A stretch of 64,000 bases of DNA from Hymenobacter cellulosilyticus (lineage in GTDB: Bacteria > Bacteroidota > Bacteroidia > Cytophagales > Hymenobacteraceae): NCBI RefSeq assembly GCF_022919215.1, contig NZ_CP095046.1, positions 124,001-188,000 of the forward strand. Direction: 5' to 3'. Position 1 is the stretch's first letter; each line of letters starts with the position of its first letter. The notes beneath the pieces are model-generated. The model searched no databases, was not told the DNA's origin, and worked only from the letters and a program-made list of their open reading frames with translations. Positions 1-64,000 of the stretch are shown here, in pieces. Both the position numbers and the translations under genes were made by a program.

Positions 1-1
1 G

Positions 2-1273
2 CTTACCCTCACCGACGGTAAGGCCGAGGTACAGTGGCAGAAAGCCGGCAAATTCCTAAAAAGTGCTCCAGCGGCTCTCAAAGCTACCCACGCCGACGAG
101 CTCAAGGAGCTTAAAGCCGCCCAAACCCAGGCCCAGCAGACGTATACCACCCAGCGTGACCGGCTCGACCGGAGCTTTGTGGAAGAGCGCCGCATTCCCT
201 GGCCCTGGTTTGAGCAATACTACTTCCAGCACGGGCTGATGAGCATATTGGCCCACCCGCTGATCTGGCGCCTGTACCGCCCCGACGGCACCACCCAGGA
301 TGCCCTGTTTCAGGACGACGCCTGGCAAAACGCCCACGGCCGGCCCGTGCCCGCGCCTACCGCCGATACGCAGCTGCAGCTCTGGCACCCCGTGCTGGCT
401 TCTACCGACGAGGTACTGGCCTGGCGCCAACTCCTGGAAGAAAAGCAGCTGCGGCAGCCGCTGAAACAGGCCTTCCGGGAAGTGTACCTGCTCACGCCGC
501 CCGAGGAGCGCACCCGTACCTACTCCAACCGCATGGCGGCCCACATTCTCAAGCAGCACCAGTTCAACAGCCTGGCCAAGCTGCGCGGCTGGCGCTACCG
601 CCTGCTGGGCGCCTACGACAAAGGCTACGACTCCGAAACGGCCAGCCTGCCCCTGCCCACCCACGATTTGCAGGCCGAGTTCTGGGTGAGCGAAGTGTAC
701 GCCGACGGCGAGTGGAACGACACGGGCATCTACAACTACGTCAGCACCGACCAGGTACGGTTTACCCGCGGTACCGAGCCAGTGCCCCTGCCCGAAGTGC
801 CCCCACTGGCCTTCTCGGAAGTAATGCGCGACGTGGACCTGTTTGTGGGCGTGGCCTCGGTGGGCAACGACCCGCAGTGGCGCGACAATGGCGGGCTGGC
901 CCAGTTCCGCAACTACTGGGAAAGCTACAGCTTCGGCGACCTGAGCGAAGTAGCCAAAACCCGTAAGCTGGCCTTGCAACGCCTGGTGCCCCGCCTGAAA
1001 ATCGGGAAGGTGAGTGAAATAAAGGGCAACTTCCTGGTCGTGAAGGGCCACCGCCACGTCTACAAGATTCACTTGGGCAGCGGCAACATTCTGATGGAGC
1101 CCAACGACCAGTACCTGTGCATCGTACCCGACCGGTCCGGCAAGTCGGCGGCCGCGGCCGACGTATTCCTGCCCTTCGAGGGCGACGCCGTGCTGTCCAT
1201 TATCCTGAGCAAAGCCCTGCTCCTGATGGACGACGACAAGATTACCGACGAAACCATTCTGCGACAGTTGTAG
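2..1273 (+). CDS. DUF4132 domain protein, C-terminal part (5' end outside window)
   Basis: The frame is open from base 2, so the start lies upstream; a GTG at 179 is only an internal valine. About 423 residues are visible. The segment LMSILAHPLIWRLYRPDG, the preceding lysine/alanine-rich helix and a C-terminus ending in DDDKITDETILRQL fit the conserved end of the DUF4132 family, large cytoplasmic proteins often carrying a WGR domain near the N-terminus. The biochemical role of the family is not established. No membrane segment or signal is seen in the visible part. A strong hairpin follows about 95 bp after the stop. The family call rests on recalled motif similarity, not on a search. Confidence 0.7.
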   Translation, partial: LTLTDGKAEVQWQKAGKFLKSAPAALKATHADELKELKAAQTQAQQTYTTQRDRLDRSFVEERRIPWPWFEQYYFQHGLMSILAHPLIWRLYRPDGTTQDALFQDDAWQNAHGRPVPAPTADTQLQLWHPVLASTDEVLAWRQLLEEKQLRQPLKQAFREVYLLTPPEERTRTYSNRMAAHILKQHQFNSLAKLRGWRYRLLGAYDKGYDSETASLPLPTHDLQAEFWVSEVYADGEWNDTGIYNYVSTDQVRFTRGTEPVPLPEVPPLAFSEVMRDVDLFVGVASVGNDPQWRDNGGLAQFRNYWESYSFGDLSEVAKTRKLALQRLVPRLKIGKVSEIKGNFLVVKGHRHVYKIHLGSGNILMEPNDQYLCIVPDRSGKSAAAADVFLPFEGDAVLSIILSKALLLMDDDKITDETILRQL

Positions 1274-1366
1274 CCTGAACAGCCACCCGTCGTGTAGCAG
1301 TACTCGGCTTCCCGCTCTTCGCTGTCAGCACCCGTCGTAGGAGGTTACCATGCTGCACACGGTTTG

Positions 1367-1409
1367 AAAACGAACAGCCGCTACTGGCCCGGTAGCGGCT
1401 GTTCGTTTT
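1367..1409. terminator. Bidirectional hairpin terminator overlapping the end of the lipoprotein gene
   Basis: A perfect 17-bp stem (AAAACGAACAGCCGCTA with its complement) closes a 9-nt loop and has A/T runs on both flanks. It lies between two convergent genes. Its right arm is inside the last codons of the minus-strand lipoprotein gene, so that gene's stop codon is part of the hairpin. Confidence 0.75.
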
Positions 1410-1983
1410 GCAGCTGCTCAGGCGGCAGCTTAGCAAAGCGTAACGTGTCGCCGGCACTGTCCAGGACGTAGGCCGGGGCCTGCCGGCTGATGCGCTGGTA
1501 AGTGCCGTCGGGCGTGAAGCTGCCGCCGAACAGGCAATCCTGCGTGTAGCCGGGCACACTGGCCACCGTGGCAGCGTCCGGCGTGAAGGCAATGCGCAGC
1601 CGGCAGCCTTTTTCGTCCTCCGGCGCTTTGGCAAAATAGAATGCGGTTTTGCCCCGAAGCGTGGCCCGGCCCAGCACGTTGGCCAGATGGTAAGCCGGCG
1701 CCCCGCCGTTGGCATCAACCTGGAAGAGCACCGTCGAGTCGGACTCGGGGTACACCGTCAGGAGGCCACTGGGCTCTTCGCCGGCCGTTTTGCCCCACCA
1801 GTACTGACCGGCGTACTGGGCGGTAGCCGGGCCAGTAGCAGTTGGTTGGCGGGCCGTAGTAGCTGGCTCTTTTGGGGTCTGGTTTGAGTCGGGCTGGCTC
1901 GTGCAGCCAACTAGACTGGCAGCCAGCACCAGCAATGGCCGGGCTAGGCAGGCAGGTGAACAGGAAAGCAGCTGTTTGAGCAT
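1381..1983 (-). CDS. Putative lipoprotein of unknown function
   Basis: 200 residues. The N-terminus is a lipoprotein signal peptide: a hydrophobic stretch ending in the lipobox SLVGC, with the acylated cysteine at residue 27, then a Thr/Pro-rich linker to about residue 55. The rest contains an AQYAGQYWWG segment followed by alternating polar and hydrophobic stretches that look like a small beta domain, with two cysteines (in KGCRL and QDCLFGG) that may pair. I do not recognise the family. It probably sits in the periplasm or outer membrane. It ends convergently with the DUF4132 gene and shares its terminator. Confidence 0.65.
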   Translation of the reverse strand: MLKQLLSCSPACLARPLLVLAASLVGCTSQPDSNQTPKEPATTARQPTATGPATAQYAGQYWWGKTAGEEPSGLLTVYPESDSTVLFQVDANGGAPAYHLANVLGRATLRGKTAFYFAKAPEDEKGCRLRIAFTPDAATVASVPGYTQDCLFGGSFTPDGTYQRISRQAPAYVLDSAGDTLRFAKLPPEQLQNEQPLPGQ

Positions 1984-2110
1984 AGGTAGCTAATAGAATG
2001 CCGGGCTAATGGTCGAAAGCAAGTTTAAAGTTGAGGTGCGTAAGGTACGACCACGCCAAAATACCTCCTTACTTTACCAGCCGTTTCTGCCTTAGCCCTT
2101 ACTTGCACGG

Positions 2111-2775
2111 ATGTCTGCTGCCCCTACTCCCTCGAAGCCTTCCGGCACGCCTATTTTGCTCCTATCGACCAGTACCTGGCCTGGCACGACGGCTTTGATG
2201 CAGACCCAAAATACCTAACTGCCCTTTCCCCCGTCGAACAGGCGCAGGCCGAAACGGAGTTGCTGACAGCTCTGCGCGACCGGCAGGCCGATGCCCGGGC
2301 GTTGTTGGGCTTAGGGTACCTGCGTAGCGAGGAAGCATTGCCCTTGCTGCATAATCTCCTGCGCCAGGGCTGGTATGCGCAGTATGTACTGGGCGCTATT
2401 GCCGCTATCAACCCCGCTGGCCTCAACCGCACCATCCTGCTCGAAGTACTACTGAGCAGCACTAGTAGCAAGTCGCAGCTAATGGAAACCCTGATAGGTA
2501 TATACAGCAGTTTCACCCTGCCGCAAGTAGGCGCGAAAGTAGGGCAAGCCGTGCTCGGGCAGCTCACCCATTCTGATTATCTGATTCGCTACCACGCTTT
2601 GGATGCCCTACGCAAACTCTACAGCGTACCCTCCTCGGACAACATCCGGGAAGACGACCTATTTAGCCTGATCTGCAAAAAAGATGCCCCTGGCGCCTAC
2701 CGGCACGCGCAGCAAATGTTTATCAGCAAAGTGCCCGCTGCTACGCTCCAGCAATTTTCGCTGCAAGGCTCCTGA
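2111..2775 (+). CDS. HEAT-repeat protein, N-terminus frameshifted
   Basis: Reconstructed length is about 221 residues. The coding-like frame upstream of the TTG at 2260 (reading FRHAYFAPIDQYLAWHDGFD) has no start codon of its own. An ATG at 2111 in another frame joins it if one C is added to the CCC run near 2128-2131, giving MSAAPTPLEAFRHAYFAP. The body has repeated helical pairs such as ARALLGLGYLRSEEALPLLHNLL and YVLGAIAAINPAGLNRTILLEVLL, typical of HEAT-like scaffolds used for protein-protein contacts. It is predicted to be cytoplasmic, with function unknown. If the frameshift is real, translation could only start at TTG 2260 and give 171 residues. Confidence 0.6.
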
Positions 2776-2972
2776 TTCAGCAGGGAGTTACGGCGCGGGG
2801 CAGATACTGCTAAGGAAGCAAGCCGAATCTAACGGAAGCACGGCACCCGCCCTCCTATTCTGCCCCAGCCAGCGCCCCGCCAAACGTGAAAGCAACAATA
2901 CACCACGGCCCCTCTCCCGACGCGCCAGCAGCGCATTGACAGAGGAGCCGTGGAAACGGGGATAATACTCGC

Positions 2973-3818
2973 CTATTGAAGCGCGGCAGCTACTGCCGTG
3001 GTCAAAGGCGTCGTGGGGTGGCCAATCAGCTGGGAGAGCTGGCGGCTGTCGTCGAAGAGGGCACCGGCGGCGGCATCAGCATCCCAGCTGGCTATGCCGT
3101 GGGCAAAGCCTTCGGGCACCCCGAAGCTGGCAAGCGCAGCGGCATAGTCGGCGACGGGCAGGTCGCGGTAGGGAATGTCTTTGCCGGTTTGGCGCGAAAT
3201 TTCCGCGGCCAGCTCGGCTAGGGTGTACGACTCGTCGCCGGCCAACTCGTAGATTTTGCCTTCGTGGCTGGTGCCGGTGAGTACGGCTACGGCAGCATCG
3301 GCAAAGTCGGCGCGGGTGGCGGAGGAAATCCGGCCTTCTTTCGCACTGCCGATAAAGGCGCCGCCGGCCACAGCGCCGGAGATGGAGCCGGTGTAGTTTT
3401 CAGTATACCAGCCGTTGCGCAGGATGGTGAAAGCCAGGCTCGAGGCTTTGAGGTCGGCTTCCGTGGCGCGGTGCTCTTCGGCCAGGCTTAGGGGTGAGGA
3501 ATCGGCGTGCAGCACGCTGGTGTAGACGACACGGGTAACGCCGGCCTGCTTAGCGGCTTCAATAACGTTGCGGTGCTGGGTGGCGCGCTGCCCAACCTCA
3601 CTCGAGGAAATCAGCAGCAGCGTGTTCACGCCGGCCAGAGCAGCAGTGAGGGTTTCGGGCTGGCTGTAATCCGCTTCCCGGACTTCTACGCCCAGGTCGG
3701 CAGCTTTGGCCGGGTTGCGGACCAGGGCCACGAGCTGGTCGGCGGCAACCTGGGTTTTGAGTTTTTCAACGACAAGGCGACCGAGCTGACCGGTGGCGCC
3801 GGTGATGGCAATTTTCAT
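2973..3818 (-). CDS. NmrA-like NAD(P)-dependent oxidoreductase (QorB/SDR type)
   Basis: 281 residues starting at MKIAITGATGQLGRLVVEKL. The Rossmann glycine motif GATGQLG is at residues 7-13, and LLLISSSEVGQRATQHRNVIEAAKQAGV matches the atypical SDR/NmrA group that includes NAD(P)H:quinone oxidoreductase 2 and NmrA redox sensors. An in-frame start 18 codons upstream (3872) was rejected because it overlaps the operator region and adds a non-homologous tail. The gene is divergent from an HxlR regulator, a frequent arrangement in which the regulator senses electrophiles or quinones and controls the reductase. The exact substrate cannot be read from the sequence. Confidence 0.82.
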   Translation of the reverse strand: MKIAITGATGQLGRLVVEKLKTQVAADQLVALVRNPAKAADLGVEVREADYSQPETLTAALAGVNTLLLISSSEVGQRATQHRNVIEAAKQAGVTRVVYTSVLHADSSPLSLAEEHRATEADLKASSLAFTILRNGWYTENYTGSISGAVAGGAFIGSAKEGRISSATRADFADAAVAVLTGTSHEGKIYELAGDESYTLAELAAEISRQTGKDIPYRDLPVADYAAALASFGVPEGFAHGIASWDADAAAGALFDDSRQLSQLIGHPTTPLTTAVAAALQ

Positions 3819-3846
3819 GGTTTCGTCGATTAAATAAGGAACGAAA

Positions 3847-3854
3847 CAAAAGTA
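3847..3854 (-). promoter_or_regulatory. Bacteroidetes -7 element for the NmrA-like gene
   Basis: On the minus strand this reads TACTTTTG, a perfect match to TAnnTTTG, 28 bp before the start codon. No TTG was found at the usual 19-21 bp upstream; the nearest TTTG is only 15 bp away, inside the adjacent palindrome. This suggests the promoter depends on or is controlled by the regulator. Confidence 0.5.
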
Positions 3855-3861
3855 GGTGGTA

Positions 3862-3899
3862 TACTTACGCAAAGTAAGTACGTACAGAAAGGTAAGTAT
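3862..3899. promoter_or_regulatory. Probable HxlR operator: inverted repeat plus extra half-site
   Basis: TACTTAC at 3862-3868 and GTAAGTA at 3874-3880 form a perfect 7-bp inverted repeat with a 5-bp spacer. A third copy, GTAAGTA, occurs at 3892-3898 and runs into the ATG of the regulator gene. HxlR proteins bind such palindromes in divergent intergenic regions, so this is the likely autoregulatory and target operator. The assignment is inference from position and symmetry. Confidence 0.6.
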
Positions 3900-4341
3900 G
3901 AAAAAAAGTAGTCAGCCCACCCCGGCAGCCGGCCTCACGCTCACCGACAAGCTGCAGCGGGGCGACCTGCTGTCGGCGGGTTGCCCTTCCCGGGTAGTGC
4001 TTAAGCACATTACCAGCCGCTGGGGCGTACTGGCCCTGATGGTGCTGGACGGCGAAACCCGCCGCTTCAGTGAGCTGCGGCGCTTGATTGACGGCGTAAG
4101 TGAGCGGATGCTGGCCCAGACCCTGCAGTGGCTCGAAGCCGACGGCCTGGTGAAGCGCGTAGCCTACGACGTAGTGCCGCCCCATGTGGAATACAGCCTG
4201 ACACCCCTAGGGCAGCAGGCAGCGCAAAAAGTGCGGGCCCTGGCCGATTGGGTGGAAGTCAGCTTCCCCGATGTTCTCCAGCACTGGAATAAAACGACCG
4301 GAGTACCGCAACCAGCGGAGGCGGATTCGGAAGCCGGCTAA
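3898..4341 (+). CDS. HxlR-family winged-helix transcriptional regulator
   Basis: 147 residues from MKKSSQPTPAAG. The signature is clear: GCPSRVVLKHITSRWGVLALMVL at the start of the domain, RRFSELRRLIDGVSERMLAQTLQWLEADGLVKR as the recognition helix, and VPPHVEYSLTPLGQ as the wing. The family binds DNA as a dimer and often responds to quinones or aldehydes through a conserved cysteine near the N-terminus; here the Cys in AGCPS is in that position. An upstream in-frame start at 3856 was rejected because it lies in the operator palindrome. It likely regulates the divergent oxidoreductase. Confidence 0.88.
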   Translation: MKKSSQPTPAAGLTLTDKLQRGDLLSAGCPSRVVLKHITSRWGVLALMVLDGETRRFSELRRLIDGVSERMLAQTLQWLEADGLVKRVAYDVVPPHVEYSLTPLGQQAAQKVRALADWVEVSFPDVLQHWNKTTGVPQPAEADSEAG

Positions 4342-4397
4342 TCAGCCTTCTGTCCTGAAGTTCTACTGGCGTTAATCTAAGGGAACGTCCTATCGGC

Positions 4398-4497
4398 AAG
4401 AACGTCATGCTGAGCCTGTCGAAGCATCTCTACCGCCATAGTAATTGGATTACTACAGCACGCGAGATGTCTCGCTCAGGCTCGACATGACGTTCTT
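4398..4497. repeat. Palindromic intergenic repeat (REP-like), copy 1
   Basis: Perfect outer arms AAGAACGTCATG (4398-4409) and CATGACGTTCTT (4486-4497) enclose imperfectly paired inner arms containing GAGCCTG and CATCTC. The centre is a short AT-rich palindrome, TAGTAATTGGATTACTA. It is non-coding and lies between two genes. A related element occurs at 59256-59344 and shares the 12-mer CATCTCGCGTGC (here on the minus strand, 4458-4469). No transposase is nearby. Confidence 0.7.
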
Positions 4498-4598
4498 ATA
4501 GTTTGTAACGAAACTATAGGAATGCTTCGACTGCTTGAACGCCCAGATCAACGGGCCTAGAAGGCCCAGACGACCTACAACGGCGGCTGGCTACCCTG

Positions 4599-5654
4599 CT
4601 ACATCGTCGGTTGCTCGGGCTGGCGGATGGATGACTTGCGGACGATGAGCTTAGTGGGCAACAGCACCTGCTGGCTAGGTGCCACGGTGGGGTCGACGGG
4701 GTTTTGGAGTTCCTCCAGCAGGATGTCGATGACGTTTTGGGCAATGCTTTCCACCGGCTGGGCAATAGCGGTAATGCCCGGGGTGTAGAGGCGGAACAGG
4801 TCGTGGTCGTCGTAGGAAATCAGCGCCAGATCCGTCGGGATGCGTAGGCCCAGCTGGGCAATAGCCTCCAGACCGTAGATGGTCAGGTAGTTGGTAGCGA
4901 AGATGATGGCGTCGCACTCGGCCTCGTCCCGAATAAAGTCGTGGATGGCGGCAATGACTTTCTCGGTTTCCTTGGTAACGGCCACGCGCTTCACCTGGGC
5001 GGGCAGGTTCTGCTCCTGCAGGGCCTGGGTGTAGCCCCGCAGCCGGTCCTCCATCTGGGTCTGAGCGGAATCGGTGGTGACAAAGGCGATGCGGCGGTAG
5101 CCCTGTTCCAGCAGGTGCTCGGTGGCCGCGTAAGTTCCCTGAGCCCCATCCACCACCACGTAGTTGGTGGGCAGGCCCGGCAGGTGCCGGTCGAAGAGCA
5201 CGGTGGGCGTATGCTCCCGCAGGATGGCGCCGACTTCCTTTTCGATTCCCTCGGAAGGCACGATGGCAAAGCCGTCGACGTGGCGCTCCTGAAACATGGC
5301 AATCAGCTCCTTGGTCTTGGTCGGGTCGTTGTCGGTGCTGCAGTAGATGATGCGGTAGCCCCGCTCGAAGGCGTGCTTCTCGATCAGCCAGGCCACGGTA
5401 GCGAAGAACGGGTTGGAAATATCCTCCACCACCAGCCCAATGACGTGGGTTTTGCCCGTGCGCAGGCTTTTGGCCAGCTGATTGGGCCGGTAGCCCACTT
5501 CCTCCACGTAGGCCAGCACGCGCTGGGCTACCGCGTCGCTGATGCGGCTTTGCTTGGCTTTGCCGTTGAGCACCAAAGACACCGTAGCAATGGACACCTG
5601 CAGATGGCTGGCTACATCGTTGATCAACGTCCGTTTTTTCACCTTGCTGTCCAT
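4599..5654 (-). CDS. LacI-family transcriptional regulator (first of a divergent pair)
   Basis: 351 residues. The N-terminal helix-turn-helix reads TLINDVASHLQVSIATVSLV, followed by the hinge segment RPNQLAKSLRTGKT. From about residue 70 comes a periplasmic-binding-protein-like sensor domain (HVIGLVVEDISNPFFATVAW, DGFAIVPSEG, TVLFDRHLPG, IISYDD-type LISYDDHDLF). It therefore binds an operator as a dimer and responds to a small ligand, usually a sugar. Ligand and targets are unknown. A near-perfect promoter lies 27 bp upstream. It is divergent from a second LacI gene of the same reconstructed length, with 229 bp between them. Confidence 0.9.
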   Translation of the reverse strand: MDSKVKKRTLINDVASHLQVSIATVSLVLNGKAKQSRISDAVAQRVLAYVEEVGYRPNQLAKSLRTGKTHVIGLVVEDISNPFFATVAWLIEKHAFERGYRIIYCSTDNDPTKTKELIAMFQERHVDGFAIVPSEGIEKEVGAILREHTPTVLFDRHLPGLPTNYVVVDGAQGTYAATEHLLEQGYRRIAFVTTDSAQTQMEDRLRGYTQALQEQNLPAQVKRVAVTKETEKVIAAIHDFIRDEAECDAIIFATNYLTIYGLEAIAQLGLRIPTDLALISYDDHDLFRLYTPGITAIAQPVESIAQNVIDILLEELQNPVDPTVAPSQQVLLPTKLIVRKSSIRQPEQPTM

Positions 5655-5680
5655 GGGGGCATTTTCTGACTACGTGGGCC

Positions 5681-5712
5681 CAAAAGTAGAACAAACCTGT
5701 TTAGCTCGACAA
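5681..5712 (-). promoter_or_regulatory. Bacteroidetes-type promoter for the minus-strand LacI gene
   Basis: On the minus strand there is a TTG (5712-5710), a 21-nt spacer and TACTTTTG (5688-5681), matching TTG-N19-21-TAnnTTTG. Transcription would start near 5675, leaving a leader of only about 20 nt before the ATG. Confidence 0.65.
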
Positions 5713-5811
5713 GATAACTGCCACAGAAGGCCGGCGGCCAGAGCTACAGAAGCGGCTGATAACCCGGCCTCTCGAAAATAGATGCTGCAAATACGGCCAA
5801 TCAGGACTATT

Positions 5812-5827
5812 TTGGCCCCTAGGCCAA
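5812..5827. promoter_or_regulatory. Palindrome between the two LacI genes, possible operator
   Basis: TTGGCC-CCTA-GGCCAA: perfect 6-bp arms with a 4-bp spacer, 56 bp before the plus-strand LacI start. LacI regulators commonly bind palindromes near their own promoters. Which of the two regulators would bind is not known. Confidence 0.35.
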
Positions 5828-5883
5828 CCCGCCCGGCCCTAAGAACTATCCGGACTCCTTTATCTTTTCTTCCGTTAGAACCC

Positions 5884-6938
5884 ATGGCCACCAAAAAGCA
5901 ACAGACCTCACTTCGGGACCTGGCCCAGCATCTGGGCGTTTCGGCCTCCACCATTTCGCGGGCCTTAGCCAACCACCACGACATTAGCGAGAGCACCAAG
6001 GAACGGGTACGGCAGGCCGCTCAGGAACTCAACTACCGCCCCAACCAGCTGGCGGCCGCCCTGCGCCGCGGCCACAGCAAAACCCTGGGCGTCATTGTGC
6101 CCCACATCAAGGGCTACTTTTTTCCGGCCGTCATGAACGGTATCGAAAAAGTAGCTACCCGGGAAGGCTTCAACGTGCTGCTCTGCCAGTCCAACGAAGA
6201 CCTGAAGCGGGAGCAGCGCAACATTGAGGCCCTGCTGGCGGCCCAGGTCGAAGGCATTCTGATGTCGGTATCGGCCACCACTTACCAGGAAATGCAGCAC
6301 CTGGAGCAAGTGCGGCAGCAGGGTACGCCCCTGGTTTTCTTCGACCGGGTGCCCGACCTGCCGCGGAGCATGGCCGTTATTCTCGACGATTTTCAGGGAG
6401 CTTACCAGTCGGTGCGCCACCTTATTGAGCAGGGCTGCCGCCGCATCGTGCACCTGGCTGGCCCCCAGCACCTGAATACCAGCCGCAACCGGTTTCTGGG
6501 CTATAAGGCCGCCCTGGCCGACCATGGCCTGCCCTTCGAGGAAGACTGGGTGTACTCGCTGCCAGCCCTGACGCACGAAGCCGGCCGCCTGGGTATGCAG
6601 CACCTGCTGGCCCTAGAGCCGCCCCTCGACGGTATTTTCGCCGCTTACGCCATTCCGTCGGTGGGGCTCTGGAAGTGCTGCGCGAGAAGCAGCTGCGGGT
6701 GCCCCAGGATATTGCCCTGGCCTGCTTCAGCAACGAGCCGTTTACCACCATGACCCAGCCCCAGATGACGGTGGTCGACCAGCGGGCCGAGCAGATGGGC
6801 GAAACCGCGGTGCGCCTGTTTCTGCAGCTGCTCAAGCGCGGCCCGGCCTACGAGCCGCCCCACCTGATTCTTAAGCCCGAGCTAATTATCCGCGACTCGT
6901 CTTTGCACCGCTCCCAGGAGCCCATGGAAGCGCGGTAG
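5884..6938 (+). CDS. LacI-family transcriptional regulator, frameshifted
   Basis: Reconstructed length is 351 residues from MATKKQQTSLRDLAQHLGVS. The helix-turn-helix covers residues 9-30 (LRDLAQHLGVSASTISRALA), with RPNQLAAALRRG as the hinge and a sugar-binding-protein-like sensor after it. The given sequence breaks at the GGGG run 6663-6666. Adding one G continues the frame as SVGALEVLREKQLRVPQDIALACFSN, the conserved family segment, to the stop at 6938. As written the first frame ends shortly after 6740. A cupin gene follows on the same strand 110 bp downstream and may be a target. An in-frame start at 5782 is rejected because the homology begins at 5884. Confidence 0.85.
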
Positions 6939-7048
6939 ATGATGATCTTTGCTTGTCTTATTTGCTTAGCTATTGGGTAGTTGCAGCGCGGCTCGTATTT
7001 TCAGCCCCAGCCCTGTCTACTCCCAACCTACTCTCCCATCCCCCGCCT

Positions 7049-7552
7049 ATGAGCTCAGACTTGTCCAAGCAACAGCTTTTCGAGCAAACCCAGCAGCAGC
7101 TCCACACCCAGGGCTTTGGCATCACGCAGCAGGACCAGACGCGGCCCTGGGGCGGCTTTTTCGTGCTCGATGAAGACCAGGCCCAGCAGTTTGCCAACAC
7201 CTATTTCGAAGGTCTTCCCGTGGATCAGCTGCGGATTTCGGGCAAGCTCAGCCCCAAGATTCTGCTCGTGGCCCCGCACCAGCGCCTTTCCTGGCAGTAC
7301 CACCACCGTCGGGCCGAAATCTGGAAAGTGGTGCGCGGCACGGTGGGCGTAATTACCAGCCCTACCGACGAGGAAGGCGAGCTAAAAACGTACAGTCCGG
7401 GCCAGACCATTACGCTGCGCCAGGGCGAGCGGCACCGCCTCGTGGGCCTCGACGACTGGGGCATGATAGCCGAAATCTGGCAGCACACCGACGCCCAGCA
7501 GCCTTCCGACGAAAACGACATCGTGCGCGTGCAGGACGACTTTGGCCGCTAG
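7049..7552 (+). CDS. Cupin protein, mannose-6-phosphate isomerase (type II)-like
   Basis: 167 residues from MSSDLSKQQLFEQ. RPWGGFFVLDED near the N-terminus, LSWQYHHRRAEIWKVVRGTV (cupin motif 1, with paired His and the Glu for metal binding) and PGQTITLRQGERHRLVGL (cupin motif 2) match the C-terminal isomerase domain of GDP-mannose pyrophosphorylase/phosphomannose isomerase. A single-domain form could isomerise a sugar phosphate or act as a metal-dependent sugar-binding protein. The position after a LacI regulator fits a sugar role, but the substrate is not known. A longer in-frame start at 6953 is disfavoured because it adds a hydrophobic, non-homologous tail. Confidence 0.75.
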   Translation: MSSDLSKQQLFEQTQQQLHTQGFGITQQDQTRPWGGFFVLDEDQAQQFANTYFEGLPVDQLRISGKLSPKILLVAPHQRLSWQYHHRRAEIWKVVRGTVGVITSPTDEEGELKTYSPGQTITLRQGERHRLVGLDDWGMIAEIWQHTDAQQPSDENDIVRVQDDFGR

Positions 7553-7582
7553 GCAGCCGTAGCGCCTTTCTGCTGCTTCCAT

Positions 7583-7618
7583 AAACCAGCCTTCGAACTC
7601 CGGTTCGGAGGCTGGTTT
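7583..7618. terminator. Hairpin after the cupin gene
   Basis: AAACCAGCCTTCGAAC pairs with GTTCGGAGGCTGGTTT across a TCCG loop: 16 bp with one G-T wobble. It is followed by only a weak T-run, so termination may be partial. Confidence 0.55.
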
Positions 7619-7730
7619 GGCTTTAGCACGGGCCTGGAAACCTGCGGCCAGTGGAAGTTTGTGGCAAGCTCAGCCCTAACAACTTCCGCTTCCCAGGGCA
7701 GTATAAGCAGTCCTGCTAAATCTACTGTTT

Positions 7731-8273
7731 ATGAGCTCTTCCTTATTTTCTTTGCCTACCTGGCACCAGCCCTCGGGCCACCTGCACGTCCTTATCGAAA
7801 CGCCCAAGGGCAGCCGCAATAAGTTTGCCTATGACCCCGAAACGCAGCTGATCAAGCTCAAGGGCACCTTGCCCGAAGGCAGCAGCTTTCCCTACGACTT
7901 CGGCTTTGTGCCCTCTACCCTGGGTGCCGACGGCGACCCGCTCGACGTGCTGGTACTCATGGACGCCCCAGCCTTTGCCGGCTGCCTGCTCGAAGCCCGC
8001 CTGATCGGGGCCATTGAAGCCGAGCAGACCGAGGACGGCAAAACCGAGCGCAACGACCGGCTTTTGGCCGTTTCGGCCAGCTCCCGCCAGCACCAGCACC
8101 TGCACGACACCAAAGATTTACCGGCCCAGCTGCTGCAGGAAATCGAGCATTTTTTCCACTCGTACAATGAGGCCGCCGGCCGGAAGTTTGTGCCCGTACG
8201 CCGGGCAGGTGCCAAGCGGGCCCGTACCTTGGTGGAGCAAGCACGGGAAGCCTTTCGCAAAGCCGACTTATAG
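7731..8273 (+). CDS. ppa: Inorganic pyrophosphatase, family I
   Basis: 180 residues, the usual size for this cytoplasmic enzyme that hydrolyses pyrophosphate to two phosphates. It contains GSRNKFAYD near the N-terminus, FPYDFGFVPSTLGADGDPLDVLVL with the signature D-G-D-P-L-D (metal-binding aspartates), and RNDRLLAVS with a later KFVPV-RRAG segment. It stands alone between a terminator-like hairpin and a convergent gene. The ATG at 7731 is the only start that fits the family N-terminus. Confidence 0.9.
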   Translation: MSSSLFSLPTWHQPSGHLHVLIETPKGSRNKFAYDPETQLIKLKGTLPEGSSFPYDFGFVPSTLGADGDPLDVLVLMDAPAFAGCLLEARLIGAIEAEQTEDGKTERNDRLLAVSASSRQHQHLHDTKDLPAQLLQEIEHFFHSYNEAAGRKFVPVRRAGAKRARTLVEQAREAFRKADL

Positions 8274-8353
8274 CAAATAAAAGCTCTGCCTGGGGCCCTT
8301 CGGGCTACTACCTGTTTCGCACCGGGCCTTGCCAGTACGCCTTCGGCACAGCG

Positions 8354-8868
8354 TTACCGTGGCTTGCGCAGTAGGTAACGCGTCTGGGTCAGGGTGCTGA
8401 TGCTGGTGGTACCCGTATGAATGGGCCGTTGCGGGTCATCAAACCGCAGGCTGGTTTCCACCTGCTGCGTGGCCCGGGTGGGCTGCGTCGAGTTCTGTAT
8501 TTCGAGTAACTCCCAGCCTTCGGCGGCCAGCTCGTTCAGCGTCGTCATCAGCAGCCCGTCCAGCTCGCCCAGTACGGTTTCGGGGAAGTCTTTTTAGTTT
8601 TGGCTGGTTTGAGCATTGTTTGCCCCCGCCAGGCCGGAGCCAGATAAATCTGCTGGTCGTCGTAGAGGTGCACCAGCTGGTACTGGTAGCGCACACCTGG
8701 TGTAACGGGCAGCAGGCTACTGCTGGTCGTCGCCTGAAAGGCAGTTTCGGGCAGCTTGGGCAGTGCTGCGCCCAGTGTCGGCGCGACTGGCGCTGTAGAC
8801 TGAGCTAGGGCCGGGTTAATCAGCAGCAAGGCGGCGGGTAGCAGATAGGCAAGTAAGCGGTATTTCAT
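8354..8868 (-). CDS. Secreted protein of unknown function, frameshifted
   Basis: Reconstructed length is about 171 residues. The N-terminus MKYRLLAYLLPAALLLINPALAQS is a signal peptide with cleavage after ALA. The given sequence breaks at a T5 run (8591-8595 on the plus strand). Adding one base joins LKPAKTKKDFPETVLGELDG to LLMTTLNELAAEGWELLEIQ. The last part, with ELAAEGWELLEI, resembles the end of small proteins in which an N-terminal FEYQLVHLY-like strand (here YQYQLVHLYDD) pairs with a GWELL strand, like the DUF4177 fold; that likeness is tentative. It is convergent with the pyrophosphatase gene. Confidence 0.6.
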
Positions 8869-8895
8869 AGCGAAAGGCATAAATCGTAAAAAGAA

Positions 8896-8937
8896 CTGGC
8901 CGGCCGCTTCCGCTCTACACGGGAGTCGGCCGGCCAG
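8896..8937 (-). terminator. Terminator of uvrB
   Basis: CTGGCCGGCCG pairs with CGGCCGGCCAG (11 bp) around a 20-nt loop. On the minus strand a T-rich run follows the stem. It lies 25 bp after the uvrB stop. Confidence 0.65.
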
Positions 8938-8962
8938 GCTTCTTCTACTTTCATGCCAACGG

Positions 8963-10996
<2,034 letters not shown>

Positions 10997-11068
10997 TCAG
11001 GCAAAAAGGTGACAGCTAAGGCAGCCAAGAATAACTCTATTGGCGCAAGGTAGGTTTCTTCGGAAACG

Positions 11069-11102
11069 AAAAAACCTGCTCAAGTGAATTGAACAGGTTT
11101 TT
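11069..11102 (-). terminator. Terminator of the small lipoprotein gene
   Basis: AAAAACCTGCTCA pairs with TGAACAGGTTTTT (one wobble) around a 7-nt loop. On the minus strand the stem ends in a T6 run. It lies 20 bp after the stop of the gene at 11122-11484 and separates it from uvrB. Confidence 0.75.
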
Positions 11103-11121
11103 CATTTTAATAACCAATACC

Positions 11122-11484
11122 CTAACGGGGGTCACGCCACACCAGACATTCATTGATAAGGTCCTGCTTCTCCCACTGGCAGCTGTTCTGGTACCGGCCG
11201 GAAATACCGGTTCCTTCCGAGCATAGTGGTTTTAGCTGCTCATCGTAATAATTCGCATAGGCATCCGGATAATGAGAATCAACTAGGAATACAATCTTGC
11301 CGTGCACGGTGTAGCGCTTTACTTCCCCAGCCGGATTGGCTTTGGGGTTCTGGAGCAGCTTATCAATCAGGGGCTGGGCTGACGCGACATCACAAGCCGC
11401 AGGAGCCGGTTCAGCAGTATCGTCCTGACACTGGACCATACCCAGGCAACCCCAAACGCCAACTAAAAACAGTAAGGATTTCAT
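11122..11484 (-). CDS. Small secreted protein or lipoprotein (DUF6970-like)
   Basis: 120 residues. The N-terminus is a short hydrophobic signal (MKSLLFLVGVWGCLGMVQCQDD); the cysteine at residue 19 could be a lipobox cysteine, although GMVQC is not ideal. The mature part has LIDKLLQNPKANPAGEVKRYTVHGKIVFLVDS, a segment I recall from small Bacteroidetes DUF6970 proteins, with cysteines in PAACDV, KPLCSE, NSCQW and NECLV that could form two disulfides. Function is unknown. It is on the same strand as its neighbours and is probably its own unit. Confidence 0.55.
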   Translation of the reverse strand: MKSLLFLVGVWGCLGMVQCQDDTAEPAPAACDVASAQPLIDKLLQNPKANPAGEVKRYTVHGKIVFLVDSHYPDAYANYYDEQLKPLCSEGTGISGRYQNSCQWEKQDLINECLVWRDPR

Positions 11485-11523
11485 TGCATAAAGAGGAATG
11501 TGGTGAGATAAACAGATCCGCTC

Positions 11524-13164
11524 CTAGTGGGCTACCACCGTCGCCTTGCCCCCAAACTCTACGCTGGCCTCCATGCCCACTGCGTAGGGCCGGGCCTGGT
11601 AGTTGTTGCGCACCGCATCAGTGTTCAGGGTAGACAGGCCGGCTTCCGCCGTAGGACCCACCGATACGCTCCACTGCGCCGCCATGGGCTGGAAACGTAC
11701 GCCGCCACCGGTGTTAACCGAGCCCTGCACTTTGCGGTAGGGGGAGTTAGTCGATTTCAGCGTGTAGGAAGTCGAGGCTTCGGGCATGCCCTCTAGCTCA
11801 GAACGCGTGCTGAACAGTACATTGACGGCTGCGCCTACCTTGGCGTAGAGCGACCAGCCGGGCTTGGCCGAGCCGTAGCGCACACTCACCGGAACGCCCG
11901 CCGTGCGGTACCGGTACTGGGCCGTACGGAGCTTGGCTGCCTGGGGCGGGGCCAGGAAATTACTTGTAGGCTGATCTTTGCTGGCCAGCGAGGCTTCCAC
12001 GACGGGCATCTTACCATCGAGGAAATAGTAAGAGGTTTGTGAGGTAGCACGCTGCTCGGCTACGGCCAGGCCGGTGCTCACCGTCAGGCGCTTCGAAGCG
12101 GCGTAGTTGGCAGCCAGGGCCACGCGCTGGGCAAAGCCGGGCCGCAGGTTCTGCCGATACTCCTGAGCCGCCTGCTCATAGGTGTTTACGGCGCGGGCCG
12201 CCACTGCTCCCCCCACACTGTTGGCATAAGTAACGTTTGCCGGCGAGGCGCCAAAGCTCATGTTCGGGTTATAGGCCGAGGCGGAATACCCACCCATCAG
12301 GCGCCACCGCTTGGGGCGGGCAGCTACCTCAGGCTTGGGTTCTTCCTGCAGTTCTGCGGGCAGTTGCACGGCCGCCATGCTGGGCGTGCTAGACAAAGCA
12401 GGCTTGAGCGTATCGGGGCGGCTGCCACCAATCAGACCCGGCAAGGCCAGTTGCTGACTGCTCAGCGCGGCCAGCCAGCTGGTAGCGCCGCCCGTAGCTG
12501 GGCGCCCGGCCCCTATCACCCGGTCATAGAAAGAGCCGGCCGAACCGCTTGTCGTTCTGTTATAGGTCGTCCCGGAGGCCGAGCCGTAGGTTCCTGCCGT
12601 TGCCCCCGAGTGATTGAAGGCGGCCCCGCTACGGTTTGCCCCAAACGTGCCGGCCGTAGACATTGTCGCGTCGGCTACCCCGTAGTCGGAGCCTGGCATG
12701 GTGCTACTCGTGGCCATGTCCGTTTCCGTTGGCTGGGCCATCATGGCGGCTAGGCTGGCGGCAGTAGCGTCTCCCAAATATAAATCTGAGGCCGAGCTAG
12801 CGGCATCTGAGGCTGGATCAATGGCAGCATCCGGGCTGGAAACGCTGCGCTTCGCGCTGTGCTGACCAGTAGTAGCCGAAGTAGCCGCCACGGTGCCCGC
12901 CAGATTCGCCGGAGCTGATTGCCGCACGGCCAGCCAGCTGCCCGCTGCCAAAAACAACAGAATGCAGGCGGCAGCGGCCCAGCGGTGCCACACCAGGCGG
13001 CGCCGGAAAGTCTCATTCTGCTGCACCAGCAGCTCGTGGTCTATCTGTTCCCAGAGGTGCATGCGGGGCGCTACCTCAGCTTCGCCCAGCTTCTGCCGAA
13101 ACAGCTGCTCTAAGTCGCCGGTAGGTTCCGGAGTGGGCGTGTGGTTATTTGCGGTAGGTACCAT
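11524..13164 (-). CDS. Anti-sigma-like protein fused to an outer-membrane beta-barrel
   Basis: 546 residues. Residues 1-60 are cytoplasmic and helical (DLEQLFRQKLGEAEVAPRMHLWEQIDHELL), resembling the sigma-binding end of Bacteroidetes anti-sigma proteins. Residues 62-80 (WAAAACILLFLAAGSWLAV) form one membrane helix. Residues about 85-290 are a low-complexity Ala/Ser/Thr/Gly linker. The C-terminus from about 290 alternates in the manner of a porin-like barrel (RYRTAGVPVSVRYGSAK, GMEASVEFGGK). The start overlaps the 3' end of the sigma factor gene by 20 bp in its restored frame, so the two are almost certainly co-translated. It probably tethers the sigma factor at the inner membrane and reaches the outer membrane. 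This role is inference. Confidence 0.7.
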   Translation of the reverse strand: MVPTANNHTPTPEPTGDLEQLFRQKLGEAEVAPRMHLWEQIDHELLVQQNETFRRRLVWHRWAAAACILLFLAAGSWLAVRQSAPANLAGTVAATSATTGQHSAKRSVSSPDAAIDPASDAASSASDLYLGDATAASLAAMMAQPTETDMATSSTMPGSDYGVADATMSTAGTFGANRSGAAFNHSGATAGTYGSASGTTYNRTTSGSAGSFYDRVIGAGRPATGGATSWLAALSSQQLALPGLIGGSRPDTLKPALSSTPSMAAVQLPAELQEEPKPEVAARPKRWRLMGGYSASAYNPNMSFGASPANVTYANSVGGAVAARAVNTYEQAAQEYRQNLRPGFAQRVALAANYAASKRLTVSTGLAVAEQRATSQTSYYFLDGKMPVVEASLASKDQPTSNFLAPPQAAKLRTAQYRYRTAGVPVSVRYGSAKPGWSLYAKVGAAVNVLFSTRSELEGMPEASTSYTLKSTNSPYRKVQGSVNTGGGVRFQPMAAQWSVSVGPTAEAGLSTLNTDAVRNNYQARPYAVGMEASVEFGGKATVVAH

Positions 13165-13698
13165 TGGAACGATGCGCGTCGAGGCGCTCTAATTTGGTCT
13201 TCAAAATTGCCCGGGCCCGGGCGTACTGGGATTTGCTGGTGCCTTCGGAGATGCCCATGAGCTCCCCGATTTCCTTGTGCCCGTAGCCCTCAATGGCAAA
13301 CAGGTTGAACACCATGCGGTAGCGGGGGCCAACTCCTGCACCATAGCCAGCATTTCTTCAAAAGCGTAATTGGAGAGCGTAAATTCCTCTCCGGCCAACT
13401 CTTCGGGGTACTCACCTTCGCTGACGGCTACCAGCGGGGCGTTGCGGCGGTGCTGGCGCAGGGCGGCATTCACCATAATGCGGCGAATCCAGAACTCCAG
13501 CGGGCACTCGCGGCGGAAGTTACGCAGGTTGTTGAATACTGTTATAAAGCCTTCCTGCAGCACATCCTCGGCCTCAAACGTCGTTTGCGCATAGCGCAGG
13601 CACACGGCCATCATCTTCCCGGCAAACCGGTCGTAGAGCTGCTTCTGCATAGCGCGGCTGCCAGCCAGGCACCCGTCAATTATCTCGGCCTCAGTCAT
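13145..13698 (-). CDS. RNA polymerase sigma-70 family (ECF-type) factor, frameshifted
   Basis: Reconstructed length is 184 residues from MTEAEIIDGCLAGSRAMQKQ. Region 2 is clear (QKQLYDRFAGKMMAVCLRYAQTTFEAEDVLQEGFITVFNNL). The given frame is lost at the G5 run 13324-13328 (plus strand). Adding one base restores ELAPRYRMVFNLFAIEGYGH and then the region 4 helix-turn-helix (HKEIGELMGISEGTSKSQYA), ending at 13145. Without the repair region 4 is scrambled. An upstream in-frame start (13821) is less likely because the extension is Ser/Pro-rich with no sigma similarity. The downstream anti-sigma fusion overlaps by 20 bp. It likely directs transcription of an envelope-related regulon. Confidence 0.85.
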
Positions 13699-14169
13699 AG
13701 CGGAAGGCGGGGTAAGGTGGCGCACAGGAGCCGACGCGGCCGGCTTAGCAGTGGAATGCCCATCGGGCAGCAGGCTCCGCAGCCCGCTTACCGAACCCAG
13801 AGCGGAGGACAGAGCACCCATTAGCGGCAGCGGCCCACCTGGCCCACGTTATGCACCGGCCCCTGCAGCCCAGGCTGCGACCGGAAGATGTTTGTAGCCA
13901 ATAATTCCATAGTAAGCGGATAGAATCAGGAAAGGAAAACTACCTAGTGTGGTCTACTAGGATGAGCATAGTAGGAGCGTAGCGGTTGCATGAGGCGGAT
14001 AAAAAACCCAAACTCCGGCAAAAACAACTGTAAGTCAACCGCTTAATTTCCTGCTTAAAGATACATCTCGCGCCTGACCCAGTGCATTATTGCAGTTAAT
14101 AGCTATAAGTAAGGCAACCCCTTCCCTGTTCTGCCGTAGCCTCTGCATCGTTCTACCACAGCCAACCAT
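13699..14169. other. Intergenic region between the sigma factor and wrbA
   Basis: About 470 bp between divergent genes. It must hold both promoters, but I found no full match to the Bacteroidetes consensus. The sigma-proximal 120 bp is an open extension of the sigma frame that I consider non-coding. The part near 14040-14110 is more AT-rich. No RNA gene or repeat was seen. Confidence 0.4.
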
Positions 14170-14784
14170 ATGAAGACCCTTGTTCTGTTCTATTCCACCT
14201 ATGGCCACATCTACAAGATGGCGGAAGCCATTGCCGAAGGTGCCCGCGAGGTGGCCGGCAATGAAGTCGTAATAAAGCGGGTGCCCGAAACCCTCCCTCA
14301 GGCCCTGCTCGACCAGATTGGCGCCACTCAGGCCCAGAAAGCCTTCGAGCACATTCCGGTGGCTACCCCAACCGAGCTAACCGAGTACGACAACATCGTC
14401 TTTGGCACGCCCACCCGCTACGGCAACTTGTGCGGGCAGATGCAGGCCTTTATGGACAGTACCGGCGGCCTGTGGGCTAAAGGAGCCTTGGTGGGCAAAG
14501 TTGGTTCGGTGTTCGTGAGCACGGCTACCCAGCACGGCGGCCAAGAAACCACGATTCGCTCGTTTCATACCGAGCTGCTGCACCACGGCTTCGTAATTGT
14601 GGGTTTGCCCTACGCCTGGCAGGGCCAGATGGGCCACGAAGAGGTAACCGGCGGCACACCCTACGGCGCCAGCACGGTGGCCGGCGGTCAGGGCGAGCGG
14701 CAGCCCAGCGCCAACGAGTTGGAAGGAGCCCGTTTCCAGGGCAAGCACACTTCGGAAATTGCCAGCAAACTAGCTCGTTCCTAA
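14170..14784 (+). CDS. wrbA: NAD(P)H:quinone oxidoreductase, WrbA type
   Basis: 204 residues. It begins [20 protein letters not shown], the flavodoxin FMN phosphate-binding loop (S-T-Y-G-H). It contains the WrbA-specific segments [25 protein letters not shown] and [13 protein letters not shown], and the end [22 protein letters not shown] that forms the active site. WrbA is a cytoplasmic tetramer that reduces quinones by two electrons, protecting against redox cycling. It is a single gene followed by a strong terminator. Confidence 0.95.
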
Positions 14785-14835
14785 CGGAATGCTATATTAG
14801 GCGCTTATTCTCTGCACACTTACCTGCAACCCTTG

Positions 14836-14868
14836 GCAGCCACTTCCCCCGGAGTGGCTGCTTTTTTT
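14836..14868 (+). terminator. Terminator of wrbA
   Basis: GCAGCCACT pairs with AGTGGCTGC around an 8-nt loop, followed by T7: a classic intrinsic terminator 50 bp after the stop. Confidence 0.85.
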
Positions 14869-14975
14869 ATGTCCCGGCTTCAGGCAGAGACATTTATGAT
14901 ATACCATACAGATATTTTACTGACAGATTACTTACGGGCACCGGTCAGATTATTTAGACAACTGGCCGAGTATTG

Positions 14976-15007
14976 TTGGGCCAAATCGACTGGGCTGAGT
15001 AGGTTTG
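14976..15007 (+). promoter_or_regulatory. Candidate promoter for the TonB-family barrel gene
   Basis: TTG at 14976-14978, a 21-bp spacer and TAGGTTTG at 15000-15007 match the Bacteroidetes consensus. The leader to the ATG at 15244 would be about 230 nt, which is long. The rest of the 375-bp gap after the wrbA terminator is AT-rich at 14890-15060, and I see no gene in it; a 68-codon frame at 14833-15039 overlaps the terminator and looks spurious. Confidence 0.45.
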
Positions 15008-15243
15008 TACCGCTTTTTTCCTTCCTGACCTGCGGTTAGTCATATTTTTTTCTCGCGTATTGTAATGCCGCGCCCGCCCCGGCGATTCATAACCGGACTT
15101 CCATTAAGCAGTTAATCCATTCCACGGTGCAACTTCTGTCGGCCTAACCCGACCCTGGGACGAGTTTGCCCCTGGCTTTTATCTCCCTTACACCTGGCCC
15201 ATTGCCGGCCACCTTACTGTTTGCATTTCCTCTTTTGTAGTAT

Positions 15244-17819
15244 ATGAAACGTTATCTACCCATTCTGGTAACTACTGGTCTGCTCACGGCTCCGGCCTGG
15301 GCCCAGACCACGCCCCCAGCCGGAACACCGGCCGGCCGCCCCAGTCAGTCTTCGGCGCCCGGGACCACTGCGCCCAAGCCGCTGGATATACCGGCGGCAC
15401 CCCGCGGCACGGGCCGCCTGACCGGCACCGTACTGGACGCCACCACCAAAAAGCCCGTGGAGTTTGCCACCGTGGCTTTGCTGCCCGCTACCGGCAACCA
15501 GCCCATAGATGGTACCGTGTGCGACGACAAGGGCCGGTTTGCGCTCAAAAGCCTCGCCAGCGGGTCGTACCGGGTGCAGATCAGCTTCGTGGGCTACGTG
15601 ACTCGTACCGAAACCGTAACCATCACCGACGGCACCACCGATCTGAGCACCCTGCAACTTACCTCGGCGGCTCAGAAACTGGGGGAAGTAACCGTAACCG
15701 GAGAGCGGGACGTGGTGGAAACCAAGCCCGACCGGATTGTTTACAACGCCGAAAAGGACATTACCAACTCGGGTGGCACCGCGGCCGACGTGCTGCGCAA
15801 AGTGCCGCTGGTAAACGTGGACCCCGATGGCAACGTGGAGCTGCGGGGCACTTCCAACGTGCGCGTACTTATCAACAACAAGCCTTCCGGCATCGTGGCT
15901 TCGTCGGTAGCGGATGCCATGAAGCAGATTCCGGCCGACCAGATTAAGAGCGTAGAGGTGATTACCACGCCCTCGGCCAAATACGACGCCGAAGGCACGG
16001 GCGGCATCATCAACATTATTCTGAAGAAGAACAATCTGCAGGGTACCAACGGTAGTATCGGATTGGCGGGAGGTACTCGTAGCTCCAATGGCAATGCGTC
16101 GCTGAACTACCGCAAGGGCAAAATCGGGCTGACCAGCTCGGCCAGCGGCTTTGCCTTCTATAGCCCTAACCGCAACGACCTGCGTCGTTCCTTGAAAAAC
16201 CCGGACGGGACTGAAACGCAGGCACTGGAGCAGGATGGCGACGGAAATACGCTGGGTGGCGGCGGCTTCGGCCGGCTGGGCCTTGACTACGACCCGGCCC
16301 AGTACCACAACCTCACGATAGGCTTGCAGGGCAGCATGTTCCGCAACTCCGGCGACTATCAGCAGTTCAACAACGTGCTATTTCCGGTAACGGCGGCCAA
16401 TCAGTTTACGCGCGACACCGACCGGAAATTCCGCACGCAGAGCTACGATTTGAGTGGCTCCTACACCCGGACCTTCGAGCAGAAGCGCCGCGAGTGGAGC
16501 GTACTGGCCCAGCACACCCGCAACCGCAACGAGCAAGATTACGAGCTCAACCAGTACCCTGGCCGCAATGAGGCTGGGGCGGTGCAGTACCGGGAACAGA
16601 GTGACAACCTGGCCCGCAACCTGGAAACCACGCTTCAGACCGACTACGCCCACCCATTCTCGGAAACGGCCCTGCTCGAAACCGGTGCCAAGGCAATTCT
16701 GCGCCGCGTCAGCAGCGACTACGACGTGTACGACCAAGTGGCGCTGAACTTCAATCCAGCCCGTTCCAACCTCTTTAATTACAACCAAGACGTGGTGTCG
16801 GCCTACGGCACCTACGGGTTTTCGGCCTCCAAGAAACTGAGCTTCAAAGTGGGTGCGCGAGTAGAAAACACGCGCGTCCGGGGGACTTTGAGCCCCGGCA
16901 GGATGACAACGCCGGCGTGTCGCAGGACTACTTCAACGTGCTGCCCAACGCGAGCCTGAGCTTCCAGCCCAATAACCCCAAGAAGCCCGGCCAGTCGCTG
17001 CGGCTGGCGTACTCAAAACGGATTCAGCGCCCCCAGATTTTCTACCTCAACCCATTCCGCAACACCTCCGACACGCTCAACGTGAGCTACGGTAACCCCA
17101 AGCTGGAACGTGAGCTAACCGATAGCTACGAGCTAAACTATACCACTTTCATCAAGGGCTCGGTGGTCAACATGTCGGCTTACGTGCGGCGCACCGGCAA
17201 TGCTATTGAAAGTGTCCGCTTTATCCGGAACGGTATCAACAACCAGACCTTTGCCAACATTGGCCGCAACGCCACCTACGGCATCAGCCTGTTTGGCTCG
17301 GTGAAGCCGGTGCCGAAGTGGGACTTGAGCGGTAACGTGAACGTGTACTACGTGTCATTGAAAAGCCCGGCGCTGAGCCTGGAAGACGGTGTGGTCAACA
17401 CGGCGGCTTACGCCAACGACGGGGTGATGTACAGCATCAATGTGAACACCAGCTACAAGTTTGAAAACGGACTGAGCATTCAGGGCTACGGTGGCCTGAA
17501 CTCGCCCCGCGTACAGCTCCAGGGCCAGCAGGCCGCCTGGACGTTCTACTCCGTGGGTATGCGCAAAAACCTGCTTAAGGACAAAGCCGACCTCACGCTC
17601 AGCGCCGACAACTTCCTGAAGGCCACCCGCAACCTGAAGTCGACGCTCGATACCGAGCAGTTCCGCCAGGAAAGCAACAACTACATCTACATGCGCGGGG
17701 TAAAGCTGGCCTTCAACTACCGCTTCGGCAAAGTGTCGGCCCAGCCCCAGAAGCGTCGTAAAGGTATCCAGAACGACGACGCCAAGCAGGGCGAAAGCGG
17801 CGGCCAGGGCCAGCCGTAG
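15244..17819 (+). CDS. TonB-dependent receptor family protein (carboxypeptidase-regulatory domain plus barrel), frameshifted
   Basis: Reconstructed length is 858 residues. In order: a signal peptide (MKRYLPILVTTGLLTAPAWAQ), a Pro/Thr-rich stretch, a carboxypeptidase-regulatory-like domain at about 55-140 (GRLTGTVLDATTKKPVEFAT), a plug domain (ADVLRKVPLVNVDPDGNVEL, TPSAKYDAEGTGGIINIIL), then a long outer-membrane barrel. The frame breaks at the G5 run 16880-16884; adding one G gives RVRGDFEPRQDDNAGVSQDY and continues to 17819. The C-terminus is RRKGIQNDDAKQGESGGQGQ. The short plug and barrel fit the OMP_b-brl_3 group, whose substrates are mostly unknown. No SusD partner is adjacent. Confidence 0.85.
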
Positions 17820-17847
17820 TCCGCTACCGGAAGCAGCTTCTGTTACC

Positions 17848-17886
17848 GAAAAGCCCCTTACTACCGCGTGTAGTAAGGGGCTTTTC
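17848..17886. terminator. Terminator after the TonB-family gene
   Basis: GAAAAGCCCCTTACTA pairs perfectly with TAGTAAGGGGCTTTTC (16 bp), followed by CTTTT on the plus strand. It lies between this gene and aroE, which converge. Confidence 0.8.
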
Positions 17887-17988
17887 CTTTTGGGAATCTC
17901 AACATCATTTAGAGGAAGGATGGCCGCGCCTGGGCTGGAAGCGCAGAATGCTCGCCAGGAAGGACTTCTATTTTTTCATGTTTCTATA

Positions 17989-18732
17989 TCAGCCTTGGTT
18001 CCAGATGCGCCAGGACTCCTCGGCCTGCAGGCAGAGCATTTCGAAGCCGTTCTTGGTTTGGGCACCCTGCTCGGCACCTTTGGCCATGAAGAGGGTTTCA
18101 CTGGGGTTATAAATCAGGTCGTAGAGGTAGTGCCGGGCCGTAAGCTCCGGGTACGGAATGGGCGGACACTCGGCCATGTTGGGAAAGGTGCCCAGCGGCG
18201 TCGTGTTGATAATCAGGGAATGAGCCGCCACAATGGCGGGGGTAAGGTCGGCGTAGGTAAGGCCCGAGGCCAGCGGGTTGCGCGACACCAGCCAGTAGCG
18301 GATACCCAGCTCCCGCAGCGCCGCTTCTACCGCCTTCGAGGAGCCGCCGGTACCCAGTACCAAAGCCCCGGCCTCCTCGCCCCGCAAGGGGTAAAACCGC
18401 CGCAGCGACTCGCGGAAACCGATGTAGTCGGTGTTGTGCCCCACGCGCCGGCCGTCGGCCGTAAACTCAATGACGTTTACGGCCCCAATGCGGGCCGCGG
18501 ACGGTGCCACTTCATCGAGGTAGGGCCAGACCTGCTCTTTGAAGGGAATAGTCACGTTTAAGCCCTGCAGATTGGGCTCCTGGTCGAACAGGCGCGGCAG
18601 GTCCTTGATGCTGCCCAACTCGAACAGGTTGTAGTGGCAATCCTCCAGCCCCAGGTTCTCAAACTTCTGCGAAAAGTAGGTGTGGGAGAAAGAGTGCTCG
18701 AGCTTTAACCCGATAAGTCCGAACTGGCGCAT
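17989..18732 (-). CDS. aroE: Shikimate dehydrogenase
   Basis: 247 residues. AroE reduces 3-dehydroshikimate to shikimate with NADPH in the aromatic amino acid pathway. Seen: LIGLKLEHSFSHTYF (substrate-binding serines), GLNVTIPFKEQVWPYLD with the catalytic lysine, AVNVIEF, HNTDYIGFRESL with the catalytic aspartate, VLGTGGSSKAVEAAL (NADP-binding loop), INTTPLGTFP, and the C-terminal NGFEMLCLQAEESWRIW. It is about 25 residues shorter than the E. coli enzyme, as is usual in Bacteroidetes. It sits alone between terminators. Confidence 0.95.
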   Translation of the reverse strand: MRQFGLIGLKLEHSFSHTYFSQKFENLGLEDCHYNLFELGSIKDLPRLFDQEPNLQGLNVTIPFKEQVWPYLDEVAPSAARIGAVNVIEFTADGRRVGHNTDYIGFRESLRRFYPLRGEEAGALVLGTGGSSKAVEAALRELGIRYWLVSRNPLASGLTYADLTPAIVAAHSLIINTTPLGTFPNMAECPPIPYPELTARHYLYDLIYNPSETLFMAKGAEQGAQTKNGFEMLCLQAEESWRIWNQG

Positions 18733-18769
18733 AGTACGTGAAAAGGAATGGCGTCCCGAAAAAACAAAA

Positions 18770-18805
18770 AAAACCGCCCCAAACCATAAGATTTGGGGCG
18801 GTTTT
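18770..18805 (-). terminator. Terminator of the DedA gene
   Basis: AAAACCGCCCCAAA pairs with TTTGGGGCGGTTTT (14 bp), with an uninterrupted T-run on the minus strand. It lies between DedA and aroE, both on the minus strand. Confidence 0.8.
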
Positions 18806-18831
18806 TGAAAAATTAAATCCTACTGTCTGAC

Positions 18832-19506
18832 TTAGGCGGCGGCTGAGTTACCGCTCATCTTTTCCTTCAGGAACTGAACTGCGGGCGGCAGAATCGAGAA
18901 AAGAATGATGCCGTAAATCACGTAGGTAAAGTTGTGCTGCACCCACGGAATGTTGCCCAGGAAGAAGCCGGCCAGGGTGAGCGAAATAACCCAGAGCAGG
19001 GCCCCGGCAATGCTGTAGCCGATGAAGTAGCTGTACTTCATGGTGCCCACGCCCGCTACAAAGGGCGCAAACGTGCGCACGATGGGAATAAAGCGGGCCA
19101 TGATGATGGTTTTGCCGCCGTGCTTGGCATAGAAGTCCTGGGTTTGCTCCAGGTACTTGCGCTTCAGAAAGCGAAAATCTTCCCGAAACACCCGCGGCCC
19201 CAAATAGTCACCGACAAAGTAGTTAAGGTTGTCGCCCAAAAACGCGGCGGCAATGAGCAGCGGAATCAGGTAGAAAATGTTCAGCAGCGTATCAGGGGAA
19301 CCGGCGGCTACGGGCTGGGCGGCCAGGGTGCCGGCTACGAACAGCAGGGAGTCGCCGGGCAGGAAGGGCAGCACCACCACGCCGGTTTCGGTAAAGACAA
19401 TCAGAAACAGAATCAGGTAAATCAGGTTGCCATACTCACCTACAAGCAGCTTAAGGTGCACATCAAGGTGCAGAATGATGTCGAGGAAATGCTTAATCAG
19501 CTCCAT
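18832..19506 (-). CDS. DedA-family membrane protein
   Basis: 224 residues from MELIKHFLDIILHLD; a start 18 codons upstream was rejected because its extension is hydrophilic and non-homologous. Features: ETGVVVLPFLPGDSLLFVAGTLA (the re-entrant loop with the F/LPGD motif), GDNLNYFVGDYLG, then FYAKHGGKTIIMARFIPIVRTFAPFVAGVG, which carries the conserved arginines. These define the DedA/VTT superfamily, whose members act as lipid scramblases or undecaprenyl-phosphate transporters in the inner membrane. About five membrane segments are predicted. It ends KEKMSGNSAAA. Confidence 0.9.
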   Translation of the reverse strand: MELIKHFLDIILHLDVHLKLLVGEYGNLIYLILFLIVFTETGVVVLPFLPGDSLLFVAGTLAAQPVAAGSPDTLLNIFYLIPLLIAAAFLGDNLNYFVGDYLGPRVFREDFRFLKRKYLEQTQDFYAKHGGKTIIMARFIPIVRTFAPFVAGVGTMKYSYFIGYSIAGALLWVISLTLAGFFLGNIPWVQHNFTYVIYGIILFSILPPAVQFLKEKMSGNSAAA

Positions 19507-19565
19507 GAAGGGAAGTAAGTGAGAGGAATGACTGGGTTGTAACCGGCAAATATCCCACAAAGAAA

Positions 19566-19593
19566 ACAGGCTGCCGGGAAAGTGGCAGCCTGT
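19566..19593 (-). terminator. Terminator of the lipoprotein sugar dehydrogenase gene
   Basis: ACAGGCTGCC pairs perfectly with GGCAGCCTGT around an 8-nt loop, with TTTTCTTTG following on the minus strand. The stem is 120 bp past the stop. The intervening sequence shows nothing else. Confidence 0.6.
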
Positions 19594-19716
19594 TAGCAGA
19601 ATTTGCGTGGAATAATTCCGGTGCCCGGCCAGAGCCAGCCTGTGGAAACAGCGTATGAATGAGCTGAATAGAAGCCGACCGGCACTCCCGTAACGGGTCT
19701 TCCCCGTTACCGGCGC

Positions 19717-21050
19717 CTACTTGGCTACGGCACTCACCCGCCACACTTTGTTGCCGGCATCGTCGGCAATGAGCAGGGCTCCATCGGGCAGCACGGCTAA
19801 GCCCACGGGCCGGCCGTATACCTCTTTTCCCTCCTCGTTGGCAATAAAGCCAGTGGCAAAATCCTCCATCGGACCACTCGGCCGACCGTTCTGGAAGGGC
19901 ACAAACACCACTTTGTAACCCGAGAAAGTAGAGCGGTTCCAGGAGCCGTGCTGCCCGATAAAGGCCCCGTTCTGGTACTTGGCCGGGAAACCTTTCTGGT
20001 CATAGAAAGCCAGGCCCAGCGAGGCGGTGTGCGGCCCCAACGCCACATCGGGCACCACGGTTTTGCTTACCAGCTCGGGAGCCTCCCCTTTGCGGCGCGG
20101 GTCTTCGTGGTTGCCGAAGTAGGCGTAGGGCCAGCCATAGAAGGCCCCGGACTTGACGCTGGTCAGGTAATCGGGTACCAGTTCGTCGCCCAGCTCATCC
20201 CGCTCGTTCACGGCCGTCCACAGCGTTTGGGTGCCGGGGCCCAGTCCATGCCCACGGGGTTGCGCAGGCCGGCGGCAAAAATCCGCTCCTGCGTGCCGTC
20301 GGGGTTGATTTCGAGAATATTGGCCCGGCGCTTTTCGTTTTCCATGCCGTTTTCGCCCACGTTGGAGCCAGAGCCTACCGAAACATAGATTTTGGAGCCG
20401 TCGGCCGCAGCCAGCAGGTTGCGGGTCCAGTGGTTGTTGTAGCCTCCGGCCGGCAGGTCCAGGATTTTCTGGCCCTTGCCGGTGATTTTGGTTTGCCCGG
20501 GCTTGTAGTCAAAGCGCAGGATTCCGTCGGTGTTCGCCACGTAGAAATAGTTGCCCAGCACCAGCATGCCCAGGGGCTGGTTCAGATCAGCCAGAAATGT
20601 TTCGCGCACCTCGGGCCGGCCATCCTTGTCGGAATCCCGCAGCAGGGTAATTCGGTTGGCACTGGTCGACTTCAGGGACCGGGACGGGTCGAGGTTGAGG
20701 GCAGCGGCTACCTTCTTCTTCGGATTGTTGGGCACCGTGTTAGATTCGGCGACCAGCACGTCGCCATTGGGCGTCACGTAGAGCCAGCGCGGACTATTGA
20801 AGCTTCCGGCGTACTCGGCCACGGCAAAACCGGCGGGTACAACCGGCGTGCGGCCGGCCGGCCAGTCAATTACCTTGCTGCGCTTGGTTACGGACTTGGA
20901 GCTGTAAGGCGCGGGCAGCTCAACGGGCTGGGTGGCGGTGCTTACACTATCGGTGGGCGTGTCGGCCGCGGCCTGGGCTTTTTCTTCCTTACTGGGCCCG
21001 CTGCAGGCCGCCAGGCTCAGTATCGATAGATAAATGGACAGCTTTTTCAT
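19717..21050 (-). CDS. PQQ-type sugar (sorbosone-like) dehydrogenase, lipoprotein, frameshifted
   Basis: Reconstructed length is 444 residues from MKKLSIYLSILSLAACSGPS; the lipobox LAAC places the lipid anchor at residue 16. The body is a six-bladed beta-propeller of the glucose/sorbosone dehydrogenase family: VPAGFAVAEYAGSFNSPRWL, GNYFYVANTDGILRFDY, the metal/cofactor-proximal HWTRNLLAAADGSKIYVSVG, RNPVGMDW and the end GSWNRSTFSGYKVVFVPF. The given frame breaks at the G4 run 20236-20239; one added base gives GMDWAPGTQTLWTAVNERDE. The upstream start at 21224 is not credible. It is likely anchored facing the periplasm. The oxidised substrate is unknown. A related, secreted propeller occurs at 42517. 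Confidence 0.82.
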
Positions 21051-21141
21051 AAAGCAGAAATGAATATGGTTCTGCTTTTTTACTGCGTTGGCGCAGGATG
21101 GTTGTTCAGCTTGCTCCCGCGGCAGGCAAAATGATGGTTGG

Positions 21142-22578
21142 CTATTGCTGATAGTATAGCCGCGTCTCACTGGTAATGCCCCAGTAGTGCAGCATTTGGG
21201 CATTGTCCGCGGAATAGGCAGCATCGGTAATCTTGGTCCAGCTCATCACCTTGCAGTCGGGGTCTTCCAGGCGCACGGGTGACGTCCAGGAGTTGGCAAT
21301 CTGCTGCATAGCGGCCTTTTCGCACTGGTTTCCCACATTGATAGGTTTGTCGGCCAAAGTCATGAAGCCCAGGAAAGCTACTAAAGCCAAGCCGTAGCGC
21401 TGCCCGAGCCGTGGGGGAAGCGTGCCGAGCAAGTGCAGGGACGTGAGACCGTACGCATAAATCAGCCCCAGCAGCACCGGCAGGAAGGTGTCGCGGCGAA
21501 TAATGTCGGGGCGGTATTCGCGGTACCCACCCAGGGGCAGCAGCAGCAGGTAGATACCGGCAAACAAGCCCAGCCACTTTACCAGGCGCAACAGCCGCTG
21601 CTGCTCGGCCGAAGCCGGCTGCCGCTTCAGCAGCACCGTGTTGAGCAGCAGCAGCAGCAGAATCAGCGGAATGCCCAGCTTCACGGTCAGCTGATAGAAA
21701 AGGCCCAGCGGCAGCCGGGCGTAACGCTCGGCCAAGGCAAGCGAAGCCCCGGTCAGATTTTCCTTGTTGTTGAGCCCGATATAAAGTGAGTACAGGCACA
21801 GCAGACTAATAAAGCCAAAGTGCAGCAACTGGGCCCGCGGAATACCAGTCAGCGTCGCCTGCAGGCGGTTAGGCCCAGCTTGCTTGCTACCTTGCCAGGC
21901 TCCGTAGAGCAGCGCTGCCGGGCAGATGATAAGCACCACAGCTGGCACCAGGGGCCCGTTGAAGGCTAGCACCACGGCCAGTATTGCCCACCCGACGTGC
22001 TGGGCTATGCCCAGCTGCAGCGCCTGCCCAGTGTAAGCGGCGCGGTAGAAGGGCCAGAAAAACACGAGTAATAAGCCCATTGGCAGGGCATAGAACACGG
22101 TGTAGGTTACCGATTTGTCGATAATACCCATCTGCATGTTGTAGCCCGAGGTGTGAAACAAGGGCACAAGCAGTGCAGCAGCCAGCAGCAGCTGGGGCCA
22201 GCCGACTTTGGCCGCTACCCTGATGTAAGCCGCCAGCACGAGCAGAAGCAGCAGCTGCACCCCGGTTTTGAGGAGGGCACTGGCCAGATACACGCTTTCA
22301 ATCGGCGAGACAAAGGCCTTTAACGCCAGCGGCACGGTCTTGAAGTAGCTGGACAGCAACTGGTGGGCAAAAAACCGGTTGGGTGCCGCGTACACTTCAT
22401 TTTTGAGCAGTACTCCCAGGCCTAGCGGGTCCTGCAGTACCTGGCTGTACCAGGGCGCCGGCAGAATAATGGCTGCCATGTCGCCGTCCAGCTCCACATT
22501 TAGGTGCTGCCAAAAAGAAAAACTGGTATCCAGCAAAATAAAGACGGCTAAGGCCAGCCACAGATACTGTTTGCGCAT
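21142..22578 (-). CDS. Polytopic membrane protein of unknown function
   Basis: 478 residues with roughly ten to twelve hydrophobic segments from the N-terminus (YLWLALAVFILLDTSFSFW) to about residue 400 (YGLALVAFLGFMTLA), then a soluble tail with two cysteines (NQCEKAAM, EDPDCKVM) that may be exported. An early loop with DGDMAAIILPAPWYSQVLQDP carries acidic residues after the first helix, as in GT-C glycosyltransferase-like proteins; this is a weak likeness only. It is followed 91 bp downstream by the sugar dehydrogenase gene on the same strand. I do not recognise the family. Confidence 0.75.
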   Translation of the reverse strand: MRKQYLWLALAVFILLDTSFSFWQHLNVELDGDMAAIILPAPWYSQVLQDPLGLGVLLKNEVYAAPNRFFAHQLLSSYFKTVPLALKAFVSPIESVYLASALLKTGVQLLLLLVLAAYIRVAAKVGWPQLLLAAALLVPLFHTSGYNMQMGIIDKSVTYTVFYALPMGLLLVFFWPFYRAAYTGQALQLGIAQHVGWAILAVVLAFNGPLVPAVVLIICPAALLYGAWQGSKQAGPNRLQATLTGIPRAQLLHFGFISLLCLYSLYIGLNNKENLTGASLALAERYARLPLGLFYQLTVKLGIPLILLLLLLNTVLLKRQPASAEQQRLLRLVKWLGLFAGIYLLLLPLGGYREYRPDIIRRDTFLPVLLGLIYAYGLTSLHLLGTLPPRLGQRYGLALVAFLGFMTLADKPINVGNQCEKAAMQQIANSWTSPVRLEDPDCKVMSWTKITDAAYSADNAQMLHYWGITSETRLYYQQ

Positions 22579-22623
22579 TGACTTCCTAGAGTAGAAATAC
22601 TATAAAACAGGCTTAGCCAGGCC

Positions 22624-22661
22624 GCAAAAAAGGCCGCACAGTAACTGCACGGCCTTTTTTG
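22624..22661 (-). terminator. Terminator of the phosphosulfolactate-synthase-like gene
   Basis: GCAAAAAAGGCCG pairs with CGGCCTTTTTTGC around a short GC-containing loop. The stem begins 15 bp after the stop and has a T6 run on the minus strand. Confidence 0.75.
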
Positions 22662-22676
22662 CGGATGAAGCCAAGG

Positions 22677-23507
22677 TTAGCCGCGGGGCATGGAGGTGCC
22701 GGGCTTGCCGGTAGGCTTCTCGGGCTTAAAGTCCTCGTCCACGGCGTCCATGTCCAGGAAGTGGGTAAACGTGTCGCCGCGCAGGCCCAGACGGATGGTT
22801 TCCAGCGACACTACCTCATGGGGCGCAATGTTGCCCAGGTTCACGTTGGCCCCGAGCAGCTTGATAAACCACACTTGCTGGGCTTTCTGGGGAGCTTCCC
22901 ACAGGATTTTCTCGAACGGAATCTGGGTCAGGATTTCCTCGACCAGACCCGAGCGTACCTCACCGGTGCTGCGGAACAAACCCACGTTGCCGGCCTCCCG
23001 AGCCTCCCCGATTACCTTGATGGCCCCGGCTTCGAGCTCGGTTTTCATCTGCGAAATCCACTTGTAGGGCGGAATGATTTTCTCGGCATCCTTAGAGCCT
23101 ACTTCGCTAAGCACCTTCACATCCTGGGCCAGGGTACGAATGTACTCCAGCTTCCGGTCGTGCTTGAGGTCAATAGAGCCGTCGGAAACCTCGGCGTATT
23201 CCATACCAAACTCGGAGAGCAGGCGGCGGTAGTCGTCGAACTGGTTGCGGATAATAAAGGCCTCAAACAGCGTTCCGCCGAAATACACCGGAATACCGGC
23301 AGCCTTGTAAGCGTCCAGCTTCTTGCGCAGGTTGGGCACCACGTAGGAAGTGGCCCAGCCGAGCTTCACAATGTCGGTGTACTCGCCGCCCACTTCCAGG
23401 AAGTTTTCTACTTCGCGGATGCTGAGGCCCTTGTCCATAACCATCGTGTAGCCTTGCTCACGGGGCTTGCTGGTGCGTTCGGGGAGGTTGTTGAGGCTGT
23501 AATTCAT
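22677..23507 (-). CDS. Phosphosulfolactate synthase (ComA)-like protein
   Basis: 276 residues. ComA adds sulfite to phosphoenolpyruvate to give phosphosulfolactate, first described in methanogen coenzyme M synthesis. Seen: GYTMVMDKGLSIREVENFL, VKLGWATSYV, YFGGTLFEAFIIRNQFDDY, EVSDGSIDLKH and SKDAEKIIPPYKWISQM, the family's (beta/alpha)8-barrel segments. The C-terminus after residue 250 is a Lys/Pro/Gly-rich tail. Bacteroidetes lack coenzyme M; in sulfonolipid-producing members such an enzyme could feed sulfonate metabolism, but no other sulfonate gene is adjacent. The family call is firm; the role here is open. Confidence 0.8.
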   Translation of the reverse strand: MNYSLNNLPERTSKPREQGYTMVMDKGLSIREVENFLEVGGEYTDIVKLGWATSYVVPNLRKKLDAYKAAGIPVYFGGTLFEAFIIRNQFDDYRRLLSEFGMEYAEVSDGSIDLKHDRKLEYIRTLAQDVKVLSEVGSKDAEKIIPPYKWISQMKTELEAGAIKVIGEAREAGNVGLFRSTGEVRSGLVEEILTQIPFEKILWEAPQKAQQVWFIKLLGANVNLGNIAPHEVVSLETIRLGLRGDTFTHFLDMDAVDEDFKPEKPTGKPGTSMPRG

Positions 23508-23622
23508 GCGTTGAGACTTGGAATCTTAAGGTCTAGAAAACACGTTGCCGCCCGCTCGAAGCCGAAAAGGACTCCGGAGGCCGCGCCAAAAGTACGCCCG
23601 AATTCTGTAACCGCTCTTACAT

Positions 23623-23673
23623 GCAAAAGGTCCGGGCCGCTGGCAGATGTTGCCAAGCAGTCCGGACCTTGCA
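23623..23673 (-). terminator. Hairpin downstream of the TPR gene
   Basis: AAGGTCCGG (23627-23635) pairs with CCGGACCTT (23662-23670), and TGC/GCA extends the stem. The 26-nt loop has its own short pairing. On the minus strand CCTTTTGC follows. The poor T-run makes it a weaker terminator candidate. Confidence 0.45.
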
Positions 23674-23690
23674 GCCGAAGCCTCGAAAAG

Positions 23691-25094
23691 TTATTTGCGG
23701 TACTGATCAATCAGCCGGGCCAGGGCCCGCTGCGACTCCAGCTCGGGGAAGTACTCGAACAGCAGCCGATGCTTGTCGAAATCCAGCACCAGGGCATTTT
23801 CCAGGTACTGATACGCTTCCCGGTAGCGGCCCGCCGCCAGCAGATACGCGCAGAGACGGTAGTGCAGCTCCGCCTCACCGGGCTGAATTTCTACGGCGTT
23901 GCGCATCAGGTCAATGGCCTCGTCGAAATTGCCCTGCTCGTAGAGAATAATGCTCCAGTTGAGCCAGGCATCCTTATTATCGGGCGCTACCTGAGTGGCT
24001 TTATCGTAGCATTCCAAGGCACTTACCACAGCACCTATCTGGTACTCGGCGGCGGCTAGGGCCATCCAGTATTCCGCGCTTTCGTCGTAGAGCGCCACAG
24101 CCTTGCGGAAGAAGTGAATGGCTTCAAACCACCGCTCCTGGGCCGTCAGCACGATGCCGATACCAAACCAGGCCTCGTCCATGGTCTGGTCGAGGTCAAT
24201 GGCGTGCTGGTAGTTTTTGCGGGCAGCATCCCACTCGCTCAGCTTCTCGTGGCACTCCCCGATGTTGCACAGGGCTTCGGGTGTGGGCTGGCCTTCCTCG
24301 TAGCTGAGGTGAAACTCGGTAATAGCCTCCCGGTACTTTTCCTGGCCCACGTAGGCGCTGGCCAAGAAGCCGTGCGCATCATAAAACTTATTGTCGATGA
24401 GGATGGCGTACTCGAAAGCAGCCACAGCCTCCTCAAAATTACTCAGCCGGAAATATGCCTGCCCCAGGTTATACCAGGCCGTGGCCGAGTACGGGTCATC
24501 GTCGGTAAAACGGCGGAAAAAGTCCAGGTTCTTCTCCAGCCGCTCCGAAATTTCGAGGCAGTAAAGCAACTCCTGCACGGCAATGTCATTGTCAGGGTTC
24601 AGGCGCAGACTTTCCTTATAGTACTTGGCCGCACTCTTAAACTTCTGCCAGCTCTGGTAAGCTAGGCCCAGGTTAAAGTAAATATCGTCGCGGTCGGAAG
24701 CAGTTTCGGCTGCCGCCTTGAAGAAATCCACGGCCTGGGCAAAGTCGCCCTTCTGGGTGGCAATAATGCCCCGGGTCACGGCCACGTCGGGGTTGGTCGG
24801 GTCCAGTTCGGCCACCGACTCAATCTGCTGGGCCGCCGAGGTGTACTCCCCTTTCATGGCCAGCACCTGAGCCCGGTCGATGAGCAGCTCAGTGGAAAAA
24901 GGATACTGCGCAATAGCAGCCTCACAGGCTTGCAGCGCCTTATCGTAGTGGGTATTAGAAGTGTAATGGTCGATAATACTCTCGAAATCGGCCAGGTCAA
25001 AAAACACGGGCTCGTTGTTGGCCACCATCCGCTCAAAACGACGGACGGTATCCAGCACTTGCTCCTGGTCCTCAAAATTCTCGTTCATTCTCAT
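23691..25094 (-). CDS. Tetratricopeptide-repeat protein
   Basis: 467 residues from MRMNENFEDQEQVLDTVRRF; a second ATG two codons later is equally possible. From about residue 45 to the end it is a series of TPR units with the W-x-x-L-G-x-x-Y / A-F/Y-P pattern, for example IYFNLGLAYQSWQKFKSAAKYYKESLRLNP, AWYNLGQAYFRLSNFEEAVAAFEYAI and AWFGIGIVLTAQERWFEAIHFFRKAV, about twelve in all. No signal peptide or membrane helix is seen, so it is probably a cytoplasmic scaffold. Single-copy TPR proteins of this size are conserved in Cytophagales, but I know no function. The neighbours give no clue. Confidence 0.85.
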   Translation of the reverse strand: MRMNENFEDQEQVLDTVRRFERMVANNEPVFFDLADFESIIDHYTSNTHYDKALQACEAAIAQYPFSTELLIDRAQVLAMKGEYTSAAQQIESVAELDPTNPDVAVTRGIIATQKGDFAQAVDFFKAAAETASDRDDIYFNLGLAYQSWQKFKSAAKYYKESLRLNPDNDIAVQELLYCLEISERLEKNLDFFRRFTDDDPYSATAWYNLGQAYFRLSNFEEAVAAFEYAILIDNKFYDAHGFLASAYVGQEKYREAITEFHLSYEEGQPTPEALCNIGECHEKLSEWDAARKNYQHAIDLDQTMDEAWFGIGIVLTAQERWFEAIHFFRKAVALYDESAEYWMALAAAEYQIGAVVSALECYDKATQVAPDNKDAWLNWSIILYEQGNFDEAIDLMRNAVEIQPGEAELHYRLCAYLLAAGRYREAYQYLENALVLDFDKHRLLFEYFPELESQRALARLIDQYRK

Positions 25095-25179
25095 TCTACT
25101 ACAAGCAACGCAAAAAAACGCCAAAAAGGCAGCCTTTGCGACTATTTTTTCGGGTAGCCGATTTCAGCCGGCCACCAGC

Positions 25180-26199
25180 CTAATATACAACAACCGCACC
25201 GGAGGTAGCGGAGTTCGTCTGCAGCTCCTGGCAGCACCAGGCTACCGTGTCGGCCAGGGTCCGGAACGTCATTCCGGTGGCCTGCTGCACCTTTTGGCTC
25301 TGGTACACCACTGGTTTGCGGCCAGCCCGGGCCGTGTCTTTGGTTATCAGCGGCCGGGCCCCCGTTAGCACCGAGCGGGCGTGCTCGGCCCGCCAGATGA
25401 TTTCGGCGGCCCAATCGGGTACGGCAATACGGGGGGCTTTCTTGCCAAAGCAGGCCGCAGCCTGAGCCAGAAACTCGTGCAGGGGAACGGCCCCGGCATT
25501 CAGAATAAAGCGCTCCGCCGAAATAGTCGGGGCAAAAGTCAGCCGCAGCATTGCTTCCACCACGTCCCGCACGTCCACAAAATTAACACTGCCGGGGGTA
25601 TAAAAGGCATGCTCATTATACGCATACCGAAACAAACGGGTGCTGCTGCGCTTCCAGTCGGCGGGGCCCAGTACTACGGACGGATTGACCATTACTGCCG
25701 CCAGGCCTTCAGCCACACCCCGCCACACTTCCAGCTCGCCCAGGTACTTCGACGTGGCGTACGCGGCGTGAGCCGCACCCAGGTCCCATTTGGCCTCTTC
25801 CGTGAGCAGCTGCGTGCGGCCCGGCTCCTGTTCGGCCGCAGCAGCCCCGCCGCCCAACGCCGCCACCGACGACACGTGGCACAGCCGGATACCGGGCCGG
25901 TCAAGGCAGGCATCGACCACGTTGGCCGTGCCCTCCACGTTGATCTGCTGCAGCGCGTCTTCGTCCTGCGGAGCGTAGGATACCAGCCCGGCGCAGTGAA
26001 ACACGTGCGTCACACCCTCCAAAGCATTACGCAGGGCCAGAATGTCGCGCACGTCACCCTCAACCCACTCTACTTGCTCGGCTCCGGCAATAGTCGGAAT
26101 CTGCTGGCGAAATAGGGCCCGGACGTGGTAGCCTTGCGCGAGCAGGGCCGAAATCAGAAAACTGCCAATCAGGCCGCTGCCACCGGTGACGAAAACCAT
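25180..26199 (-). CDS. NAD-dependent epimerase/dehydratase family protein
   Basis: 339 residues. MVFVTGGSGLIGSFLISALLAQG carries the extended-SDR glycine motif GGSGLIG; VEWVEGDVRD is the adenine-side aspartate segment; VFHCAGLVSY and the catalytic YATSKYLGE (Y-x-x-x-K) with VSSVAALGG provide the active site. It is closest in style to dihydroflavonol-4-reductase/3-beta-hydroxysteroid dehydrogenase-like proteins of the extended SDRs. The C-terminal part (RPLITKDTARAG) is typical of that group. It is adjacent to and on the same strand as the polysaccharide trio and might act on a nucleotide sugar or a lipid; this is not decidable here. Confidence 0.85.
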   Translation of the reverse strand: MVFVTGGSGLIGSFLISALLAQGYHVRALFRQQIPTIAGAEQVEWVEGDVRDILALRNALEGVTHVFHCAGLVSYAPQDEDALQQINVEGTANVVDACLDRPGIRLCHVSSVAALGGGAAAAEQEPGRTQLLTEEAKWDLGAAHAAYATSKYLGELEVWRGVAEGLAAVMVNPSVVLGPADWKRSSTRLFRYAYNEHAFYTPGSVNFVDVRDVVEAMLRLTFAPTISAERFILNAGAVPLHEFLAQAAACFGKKAPRIAVPDWAAEIIWRAEHARSVLTGARPLITKDTARAGRKPVVYQSQKVQQATGMTFRTLADTVAWCCQELQTNSATSGAVVVY

Positions 26200-26253
26200 T
26201 TTCCCAGAATCAGTTTAGACAATGGCTATAAACAACGCTACTCAGTGGCGTTG

Positions 26254-27023
26254 TTACAAGGAGCTATTCAGCAGCGGCAGGGCCAGCGCTTTTTGCAGAT
26301 AAGGCGTCGGCAGCACTTTGCGCAGCAGCGTGTCGGTGTGCTTCAGGTTGTGCGCATCCGTGCCCACCAAGTCTATCAGGCCGGCATCAATGAGCTTTTC
26401 GGCTACCCGCTTGGCCCCGGCCGAGTAATAGCCCGCCAGGGAATTCAAATTCAGTTGCAGCAGCACGCCGCTTTCCCGCACCTTGGCCAGTTCATCGAAG
26501 CGGCCATAGAAGTAGGTGTAGCGCTCGGGTGGGCCAGCACCGGCTGGTAGCCCGCCGACTTCAGGTTAAAGACGGTTTCGGCAAAGTTGAAGGGCTCGTT
26601 GATGTACGAGGTTTCGAACAGCAGATACTTTTTGTCGCCTCCGAAGCTGAGCAGCGGTTCTTGGCTTTCAATTTTCTGCTGCAGCCACTCGTCCAGGTAA
26701 TACTCGGCGGCGCACTCCAGCGTCACATCGGTGATACCGGCTGCCGTGGCCGCTTCCTGCAGCTGCTGTAGCGCGGCGCGCACACTGGCGGGCGTGTTCT
26801 TGTAAAAGTCGCCCATGATGTGAGGCGTCATGATCAGCTTCCGATAACCTAGCGCCCGCAACGCCCGCAGCAGCTCCACCGACTGCTCCACCGTTTCGGC
26901 CCCGTCGTCGAGGCCGGGCAGCAGGTGGGAGTGCATATCGACTTCCAGCGTCGCCAGGGTAGCTGCCGGCTCAGAGCCTGAAGCGGAGGAGCTGCCAAAA
27001 AGCCGCTGAAAGAAAGACGCCAT
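26254..27023 (-). CDS. CpsB/YwqE-type tyrosine-protein phosphatase (PHP domain), frameshifted
   Basis: Reconstructed length is 256 residues. The polymerase/histidinol phosphatase signature is present: EVDMHSHLLPGLDDGAETVE (metal-binding His-x-His), MTPHIMGDFYKN, LECAAEYYLDEW, PVLAHPERYTYF and VGTDAHN. The frame is lost at GGG 26527-26529; adding one base gives HPERYTYFYGRFDELAKVRE. These manganese-dependent phosphatases remove phosphate from the tyrosine tail of the partner kinase. The kinase gene lies immediately upstream in the same operon (17 bp apart), which strongly supports the role. Confidence 0.88.
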
Positions 27024-27040
27024 GCGCAGAAGAAGTCAGC

Positions 27041-29506
27041 TTAGGTAAAGCGCTTGCGTAAGCGCGAGAACAGTCCCACCACGGGCCGGGTCTCCTCGTA
27101 GTATCCCTGGCCGTAGCCATACCCGTAGCCGTAGCCGTAGCCATACCCGTAGCCATACAGCCCGCTGGCCGTCGAGTCGTTGAGAATGGCGCAGAGACGG
27201 GTAAAGTTGTTGGCCCGAATCAGCTTGTTGACATTCTTAAGGAAGGACTTCTTCGAGTAATTAGCCCGCACGATATAAATCGGAATATCGGCTTTGCGCA
27301 TAATCAGGATGCCGTCCGTGACAAGGCCTACCGGCGGCGTGTCAATCAGAATTACGTCGTAGTGCTGATAAAGCTCCTCGAGCATCTCATCGAACTTGGC
27401 GCTCAGAATCAGCTCCGACGGGTTAGGCGGCGTCGGGCCGGCCGAAATAAAGTCCAGCGTCGGGATGCTCGTGTGCTGAATGCACTCCAGGATGGTGTGC
27501 TTCTCAATCAGGATGGTGCTGACGCCCTTCACGTTCTCGGCTCCAAAGGCCAAGTTTACCTTGGGCTTGCGCATATCCAGGTCCAGGATGACCACGCGCT
27601 GCTCGGAAAGGGCAATAATACCGCCCAGGTTTACCGTCACGAAGGTTTTACCTTCTCCCGAAATCGTGGACGTCACCGAAATCAGCCGCTTCTTCTTGGC
27701 CGAACTGATAAAGTCCAGGTTGGTCCGGATGGAGCGGATAGACTCGGAAATAGCCGATTTGGGATTTTTGTCCACCACCAGCTTCGAGACGGTCATCTTC
27801 TCCTTGTCGTAGGTCGGAATCACGCCTAGCACGGAGGCGGAGGTAGCGCGCTCCAGCTCCCGCACGTTGGTAACGGTGTTGTGCATAAAGTAGCGCACCG
27901 CAATCAGGGCCAAGCCCAGGGCAATACCGCCGGCCAGACCAATGGCGTAGATCATCGTGCGTACCGGTGAAATGGGGGCGCCCGGCATGCTGGCTGGCGA
28001 AAGAATCTGGAAGTCGGGGGTGGTACCGGCTTTAGCAATGCTGAACTCGACTTTCTTGTCCATCAGCATCAGGTACGACTTCTCATACAGCTCGAATGGC
28101 CGCCGGAGACGGGCCAGCTCGGTTTCTTTCTGGGGCAGCGTTTGCAGCTCGGCGCTGAACTGGGCACGCTGCTGGTTCATGCGGTCAATCTGGGCTTGCA
28201 GCAAGCGGCGGTTTTGCTGCAGCAAGCGCCGGATGTTGCTTTTCACGTACGTCAGCTGAGCCTGCTGCTGCTTGACGGCCTCCGTCGTTTCGTTATAGGA
28301 ACGCAACAGGCGGCGCAGATTCCACTGTATTCCATTCAGCTCGCTAAGCTGCTGGGTGAGCTGCGGGTCTTCAATGGCGGCAATACCCGGAATGCTTTGT
28401 TCCAACGTGGCGTCCTCGCTCTGCGTCAGACGGTCCTGGTCCACCAAGCGGCTGATCTCGCCCAGCAAACGGGCCTTTTCCACCAGCTTCAGCCGGCCTT
28501 CTTCCTGCTCTGCCAGCTTCTCGGTAATCGTCGTTACCTCGGCCTTAACATCATAGGTTTTGTTTTCCCGCACGAAAGCTTGCAGATTTTCCTCTGCTTT
28601 CTGGAGCTGCTGCTGGTTTTCGGCCAGGGTCTTATCCAGAAACTGGAGCGTCTGGGCCGTAGCTTCCTGCTTTTTAGCCAGCTTCTCCTGCAAATACACC
28701 GTGTCAATCTTATTAACGATGTCGCGGGCTTTGGCCGGATTGAAATCGGTGAAGGCAATCTGAATCGTGTTGGCGTCGGGGTTGACGATATCCACGCTCA
28801 GGTTGGTATTCAGGTAGTTGTTTACCGCTCCGTCATCGTTGATGACAAAGTGATAATTCTTCTCCCGGGCTCCTTCATCCAGCAGAGGCGTGGCGGTAAT
28901 CAGCAGTTCCATGCCGGGCACCACCACCGGCTGACCCAGCGTGTAGGTTGCACTCCGCTCCTGCCCCAGATACAGGTACGACAGCCGAAACTGCTGGGGA
29001 CCGGTGAAGTTCAGGGCGAACTTGGTGTTGAAGAAATTCGGGTCCTTGATTTTGTAGGCTACCTTGAACGGGGAGGCGCCATACAGCTCTGTTTCCAGCA
29101 CGGTGCCCTCCACGTAGTAATTCACGTTGAGCTCCAGCGAGTCTTTGAGCCGCTGATAGATGATGTTGGACTTAATCAACTCCACCTCGCCCGAGAGCTT
29201 GTTGACGCTGCTAGCGCCCACCGCCTGACCCACTGCCCCATCCAAACCCAGAGCCCCTGCCTCAGTCTTCTCATCAATTTTGAGCAGCGACGAAGACTTA
29301 TAAACGGGCTTGGTGTAGCGCAGCAGCAACCACGAAGCAGACAGGCCCAGGGCAATCAGCAGGATAATCCAAAGAATGCTGCGGCGTGCTACCAGCAGTA
29401 AAGTGGTCAGGTCCAGCCCGCCACCTTCATCTTCCACCGCATTAGGTTCGGCGCCGCCGGCACTGCGAATAAGTTCTTCCAGCTCAGCGTTTTCGTTTAC
29501 TGCCAT
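27041..29506 (-). CDS. Wzz/Wzc-type polysaccharide co-polymerase with tyrosine autokinase domain
   Basis: 821 residues. A short acidic N-terminus leads into a first membrane helix (RRSILWIILLIALGLSASWLLLRY), then the periplasmic Wzz domain with long coiled coils at about 260-480 and the P-rich segment LSPASMPGAPISP before a second helix (MIYAIGLAGGIALGLALIAV). The cytoplasmic kinase has Walker A SGEGKTFVTVN near 616-625, A' ILDLDMR near 640-646 and Walker B DVILIDTPP near 717-725. The tail is ten tyrosines in (YG)8QGYY before the basic C-terminus FSRLRKRFT. It controls chain length and export by cyclic tyrosine phosphorylation, with the CpsB-type phosphatase next door. Confidence 0.93.
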   Translation of the reverse strand: MAVNENAELEELIRSAGGAEPNAVEDEGGGLDLTTLLLVARRSILWIILLIALGLSASWLLLRYTKPVYKSSSLLKIDEKTEAGALGLDGAVGQAVGASSVNKLSGEVELIKSNIIYQRLKDSLELNVNYYVEGTVLETELYGASPFKVAYKIKDPNFFNTKFALNFTGPQQFRLSYLYLGQERSATYTLGQPVVVPGMELLITATPLLDEGAREKNYHFVINDDGAVNNYLNTNLSVDIVNPDANTIQIAFTDFNPAKARDIVNKIDTVYLQEKLAKKQEATAQTLQFLDKTLAENQQQLQKAEENLQAFVRENKTYDVKAEVTTITEKLAEQEEGRLKLVEKARLLGEISRLVDQDRLTQSEDATLEQSIPGIAAIEDPQLTQQLSELNGIQWNLRRLLRSYNETTEAVKQQQAQLTYVKSNIRRLLQQNRRLLQAQIDRMNQQRAQFSAELQTLPQKETELARLRRPFELYEKSYLMLMDKKVEFSIAKAGTTPDFQILSPASMPGAPISPVRTMIYAIGLAGGIALGLALIAVRYFMHNTVTNVRELERATSASVLGVIPTYDKEKMTVSKLVVDKNPKSAISESIRSIRTNLDFISSAKKKRLISVTSTISGEGKTFVTVNLGGIIALSEQRVVILDLDMRKPKVNLAFGAENVKGVSTILIEKHTILECIQHTSIPTLDFISAGPTPPNPSELILSAKFDEMLEELYQHYDVILIDTPPVGLVTDGILIMRKADIPIYIVRANYSKKSFLKNVNKLIRANNFTRLCAILNDSTASGLYGYGYGYGYGYGYGYGQGYYEETRPVVGLFSRLRKRFT
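27110..27157 (-). repeat. Tandem Tyr-Gly codon repeat in the kinase tail
   Basis: Eight consecutive Tyr-Gly codon pairs (48 bp), with interspersed TAT/TAC and GGC/GGG choices, encode the tyrosine cluster of the kinase. The mixed synonymous codons suggest the repeat is old and held by selection on protein sequence. Confidence 0.85.
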
Positions 29507-29576
29507 TACGTCGTTACAAGTTAGTCTTAGAGCTCCACGGCCGCGAATCCGTCACCGGACTTGCCCAGGCTCCCGG

Positions 29577-30518
29577 CTACCTACTGATGATATCTTTCAC
29601 TAAAACGTAGGATGTCAAGATTCCTGCCAACCCACCTATGATACCAAACACGGCTCCGGCATCAGAAAGTGCCTCAAAGAAGGGACGTCGCACGGGCTCG
29701 ATATAGACTACATCGTTGGCCTCCACCTGCAAATTGGCCCGGCGCATACCCTCGATGGTAGATAAGTCAATAACCTGCACCTGCGGATTGCGCAAATCAC
29801 CCCGGATCAGGCGAATATTGTAAGCCCGTCCCCGGCCGCCGCCCCCACCGCCGCCACCGCCGCCGCCACCAATGCCACCTTCCAAACCACCGGCCGAGGC
29901 CAGAACTTCCAGCAGGTTCATATTGTCGTTGTACATGGAAATGACTTGCCCGCCCGGGGCACCTAGTACAATAATGCGGTTGTTGGTGACGCGGGTAGCT
30001 ACGTACGAATCTTTGTAGAATACGTCGTACTTGGTTTTGAGCAGGCTATCTGCCTCAAGCAACGTCAGGCCGCTCACCTTCACCATGTTCACCATCGGCA
30101 GGTTTACCATACCGGTTGCCTGCACCAGAAACTGGTTGGCACCGGGAGCCTGGGTGCCGGATTGTCCGCCGCCCCGGCTTCCCCCCGTCGCGCCCCGGCC
30201 CGTGGTAGGCGCCGCGGTGCTGGTACCGGTTGAAGAGGGAGAACCAAACTGCAGCTCGCCGTTGGGGTCCAGAATTCTTTCCCCTTTGTTGGTATATACC
30301 CGAACTTCGAGGTAGTCGTTGGGCTGAATCAGGTAGTTTCGACTAGTGCGCCCGACCAAAGAACGCAGCTTCATGGTGTCGACACCTTCCCCGGTGGGCG
30401 TGCGAAACATGATGTTCTGCCGGTAGTAGCGGCCGGTGGTGCAGGAGGAGAATAGCACGGCGAAAGGCACGCACAGCAGCCAGAGGCGCAGAAGTCGGTA
30501 GAGAGCGGGTTGTTGCAT
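29577..30518 (-). CDS. Wza-type polysaccharide export outer-membrane lipoprotein
   Basis: 313 residues from MQQPALYRLLRLWLL; a start six codons earlier was rejected because the lipoprotein signal begins here. The lipobox VLFSSC puts the anchor at residue 26. The polysaccharide export domain follows (IQPNDYLEVRVYTNKGERIL, then VQATGMVNLPMVNMVKVSGLTLLEADSLLKTK), with an interrupted low-complexity Gly/Ser/Thr insert near 95-120. SLBB-like segments follow (NRIIVLGAPGGQVISMYNDNMNLLEVLASAGG). A 12-glycine run is at residues 217-228. The last helix (AVFGIIGGLAGILTSYVLV) fits the membrane-crossing helix of the Wza channel. The kinase gene is 70 bp downstream. Confidence 0.9.
   Translation of the reverse strand: MQQPALYRLLRLWLLCVPFAVLFSSCTTGRYYRQNIMFRTPTGEGVDTMKLRSLVGRTSRNYLIQPNDYLEVRVYTNKGERILDPNGELQFGSPSSTGTSTAAPTTGRGATGGSRGGGQSGTQAPGANQFLVQATGMVNLPMVNMVKVSGLTLLEADSLLKTKYDVFYKDSYVATRVTNNRIIVLGAPGGQVISMYNDNMNLLEVLASAGGLEGGIGGGGGGGGGGGGRGRAYNIRLIRGDLRNPQVQVIDLSTIEGMRRANLQVEANDVVYIEPVRRPFFEALSDAGAVFGIIGGLAGILTSYVLVKDIISR
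29835..29870 (-). repeat. Polyglycine codon tract in the Wza-type gene
   Basis: Twelve consecutive glycine codons (GGC/GGT/GGG mixed) encode residues 217-228. Mixed codons argue against simple recent slippage, but the tract is prone to length change. Confidence 0.8.
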
Positions 30519-30681
30519 GCAGGCTGATAAAGCCAAAAATTAGTTCGAAGGCAATGGGAACTACCCTTTTAGATGGGTATATTTTTCCCTAAAAAACCTT
30601 CAAAGTAACCGAATTGGCACGCCCTTTCAAAATCGGAGGGCCGGGCCCTGCCCCAAGCTGGCTTCTCTACGGCTAAAAGCG

Positions 30682-30689
30682 TACTTTCG
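30682..30689 (+). promoter_or_regulatory. Possible -7 element for the acyl-CoA dehydrogenase gene
   Basis: TACTTTCG matches TAnnTTTG at seven of eight positions, 62 bp before the ATG. No TTG lies at the expected distance upstream, so this is weak. Confidence 0.3.
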
Positions 30690-30750
30690 CAAACCCAAAT
30701 CTGGGCCCCTACTGTTATACCCAAACCTTCCCCACCCAACCGCTCTCTTC

Positions 30751-31890
30751 ATGGAACTTGTAGCCACCGAAAATCAAACAATGATTGCCCAGATGGTGCG
30801 CGACTTCGGCGCAACCCACATCAAACCCGACATGATGAAGTGGGATGAAAGCCAGGAGTTTCCCATTGAAGTCTTCAAAAAACTGGGTGAACTGGGCCTG
30901 ATGGGCGTACTCGTCCCCCAGGAGTACGGCGGCGCGGGCTTCGGCTACGTCGAGTACGTAACCGCTATTGCCGAGCTGTCCAAGATTGATGGTAGCATTG
31001 GTCTGAGCATGGCTGCTCACAATTCGCTCTGCACCGGGCACATTCTGCAGTTTGGCTCCGAGGAGCAGAAGCGCAAGTGGCTGCCCAAGCTGGCCTCGGC
31101 CGAGTGGATAGGCGCCTGGGGCCTGACCGAGCCCAACACCGGCTCCGATGCGGGCAACATGCGCACCGTAGCCGTGGAAGATGGCGACGACTACGTGCTG
31201 AACGGCGCCAAGAACTTTATTACCCACGGCAAGAGCAGCAGCATTGCCGTTGTTATTGCCCGTACCGGCGAAGTCGGCGACTCCCACGGCATGACCGCCT
31301 TCGTGATTGAGAAGCCCACCGAAGGCTTCACCCACGGCCTGAAAGCCGATAAGCTGGGCATGCGCGCCTCCGAAACCACCGAACTGATCTTCACCGATTG
31401 CCGCGTACCAAAAGCCAACATCCTGGGCAAAGTAGGCGAAGGATTCATCCAGTCGATGAAGGTGCTGGACGGCGGCCGGATTTCTATTGCGGCTCTGTCG
31501 CTGGGCATTGCCCAAGGTGCGTTTGAGGCCGCTCTGCGCTACTCGCAGGAGCGCCATCAGTTCAACCAGCCGATTTCCAACTTCCAGGGCATCTCCTTTA
31601 AGCTGGCCGACATGGCTACCGAAATTGAGGCTGCTTCCCTGCTCACCTACCGCGCCGCCGACATGAAGGACCGCGGCCTGAACGTGAACCAGGAGTCGGC
31701 TATGGCCAAGCTCTACGCCTCGGAAGTGTGCGTACGCTGCGCCAACGAGGGTGTGCAGATCTTTGGCGGCTACGGCTACACCAAGGACTACCCCGCCGAG
31801 AAGTACTACCGCGACTCCAAGCTGTGCACCATTGGCGAAGGCACCAGCGAAATTCAGAAGCTGGTAATTGCCCGCACTTTGTTAAAGTAA
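30751..31890 (+). CDS. Acyl-CoA dehydrogenase
   Basis: 379 residues, the standard length for the short/medium-chain family. The FAD-dependent enzyme oxidises acyl-CoA to 2-enoyl-CoA in beta-oxidation and passes electrons to ETF. Seen: N-terminal helices with [39 protein letters not shown] (flavin-binding loop), [33 protein letters not shown], and the end [23 protein letters not shown] followed by [17 protein letters not shown], with the catalytic glutamate in GEGTSEIQ. Chain-length preference cannot be read. It is followed by rpsU with its own promoter. Confidence 0.93.
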
Positions 31891-31911
31891 ACCAAGCAAC
31901 TTCATTAGGGC

Positions 31912-31942
31912 TTGCACAGTAAGAAAGAGCCTGTTACCTTTG
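31912..31942 (+). promoter_or_regulatory. Consensus Bacteroidetes promoter of rpsU
   Basis: TTG at 31912-31914, a 20-bp spacer and TACCTTTG at 31935-31942, a perfect match to TTG-N19-21-TAnnTTTG. Transcription would begin near 31949, about 34 bp before the rpsU ATG. It is the clearest promoter in the window and fits the high expression of a ribosomal protein gene. Confidence 0.8.
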
Positions 31943-31982
31943 CAACCCCTAAAGAAGAAAGTTTTTCATTCCAACTGAGCAT

Positions 31983-32177
31983 ATGATCATCGTCCAGATT
32001 AAGGATAACGAGTCTGTTGACCGTGCCTTGAAGCGTTTTAAGAAGAAGTTTGAGCGCACCGGCGTTCTGAAGGAGCTGCGTCGCCGCACGTTCTTCCAGA
32101 AGCCTTCGGTTACCAAGCGTAAGCAGAAGGAGAAGGCCGTGTACAAGCAGACGATGTACGCTACCGATAACTACTAG
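31983..32177 (+). CDS. rpsU: 30S ribosomal protein S21
   Basis: 64 residues, the normal length. [19 protein letters not shown] starts the family; [20 protein letters not shown] and [12 protein letters not shown] are the basic rRNA-binding helices. S21 belongs to the small subunit and, in Bacteroidetes, sits near the 16S 3' end, where anti-Shine-Dalgarno access is restricted. It is followed by a very strong terminator and then xerC and hpf on the same strand, an order common in this phylum. Confidence 0.97.
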
Positions 32178-32204
32178 GGAGCAGCTCGCTGTTAGCTAGA
32201 AATT

Positions 32205-32246
32205 AACCGCCTGATTTGCTTTCCAAAGCGAATCAGGCGGTTTTTT
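32205..32246 (+). terminator. Terminator of rpsU
   Basis: AACCGCCTGATTTGCTTT pairs with AAAGCGAATCAGGCGGTT (one G-T wobble) across CC, then T6. The stem is very long. xerC begins 69 bp later, so it needs its own promoter or read-through. Confidence 0.85.
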
Positions 32247-32314
32247 CGCGTTCGTACTTTCCAGGATAATTCCATACATTGGGTATCCGGCCTCAGCGGG
32301 TTGGCACTCAGCGT

Positions 32315-33202
32315 ATGGAATTATTTTTTGATTATCTGCGGTTCGAACGGCGCTACAGTCCCCACACGGTGCTGTCGTACCAAACCGACCTGCGGCAGTT
32401 CTCGGACTACCTCAAGGCCACTTACGAGCTTGAGCAGCCCGAGCAGGCCGACCACACCCTGATTCGCTCTTGGGTGGTCACGCTGATGCAGCAGCAGCTG
32501 GATCCGCGCACCGTGAATCGTAAAATTGCCTGCCTGCGCTCCTACTACAAGTTCTTGCTGCGCACGAATGTCATCAGCAAAAACCCGATGCTGCGCATCA
32601 AGTCGCCGAAGGTGGCCAAGAAGCTGCCCGACTTTGTGCCCGAGGACTCGCTCAACGGGCTGCTCAACTCTTTTGAGTTTCCACCCACCTTCGTCGGTTC
32701 CCGGGACCAAGCTGTGCTGGAGCTGCTCTATGGCACCGGAATTCGTTTGTCGGAGCTTATCGGCATCAAGCACGAAGACCTGAGTCTGAGTGGCAAAACC
32801 GTGCGCGTGACCGGCAAAGGCAATAAGCAGCGCATCGTGCCGCTGAACCCCAGCCTCATAATAGTTCTTGAACGCTATATAGCGCAGAAGCAGGTTGAAT
32901 TTGGCGGTGCCGACAACGCCCGCGGGCCCCTACTCGTTACGGAGAAGCTAGAGCCTATTTACGAAAAGCTTGTGTACCGCACCGTGAAGCACTATTTAAG
33001 CCAGATTACGACGGCCTCCTCGCAGCAGCACCCCCACGTGCTGCGGCACTCCTTTGCTACCCATCTGCTCAGCAAGGGCGCCGACCTGAACGCCATCAAG
33101 GAGCTGCTTGGCCACGCCAACTTGGCCGCGACACAGGTATACACACACTTATCTATTGACAAGCTCAAATCCGTATTTGAAAAGGCCCATCCGAAGGCCT
33201 AG
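32315..33202 (+). CDS. xerC: Tyrosine recombinase, XerC/XerD type
   Basis: 295 residues from MELFFDYLRFERRYSPHT; an upstream start at 32279 is disfavoured because the family N-terminus begins at the chosen ATG. The SAM-like core-binding domain fills residues 1-90. The catalytic set is complete: R in GTGIRLSELIG, K in VTGKGNKQR, HVLRHSFATHLL (H-x-x-R), H in LLGHANLAATQ and the nucleophile Y in VYTHLS. It resolves chromosome dimers at dif with a partner. No dif-like site was sought. A second Xer protein should be elsewhere. C versus D cannot be separated from this window; neighbourhood and length favour XerC. Confidence 0.9.
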   Translation: MELFFDYLRFERRYSPHTVLSYQTDLRQFSDYLKATYELEQPEQADHTLIRSWVVTLMQQQLDPRTVNRKIACLRSYYKFLLRTNVISKNPMLRIKSPKVAKKLPDFVPEDSLNGLLNSFEFPPTFVGSRDQAVLELLYGTGIRLSELIGIKHEDLSLSGKTVRVTGKGNKQRIVPLNPSLIIVLERYIAQKQVEFGGADNARGPLLVTEKLEPIYEKLVYRTVKHYLSQITTASSQQHPHVLRHSFATHLLSKGADLNAIKELLGHANLAATQVYTHLSIDKLKSVFEKAHPKA

Positions 33203-33238
33203 TTGTTTCTCTTTCTCTTACCCAAACCCCTAAGAACG

Positions 33239-33538
33239 ATGAAAGTACAGATGCATTCGGTACACTTTGACGCCGACCAAAAATTGCTCGATTTCATCCA
33301 GAAGCGCCTCGACAAGCTTGAAACTTTCTATGACCGTATCACAGAAGGCGAGGTAATTCTGAAACTCAATAATAAAGACGGCATCGATAACAAGACCGTC
33401 GAAGTAAAGCTGTTTGTGCCGGGCACCACTCTGTTTAGCCAGGAAGATGCCCCCTCGTTCGAAGCCGCTGCCGATGCCGCCGCCGACAACCTGCGCCGCC
33501 AGATTACCAAGCACAAGGAAAAAATCACCAGCCACTAG
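33239..33538 (+). CDS. hpf: Ribosome hibernation-promoting factor, short form (HPF/RaiA family)
   Basis: 99 residues from MKVQMHSVHFDADQKLLDF, following xerC after 36 bp. DFIQKRLDKLETFYDRITEG and VEVKLFVPGTTLFSQEDA followed by AADAAADNLRRQITKHKEK match the RaiA/HPF fold (beta-alpha-beta-beta-beta-alpha). It binds the 30S decoding centre in stationary phase and silences ribosomes. The short form lacks the C-terminal dimerisation domain of long HPF. An ORF start at 33203 is rejected because its first twelve residues are not homologous. Confidence 0.9.
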   Translation: MKVQMHSVHFDADQKLLDFIQKRLDKLETFYDRITEGEVILKLNNKDGIDNKTVEVKLFVPGTTLFSQEDAPSFEAAADAAADNLRRQITKHKEKITSH

Positions 33539-33575
33539 GCTCTCTACCGCGGCTCTTTTCGCCCTGAAAGCCGAC

Positions 33576-33612
33576 AAAAAAGCCCCGCCGGAAACACCGG
33601 CGGGGCTTTTTT
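33576..33612. terminator. Shared bidirectional terminator between hpf and metK
   Basis: AAAAAAGCCCCGCCGG pairs with CCGGCGGGGCTTTTTT (16 bp) around AAACA. The T6 and A6 flanks make it active in both directions for the two convergent genes. Confidence 0.85.
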
Positions 33613-33638
33613 GTGACTCAGCAGTGGCTGCAGAAATT

Positions 33639-34900
33639 TTACAGGCCAAACTCTGCCTTGATTTTGTCCACGTAGTCGAGCTTCTCCCAGGTAAAGGTCT
33701 CGAACGTTTTGGTTTCACCGGAGGGCATAACCACCTCTTTGGTGCCCGCCGGACGACCCATGTGCCCATAGGCCGCCGATTCGGCGAAGATGGGGTTGCG
33801 CAGGCCGAAGCGCTGCACAATGGCGTAAGGACGCATGTCGAAGAGGTTGTTCACCTTCTCGGCAATTTCGCCGTCGGTGAGCAGCTGGCCGTTGGCACCT
33901 TTTACTTTGGTAGTGCCATAGGTCGTGACGTAGAGGCCTACGGGCTGGGCTACGCCGATGGCGTACGCTACCTGTACCAGCGCCTGGTCGGCAACGCCGG
34001 CAGCCACGAGGTTTTTGGCGATATGACGCGTGGCATAAGCTGCCGAACGGTCAACCTTCGAGGAGTCTTTGCCCGAGAAAGCGCCGCCACCGTGGGCTCC
34101 TTTGCCGCCGTAGGTATCTACGATGATCTTACGGCCGGTAAGGCCGGAGTCGCCGTGAGGGCCGCCGATAACGAACTTGCCCGTGGGGTTGATGTGGTAG
34201 GTAATCTGGTCGGTAAACAGCTTCTGGGTTTCGACGTCCAGGGCAGCTTTGACACGCGGAATCAGGATATTGATAATATCCTCCTTGATGCGGACCAGCA
34301 TGTTCTCCTCCGACTCGTCGAAGTCGTCGTGCTGGGTGCTTACCACGATGGTGTCGATGGCCTCAGGCGTGTTGTCGTCGGCGTAGCGGATGGTTACCTG
34401 GCTTTTGGCGTCGGGGCGCAGGTAAGTCATTTCCTGGCCCATCTTGCGGATTTTGGCCAGCTCATCGAGCAGGCGGTGCGAGAGGTCCAGAGCCAAGGGC
34501 ATGTAGTTAGCCGTTTCCTTGGTGGCATAGCCGAACATCATGCCCTGGTCGCCGGCGCCCTGCTCTTCGTCGCTAGCGCGCTCCACACCCTGATTGATGT
34601 CGGGCGACTGCTCGTGCAGGCGGTTCATTACCTCGCAGGTGTCGGCGTTGAACAGGTACTCGGGCTTGTTATACCCAATGCGGCTGATAACACCCCGGAC
34701 AATGGGCTCGGCATCTACGTGAGCCGTCGACTTGATTTCCCCGGCGACCAGCGCGAAGTCGGTCGTGACCAGCGTTTCGCAGGCTACTTTGGAAGCGGGG
34801 TCCTGCCGCAAATACTCGTCGAGGATGGCATCGGAGATTTGGTCGGCTACTTTATCGGGTGGCCTTCCGAAACAGATTCGGAGGTGAATAGATACGGCAT
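33639..34900 (-). CDS. metK: S-adenosylmethionine synthase, frameshifted near the start
   Basis: Reconstructed length is 420 residues. MetK makes SAM from methionine and ATP in the cytoplasm and is essential. The N-terminus MPYLFTSESVSEGHP is read from the ATG at 34900, but the frame is lost at GGG 34857-34859 (plus strand). Adding one base gives SEGHPDKVADQISDAILDEY, the signature with the methionine-binding segment. As given, the longest frame starts at 34910 with a nonsense N-terminus. Later features are normal: ASDEEQGAGDQGMMFGYA, GKFVIGGPHGDSGLTGRK, YGGKGAHGGGAFSGKDSSKV and DRSAAYATRHIAKN. Confidence 0.95.
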
Positions 34901-34972
34901 CAGGGTTCAATCTAGCGACTAAGGTCGAAAAACAAAGGGCCCGGCTCCTACCAGCCGGCGGGGCACGGGCCG

Positions 34973-34980
34973 CAAAGCTA
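34973..34980 (-). promoter_or_regulatory. -7 element of metK
   Basis: On the minus strand this reads TAGCTTTG, an exact TAnnTTTG match 72 bp before the start. No TTG at 19-21 bp upstream was found. The leader is GC-rich, and I see no SAM riboswitch consensus in it. Confidence 0.5.
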
Positions 34981-35100
34981 ATTAAAAAGGCGTAGGTAGG
35001 TGCGGTGAATATAGCAGCGGCGCGGCCCCGCGCGCAAGCCGGGTCCGGCTGGGCCGTTGAATCAGGCTTTATTTCCTTCTCTGGCCTGGCCTGAAGGCGC

Positions 35101-36306
35101 TTAATAGTTCAGGTGAATGCCGTAACTCTCTTTTTCCAGAACGTCCTTCCACTGGGAAATCAGCTTTTTGTAAGTCTTGCCCACGGGCCGGATGTTGCGG
35201 TCCAGGTCGTAGAGGCCAAGCGGATTGACGCGGTTGTTGTCTTCGCGCAGGGCCGTGTCCCAGTCGACCTGGTCGATAAGCGAATACCAGGTAAAGCCCA
35301 CCAGCGGCACGCCGTCCTGCTTGAGCCGGTGGGCATTGGCCCATTGCCGCCACAGCCAGTTCACGGCCAAGGGCTCCCCGATGTTGGTTTCGGTGTGCAT
35401 TACGGGCAAATGGTACCGGTCGAAGTATTGCTTGGTGACGACGTAATACCCGAAAATATCCCCGCTGGGCACAATGCTGCCGTCGAGCTTAATGAGGTGC
35501 TCGTTGGTTTCGTAGTAGTCGTTGCCCATGATGCAGCGGGCCTTGATGTCGGACTTGCCAAACCAGTGGTATTCGTCACGGGTCATGCCGTTGTCGAGCA
35601 GGTACTCATACATCGTCACCGACACGGGGTAGCCGTAGGTCAGATCCAGGCTGAGGAAGCGCTTTTCGTTCATGAACTGCGCCCGGGGAATCAGCTCGGG
35701 GGCCTCGGGATGGTAGTACTCTGAGCTTTCACTCTGGATGAAGGTGGCCTCGGGCTGAATTTCCAGAATGGCCTGCATGCCCATCACGTTGGCCTTGCAC
35801 AGGTTTTTGAGCGTGGTGACGAAGTCTCGGTCGGAGGCTTTGCGCTCATTCCACCAGCCCATCTGGGCCGAGAAAAAGGCCGCAATGTAGATTTCGTTGA
35901 TGGGCGTGTAGAACTGGATATAGGGAAAGCGTGTGGCAAAAGCCCGGCAATAGTCGGCAAACAGGCGGGGGAAATCCGGGTTCTGGAAGTTGCCAATCCA
36001 GTCGGGCACACCGAAGTGACACAGGTCCACGATGGGCGTGATGTTCAGTTCGCGCAGGGTGTTGAAGGTCAAGTCCGTGAATTCCCAGTCGTATTTGTCG
36101 GGCCCGAGGTGGGTTTTGTAGTAGGGCGGTCCGTAGCGCAAAAACTCGATACCCATTTCCTTGACCAGCTCAAAGTCGCGCCGCCAGTTGTCGTAGTGCT
36201 TGGCCTTTTCCAGCTCGTCTACCCGCTTTTCCTGGCCGTTGGGCAGCAGGATGGTGGGGTAGCTGTTTTCGATGCCGGTGGCAAACATGAATTTATTGGC
36301 AGGCAT
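35101..36306 (-). CDS. GH1-like glycoside hydrolase
   Basis: 401 residues, somewhat shorter than typical family 1 beta-glucosidases (about 450). It has the (beta/alpha)8 features of the clan: FRYGPPYYKTHLG-like strand (here FLRYGPPYYKTHLGPDKYDW), VDLCHFGVPDWIGNFQNPDF, the acid/base glutamate in YTPINEIY (E138), the putative nucleophile in MHTETNIG (E306) and FTWYSLIDQVDWD near the C-terminal aglycone side. Both motifs differ from canonical NEP and ITENG. No signal peptide is present, so it acts in the cytoplasm or needs an unseen export route. Substrate unknown. Confidence 0.75.
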   Translation of the reverse strand: MPANKFMFATGIENSYPTILLPNGQEKRVDELEKAKHYDNWRRDFELVKEMGIEFLRYGPPYYKTHLGPDKYDWEFTDLTFNTLRELNITPIVDLCHFGVPDWIGNFQNPDFPRLFADYCRAFATRFPYIQFYTPINEIYIAAFFSAQMGWWNERKASDRDFVTTLKNLCKANVMGMQAILEIQPEATFIQSESSEYYHPEAPELIPRAQFMNEKRFLSLDLTYGYPVSVTMYEYLLDNGMTRDEYHWFGKSDIKARCIMGNDYYETNEHLIKLDGSIVPSGDIFGYYVVTKQYFDRYHLPVMHTETNIGEPLAVNWLWRQWANAHRLKQDGVPLVGFTWYSLIDQVDWDTALREDNNRVNPLGLYDLDRNIRPVGKTYKKLISQWKDVLEKESYGIHLNY

Positions 36307-36439
36307 GAGCGGACAGTTAGAGCGGTGAGGGGCAATGAGCCGGGTGGTGGCAGGTTTTTACGCAGGCAAGCAACAAACAGCGGATGGATTTTGGATGAAG
36401 CCGCCCCGAATGCTCTAGCTATTCTGACAACCTTTGCAA

Positions 36440-36492
36440 TGTTTATCGATGTATTATTTCCTTTAAACAGATAATATTTATTGTTTATCAAT
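36440..36492. promoter_or_regulatory. Direct repeats upstream of the DUF2975/XRE operon
   Basis: TGTTTATCGAT (36440-36450) and TGTTTATCAAT (36482-36492) differ at one base and lie 42 bp apart, close to four helical turns. The second is within ATTGTTTATCAATAACAAT, a partial palindrome. Position just before the operon that encodes an XRE regulator suggests autoregulation. This is inference. Confidence 0.4.
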
Positions 36493-36533
36493 AACAATCT
36501 TCCTTCTTTTGGGCAACCTCTAATCCATCCTTT

Positions 36534-37232
36534 ATGCCTTCTACCTATACCTCCCTCCCACCCTTTCTGCGCCTGGTTCGGTGGCTGGCGGCAGCCCAGT
36601 ACCTGTTTTCTACGCTGGGCATTATCATTTACCTAGCCTTTAGCTTCACGACGCTGCGTCAGGAATACCGGATGGCTTCCGTGACGCTGCAGGTGTGGGC
36701 CCCACAGCAGGGGCAGCTCCATAAGCCGGGCTACGACTCACTGGTGGCCAGCAAGCAGCCCAACGCGCACCGGCTGGTGCCGCTTACGGAGCGGATACGG
36801 TTGAAATACATAGAGAGTAACTGGGGCAAGAAGGTTGTTCTGGAACTGTTGGGTGTCTTGAACTCCTCGGCAGATGGGCGTGGTTCGCTGCCGCTGATGA
36901 TGTACTCCATGCTCACGGGTATGCTGCTGTACCGCATTCTGAACGAGATGCAGATTGAGTCGCCCTTCACCGAGAAGAATGCCCGGCGCATCCGCTGGCT
37001 AGGCCTGCTGATGATAAGCATTGACCTGTACCAGTACCTGGCCCGGATAATTCTGGCCAGGCTGGTACCGCCCGTGCCACTGCCGGGCCACAGCGGCACC
37101 GTGGCCCCGTACGTGCTGCTGGACGTGGGTCCGGAAATCGGAGCCTGGAAATTCGGCTTAGTTTTGCTGGTCGTAGCGGCCGTGTACCAGCGGGGCGTCG
37201 TGATGGCGCAGGAAGCTGAACTGACTGTTTGA
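36534..37232 (+). CDS. DUF2975 family membrane protein
   Basis: 232 residues with four hydrophobic segments: AAAQYLFSTLGIIIYLAFSF near the N-terminus, a middle pair (MYSMLTGMLLYRIL and RWLGLLMISIDLYQYLARIIL) and LVLLVVAAVYQRGVVM at the end. DUF2975 proteins are nearly always coupled with a small XRE regulator, as here: the next gene starts one base after this stop. The conserved segment TEKNARRIRWLGLLM (usually F-x-x-x-N/xxxRLR) is present. Family function is unknown. Confidence 0.85.
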   Translation: MPSTYTSLPPFLRLVRWLAAAQYLFSTLGIIIYLAFSFTTLRQEYRMASVTLQVWAPQQGQLHKPGYDSLVASKQPNAHRLVPLTERIRLKYIESNWGKKVVLELLGVLNSSADGRGSLPLMMYSMLTGMLLYRILNEMQIESPFTEKNARRIRWLGLLMISIDLYQYLARIILARLVPPVPLPGHSGTVAPYVLLDVGPEIGAWKFGLVLLVVAAVYQRGVVMAQEAELTV

Positions 37233-37233
37233 T

Positions 37234-37467
37234 ATGCCCATTATTGTAAACCTGGACGTGATGCTGGCCCGGCGCAAAATGTCGCTGAGCACTTTGGCCG
37301 CCGCTGTCAACATTACGCTGGCCAACCTCTCCATTCTCAAGAGCGGCAAGGCTAAAGCTATCCGCTTCAGCACCCTGGCCGCCATTTGCCAGGTGCTGGA
37401 GTGCCAGCCCGCTGACCTGCTCGAACACCGCCCCGACCCGGTCGACCTGCGCCCGGGCACCGAATAA
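37234..37467 (+). CDS. XRE-family (Cro/CI-like) transcriptional regulator
   Basis: 77 residues. MPIIVNLDVMLARRKMSLSTLAAAVNITLANLSILKSGKAKAIRFSTLAAICQVLECQPADLLEH is one helix-turn-helix domain of the YozG-type small XRE group that partners with DUF2975. The ATG lies one base after the upstream stop, so the pair is translationally coupled. It probably represses or activates its own operon through the direct repeats upstream. Confidence 0.9.
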   Translation: MPIIVNLDVMLARRKMSLSTLAAAVNITLANLSILKSGKAKAIRFSTLAAICQVLECQPADLLEHRPDPVDLRPGTE

Positions 37468-37473
37468 CCACTT

Positions 37474-37512
37474 AAAAAGAAAGCCTGCTAGAAGTAGCAG
37501 GCTTTCTTTTTT
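37474..37512. terminator. Terminator between the XRE gene and a convergent membrane gene
   Basis: AAAAAGAAAGCCTGCTA pairs with TAGCAGGCTTTCTTTTT around GAAG, followed by T6. It is usable from both sides. Confidence 0.85.
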
Positions 37513-37516
37513 GGAA

Positions 37517-38443
37517 TTAGCTAGCGGTGACGCTTTCGGCCGGCACGGCCGCCGTGCCGAAGCGGGCGTGCAGCTCCCGGCAAACGTGGGGTGCCACGCG
37601 CAGATATTCTAGCACGTCGGTGGTTTTCTCGCTCGTCTTGCCCTTGTCGTCGACTTCGATGGTCACGTTTTCGAGCGAGAGGTAGCAGCAGTCTTCATCC
37701 TGGGGCACGTGGTAGAGGTGCAGGCGGCCAAAGGAGCTTGAGGCTTCTTCTCCCGGCGCCAAGGGCTGCAGGTGGGTCCAGTCGGCGGCTTCGAGAGCGG
37801 CTTTTGTGGCCGCGGCATCGGCGAAGGCGGCGGTGGTTACCGGGAAGGTCAGCTTTTCGGCCCACTGGCCCGCCGTTTCGGAAAAGGGCGTAGCGGCCTG
37901 GGAATGCGCCAGAGCCCAGGCGCAGAACAGGATGATGGCCAGCTCAATAAACCAGACTAGGTACAGAGCCACCCCACTGAAGGTGACGGTGAAAATACTC
38001 CAGGTGCCGTTTTCGGCCAAGCGCGGCAGCATACCGAGCACGATGCCGGGTTGGGTGAGCAAACTCAAGAATACGTCGGCATTGAAGGTGGTATGGGTAA
38101 AGGAAGCCCGACTGCCCAAGGATTCCGTTTCGCCGGCACCGTTGACCAGCGTCAGGTAGAGGGCCCACTGTACGTACCATGCCCACAGCCCCACCACTAT
38201 AGCTAGCCAGCCCACCAGGGCCGGGTTTCGCAATTTGCCCAGCGTCGTCAACCCTTTGAGCACAATGGCCAGCCCTGCTCCGAAGCCCACGGTCAGCAGC
38301 ACGTTGATGTAGATAAAGGGAATGTACCAGGTGGCGTAGACGTAGACAAAGGCCAGCGGCACGGCTGCCACGGCCCCCAGCAGCAAAAAGCTCAGCACAC
38401 CGCCGATAGTTATTCGTTTGGAGGGTTGATAGTAAAGGTTCAT
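37517..38443 (-). CDS. Membrane protein of unknown function
   Basis: 308 residues from MNLYYQPSKRITIGGVLSFL; a start 22 codons upstream is disfavoured because the conserved-looking MNLYYQPSK begins here. There are about five membrane segments to residue 185 (LSFLLLGAVAAVPLAFVYVYA through YLVWFIELAIILFCAWALA), then a cytoplasmic tail of about 120 residues with HLQPLAPGEEASSSFGRLHL and a VTIEVDDKGK strand. Membrane segments with aromatic residues flank a hydrophilic loop (VNGAGETESLGS). I do not recognise the family. It is convergent with the DUF2975/XRE pair. Confidence 0.7.
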   Translation of the reverse strand: MNLYYQPSKRITIGGVLSFLLLGAVAAVPLAFVYVYATWYIPFIYINVLLTVGFGAGLAIVLKGLTTLGKLRNPALVGWLAIVVGLWAWYVQWALYLTLVNGAGETESLGSRASFTHTTFNADVFLSLLTQPGIVLGMLPRLAENGTWSIFTVTFSGVALYLVWFIELAIILFCAWALAHSQAATPFSETAGQWAEKLTFPVTTAAFADAAATKAALEAADWTHLQPLAPGEEASSSFGRLHLYHVPQDEDCCYLSLENVTIEVDDKGKTSEKTTDVLEYLRVAPHVCRELHARFGTAAVPAESVTAS

Positions 38444-38590
38444 CAGATGAGAGAAAGGAAATAGAGGAAAGAAAGGAAGCGGCAATATCCGGTGAAAATA
38501 TTCAATCAATATTATATTTAATAACCTTATTATCCTGACTTTTTTAATCTAAGACCCTGCTTCTCCGTCCCTCCAGCATTGAAATGGGCA

Positions 38591-38626
38591 CAAAAAAGCC
38601 CGACTCCTGACGGAACCGGGCTTTTG
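38591..38626 (-). terminator. Terminator of the S9 peptidase gene
   Basis: CAAAAAAGCCCG pairs with CGGGCTTTTG (10 bp) around a 14-nt loop, with a T-run on the minus strand, 18 bp after the stop. Confidence 0.65.
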
Positions 38627-38643
38627 CCAGTAGTGGCTGTACG

Positions 38644-41094
<2,451 letters not shown>

Positions 41095-41212
41095 GAGCAA
41101 CGGGAAAAGGACCTTGGATGGCCTGCAAAATACGCAAGCCTCCGGCAAGGACACCACCGTGCCACCGGATGTTGCAACGCCCGGCAAGACTCGTTCGATT
41201 CACTTCCTGCTG

Positions 41213-41863
41213 CTACAGGCCGCCCTTCTCCCACTGCCGGAGCTCAGCCTGCAGGTTGCGGCGGGCGGCGGTGTCGAGCTTTTCCCGGAAAAGCGGGGTC
41301 TGAAACAGAACCGGCGCCCCGAGCAGCTTTTCGAGTACCTGCTTGCGGCCCCGGCGGTAGAGAATGTCGGGCACGAGGCGGTACTCCTGCCGCACCTGTC
41401 GGGCGTACTGCCAGTAGTCGGCCTCGGCGGCCCCAAGAATCTGCAGGTCGGCGTCGAGGAAGAGGTGCAGGTCGGTGTCGGCGGCGGGCTGGGGCTGGGT
41501 GTGGTCTTTGGTGCGCTCAATGAGGAAGCTCACGCGCTGGCGCCGCTCGGCCGGAAAACTGGTTTTGGCCAAAAATTCCTGGGCTAGGGCCGCGCTGCGC
41601 ACTTCATTGTCGTCGCGTATGGGGTTGTACACCACGTCGTGAAACCAGATGGCTAGCTGCACCACCTCTGCGTCGTGCACCAGGGCTTTGTGCTGCTCGG
41701 CAGTTTCGAGCAGCTTGCGAATATGAGCCAGGGAGTGGTAGTGCCGGCCCGACGATTCGTAGGCGGCCGTGAGCTGGCGGTAGGTGGCGTCGCGCAGGGT
41801 GACGGGCAGACCCAGCCGGGTAGCCAGCTGTCCCCAGCGGGCTTCTAAAGTAGTTGGCATCAT
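41213..41863 (-). CDS. HD-domain metal-dependent phosphohydrolase-like protein
   Basis: 216 residues. RHYHSLAHIRKLLE supplies the first histidines, and LAIWFHDVVYNP is the H-D pair of the HD superfamily, with DNEVRSAALAQEFL and TKDHTQ following. DLDLQILG-type (LFLDADLQILGAAEADYW) is typical of the small YfbR/predicted hydrolase group seen beside acetyltransferases. The ATG overlaps the stop of the GNAT gene (ATGA), so the two are coupled. Substrate unknown; this family contains nucleotidases and phosphohydrolases. It lies downstream of the GNAT gene and upstream of the S9 peptidase. Confidence 0.8.
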   Translation of the reverse strand: MMPTTLEARWGQLATRLGLPVTLRDATYRQLTAAYESSGRHYHSLAHIRKLLETAEQHKALVHDAEVVQLAIWFHDVVYNPIRDDNEVRSAALAQEFLAKTSFPAERRQRVSFLIERTKDHTQPQPAADTDLHLFLDADLQILGAAEADYWQYARQVRQEYRLVPDILYRRGRKQVLEKLLGAPVLFQTPLFREKLDTAARRNLQAELRQWEKGGL

Positions 41864-42353
41864 CAGAATAGCGGAATAAGTATAGCGCGTTTAGTTAGCC
41901 GTGGGGCGCCGTACGGGTTGGGCAGACGGATTTCCATGAACCGCTCGGGCGTGGGCAGGGAGCCAAAGCCAAACTGGGTGTAGAGCCCGTGGGCGTCGAG
42001 CGTAGCCAGCATCTTACGGCGCAAGCCCTGCAGCTCGGGATGAGCCCACACGCAGCTCATCAGCCACTTCGACAAGCCCACACCCCGAAACTCGGGCAGC
42101 ACGAACACGTCGCAAAGCCAGGCGAAGGTAGCATAATCGGTGACGACGCGGGCAAACCCGGCCTGCCGCCCGTCGGGGCATAGAGGCCAAAGTTGAGGGA
42201 GTGAGCAATGGCCCGCTCCACCGTAGCCCGCGGAATATTCTGGGCCCAGTACGAGTCGTGAGCTAAATACTGGTGAACAGCGGCCACGTCGAGCTGGGCG
42301 GGGTCGGTACTGATGCGGAACTGTTGCGGATGGGTGTGTTCGACGAAAAGCAT
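41863..42353 (-). CDS. GNAT-family N-acetyltransferase, frameshifted
   Basis: Reconstructed length is 163 residues from MLFVEHTHPQQFRISTDPAQ. The frame breaks at the G4 run 42175-42178; adding one base joins SLNFGLYAPDGRQAGFARVV to TDYATFAWLCDVFVLPEFRG, then VGLSKWLMSCVWAHPELQGL and DAHGLYTQFGFGSL. The acetyl-CoA-binding pyrophosphate loop is the PEFRGVGLSKWL segment (Q/R-x-x-G-x-G/A pattern). It belongs to the GNAT group with the YTQFGF-F/S-LPTPERFMEI tail that acetylates small molecules. The 3' end overlaps the HD gene by ATGA. Confidence 0.8.
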
Positions 42354-42516
42354 GTGCGGCGCGAAAAAGCAAACTCAGGTAAGAAGGCCGCCAAAACCGG
42401 GCCTTGGCTTATCTACAAAGCTACCCGCCCCGAATTCCTAAGCAAGCTAATCCATTCAGGCTTCTCTCTCGTTAACATAGAATCAGGCTTATTCTTTCAC
42501 GCTCAATTAGTTGTCT

Positions 42517-43926
42517 ATGAAACGTTTTCTTTACTGTACTGCCCTGGCCGCCTTACTGGCGGGCTCATCTGCGGCCCAGGCCCAAACCACGACCTTTACC
42601 GTAGGCGGCACCACCGTTTCGGTTTCGCCCCTGGTCACCAACATAAGTGTGCCGTGGGAGCTGGTGTGGGGCCCCGACAACTTTATCTGGATGACCGAGC
42701 GCAACGGGCGCATCAGCCGGGTAAACCCCGATACCGGCGAGGTACTGCCCCTGCTCAACGTGCCCGACGTAACCCAAGTTGGGGAAAGCGGCCTGTTGGG
42801 CCTGGCCCTCCACCCCGACTTTGCCACTTCGCCTTATCTCTACATCGTGTACAACTACACCGACAGCGGGGTGCTCAAGGAAAAGCTCGTCCGCTACACC
42901 TACGCGGCCAGCACCCGCACGTTGAGCAATCCGCTGGTGCTGATGGGCAACATTACGGCAACGACGACCCACAGCGGCTCCCGCCTGCTCATTCTGCCCG
43001 ACCGGACGCTGCTGATGACTACCGGCGACGCCCAGCAACGGCCCGAGGCCCAAAACGCCAGTTCCCTGAACGGCAAAATCCTGCGTCTGAACCTGGACGG
43101 CACCGTGCCGAGCAATAATCCTACGCCGGGCAGCCTGGTGTATACGCTGGGCCACCGCAACCCCCAGGGCCTGACGCGGGCCAGCAACGGCAAAATCTAC
43201 AGCTCAGAGCATGGGGAGAACATTGAAGATGAGGTAAACCTGATTGAAGCCGGCCGCAACTACGGCTGGCCCAGCGTGGAAGGCGTGTGCAACCTGCCCG
43301 CCGAGCAAACGTTTTGCACGGCCAACAACGTGCGCCAGCCCCTGCGGACCTGGACGCCGACTATAGCCACCGCCGGCCTGATTCACTACGACCATCCGGC
43401 TATTCCGGAGTGGCGCAACAGCCTGCTGATGGTGAACCTGAAAGCATCCCGGCTGGTGCAGATGCCGCTGAGCGCAACCACCGACAATATTGGCACCGAC
43501 AACTCCTACCTGACCACCTTTGGCCGCCTGCGCTCCATCTGCATGTCACCGCAGGGAAAAATTTACATTGGCACCAGCAACCGTGACGGCCGAAATCAGA
43601 ATCCGGCCGCTACCGATGACCGAATCCTGGTGCTGGAAAACCGCTCTTATCTGCCTGCGTCAGCCAAGGCTGCCACCAAGGCTGCCAAACTGAGTGTATG
43701 GCCCAACCCAGCCCAAGGCACCGTGACGCTCCGGCTGCCCACCGCTTCGGCCGCTCCCATGCAGGCCACCGTGCTCGACGCGCTGGGTCGGGTAGCCCGC
43801 ACCACGCAGTTTGCCGCCGGCCAGGCCGAGCTACAGCTCAATATTGTGGGTCTTGCGCCGGGTATCTACGCCGTGCGGGCCCAAAGCGGCGCTTCCTCCT
43901 ACACCCAGCAGCTGGTAGTACGCTAA
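42517..43926 (+). CDS. Secreted PQQ-type sugar dehydrogenase-like propeller with type IX sorting domain
   Basis: 469 residues or slightly less; the ATG at 42517 (MKRFLYCTALAALLAGSSAAQAQ) gives a signal peptide, whereas a TTG two codons earlier is not needed. The propeller has VPWELVWGPDNFIWMTERNGRISRVNP, GLLGLALHPDF, GRPxGxNP-type (LGHRNPQGLTRASNGKIYSSEHG) and GRNYGWPSVEG, matching glucose/sorbosone dehydrogenases (soluble aldose dehydrogenase). The last 75 residues (KLSVWPNPAQGTVTLRLP, ALGRVARTTQFAAG, GLAPGIYAVRAQSG, QQLVVR) are a type A T9SS C-terminal sorting domain, so the enzyme is surface-exposed or secreted. It is related to the lipoprotein at 19717. Confidence 0.9.
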   Translation: MKRFLYCTALAALLAGSSAAQAQTTTFTVGGTTVSVSPLVTNISVPWELVWGPDNFIWMTERNGRISRVNPDTGEVLPLLNVPDVTQVGESGLLGLALHPDFATSPYLYIVYNYTDSGVLKEKLVRYTYAASTRTLSNPLVLMGNITATTTHSGSRLLILPDRTLLMTTGDAQQRPEAQNASSLNGKILRLNLDGTVPSNNPTPGSLVYTLGHRNPQGLTRASNGKIYSSEHGENIEDEVNLIEAGRNYGWPSVEGVCNLPAEQTFCTANNVRQPLRTWTPTIATAGLIHYDHPAIPEWRNSLLMVNLKASRLVQMPLSATTDNIGTDNSYLTTFGRLRSICMSPQGKIYIGTSNRDGRNQNPAATDDRILVLENRSYLPASAKAATKAAKLSVWPNPAQGTVTLRLPTASAAPMQATVLDALGRVARTTQFAAGQAELQLNIVGLAPGIYAVRAQSGASSYTQQLVVR

Positions 43927-43956
43927 GCATTCTGAACTGATGCCGCCAAAAGCATA

Positions 43957-43988
43957 AAAGGCGCTGCGGAATCCGCAGCGCCTTTTTT
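43957..43988. terminator. Terminator between the T9SS dehydrogenase and the repeat protein gene
   Basis: AAAAGGCGCTGCGGA pairs with TCCGCAGCGCCTTTT around a tiny loop, then T-run. The convergent genes share it. An almost identical stem sequence is used at 51014 and a related one at 53584. Confidence 0.85.
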
Positions 43989-44014
43989 GGCTTGTGCTGA
44001 AGAGGTTTTTACAC

Positions 44015-47000
44015 CTACTCCAGCACTACTTTGCGCGTGATGGTGTAGTCGCCTACTTTCACCCGCAGCGTGTAGATACCCGTTGCCATACCTTTCACGG
44101 TGAGCGTAGCTTCTACTGCTCCGGCCTGCACGGCTACCGACTGCGTCAGAACCTGCTGGCCCAGGGCGTTGAGCAGGGTGGCCTGCACCGTCTTGGTTTG
44201 CGCAGCTCCGCGAATACGCAGCGTAATAGCGCCCGTGTTGCTAGGGTTCGGGAATACGCTGACCTCGCCGCCGGGCAGTTCCTTGGTGTTGCTCAGAACA
44301 GTCTGACGGGCGCAAATCGTGAAAGAACCGGTGGCATCGTTGGAGCCGTAGCCCGCTACCATCACGTAGTACTTCGTGTTGGGCGTCATCGCCGCGCTGA
44401 ACGTGCCCACCGTCTGGTTGTTGCCGCTGCTAGCCTGGCAGGCTACCTGGGTAAAGGCCGTGGAGCAGGACGCCGCGGTGAAAATCCGTACCTGGCCGGC
44501 GGGGCCGCCGGTGGTGGTGATTTGTACCCCGGAAACCGAAGCGCCGGTCGTCATCGTGAACCATACATCTTTCGGCGAGTTGGACGTGGTGCAACCTGGG
44601 TTTACGTAGCCGTTGGCCACGCTCGTAGTAGCACCCGTGTTGTTGCCCGTAACGGGCGTGCAGCCCGAGCTGGTAATGGGCAGCTCCACGGCGCCGCATG
44701 CGTCGTTGTTGGTCGGAATCGGGGCCGGAGTCGTGAAGCACACAGGACCAGCAGCGGCGCTGACGCCAGCCGTAGCGCCCGTCGTGCCGCAGTTCTGCGA
44801 CACGTAGTAGCAATACTCCGTGTTGGGCAGCAGGCCGGTAACGTCCACGAACGTGCCAGTGAGGCCCGTGAGGCGGGTGCCGGCCGACGAACCAGGCGTG
44901 AAGCCCTGAGGACCGTACTCAACGTTGAACGTGGCACCGGCTACGGGAGTCGTTACGGCCCAGTTCAGACGGGCGCTGGTCGTGGCAACGTTCGAGGCGT
45001 TCAGGCCCACAGGAGCCGGGCACGACGAGTTCGAGCGCACGCACAGCTTAAATCTGCCGAATACGTCGTTGTCGTACTCAAATACGCGGATGTACAGCAC
45101 TTCGCCGGGCGTACGGCCGGTGAGTTCCAGCTGAGAGAAGAAGCCGTTTCCACCGTCGTCGTTGCAGCCTACCACGGTCAGGGCACCGCAGGTGCCGGAA
45201 TAGATGGCCAAGCCGGTGTCTTCCAGCGGGCTACCGCCTACTGAGTCGGTAGTTGCAATAATGCTGCCTGTGGCTGGTACTACCACCTTGAACCATACGT
45301 CGCCACCGCTGTAGCGGGAGCAGCCGGGAGCCGGAATGTTCGCCGATGCCGTTGCGCCGGAGTTGCTGGCTACAATGCGGGTGCTGCAGGTGCTGCCGAA
45401 CTGCACGGCTACTTCCGTCGCCGAAGCGCATTCGTCGTTGGCTGGCGGCGGGTCGTTGGCAAGCGAGGTTACGCAGACGGTGAAGGCCGCTGCTGCCGCC
45501 GTTGGCGTCGAGGAGCTGTAGGAATATATCCGCACGTAGTACACGTTGCCAATTGTCAGACCCGTGTAGAGCTTGGTATTGGGGTCGGAGTAACCAACCG
45601 AAGTCAGCGTAGCGCAGGAGCCCGAAAGCAATTGCTGCACGTAGTCGCCGGTACCCGTCAGTGTAACGGTGTGCCCGGTAGAGGTAGCCGTAAACTTGTA
45701 CCATACATCGTCATCAGCCGTGCCGATTGGGGCAGCCAAACCGGCAGGACCGGTAGCGCCTAACAGCGTACCACTGGTAGGAGCCGAGCAAGAAGAGGTA
45801 GCAGAGGGCGTCAGGGTAACTGCACTAGCGCAGTCGTCGTTGGCCGGCGCCGTAATCGGAGTGGGCGTGGTGACGCAGATGGTGAAGGCCGCTGCCGCCG
45901 TTGTGGGGAAGTAGAGGCATAAGAGTACACCCGTACAAAGTACGTGGTGCCTACCGTGAGGCCAGAGTACGTCTTGGCGTTGGGGTCGGAGTAGCCCACC
46001 GAAGTCAGGGCAGCGCAGGAGCCCGAGAGGATTTCCTGCACGTAGTCGCCGGTACCCGTGAGCGTAACGGTATGGGTGGTGGCCGTAGCCGTGAACTTGT
46101 ACCACACGTCGTCATCAGCCGTGCCTACCGGAGTAGCCAAGCCGGTGGTGCCCGAAGCACCTTCCACGGTACCGCTAGTAGCCGAAGAACAAGCTGCATT
46201 CAAGGCTTCTGGCGTTAGAGTCACGGCGTTGGCGCAGGCATCGTTAGCGGGCGGTGCACCCGACGTAACGCAAATAGTAAATGCCCCAGCAGTGCCCGTT
46301 ACGGGTACCGAGCCAAATGAGTAAACCCGCACCAAGTAACTGGTACCTACAGCAAGACCAGTATACGTCTTAGCATTGGGGTCGGAGAAACCAACTGAAG
46401 TTGGGGTAGCACAGGAACCCGTGAGGATTTCCTGCACATAGTTGCCCGTGCCCGTCAGCGTAATAGTATGCACCGTCGAGGTAGCGGTAAAGCGGTACCA
46501 CACGTCGTCATCAGCCGTGCCGGTCGGTGCGGCCAGGCCGGTGGTGCCGGTGGCGCCTTCCACCGTGCCGCTGGTAGCGGCCGTACAGGCAGCACCGGTA
46601 GTAGCTGGAGTCAGCGTTACGGCATTGGCACAAGCATCATTGCTGGGTGCCGGCGAGCTGGTAACACAGATGGTAAAGGCTGCCGCGGCAGTTGTAGGGA
46701 ATGCGGAGCCATAAGAGTACACCCGAACATAATACGTGCTACCAACCGTCAGCCCTGAGTAGGTGCTCACGCTGGGATCCGAGTAATCCACAGAAACCAG
46801 GCTGCCGCAGGAGCCCGAGAGAATTTCCTGCACGTAGTCGCCGGTACCCGTGAGCGTAACGGTATGGGTGGTGGCCGCAGCCGTGAACTTGTACCATACA
46901 TCGTCATCAGCCGTGCCAACGGGCGTAGCTAGGCCAGTAGTGCCGGTGGCGCCTTCCACCGTGCCGCTGGTAGCGGCCGAGCAGGTGGAAGTAGCAGACG

Positions 47001-48122
47001 GCGTCAGGGTCACGGCGCTGGCACAGTTGTCATTCGCTGGAGGACCTGCGGTGCGGGTCGTGAACGTACCCACGGGGCTGATGGGGCTGCTGCCCGTCGT
47101 GCCTCCGCAAAGCTGGGTCACGTAGAAATCGTACGCCGTGTTGGCCGTCAGACCAGTAAGAGTAACTGTCTGGGCAGTGGCCGTAACCGTGGTAGCGGCA
47201 CTAGAGCCGGGCACGAAGCCTTTGGGCCCGTACTGAATGCTGAAGGTGCCGCCCCAGTAGCCGTCCAGGCTACGGTAGCGGTGGTGTTGGTTAGGGTGCT
47301 TACGCTCAGGTTGCGCGGCTGCGGGCAGCCCGTGGCCACCGGGGGCGTAAACGTGTACACCTGGCCGGTAGCCGGCTTAGTGAAGATATTGGTGTTTTCG
47401 GTGGTCGAGCTAGCCGTGGGGGCTGCTGTGGCGTCGCTCAGAGACAGGTAAGAGCCTGCGCCCGTGCCCGTGCCCGCCAGACCGATAGAAGCACCCGTCG
47501 TAGAAGTAGCCGTAATGACACCCGACTCCTGACGATATACGAACTCTACCTTATTGGTGCCTTCGTACAGCTTTACCTGAAACGACAAGCCCGCGGCACT
47601 AGAGCTCCAGCGCCATTCCCAGTTGATCCACTCGAAGGTGAATACCCGGTTAGGGGCCGTACCCGTCGTGATATAGGAGCCCGTAGCCGTGGCGCCCGTG
47701 GGGTTGCCGTCCAAGTCGTCGAGCAGAGGTGCTACCATGGGACGCACTGAGGCCGGAGCGGTAGCCAACGTACCAGAGTGGTTGCTGGTTCCGGCGGTAT
47801 TAAAGCTAATCCAGCCGTTGGAAGAAGCTTTTACCTGCGTGTAGGTAGCGCCGTCAAAAACGAAGCTAAATCCTAAAGGAATGGCTGGCGACAAATAGGT
47901 ATCGGCCGTCATGCCCGATATCACTGTGCCACCGCTAATGGGGGTGAAAGTGCCCTGCGATGCAGCGAATGTATACGTGTCGACTTGCGCCTGAGCCGCG
48001 CCAATCAAACCCAGCCACAGGCTGAGGGCTAACAGAGTAACTCCTCGCCAGTGCCGCCTGTACCTTGCGGTACAATCAGTTACGCGTTTGACCAATTGGG
48101 GTAAAGGTTTTTTCATCATCAA
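44015..48122 (-). CDS. Large surface adhesin-like protein with tandem repeats and type IX sorting domain, twice frameshifted
   Basis: Reconstructed length is about 1369 residues. After a signal segment (LLALSLWLGLIGAAQAQ) come a lectin-like domain with WISFNTAGTSNHSGTL and FTFEWINWEWRWS, a fibronectin III domain near 300-390 (PRNLSVSTLTNTTATVAW), four tandem repeats of about 131 residues (each with GTADDDVWYKFTA, LTGTGDYVQ and YYVRVYSY-type strands), a diverged fifth, another FnIII domain (PAPVGLNASNVATTSARLNW), a sixth, and a type A C-terminal sorting domain (VSVFPNPSNTGAITLRIRG to TITRKVVLE). Frames break at CCCC 47252-47255 and GGGG 45905-45908; one added base at each restores a continuous protein. 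It is secreted by T9SS and probably anchored to the cell surface. Ligand unknown. Confidence 0.85.
45460..47040 (-). repeat. Four tandem domain repeats of about 393 bp
   Basis: Units lie near 47040-46653, 46647-46258, 46254-45865 and 45860-45460. Each begins P-x-N-D-x-C-A-x-A-V-T-L-T-P and ends A-x-A-F-T-I-C-V-T. Adjacent copies are highly similar at protein level and partly so in DNA, so recombination or assembly collapse is possible here. Confidence 0.8.
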
Positions 48123-48422
48123 TAGATAGATGGGGTGAAAAGAGAAAAACTGGTAAACAGGTGGGATTTAACAGAGGTAGGATGGGGCAGATCTAATAAT
48201 CCGATACTTAGGCAGAATGTCCTAAATCTAAGACAGAGTTTTGTAATTGCGAAATAGCATCCTCCACTTTGTCTTCAACTTTCCCTTTTTTGTTCAATCG
48301 GTATAACTAATTGAATTACGCAGTACTTTTTTATGACTGTAAAACAAAATCCTTATATCTTACGGCAGCGTTATTTCCACCCCTGCTCCCTTATTCACAT
48401 CTTTCTAACTCTTCTTTAGTAC
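48123..48422. other. AT-rich divergent intergenic region
   Basis: 300 bp between the divergently transcribed repeat protein and gliding-associated protein genes. It is clearly more AT-rich than the flanks, especially 48230-48420, and must hold both promoters. I found only partial TAnnTTTG matches and no convincing element, repeat or small gene. Confidence 0.45.
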
Positions 48423-50989
48423 ATGAAGAAACTTTTACATGCCACTTACATTCTAGCAGTTGCTTGGTGTATATCGTTAATTGGGATATCAGGTGCTTAT
48501 GCATCCCACATCCAGGGAGGGCAGCTCACTTATGAGGCCTTGGGGAACAACCAGTACAAAGTCAGCCTGACGGTATTTCGGGACTGCGGCGGGGCAGCTT
48601 TCAGCACGATTAGTCCCAAGCTGAACTTCAGTAACAGCGGCTGCGCCACCGGTCCCGGAGTTGCCATGACGTTGATTGGCAATCCGGAAGCGGGCAGCCC
48701 CTACTGCGCCAACACTCCCGGCGGAGCGTCCCAGTGCGGCTCCGGTTCACGAACCAATTATCAGAAAGGCACTTTTGAAGCCACGATTACGCTGCCCCCA
48801 GCTGCGGAATGGATTATCAGCGTGGCGCTGAATGCCCGCCCTACCGTGGCCAACATCAACCCCGGCGACGGTGACCTGTACTACGAAGCCCGGTTGAACA
48901 ACCTGCTGCCCAACGGGGCCCAGATTCAGAACACCTCGGCCCAGTATCAGGCTCAGGATATTCCGATTCCGTTTGTGTGCTTCCAGCAGGAGCGTACCGT
49001 TTCCTTCGCGGCTACCGAGCCCGACGGCGACTCGCTCGTATACGCCCTGGCTAACCCTTTGCTGGGCTGCAACGAGCCCAACACGTATAAGTCGTATACC
49101 ACCGTGGGCCGCTTTATCGACCTGACTCCTCCCGGTGGCACACCCTGCGGCGCGTACATCGCCGATAACCAGGGTACGTATAGCCCCACCTACCCTATTT
49201 CTTCGTTTAACATGACGGGCGTCTGCCCGCTGAAAACGGCCGTCAAAGCGTTCAACTTCAACCCGGCGCTGGGCAACTTTACGTTCACACCTTCTTACTA
49301 CAACACGGCCGTTAACTCGGCCGAAAACAAGTATGTAGTAGTAGGCCAGGTAACCGAATACCGTCGCCTGCCCAACGCTACCGGCAAACCCACTTATTAT
49401 AAGGTTGGCACCGTACGGCGCGACATGATGGTGGTGGTTATCGACTGCAACAACAACAACCAGCCCGGCCCACCCATCGGCAGCGGCTTTGATAAATCGG
49501 GCGTGAAAATCGTCAACTCGCGCGATTCTACCTTCGTTACGGCCTATACCTGCAACTACACCGAAGTGCGCTTCCGCTTCAGCGACCCGAATCCCGGCGA
49601 CATTCTGACGGTGAGCTACCCCGAGCTGGATCCCCAGTGCCGACGGTGACCAAGCCCACCTACCTGCCCTCCGACGTAGCTACGTTCCAGCTGCTGGGCA
49701 ATGGTACCGCTTCACCCGCCGCAATTCTGCGGATTCAGCCCGATATAGCCTTCCTGGGCAAGACCTATCGGATTCCGGTTAAGATTGAGGACAATGGCTG
49801 CCCCTTCAAAGGCATTCAGTACCGAACCATTGTGCTCAAGATTGAGAAAGGCAACTTCGCGAAAGTCGTCGCGTCTACGGCCAACCCCGTGGTGTGCGCC
49901 GGCACTCCCGTAAGCCTAACGGCTACCCCCTTCCGCCCCGACTCTGTGGCTGGCAGCCCCGCCCGCTACGGCTACCGGTGGGAAGCCGCCCCGGGCCTGC
50001 CTACCGCCCAGCTCGACAACCAGAACATTACCGTAACGCCCACCGTGACCACGCGCTACCGCGTCCGGATTTTGGGTCTGGATTTCCGCGTTGGCACCTG
50101 CTCCGATACTGCTTCGGTGCTGGTTCGCGTGCAGCAGCCGGTGAAAGCCACGGCCGCTACCAATCAGCCGCTGGTATGCTCGGGCAGCTCCGCTTCTATT
50201 ACAGCCAGCGCCGCCCGCCCCGGCAATGCCCAGGAAACCTTCACCTACCAGTGGACGGCCGCCAACGGGTTGAGCTCTGCCGATGCGACCAAGCCCGTTA
50301 TTACGGTGAAGCCTACCGTGACGACGCGCTACAAGCTGCGCGTAATGAGCACAGCCACCAATGCTGTGTGCGGCTCCGATACTACTTCAGTACTGGTTCG
50401 GGTGGCTCAGCCCATCGAAACGGCCTTCAAAGTTGATTCCGCAGCCGTAGGTGGCCGAAGCATCAAGCAGCCCCCGTTGCTGTTTACCTTCACTAACCAG
50501 TCGAAGGTAGCTGCTCAGACCAATACGACGCCAAAGTACCAGTGGTCGTACCAGCGCATTGCCAACGCCAAAGGCCAGGCCATCAACGAAGCCGAGCAGC
50601 CATTCTCTACCTCCAGCACCGTAGCCACCCAGCAGTTTATGATTGCCGGTATCTACAAGATTCGTCTGCGCTCATCAATCGTCATTGGAGCCGTGAGCAG
50701 CACGCCCTGCCAGGAAACGCTGGCCGAGGTGAATGTGCGCGTACCCGACGCACAGGTACCCAACATCTTTACGCCTAATGGCGACGGTATCAACGATGCT
50801 TTTGTTATTTCCACGGAAGCCATTAACAGCAAAGTTCAGATCTTCAACCGCTGGGGCCGGCAAGTATTCAGCACGGATAGCTACCGCAACGACTGGACCG
50901 GCGACGCCCAGCCCGCCGGCGTGTATTACTACATGCTCACGGACGTGAAAGGCGAAACCAGTAAAGGCTGGGTAGAGCTGGTACGCTAG
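48423..50989 (+). CDS. Gliding-motility-associated C-terminal domain protein (type B T9SS cargo), frameshifted
   Basis: Reconstructed length is 855 residues. MKKLLHATYILAVAWCISLIGISGAYASHIQGGQLTYEALG is a signal peptide followed by the ASHIQGGQLTYE start typical of large Bacteroidetes surface proteins. Two Ig/PKD-like units follow (AKVVASTANPVVCAGTPVSLTA and KATAATNQPLVCSGSSASITA, both ending TTRYRVRILG/TTRYKLRVMS). The end VPNIFTPNGDGINDAFVIST to GWVELVR is the type B, gliding-associated sorting domain. The frame is lost at CCCC 49632-49635; one added C gives ELDPPVPTVTKPTYLPSDVA. It is surface-exposed and may act in adhesion or gliding. Confidence 0.88.
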
Positions 50990-51013
50990 CCCGAACCCAT
51001 TTTTATAAGACCT

Positions 51014-51048
51014 AAAAAAGGCGCTGCGAAACCCGCAGCGCCTTTTTT
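51014..51048. terminator. Terminator between the gliding-associated gene and the CDF gene
   Basis: AAAAAAGGCGCTGCG pairs with CGCAGCGCCTTTTTT around AAACC. It serves both convergent genes and has nearly the same stem as the terminator at 43957. Confidence 0.85.
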
Positions 51049-51056
51049 ATGGGCAA

Positions 51057-52043
51057 TTATCCTAAGCGGTGCCGCTCGTTTTTCACGGCATTCGACAAGG
51101 TCCAGGGTACTTCGTGGGCGAATGGATGCTGCCGGACCGGGCATTCGGGCATATGGCACAAGGAGCAAGCAGCAAAGGTGCATGGGTCGGCGTGGACAAA
51201 CATTTCCACTTCCACGTCGAAGCGCTGCTTAATTAGACCTTCGATGCGGTTCAGCTCATTGTGAATTTCTTCCAGGCTGAAATAATAGGGCATCTGCATG
51301 TGGCAGTCGATGTGCAGATTAGCCCCGTAGCGCAGCACGCGCAGGTTGTGCACATCAATCCACGGGGGCAGGCGGTGCTGCTGCAGCTCGGCAATTACCT
51401 GCTCCACCGTTGCCACATCCGACTCATCCATCAAAGCCGACACCGAGCGGCGCACCATCCGGTAGCCGTTGACAACGATAAACACACCCAGCAGCAAAGC
51501 GGCTCCGGCATCGAACAGGGCATTGCCCGTGAAAATCACCAGTAGTAAGGCCACACACGAAACCAAGGTGCTCAGCGCATCGATGTACAGGTGCTGCCCA
51601 TCACCAACCAGGGCCACGGAATTCATCTTTTTGCCGGAACTCACCAGCAGAAAACCCACAGCCAGGTTGACCAGTGCCGTGGCGGCCAGCAGATACATGC
51701 CCGCATCGGGCCGCTCCACGGCGTGGGGCTGCAGCACGGCCATTACCGCGCTATAGAAAATATAAACGCCGGCAAACAGAATGAGGGCACCCTCGAAGCC
51801 AACCGACAGGTATTCTACCTTACCGTGGCCGTACGGATGGTTTTCGTCCTTGGGCAGGTCGGAAAGATAGAGGCTGTAAAGGGCAAAACCGCTGGTAAAA
51901 ACGTTGATAATTGATTCCAGCGCATCAGTCAGTACGGCCTGCGACGCCGTAAGGAAATACGCGTAGAACTTGATGGCAACCAGCCCTACGCTGACAACCA
52001 GCGACAGTAAGCCAAGCCGGTTCTTGGATTGGGTAAAAGTCAT
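51057..52043 (-). CDS. Cation diffusion facilitator (CDF) metal efflux transporter
   Basis: 328 residues from MTFTQSKNRLGLLSLVVSVG; an upstream start at 52097 adds an unrelated tail. Six membrane segments include the metal site of helix 2 and helix 5: TDALESIINVFTSGF, HPYGHGKVEYLSVGFEG, GDGQHLYIDALSTLVSC (D in the H/D-x-x-x-D pattern). A cytoplasmic domain of about 90 residues follows, with RYGANLHIDCHMQMPYYFSLEE. The C-terminus has a Cys-rich sequence (DPCTFAACSLCHMPECPVRQ) that may bind metal. CDF pumps export divalent ions (Zn, Mn, Fe) using the proton gradient. It is divergent from mntH, sharing a 170-bp control region. Confidence 0.88.
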   Translation of the reverse strand: MTFTQSKNRLGLLSLVVSVGLVAIKFYAYFLTASQAVLTDALESIINVFTSGFALYSLYLSDLPKDENHPYGHGKVEYLSVGFEGALILFAGVYIFYSAVMAVLQPHAVERPDAGMYLLAATALVNLAVGFLLVSSGKKMNSVALVGDGQHLYIDALSTLVSCVALLLVIFTGNALFDAGAALLLGVFIVVNGYRMVRRSVSALMDESDVATVEQVIAELQQHRLPPWIDVHNLRVLRYGANLHIDCHMQMPYYFSLEEIHNELNRIEGLIKQRFDVEVEMFVHADPCTFAACSLCHMPECPVRQHPFAHEVPWTLSNAVKNERHRLG

Positions 52044-52157
52044 GGAAGGGGTGGGTTGAACAAAAATGGGCCTGCAAAAGTCCGGTAAAAAACCCACTTC
52101 CCTACGGTTTGCAACCTTTTTCGGCTAAATGAGTATTTAAATTGCCTTAAAAAAATG

Positions 52158-52187
52158 TTTAGGCTACCCTAAAAATATGTTCCTTTG
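52158..52187 (+). promoter_or_regulatory. mntH control region: DtxR/MntR-like palindrome and -7 element
   Basis: TTTAGG (52158-52163) and CCTAAA (52168-52173) are perfect inverted arms across CTAC, resembling DtxR-family operators. TTCCTTTG at 52180-52187 is a one-mismatch -7 element. The palindrome therefore sits where a metal-bound repressor would block the promoter. The start codon is 40 bp past the palindrome. The same kind of palindrome lies 38 bp before the TonB receptor gene. Confidence 0.6.
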
Positions 52188-52213
52188 TTGAGCTACCTGA
52201 TACTCTATTCCTT

Positions 52214-53581
52214 ATGCCTCCACTCGTACAAGCTTCCCCTACTCCGCCCTTGACTGAAAACAACTCCGGCTGGCGCCAGGAGCGCAAGCATAACTCCCTG
52301 AGCGAAGTATACGCCAGCATCCGCGTGCCGGCGGCCAATGCCTCGTTTTGGCGCAAGCTTGTGGCTTTTTGGGGACCCGGCCTCATGGTAGCCGTAGGTT
52401 ACATGGACCCTGGCAACTGGGCCACCGACATTGCCGGCGGCTCCCGCTTCGGCTATACGCTGTTGTCGGTAATTCTGATTTCCAACTTGTTTGCCATGCT
52501 GCTCCAGCACCTGGCCGCCAAGCTGGGCATCGTGACGGGGCGCGACCTGGCCCAGGCCTGCCGTGACCATTACTCCAAGCCTGTGGCAATGGTGCTGTGG
52601 GTGTTCTGCGAAGTAGCCATTGCGGCCTGCGACCTGGCCGAAGTAATTGGCTCGGCCATTGCGTTGAACCTGCTGTTCGGCCTGCCGCTGCCCTGGGGCG
52701 TGGTGCTCACCATCCTGGACGTGCTGGTGGTGCTGTTTTTCCAGAACAAGGGCTTTCGGGTTATTGAAAGCATCGTAGCTGGGCTCATTGTGGTCATTTT
52801 CGGCTGTTTCCTCTACGAAATCCTGGTTTCCCACCCCGACTACCTAGGCATTGCCAAAGGGCTGGTGCCCCAGAAAGAAGTGGTGACCACGCCCGGCATG
52901 CTCTACATTGCCATCGGTATTTTGGGTGCCACCGTAATGCCCCACAACCTGTACCTGCACTCCAGCATCGTACAAACCCGCGCTATTGAGCAAACCGAGC
53001 CGGGCAAACGCATGGCCATCAAGTTTGCTACCATCGACTCGACGGTGGCGCTGTTTCTGGCGTTTTTCGTGAATGCCGCCATCCTGATAACGGCCGCGGC
53101 CACCTTCCACACCAATGGCCTGTTTCACGTGGCCGACATTACCGATGCCCACAAGCTGCTGGCCCCGGTGCTGGGCGCCGGTGCGGCCGGCACCGTGTTT
53201 GCCATAGCCCTGCTGGCCTCGGGCCAGAACTCCACTTTGACTGGCACCCTGGCGGGTCAGATTGTGATGGAAGGCTTTCTGGACTTAAAACTCAAGCCCT
53301 GGGTACGCCGCCTCATCACCCGCGCCATTGCGGTGGTGCCAGCCTTGGTGGTCACGCTGCTCTACGGCGAGAAAGGCACGGCCGACCTGCTGGTGCTGAG
53401 CCAAGTGATTCTGTCGCTGCAGCTGAGCTTTGCGGTGGTGCCGCTGGTGCTTTTCACGGGTAGCAAGGCCAAAATGGGCGTGTTCGTAAACCGGCCGGCG
53501 CTGCAACTGGTAGCCTGGGCGGTATCGGGCATCATCATCGTGCTCAACCTCTACCTGCTGTTTACCACCTTCTTTAAGTAA
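52214..53581 (+). CDS. mntH: Nramp-family divalent metal (Mn/Fe) transporter
   Basis: 455 residues, inner-membrane proton symporter for Mn(II) and Fe(II). The metal site is intact: DPGNWATDIAGGSRFGY in TM1 (D-P-G-N) and GATVMPHNLYLHSSIV in TM6 (M-P-H). Other family segments are present: GPGLMVAVGYMDPGNW, ALLASGQNSTLTGTLAGQIVMEGF, VPLVLFTGSKAKMG. About eleven helices are predicted. The first 35 residues are a soluble Pro/Ser-rich extension. Regulation is probably by a metal-sensing repressor at the upstream palindrome. Mn versus Fe specificity is not certain from motifs. Confidence 0.92.
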   Translation: MPPLVQASPTPPLTENNSGWRQERKHNSLSEVYASIRVPAANASFWRKLVAFWGPGLMVAVGYMDPGNWATDIAGGSRFGYTLLSVILISNLFAMLLQHLAAKLGIVTGRDLAQACRDHYSKPVAMVLWVFCEVAIAACDLAEVIGSAIALNLLFGLPLPWGVVLTILDVLVVLFFQNKGFRVIESIVAGLIVVIFGCFLYEILVSHPDYLGIAKGLVPQKEVVTTPGMLYIAIGILGATVMPHNLYLHSSIVQTRAIEQTEPGKRMAIKFATIDSTVALFLAFFVNAAILITAAATFHTNGLFHVADITDAHKLLAPVLGAGAAGTVFAIALLASGQNSTLTGTLAGQIVMEGFLDLKLKPWVRRLITRAIAVVPALVVTLLYGEKGTADLLVLSQVILSLQLSFAVVPLVLFTGSKAKMGVFVNRPALQLVAWAVSGIIIVLNLYLLFTTFFK

Positions 53582-53583
53582 GC

Positions 53584-53617
53584 AAAAGGCGCAGGGCGGC
53601 TAGCTCTGCGCCTTTTT
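53584..53617 (+). terminator. Terminator of mntH
   Basis: AAAAGGCGCAG pairs with CTGCGCCTTTT around an 11-nt loop, followed by T6. The next gene's control palindrome starts 12 bp later, so mntH and the TonB receptor are separate units. Confidence 0.8.
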
Positions 53618-53629
53618 TGCGACCATACT

Positions 53630-53645
53630 TTTAGACTAGTCTAAA
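53630..53645. promoter_or_regulatory. Perfect 16-bp palindrome before the TonB receptor gene (DtxR/MntR-like)
   Basis: TTTAGACTAGTCTAAA is a perfect palindrome, 38 bp before the ATG. A seven-of-eight -7 element (TACTTTTA, 53626-53633) overlaps it. It agrees with the mntH palindrome at 13 of 16 positions. A half-site TTAGACTA follows at 53677-53684, reaching the start codon. Confidence 0.6.
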
Positions 53646-53683
53646 TAAAAAGAAAGGCCCTTCCTAAACTCAACCATTAGACT

Positions 53684-55944
53684 ATGAAAGCAATTCTCCT
53701 CTTCCTCTTTGCTTGCCTGAATACTGCTACTGTGTTGGCCCAGACCGGCATTCTAAAAGGAACAGTGCGGGCCGAGGGCAAAGTAGTGCCGTTTGCCAGC
53801 ATTGGTCTGAAGGGTACTACCCTGGGCACGACGGCCGACGAAAACGGAAGCTTTACGCTGGGCAAAGTACCGGTGGGACCACAACGGGTAGTCGTAAGTG
53901 CCGTAGGATTTCTGCTGACGGAGCGGGCCATAACGATGAGCAGCGGGCAAACGGTGACGGTAAACGTAGCACTTAGCGGCAACGCTAACGAGTTGGGCGA
54001 CGTGGTGGTGAGCGGGACACTGAGCGAAGTGGTGAAAAGCCAGTCGCCGGTGGCCGTCGAGATTTATACCCCGCGCTACTTCCAGAAAAACCCCAGCGCC
54101 TGCCTGTTCGAGAACCTGACGATGGTAAACGGGGTGCGGCCCCAACTCAACTGCAACATCTGCAACACCGGCGACATCCACATCAACGGGTTGGAGGGGC
54201 CCTACACCATGGTACTCATCGACGGCATGCCCATTGTCAGCTCCTTGTCTACGGTGTACGGGCTTAGCGGCATTCCCAACAGCATGGTCGACCGGATTGA
54301 GGTGGTGAAAGGGCCGGCGTCCACGCTCTACGGCTCGGAGGCAGTAGGCGGCCTTATCAACGTCATTACCAAAAACCCGGCAAAAGCACCCCGCTTTTCG
54401 GCCGATGCCTTCGGGACTTCCCACGGCGAAATGAACCTGGATTTGGGCACGGCGGCCAAAGTTGGGCCGGCCACTACCTTGCTCAGTGCCAACCTGTTTG
54501 GCTACAACCAGCGCCGGGACGTGAACGAGGACGGCTTCACCGACTTGCCGACCCAGCACCGGGCCTCGGTGTTCAATAAATGGTCGTTGAAACGGCCCCA
54601 GGATCGGGCGGCCAACCTGGCGGCGCGCTATTATTACGAGGACCGGTTTGGCGGGCAGCTCGGCTGGACGCCCGAGTTTCGGGGCGGCGACAGTATCTAC
54701 GGGGAAAGCGTGTACACGGGCCGCTACGAGGTACTGGGCCAATACCAATTGCCGGTGGCGGGTCAGAAATTTATGCTCAGCGGTTCTTACAACCAGCACC
54801 GGCAAAACTCGGCCTACGGCACCACGCTCTACCGGGCCACCCAGCGCGTGGGCTTCGGGCAGCTTACCTGGGCCCGCGACCTGAACATCCGGCACAGCCT
54901 GCTACTGGGCGCCACTTACCGCTACACCTGGTACGACGACAATACGCCCGCCACGGCGCGCCCCGACGGCGACCAGACCGTGACTCAGCCCGACAAAACC
55001 AGCTTGCCCGGCATTTTTGCCCAGGACGAGTGGAAAGTAACCGAAAACGCGACGCTGCTGGCCGGCTTGCGCTACGACTACAACTCGGTGCACGGCAGCA
55101 TTCTTTCGCCCCGGCTCAACTACAAGTGGAGCAAGCCCGACAACAGCCAGGTTGTGCGCGTGGGCGTAGGCAACGGCTACCGCGTGGTAAACCTGTTTAC
55201 GGAAGACCACGCCGCCCTGACCGGGGCCCGGCAGGTGGTGGTGCCCGAAGCGCTGCGCCCTGAGCGGAGCTGGAATGCCAACGTAAACTACCAGCGCTTC
55301 TTTACTACCGCCGCCGGCCAGCTGACCGTGGACGCCAGCGCCTTTTATACCTACTTCACCAACAAAATCAGTCCCGACTACACCACCAACGTCAACCAGA
55401 TAGTGTACCGCAACCTGGACGGCTACGCCGTGTCGCGGGGGGTGACGCTGAACACGGACTTCACGTTTTCGCGGCCCCTGAAGGTAATTGCGGGCATTAC
55501 GCTGATGGATGTGTTTCGGCAGGAGCGGCCCGAAGGCGGCGGCCCGCTGCAGCGCGTGACGCAGCTGCACGCCCCGGTTTTCTCGGGCACCTACGCCGTG
55601 AGCTACACCCTGGCCCGCCTGGGCGTGGTGGTCGACTACACCGGGCAGGTGAACGGCCCCATGCAGCTGCCGGTGCAGCCCAACGACTACCGTCCGGCCC
55701 GCTCCCCATGGTATTCGCTGCAGAACGTGCAGCTTACCAAGCGTCTGGGGAGCACCTGGAAATCTACGGGGGGCTGAAAAACCTGCTCGACTTCTTGCCC
55801 CGGCACGTGCTGATCCGCGCCTTCGACCCCTTCGACAAATACGTGGGCCAGGACAATCCTAACGGCTATTCCTTTGACACTGAGTACAACTATGCCCCAG
55901 TGCAGGGCCGCCGCACTTTCCTAGGCCTGCGCTACACCCTCTAA
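53684..55944 (+). CDS. TonB-dependent receptor, probably for a metal or metal complex, frameshifted
   Basis: Reconstructed length is 753 residues. A signal peptide (MKAILLFLFACLNTATVLAQ) precedes a carboxypeptidase-regulatory-like domain at 22-100. The plug has NANELGDVVVSGTLSEVV (TonB-box-like), MVNGVRPQLNCNICNTGDIHIN with Cys157 and Cys160, and LEGPYTMVLIDGMPIVSSLS. The barrel runs from about 250 to the C-terminal RRTFLGLRYTL, ending in an aromatic-hydrophobic strand. The frame is broken at GGGG 55747-55750; one added G gives RLGEHLEIYGGLKNLLDFLP. It carries the same operator type as mntH, hence predicted manganese or iron uptake across the outer membrane. The ligand is not proven. Confidence 0.85.
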
Positions 55945-56040
55945 GTACTATCGGTAGAGAAGCGGAATTGTTGCTGATCCGCATCAGAAGCTGATGTTCT
56001 GCGTATGCGGGCTGAATAGTACAATTTTTTTCTCCGCGCT

Positions 56041-56883
56041 ATGAAGTTCTGCTCTCTACTCCTGACCACACTAGTACTTCCCTTTTGGGCGGCCGCCCAA
56101 AACCAGGATTCCATTACGGCCAAAGCCGGCTACAACCTGTTCCGGCCTACGCCCCGCAATATGATGCGGGAACTGCGCCCCGACCGGCCCGGCTATTCCG
56201 AAAGCCCGTTTACCGTCGACCCTGGCCACTTCCAGATTGAGAGTGACTTGCTGCGGCTGGTAAATAAGCAGGAAGACCACCACCACGAGCGGAATTTTTA
56301 CCTGAACCACGCCCTGCTTAAGCTCGGCGTCACGACCCGCACCGACGTGCAGGCCGAGCTGGATTCGTACTCGATTGAGAAAGAGTGGGACGATGACCAG
56401 CCCCAGGAGCGGCACCAGGGCTTCGGCGACCTGACGCTGCGGGTAAAGCATACCTTTCTGGGCGAAGACGGCAAACCCGACGCGCTGGCCCTTATTGGGT
56501 TCGTGCGGCTGCCAGTGGGTGAGGCCGTCGGCACCAGCGTCACGGAATATGGCCTGATTGTGCCCTACAGCCACGATTTTAGCAAACAGTTCAACCTCCA
56601 GTTCCAGCTCCGCAGCGACCTGGACTACGACCGGGATGAGCAGCAGCGCTACGTGATGCTGGCCCCGAGCACTGCCGTCGACGTCGAGTTTTCGAAATTT
56701 CTTTCGGCCTTTGCCGAGGTAGTTGGGATATGGAATACGCGCCAAAATGAATGGCAAGCCAACCTCAACGTGGGCCCGCAGCTGCACCTGAGCGACAACC
56801 TGATAGTAGACTTCGGCACGCACTTAGCGCTAACCAAGGCTACCGACCACGAATATTTTCTGGGCGTCAGCTTCCGGCGGTAG
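56041..56883 (+). CDS. Outer-membrane transporter-like protein (MetA-pathway phenol degradation family-like)
   Basis: 280 residues with a signal peptide (FCSLLLTTLVLPFWAAAQNQ). MMRELRPDRPGYSESPFTVDPGHFQIE resembles the conserved start of the PF13557 group (RPDRP...S..T...GH.QIE), after which alternating strands run to LGVSFRR, as in a beta-barrel that ends with an aromatic/Arg pattern. A His-rich loop (KQEDHHHERNF) is near residue 82. It starts 96 bp after the receptor gene with no terminator between, so it is likely co-transcribed and may assist metal uptake. Family role in such loci is unknown. Confidence 0.7.
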   Translation: MKFCSLLLTTLVLPFWAAAQNQDSITAKAGYNLFRPTPRNMMRELRPDRPGYSESPFTVDPGHFQIESDLLRLVNKQEDHHHERNFYLNHALLKLGVTTRTDVQAELDSYSIEKEWDDDQPQERHQGFGDLTLRVKHTFLGEDGKPDALALIGFVRLPVGEAVGTSVTEYGLIVPYSHDFSKQFNLQFQLRSDLDYDRDEQQRYVMLAPSTAVDVEFSKFLSAFAEVVGIWNTRQNEWQANLNVGPQLHLSDNLIVDFGTHLALTKATDHEYFLGVSFRR

Positions 56884-56898
56884 TAAAGTGCCAAACGC

Positions 56899-56934
56899 AA
56901 AAAGCCCACGCTGCAATCAGCGTGGGCTTTTTTT
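56899..56934. terminator. Shared terminator after the outer-membrane protein gene
   Basis: AAAAAGCCCACGCTG pairs perfectly with CAGCGTGGGCTTTTT around CAAT, then T-run. It is convergent with the membrane gene at 56954. Confidence 0.85.
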
Positions 56935-56953
56935 ATGAGCTAAAGCTAACCAG

Positions 56954-57328
56954 TTAGCCGTTGTCCGTCATTAGGGAGCGGGTCTGGGCTTTCCAGTCGG
57001 TGATAAGCCAGACGATGATGGAGAAGATGCCAAGGCCCAGAAACAGGTTTCGCTCGGCGCTGTTGGCCTCGAAGTGGAACAGAAATGGCACAGCGGCCAG
57101 GGCTACACCGGTGAGCAGATCAAGCCAGCCGTGCACGGGAAATGGAATCAGGCGCAACAGGCCCAGACGAAAATCGGTGAGCAGGGTGACGAGCAGATAG
57201 CCGCCGGCCAGCACAAAGCAGGCCGTGTCGATGGGCGCTTCCAGGTCGAACATAACCGGTGCCAGCGCCACGAAGGTGATAAAGGCTACGTCAATGATGC
57301 CGTGGGCGGAAGGTGAAAGGATTTTCAT
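56954..57328 (-). CDS. Small SPW-repeat-like membrane protein, paralogue A
   Basis: 124 residues from MKILSPSAHGIIDVAFITFV; a start 11 codons earlier adds a non-homologous tail. Four membrane segments are seen, in two similar halves: HGIIDVAFITFVALAPVMFDLEA and HGWLDLLTGVALAAVPFLFHFEAN. The HGW-L-x-L-x-x-G-x-A-L-x-x-x-P-F-L pattern resembles SPW-repeat proteins. It is a diverged tandem copy of the gene at 57489. Both share a unique upstream element. Function is unknown. Confidence 0.75.
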   Translation of the reverse strand: MKILSPSAHGIIDVAFITFVALAPVMFDLEAPIDTACFVLAGGYLLVTLLTDFRLGLLRLIPFPVHGWLDLLTGVALAAVPFLFHFEANSAERNLFLGLGIFSIIVWLITDWKAQTRSLMTDNG

Positions 57329-57368
57329 AGCTAGGTTAGGTGAGGTTGGGTGAAAGAGCAACTTGATT

Positions 57369-57401
57369 TTTCTACGCCCTCGGGCTTAGAAGGATATTGT
57401 T
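57369..57401 (-). promoter_or_regulatory. Conserved upstream element of paralogue A
   Basis: On the plus strand: TTTTCTACGCCCT, 9 bp, AAGGATATTGT; on the minus strand ACAATATCCTT-N9-AGGGCGTAGAAAA. The geometry and 23 of 24 conserved bases recur at 57927. Its near end is 40 bp before the start codon. Confidence 0.55.
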
Positions 57402-57433
57402 GACCTAGAGGCTGATACTCCATAAAAAAGCAT

Positions 57434-57469
57434 AAAAAAGCCCGACTACACGGTTGTAGTCGGGCTTTT
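57434..57469 (-). terminator. Terminator between the two SPW-like genes
   Basis: AAAAAAGCCCGACTAC pairs with GTAGTCGGGCTTTT around ACGGTT. It lies 20 bp past the stop of paralogue B on the minus strand, so the two paralogues are separate transcription units despite their shared element. Confidence 0.8.
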
Positions 57470-57488
57470 CCAGCCTAAAAAGCTAAAC

Positions 57489-57884
57489 TTAGTGGTTAGG
57501 CATCATCGTGCCGTGACCATGGGTTTGGGTATGGGTATCAGCATGCCAGTCGGTCAGCATCCAGGTACCCAGGAAGAGCACGCCCATGCCCATGAAGAAG
57601 TTACGGGCAGTTTCGTTGTCATCGGCGAAACCAAACAGGAAAGGCGAGGCCAGCAGGGCAATACCGCTAACCAGTTCCAGCCAGCCGTGCATCGGGAACG
57701 AAATCAGGTGGGCAACGCCCATCTGGAAGTCGGTCAGCAGGGTAACAACTAAGTAGCCGGCAGCCAGCACGTAGCACACGGTAGCGTAGGTGCCGTCAAA
57801 ATCGAAGAGCGTAGGCGCCAGGGCGAACAGCAGAATCGTTCCGTAGTCGAGCATGCCGTGCACGCGGGGTGATATAACTTTCAT
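57489..57884 (-). CDS. Small SPW-repeat-like membrane protein, paralogue B
   Basis: 131 residues from MKVISPRVHGMLDYGTILLF. It has the same four-helix, two-half plan as paralogue A (HGMLDYGTILLFALAPTLFDFD and HGWLELVSGIALLASPFLFGF), with about half of positions alike by eye. It ends in a His-rich tail (DWHADTHTQTHGHGTMMPNH) absent from A, a possible metal or proton site. It has its own terminator and the shared upstream element. Function is unknown. Confidence 0.75.
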   Translation of the reverse strand: MKVISPRVHGMLDYGTILLFALAPTLFDFDGTYATVCYVLAAGYLVVTLLTDFQMGVAHLISFPMHGWLELVSGIALLASPFLFGFADDNETARNFFMGMGVLFLGTWMLTDWHADTHTQTHGHGTMMPNH

Positions 57885-57926
57885 GGGTCAGAGTTTTAAG
57901 GGTTGGTAGTGTGATACTATCTGGGC

Positions 57927-57959
57927 TTTTGTACGCCCTTAAAACGCAAAGGATATTGT
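57927..57959 (-). promoter_or_regulatory. Conserved upstream element of paralogue B
   Basis: TTTTGTACGCCCT, 9 bp, AAGGATATTGT on the plus strand, with only one changed base in the two blocks relative to the element at 57369. It lies 42 bp before the start codon. The spacing of ACAAT and CGTA blocks is like an ECF sigma promoter (-35 and -10). Confidence 0.55.
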
Positions 57960-58023
57960 CGAGCTAATAAAAAATGTAATTTATAGATGAGCTATAGACT
58001 AATACCGTTCTGTTTTGGGCTAC

Positions 58024-59235
58024 CTACACTAAGCCGGGCAGTCGGGCAAACTCACTACCCAGAATGGCCTGGTCGTCGGCGCCGAGCCAGTCGCGCAGCA
58101 CGGTGGCGTATACGCTGCGGAAGTCGAGCTGGTACTTCAGGTCGCCCTGGTCGAGGTTGAGCAGATCCGGGGCGGCGTTGAGAATGCCTTGCCGGCGCAG
58201 CCCTCCGCCCAGCAGCAGCACGTTGTTGGCCGTGCCGTGGTCGGTGCCGTTGCTGGCGTTCTGGGTCACGCGGCGGCCAAACTCGGAAAACACCAGAATC
58301 AGCGTGTCATTGAGCTGCCCACTTTTCTGCAGATCCTCCACGAAAGCCCCCAGCCCGCCCGACAAGTCGCCGAGCAGTTTGCCCTGCTGCTCCTGCTGCC
58401 GCACGTGGGTGTCGAAGCCAGTCAGAGACACGTAGAACACCCGCGACTCGATGCCGGAATTAATCAGCTCGGCCGTCGTTTTAAGGTTCTTGCCAAACTC
58501 GGTATTGGGGTAGGCAATGGCCGATTTGTAGACCTTGGACGTCTGATAGAGGTAGTCGGCGGAGGAAGCCGTTTCGGCCAGGGTCTTGTAGAGGTAGTCC
58601 AGCTCCGAACTGCTGCCGCCGGCTTGCTGCCCGCTTACCTGCTGGATAAACCAGTTCTGGGTGACTTGGTGAAACTTTTCCGGGCTCTTCAGGGCCAGGC
58701 CTTTGCGCAGTTCGCCCTTCATGGCCAGGCTCAAGGTGTCGTCCACTTCCAGGCCGTTGTAGGGCACCTGGCAGGCCGAGCAGCTGGAGTCGAGGTAGCG
58801 GCCCAGCCAGCCGCTGGTCACGTACTGGTCAGAAGCCGAGCCGCTCTGCCAGATATCCATGGAGCGAAAGTGGGACCGGTCGGGGTTGGGGTAGCCCACG
58901 CTGTTGAGCACACCCACCAGACCCTGGTCGTAAAGGCTCTTGAGCGGGGTCATGTGGGGGTTGAAGGCTAGGTCCTGGTCTAGAGTCAGCAGGCCGCTTT
59001 GCTCTTTGATGCCCAGCGTGGGCCGGGCTTTGTAGTACAGGTCGTTGCGGAAGGGCACCACCATGTTCAGGCCGTCGTTGCCGCCGCCGAGCTGTACCAC
59101 CACCAGACGCTTGCCGTTGGAATTGCGCAGCTGCTGCACGCCTTGCTGGTCCAGGGCGTGCAGAAATTTGGGTACAAACAGCAAGGAGCTGGCCAGCACC
59201 GAAGTTTTCAGAAAGTTGCGGCGGGAAGTAGGCAT
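58024..59235 (-). CDS. DUF1501 family secreted protein (Tat signal)
   Basis: 403 residues. MPTSRRNFLKTSVLASSLLFVPKFLHAL has a twin-arginine motif (S-R-R-N-F-L-K) and a hydrophobic core. DUF1501 (sulfatase-like fold) segments follow: RLVVVQLGGGNDGLNMVVPF, GVLNSVGYPNPDRSHFRSMDIWQSG, SLTGFDTHVRQQEQQGKLLGDLS, ILVFSEFGRRVTQNASNGTDHGTANNVLLLGGGL. These proteins go with DUF1800 partners in many Bacteroidetes and Planctomycetes; the activity is unknown. It is downstream of and in the same direction as the DUF1800 gene, with a palindromic repeat in the gap. Confidence 0.92.
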   Translation of the reverse strand: MPTSRRNFLKTSVLASSLLFVPKFLHALDQQGVQQLRNSNGKRLVVVQLGGGNDGLNMVVPFRNDLYYKARPTLGIKEQSGLLTLDQDLAFNPHMTPLKSLYDQGLVGVLNSVGYPNPDRSHFRSMDIWQSGSASDQYVTSGWLGRYLDSSCSACQVPYNGLEVDDTLSLAMKGELRKGLALKSPEKFHQVTQNWFIQQVSGQQAGGSSSELDYLYKTLAETASSADYLYQTSKVYKSAIAYPNTEFGKNLKTTAELINSGIESRVFYVSLTGFDTHVRQQEQQGKLLGDLSGGLGAFVEDLQKSGQLNDTLILVFSEFGRRVTQNASNGTDHGTANNVLLLGGGLRRQGILNAAPDLLNLDQGDLKYQLDFRSVYATVLRDWLGADDQAILGSEFARLPGLV

Positions 59236-59255
59236 AATGGGTTTGGTTTAACCGA

Positions 59256-59344
59256 GCAGACAGAGGCGAAGCCGAAGCATCTCGCGTGCCGTCGTTGAAT
59301 TACTAATCAAACGTCAGCACGCAAGGTGCTTCGCTGCGCTCTGC
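59256..59344. repeat. Palindromic intergenic repeat (REP-like), copy 2
   Basis: GCAGACAGAGGCGAAGC (59256 on) pairs imperfectly with an arm ending CTTCGCTGCGCTCTGC at 59344, with GCATCTCGCGTGC facing GCACGCAAGGTGC inside. It shares CATCTCGCGTGC (59278-59289) with copy 1 at 4398. It lies in the gap between DUF1800 and DUF1501, so any transcript across both would carry the hairpin. Confidence 0.65.
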
Positions 59345-59361
59345 ATGACCTTCTGGTTTGT

Positions 59362-60861
59362 TTACATCAACTGGTATTCCGGCAGGCTGAGCAGGCTGGT
59401 GACCATGGTGCGCAGGTGGCCCTCGGCGGGAGCTTTCTGGGCCACTTGCTGCACGAGCTGCAGGTTTTCGGGCCGGATGGGCGCCTGCAGCAGGAATTGG
59501 CTGAGCGCGGCAGGTTGCTGGGCTTCGGGGGTTTTAGCCAGCAACAGCCCCAGCGGTGCTAGTTTAGCCTTGGCTTTCACGGGCTGGCGAAAGGTGCGGT
59601 CGGCCTTGGTTTGCTGCGGGTCGATGTCGTTTTCGTCTTCCTTGAGGGCAATGCTGATTTCCGCGTTTTTGAGCAGCACCTGCGGCAGCTGCAGCCGAAA
59701 TAGCAGCGTGGACGAGTCAATCCAACTGCGGCCGCCGGCCCAGCCGGCCACATTTGGCGGCTCAAATAGCGTCTGTCCCAACGCCTTCTGAAAGACAATC
59801 AGCGGCTTCTTATCTTCCAGCTCCACGCCCAGGGTGCGCTTGATGCCGGCCAGCAACTCAATGGGGGACTTGATGCGGGTCCCTACGTTGGCCGCATCGT
59901 AAAACCAGTCGGCGGTGAAGAGCCGCTCCATCAGGTCCGTAAGGTCGTAGTTGCTCTGGAAAAAGGCCTTGGCCAGGGGCTGAATATGGGCTGGATTTGG
60001 ATGGGCTGGATTTGGCGTGTCGTTCACGAAAAACCGGTACAGCTTGGTCGTGATAAACTCGGCCGTCTGGGGCTGCTCCAGAATGATGGTGAGAATGTCT
60101 TCGCCGCCGAAGTTGCCGGTGCGACCCAGAAAGGTTTTCGGGCCGACATCGTGCTGCTTTTCCCGGAACACAAACTGGCCCTGGGCATCGTAGCTCCAGC
60201 CAGTGAAGGCCCGGGCGGCTTCCTTCACGTCCTGCTCGGTGTAGTGCCCGCGCCCGATGGTAAAGAGCTCCATGACTTCGCGGGCAAAGTTCTCGTTGGG
60301 CCGCTGCTTGCGGTTTTGCTGGTTGTTTAAGAACTGTAGCATGGCCGGCTCCTTGCTCACGGCCAGCAGCAGGTCGCTGAACTTGCCCAGCGCCAGCCGC
60401 CGAATGGTGTTATTGAGCTGCAAAGCGGCATCGGGACGGCGCACCCGGCAGGCAAAGTGGCCGTGCCAGAAGAAGGTCATTTTCTCGCGCAGCTGGGCCG
60501 GCGATGACGCCATACGGGCCAGCCAGCCGGTGTTCATCTCGTAGAAGGCGTCCCGAATCTGGCGGTTCTGCTGCCGGCGCTGCTCAGGCGTCAGCTCGTT
60601 CTTCTTCAGGGCCGGAGCCTGCGGGTCCTGGCGCAAGTCGGGGGTGGGTGTGGGCGTCATGGCCTGCATTTCGGCGGCCTGAATTCCGGGGCTGGCCAGG
60701 GGCTGGTACGGCTGAGCGTCGCGCAGCAACTGCCGCAGCGCCTTGCGCGGACTCAGGTTCGCGGCTACGTCTTCCGGCCGCGGCCCAAAGCCCGCACGCC
60801 AGTACAAATGCTGCAGTTGCTGTTGGTTGGTCATGCCCTTTGGACGCTGGTTATAGCTCAA
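59362..60861 (-). CDS. DUF1800 family protein
   Basis: 499 residues from MSYNQRPKGMTNQQQLQHLYWRAGFGPRPEDV. Family hallmarks: HLYWRAGFGPRPED near the N-terminus, REKMTFFWHGHFACRVRRPD, NENFAREVMELFTIGRGHYTEQDV, RAFTGWSYDA, HDVGPKTFLGRTGNFGGEDI and FEPPNVAGWAGGRSWID. No signal peptide is seen at the chosen start, unusual for a partner of a Tat protein; it may be carried with DUF1501 or be cytoplasmic. A 15-bp tandem duplication (59986-60015) adds NPAHP. It is 96 bp from the surface protein gene upstream. Confidence 0.92.
   Translation of the reverse strand: MSYNQRPKGMTNQQQLQHLYWRAGFGPRPEDVAANLSPRKALRQLLRDAQPYQPLASPGIQAAEMQAMTPTPTPDLRQDPQAPALKKNELTPEQRRQQNRQIRDAFYEMNTGWLARMASSPAQLREKMTFFWHGHFACRVRRPDAALQLNNTIRRLALGKFSDLLLAVSKEPAMLQFLNNQQNRKQRPNENFAREVMELFTIGRGHYTEQDVKEAARAFTGWSYDAQGQFVFREKQHDVGPKTFLGRTGNFGGEDILTIILEQPQTAEFITTKLYRFFVNDTPNPAHPNPAHIQPLAKAFFQSNYDLTDLMERLFTADWFYDAANVGTRIKSPIELLAGIKRTLGVELEDKKPLIVFQKALGQTLFEPPNVAGWAGGRSWIDSSTLLFRLQLPQVLLKNAEISIALKEDENDIDPQQTKADRTFRQPVKAKAKLAPLGLLLAKTPEAQQPAALSQFLLQAPIRPENLQLVQQVAQKAPAEGHLRTMVTSLLSLPEYQLM
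59986..60015 (-). repeat. 15-bp perfect tandem duplication in the DUF1800 gene
   Basis: ATGGGCTGGATTTGG occurs twice in a row and encodes the doubled pentapeptide NPAHP/NPAHI. It is in frame and lies in a surface loop region of the protein. Confidence 0.85.
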
Positions 60862-60956
60862 GGTTTAATGCTGCCGGGTGTAACCAGCTTTCAGCCAGTA
60901 TTTCCCTACAGCTGCTCCCTCGTATTTCCACCTACCTTGGCTAACCGGCGGGCTGC

Positions 60957-63900
60957 CTAAAAACGCGCGCCGACGACCACCGTTTTCTTGTAGTCTTTTT
61001 TCTGGCCGCTGGGCTGCAGCAGCTCAATGTGAAGAATATAGTGGCCGATGGGCACCTTGCGGCCCTGGTCGTTGAGGCCGTCCCACTGGAAAAAGCCCGA
61101 AGTAGCCATAGTTTCGTTGCGCACCAGCCGCCGCGCCAGGCGGCCCTGGGCGTCATACACGGTGATGCTGGCCGCGTAGCCCGCCTGGTCAACGGTATAG
61201 TTGAGGGTGGTAAAATCCTGCTGCCCGTCGGCGTCAGGCGTGAAAACTTCGGGCTCCAGGGTGAAGAGCTTATCCCCGCCGGGGTCGTCCTGGTACTGGG
61301 AATTGCGGCGACCGGGCGAGGCGTAGCCAACGGTGCTGGCGGCTGAGTGGAAATTCTTGGCCGTGCTGGGCCCGTCGGTCCGAATCCGCTCCAACGACAC
61401 GCCATCCTTGGTATCGAGCAGGGCCAGGTGCTGGGACTCGTCGTAATCGTAGCGGTCCAGCAGGCGCTTTTGCGAGTCGAATACCAACACGGTGCCGGCA
61501 TCATCGGCAAAGGTGGGCAGCGCGGGCAGCAGCAGAAAGGCATTGGGGTCGTTGGTCGGATACTGGCTTTGTACCACGTCGGGCTTGGTCGTTAGCACCA
61601 CCAATTGGCCCGGGGCCAGCACGTAAGGGCCAGTACTGATGGGCTCGGCAGCTACACCGCCGGTAGCAATGTTGCCCAACTCCCAGCCCTGCAGGTTCAA
61701 GTACTTAGTAGAGCGGTTGATGAGCTCCACAAAGTCGACCCCGCCGGTGCGCGGGTTAAACAGGATTTCGTTGATTACCACGTCGTTTTCGGCGGGAGTC
61801 GAAGGCAGGCCAAACGTAGCCGTGGCCGCTGCGCCGGTAGCGTTGCCCACGCAGTCGGTGGCGCGCTGCACCGTTACGGTAATGGGCTGACTGGCGGCCA
61901 GGGCCGAGCCCAGCGTAAGGTCGACGGCCCGAAAATCCGGGGAAGCGGGAGCAGCTTTGGTAACGGCCTGGTTGGTGCTCAGGGAGTATAGCGCGGGGTT
62001 GGCCGCCGCCACGCTGTCCAGCTTTTCGCCGAAATACAGCCGCACTATCGTGGGCGAAACCGCCACGGCCCGCAGTAGCCCGGGCGGGGTCCGGTCGGCG
62101 TTGGTGGCCCGCACCGCATTGACCCGGCCGGGCGTGCCGCCGCTGGCATCGGTGCTGGCCGTCCAGTTGTCGATACCAGCGCAGAAGTTGCCGGTGTCTA
62201 CCATTTCCAGGGCCCAGCCGCCGTCTTTCTTGGCCGCGTCCTTGTACCAGGTGCTCGAATACGAGACTTCAAACAAAGTACGTCCGTCGCGGGCCCGCAG
62301 CACGAGCTGGTCCCCGTCGTTAGACAAGCTCGGGAAGTTGCTCAGCCCAATTACGGTGCCGTAGCGGGCAAATAGAGCCGCACGGGTACTGCTGCACACC
62401 ACCGCGTACTGGCCCGGCTGCAGGCGGGTGGTGTCCGGAAACACCGTTGCCGAACTGCTGCCCGGCTTGAGCAGCCGCAGTCCGCCCAGGTCCAGAATCC
62501 GGGTTGTGGGATTGTGGATTTCCAGATACTCGGCAGCCGGTAGGCCCACGGTGGGCGTTTCATCAGCCAGGATTTCGGTGATAATAACCTGCCCTACCGT
62601 CGGCATCACCGGTAAGCCAAACGTGACGGAAGCCGCCGCGCCGGTGGCATTACCCACGCAGTCGACGGAGCGCTGCACGGTGGCCGTGTACAGCTGGGCC
62701 GCAGCCAGCGGGGTAGCCAGCGTCAGTTCCACAGCCCGGAAGTCAAACGGCACGGGCGTTACCCGGGTAATAGTGAGGCCGGGCGACACGCTGTACAAGG
62801 CAGGGTTGACGGCCTGTACACTGTCCAGCTTTTCATCAAACTCCAGCCGCACCAGCGTAGGGCTCAGCACGGTGGCCCGGCGCAGCAGCGGGGCTGTCCG
62901 GTCGGCGTTATTGGCCCGCACGGAGTTGGCCCGGCCGGGGGTGCCGCCGCTGACATCGGTGCTGGCCGTCCAGTTGGTAGCACCGCCGCAGGGGTTGGCC
63001 GTATCAATCATTTCCAGGGCCCAGCCTCCCTCCTTCTTCACCGCGTCGCGGTACCAGGAATCGGCGTAGCGCACCTGGAAAATGGTGCGTCCGTCGCGGG
63101 CCCGTAGCAGCAGCTCGTCGCCAGCATTGGTTAAGGAAGGAAAATTGCTCAGGCCAAACACTTTGCCGAAGGGGGTAAACTGGGCCGTGCGGGTACTGCC
63201 GCACACCACGGCATATTCCCCGGGCAGCAGTTGAGCCCCGGTCGGGAAGACAGCCGGCGTGGCCGTGCTGCTGGTACGCAGCAGCCGCACCCCACTCAAA
63301 TCCAGGGTCTGGGTAGCCGAGGGTTATGAATTTCCACAAACTCCGACGCGGGCAAACCGACTACCGGCGTTTCATCAGCCAAAATTTCGGTGATGAGCAG
63401 CTGGTAATAGCCTGGGGCTGCAGCCGGCGGGGTGTAGCTCACCGTGGCCGTCAGGGGGCCAGCCGCCACGTTGCCATATAAGTCGGCCACATTGCGTACG
63501 GTCAGGGTGCTGGTACCGGCAGGCAGGTCGCTGGCAAAAGTGAGGTGAACCAGGGCCGGGTCGGTGGCGTCGCGCTGGGCGCTGGCAACGGCCGGGGCTC
63601 CGGTGCCCGCCAGCGAATAGCTGGCCGGGGCTTGCGGAGCGGCTACTGGCTCATTAAACGTCACATCCACCTGCCGGGCGTTGACGAGCGTGGCGCTCTG
63701 CAGCGTAGGGGCCGTAGCATCAGTGATGCGGAAGTCGTCGAAAAAAAAGCTGCGGCTATTGGTGGCCGAATACGTCAGCGCAACGCCGAAATAGTTGCTG
63801 CGCTGGTGCGTGGCGTCGGTTACGGTGCCTTCGGTAGTGAAATTCTGGTTGCCGCTCAGGTCCCGCTCCAGGGTCCAGACGTTCTGCAAGGAGCGGGTCA

Positions 63901-64000
63901 CGCGCACCCGCACCGTGTTGCTGGTACTCGAACTCAGGGTACCATCGGCTCCATCAATGATAAGGGCGGCGGTAGTAGCCGCATTCTTACGGTAGAGGGA
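60957..64000 (-). CDS. Surface protein with lamin-tail and Ig-like repeats and FlgD-like C-terminus (5' end outside window), frameshifted
   Basis: The frame is open to the right edge (reading SLYRKNAATTAALIIDGADG), so the start is not seen; about 1015 codons are visible. Alternating units: Ig-like (APTLQSATLVNARQVDVTFN; APLLRRATVLSPTLVRLEFD; PPGLLRAVAVSPTIVRLYFG) and lamin-tail domains (LLITEILADETPVVGLPASE; IITEILADETPTVGLPAAEY; VINEILFNPRTGGVDFVELI), three of each. The end FTPDADGQQDFTTLNYTVDQ to GARF has the FlgD-like segment (GRLARRLVRNETM, GFFQWDGLNDQGRKVPIGHY) used as a T9SS-linked C-terminus. One base is missing at GGG 63321-63323; repair gives EIHNPSATQTLDLSGVRLLR. It is probably exported to the cell surface. 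Confidence 0.85.

Follow-up and report, generated by a model that had tools for sequence, protein, structure and literature searches.

Two short palindromes at the mntH locus of Hymenobacter cellulosilyticus raise the question of whether one metal-sensing repressor could coordinate metal uptake at both membranes, that is, by an inner-membrane importer and by an outer-membrane TonB-dependent receptor. The two sites and the genes around them lie in the window (the whole stretch of 64,000 nucleotides that was analysed) as follows:

51057..52043, minus strand: CDF-family cation exporter (PF01545, PF16916), divergent from mntH
52158..52173, plus strand: TTTAGGCTACCCTAAA, predicted main mntH operator, 40 bp 5' of the mntH ATG at 52214
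52214..53581, plus strand: mntH, Nramp manganese importer, 455 aa (PF01566)
53630..53645, plus strand: TTTAGACTAGTCTAAA, a perfect palindrome, predicted receptor operator, 38 bp 5' of the receptor ATG at 53684
53684..55777, plus strand: TonB-dependent receptor of type A with CNIC in the plug, 697 aa as read (PF13715, PF07715, PF00593)
56041..56883, plus strand: outer-membrane barrel protein, 280 aa (PF13557), the next gene after the receptor

We put at roughly 85% the probability that one DtxR/MntR-type repressor controls both mntH and the TonB receptor, and both palindromes are very probably binding sites of the manganese-type repressor of this genome. What was computed is the conservation of the sites, their placement, their co-occurrence with the repressor and the agreement between recognition helix and operator; from these we infer that the repressor binds the sites, cooperatively, and represses the genes, that its metal is manganese, and that the metal is transported.

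The sequence-only reading that drew attention to the locus had described two 16-mers agreeing at 13 of 16 positions, each a palindrome or near-palindrome, at 40 and 38 bp from the start codons, all of which is borne out by the coordinates; TTTAGGCTACCCTAAA and its reverse complement disagree at 2 of 16 positions. The arms had been likened to the DtxR/IdeR type TTAGG-N4-CCTAA, and TTAG and CTAA are indeed exact at both sites, the inner pair being G and C at 52158 and A and T at 53630, hence R/Y rather than strictly G/C. The core TTAGRNNNNYCTAA matches the 14-bp single-dimer IdeR/DtxR consensus TTAGGNNNNCCTAA as given in the accessible part of the source (PMC8464063). When up to two mismatches are allowed, the window holds four matches, each of the two sites being counted on both strands; shuffled sequence gives a mean of 0.75, and four or more in 3 of 100 shuffles. 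The genome-wide search that had been proposed was run on the organism's own assembly (6,087,913 bases in three contigs, 95% complete), where exact TTTAGNNTANNCTAAA and TTTAGRNNNNYCTAAA occur at these two places alone, with no third exact site in the 6.09 Mb. The reversed control pattern also matches exactly, once per strand, so that it is the placement of the sites and not their count that is remarkable. With up to one mismatch there are 10 places per strand (8 besides the two sites) against 40 for the reversed control. A large regulon in this genome is ruled out, given that there is no third exact site and that the one-mismatch sites are fewer than those of the control. A tandem arrangement of sites at 22 bp, described below, is unique in the genome at zero mismatches.

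The four genes named in the sequence-only reading (CDF exporter, mntH, TonB receptor and barrel protein) were all recovered by Pfam. MntH scores 632.2 bits with the NCBIfam model "Mn(2+) uptake NRAMP transporter MntH", above the cut-off of 430. The best specific NCBIfam model for the exporter is MntE, at 185.8 bits; this misses the equivalog cut-off of 500 and the gene is therefore classed as CDF only, the superfamily model TIGR01297 being passed. The receptor has the plug and the beta-barrel of a TonB-dependent transporter, and its reading frame shifts near 55750, with about 60 codons intact in another frame up to 55944; in its relatives the frame stays open to about 753 aa, and the part lost includes the final barrel strand of the model (744-751). 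A real frameshift would probably leave the window receptor inactive; the shift may equally well be an assembly artefact, and the case for shared regulation does not depend on this copy. Another type A receptor at an mntH locus (L072, genome G010) is likewise split into two frames. On the minus strand, 56954-57331 and 57489-57884 encode an adjacent pair of small membrane proteins with SPW repeats (PF03779, for which the first falls slightly short of the cut-off).

Conservation of the mntH site was followed in a sample of 61 genomes of the genus, mntH being found in all of them, which gave 61 mntH loci from 60 genomes, the window included (the G028 gene, truncated at a contig end, was excluded, and G003 contributes two). 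TTTAGN6CTAAA stands 5' of mntH in 61 of 61 loci, within 130 bp in 60 of them and about 280 bp upstream in the 61st, L080; elsewhere in these loci a single match was seen in 506,714 positions, and this is L080's own mntH operator. The same motif also follows mntH within 180 bp in 31 of the 61 loci. Of 148 genomes of the order, 30 gave an MntH hit (E up to 1e-60); 20 of these belong to other genera, and at 15 of their 20 loci an exact operator lies up to 350 bp 5' of mntH, compared with 4 matches in 153,917 positions elsewhere. At L173, which belongs to another family, mntH and a type A receptor gene point away from each other, each having its own site and a weaker neighbour at 22 bp.

The receptor carries the site well beyond the order. 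Scanning of named genomes with a type A alignment returned at least 583 relatives, of which the closest 80 were kept and 78 analysed (L204 and L231, both with an exact site, were dropped by the ORF filter); they belong to Cytophagales, Chitinophagales, Sphingobacteriales, Flavobacteriales and Saprospirales, with others not assigned. TTAGN6CTAA is present between -180 and +60 of the start in 68 of the 78, a proportion valid for close relatives only, since the best 80 of at least 583 were used. Near receptor starts, 18,542 positions hold 73 sites, and the 1,004,066 positions elsewhere hold 21; the motif was not found near the start in 10 of the 78, a point against the favoured reading. The strict form TTTAGN6CTAAA occurs at 44 of 74 receptor loci and its reversed control at none. 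The outer pair of the operator is T-A in 46 cases, G-C in 16, A-T in 3 and non-complementary in 8. The sequence-only reading would have suffered from a motif that is frequent and randomly placed, and in the genus and receptor-relative loci it is neither. Its central proposal, an operator of DtxR/MntR type shared by mntH and the receptor, is upheld by conservation in the genus, by the 15 of 20 mntH loci of other genera and by receptor relatives that have no adjacent mntH. New with respect to that reading are the auxiliary operator at 22 bp, the intrinsic terminator, the exchange of receptors, the receptor frameshift and the reach across Bacteroidota.

The gene neighbourhoods of these relatives connect the receptor with the repressor itself, for a divergent mntR adjoins it in 17 of 78, with one more mntR further off. 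Fusions of an ABC-3 permease with DtxR lie within about 4.6 kb of the receptor in 3 further relatives, and mntH is near it in 7 of 74. The fusions, in which an ABC-3 metal permease is joined to a DtxR metal-binding and dimerisation domain, span 2147-3427 in L272, 9275-10561 in L246 and about 2025-3308 in L234, as recognised by Pfam in the first two and by a similar start in the third. A thioredoxin-fold protein is encoded 3' of the receptor in 20 of 78, at a distance of up to 72 bp in 19 and of 481 bp in L202 (Pfam was run on one). All 35 type A receptors that were aligned keep both plug cysteines, the motif being CN.C in general and CS[IV]C in four. A conserved DxNxDGFTD loop (alignment A1/A2, positions 279-287) of type A receptors presumably resembles a calcium-binding loop.

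If one repressor acts at both promoters, the genome offers a single candidate. Its one DtxR-family gene (PF02742; G000:C1:3868.4-3869.0k) encodes a protein in which PF01325, PF02742 and PF04023 (FeoA) are all above cut-off, and each of the 61 genus genomes has a close match to it: one copy in 59 of them, two hits in G003 and a gene in pieces in G005. The protein reaches 171.2 bits with the NCBIfam MntR equivalog and misses its cut-off of 350, for which reason it is called MntR-type and not MntR. Its nearest solved relatives are 5zr4 (a metal-dependent regulator, which we take to be Deinococcus DR2539), 8pvt (a putative iron-dependent repressor), ScaR and SloR. The ligand-like residues H78, E82, H97, E101, E104 and H105 are conserved in 49 of 49 aligned proteins, and E101 presumably occupies the position of DtxR Cys102, with Glu instead of Cys. 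No operator was seen 5' of the genome's own mntR, which counts against the favoured reading.

Which metal is sensed and carried is the point at which another explanation survives best, namely an iron-responsive or dual Mn/Fe-responsive regulon in which the receptor would import an iron chelate and MntH would serve Fe(II) as well as Mn(II). This fits the shared control of the two genes and conflicts with manganese as the main cargo. Cysteine is an unusual ligand for manganese, a point against manganese as the cargo of a receptor with two plug cysteines. In the alignment with 5zr4, the repressor has a Lys at what we assume to be the place where DR2539 has Lys for Glu11, so that an iron response may apply to it too: the MntR-like DR2539 responds to Mn and Fe, according to the part of its description available (PMC3327659). 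Against iron stand MntH, above the cut-off of its manganese model, the exporter, whose best specific model is MntE even if below cut-off, and the ABC-3 permease-DtxR fusions near receptors. The Glu at E101 in 49 of 49 proteins, at the presumed equivalent of DtxR Cys102, also speaks against it. An iron regulon is accordingly judged unlikely, if still to be reckoned with, and manganese is favoured, with some reserve, as the probable main cargo of the receptor.

How the repressor would act at the two promoters is suggested by a second set of features:

52136..52151, plus strand: TTTAAATTGCCTTAAA, weaker auxiliary operator (predicted), exactly 22 bp 5' of the main mntH operator
52180..52187, plus strand: TTCCTTTG, candidate promoter -7-like element, one mismatch to TAnnTTTG
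53584..53618, plus strand: intrinsic terminator between mntH and the receptor (hairpin and T-run, scripted search)
53653..53668, plus strand: weak possible auxiliary half-site ending CCTAAA, 23 bp 3' of the receptor operator

Over the 61 genus loci, offset -22 in the mntH promoter scores a mean of 7.8 of 10 arm positions, the runner-up offset reaching 5.4; 22 bp corresponds to two helical turns. At 31 genus receptor promoters the best offsets are +22 and +23 (means 5.81 and 6.0 of 10), and in 45 T-A-type receptor promoters of Bacteroidota the means are 5.89 at +22, 5.07 at +23 and 4.38 for the next. A divergent CDF gene is present at 54 of the 61 genus mntH loci, and it could be thought that the auxiliary site serves this exporter, with the repressor activating efflux as MntR of Bacillus is reported to do for exporters from several sites upstream of them (PMC11275975). 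The site is, however, equally good at the 7 loci without the exporter (8.0) as at the 54 with it (7.8), which makes exporter activation improbable; being kept where the CDF gene is missing, the auxiliary site probably serves mntH.

The promoters themselves were approached through TAnnTTTG, the -7 consensus of Bacteroidota. An exact copy comes after the mntH operator at 29 of 61 genus loci, and neither of two control stretches has one at any of the 61; no exact copy is present after the mntH operator of the window. Since the element comes directly 3' of the operator, bound repressor would be expected to block the mntH promoter. After receptor operators the element was found in 0 of 31 genus cases, a point against the favoured reading, and in 27 of 68 across the phylum (controls 2 and 1). 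Blocking of the -7 region by the repressor is thus indicated at mntH and in part of the receptor family, the receptor of the window not included. With mntH closed by a strong terminator of its own, the receptor would form a second transcription unit. In the genus, a receptor-side operator is preceded by a terminator in 29 of 31 cases (L096 counted, its receptor ORF not being recovered), and receptors without their own operator lack a terminator in 18 of 20, as fits an operon with mntH; the terminator scan stopped at the receptor's own operator where there was one and otherwise covered 160 bp.

A further link between repressor and site comes from the recognition helix. Where the operator has a T-A outer pair, the repressor has Asp at position 42 (SV[TS]DM) in 26 of 26 rows counted, and where the pair is G-C it has Ser, Ala or Asn there (NSM, TSM, NAM, NNM, HSM) in 16 of 16; the three A-T rows all have Asp, in the helix TDF twice and IDM once, so that no clean rule emerges for this class. 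The repressors were drawn from 18 free-standing receptor neighbours and from 28 of 29 chosen genomes (L208 out). A plain Fisher test on the counts gives 2.5e-11 with kinship ignored; on the tree, just 2 switches are independent. Both go the way that was expected, a number too small for a sign test to reach significance, and the result is one of agreement and not proof. Left out of the tree were the repressors of L272 (mixed outer pair; L300, L309) and the paralogues L295, L298, L304, L307 and L308, and L252, also with a mixed outer pair, is in the tree and not in the count. The genome of L222 has a G-C operator at its receptor and two repressors with Asp (TDM-type), both of whose genes have TTTAG/CTAAA (T-A) sites before themselves; the guess, made from the G-C operator, that an NSM-type paralogue would be present there was confirmed by a third repressor of that type (for the count, the fitting paralogue, L306, was the one chosen). 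The IdeR variant Q43A binds no more weakly in the results accessible (PMC8464063), and for that reason the claim is limited to a pairing of helix type with operator type and does not extend to a base-reading residue.

This agreement bears on the notion that the palindromes are sites of another regulator, or mere promoter or termination elements. The mntH operator does adjoin the promoter, with TAnnTTTG next to it in 29 of 61 loci. Such a role would leave unaccounted for the single DtxR-family gene of the genome, the mntR genes divergent from 17 of 78 receptors, the agreement of the outer pair with the helix, and the L222 genome, where T-A sites accompany TDM-type genes and the G-C receptor site a paralogue of NSM type; we hold it to be very improbable. 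Chance likeness of two AT-rich 16-mers, for which the own-genome counts speak (2 against 1 for the reversed control, no enrichment), is refuted by the conserved placement at 61 of 61 genus and 68 of 78 receptor loci.

In the model that we favour, the one DtxR-family repressor of the genome, which is of MntR type, would have both palindromes as its operators. The metal-bound repressor would sit at the mntH promoter on the main site and on the weaker site 22 bp upstream, the two presumably being occupied cooperatively, and also on the separate promoter of the receptor. Falling manganese would switch on both genes, upon which the receptor would carry the metal or a metal chelate through the outer membrane with TonB-derived energy, and MntH would carry the metal through the inner membrane.

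The receptor appears to be the changeable part of this arrangement. Window-type (A) receptors, sought with E up to 1e-80 among the best 18 candidates per genome, were found in 11 of 61 genus genomes, and all 11 are directly 3' of mntH on the same strand (the G010 copy in two frames). A receptor gene was recognised after mntH at 50 of 61 loci, 11 of type A and 39 of type B (one partial); no receptor ORF was recognised there in the other 11. Types A and B are alike over about the N-terminal 250 residues alone, at about 34% identity. The best mntH tree calls for at least 5 changes between A and B, and its well-supported branches by themselves require 2 changes of A (L096 was scored as B from a 34% plug match). 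Read from these sequences, the receptor at the Hymenobacter mntH locus appears to have been exchanged repeatedly, under the same operators, for one of an unrelated type.

Distal sites extend the picture. In G029 and G044 the mntH locus has no receptor and a type B receptor is found elsewhere with a pair of operators spaced at 22 bp, and in G048 and G018 relatives of the window barrel protein (44 and 41% identity) face an operator at distal loci. Among 20 distal palindrome loci of related genomes, picked among the matches listed, the site faces a type B receptor in L153 and L155 and a PF13557 barrel in L146 and L157. An OprB porin lies 116 bp off in L154, where a hydrolase gene is 59 bp away on the opposite side, and 760 bp from the palindrome in L163; OprB-family porins are possible further outer-membrane members of the regulon. 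Palindromes spaced at 22 bp near such porins were noted at L163 5039-5076 and L154 4759-4774. Other neighbours are a thioredoxin (L149) and a di-haem oxidoreductase (L159), five palindromes are within ORFs (L151, L156, L160, L161, L162), and among the neighbours scanned no target was identified for L147, L148, L152, L158, L164 and L165. In G010 a palindrome pair (L150 5048-5063) lies 347 bp from a ferritin gene, and a similar pair occurs at L147 (G046), with no target recognised among the neighbours scanned.

The known system closest to this one, as far as its 2026 description was accessible, is the MntR module of Stenotrophomonas maltophilia, with MntH, MntP, a TonB receptor with CQNC in the plug and a periplasmic thioredoxin-fold protein (PMC13217887). 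The two share an MntR-type box before mntH and before the TonB receptor, a Cys-x-x-Cys in the plug, a thioredoxin-fold gene 3' of the receptor (in 20 of 78 Bacteroidota relatives) and, in many cases, an adjacent mntR or mntH. They differ in phylum, in the box (25 bp there, a 16-bp site of TTAGR-N4-YCTAA type here), in the plug motif (CQNC there, CNIC in the window; the receptors were compared by motif and gene context) and in the gene after the window receptor, which encodes a barrel protein and not a thioredoxin; the MntR-type site before the receptor, at 53630, has another consensus. Bacteroid-, Flavobacter- and Cytophag- do not occur in the main text of that paper (PMC13217887). None of the matches listed in open-licence PMC full text describes MntR control of a TonB receptor in Bacteroidota. 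For MnoT of Burkholderia thailandensis, we know of no link to an MntR site. MnoT is likewise a TonB-dependent outer-membrane manganese transporter and is distinguished by working with a secreted protein, TseM, in the account available (PMC13217887).

On the side of the repressor, the accessible literature offers three comparisons. The core TTAGGNNNNCCTAA of the single-dimer IdeR/DtxR site is shared, with the inner G/C relaxed here to R/Y, an outer base pair added, and a site repeat of 22 bp in place of the 19-bp double site (PMC8464063). SloR of Streptococcus mutans is a DtxR-family manganese repressor with FeoA that binds adjacent mntH-promoter palindromes cooperatively, the FeoA domain being involved, and its preferred palindrome lies over the -35 element; in contrast to the present case it belongs to a Gram-positive bacterium with no outer membrane, its palindrome is different, and its cooperativity was measured, that at the Hymenobacter sites being presumed (PMC12096823). 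DR2539, an mntH repressor, is like the Hymenobacter protein in belonging to the DtxR family and presumably in its Lys for Glu11, and differs in that no TonB receptor is mentioned in the accessible part of its description (PMC3327659).

In summary, comparable MntR control of a TonB receptor was already published in 2026 for S. maltophilia (PMC13217887), and its reach in Bacteroidota is the part that did not turn up in the literature searched. A broader reading, in which these receptors would form a Bacteroidota-wide family of dedicated manganese importers of the outer membrane with CNxC in a plug loop lining the ligand chamber, switched by MntR and accompanied in many lineages by a secreted thioredoxin, and in which the Hymenobacter regulon would exchange types A and B and recruit receptor A or B, the PF13557 barrel and perhaps OprB porins, is put forward tentatively, at slightly less than even odds. 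To our knowledge, few bacteria have a known route for manganese through the outer membrane, and the operator on the receptor relatives points to what may be an unrecognised outer-membrane step in its uptake. With a receptor family in several orders of Bacteroidota that carries the repressor site as a label, the question of outer-membrane manganese becomes directly testable, the more readily as the same type of repressor, operator and receptor is present in culturable Hymenobacter, Pontibacter, Chitinophaga and Flavobacterium. The operator rule TTAGR-N4-YCTAA, together with the helix-matched outer pair, may allow metal regulons to be called from sequence throughout the phylum, and the receptor swaps present the regulator as the fixed point around which the parts in the outer membrane change.
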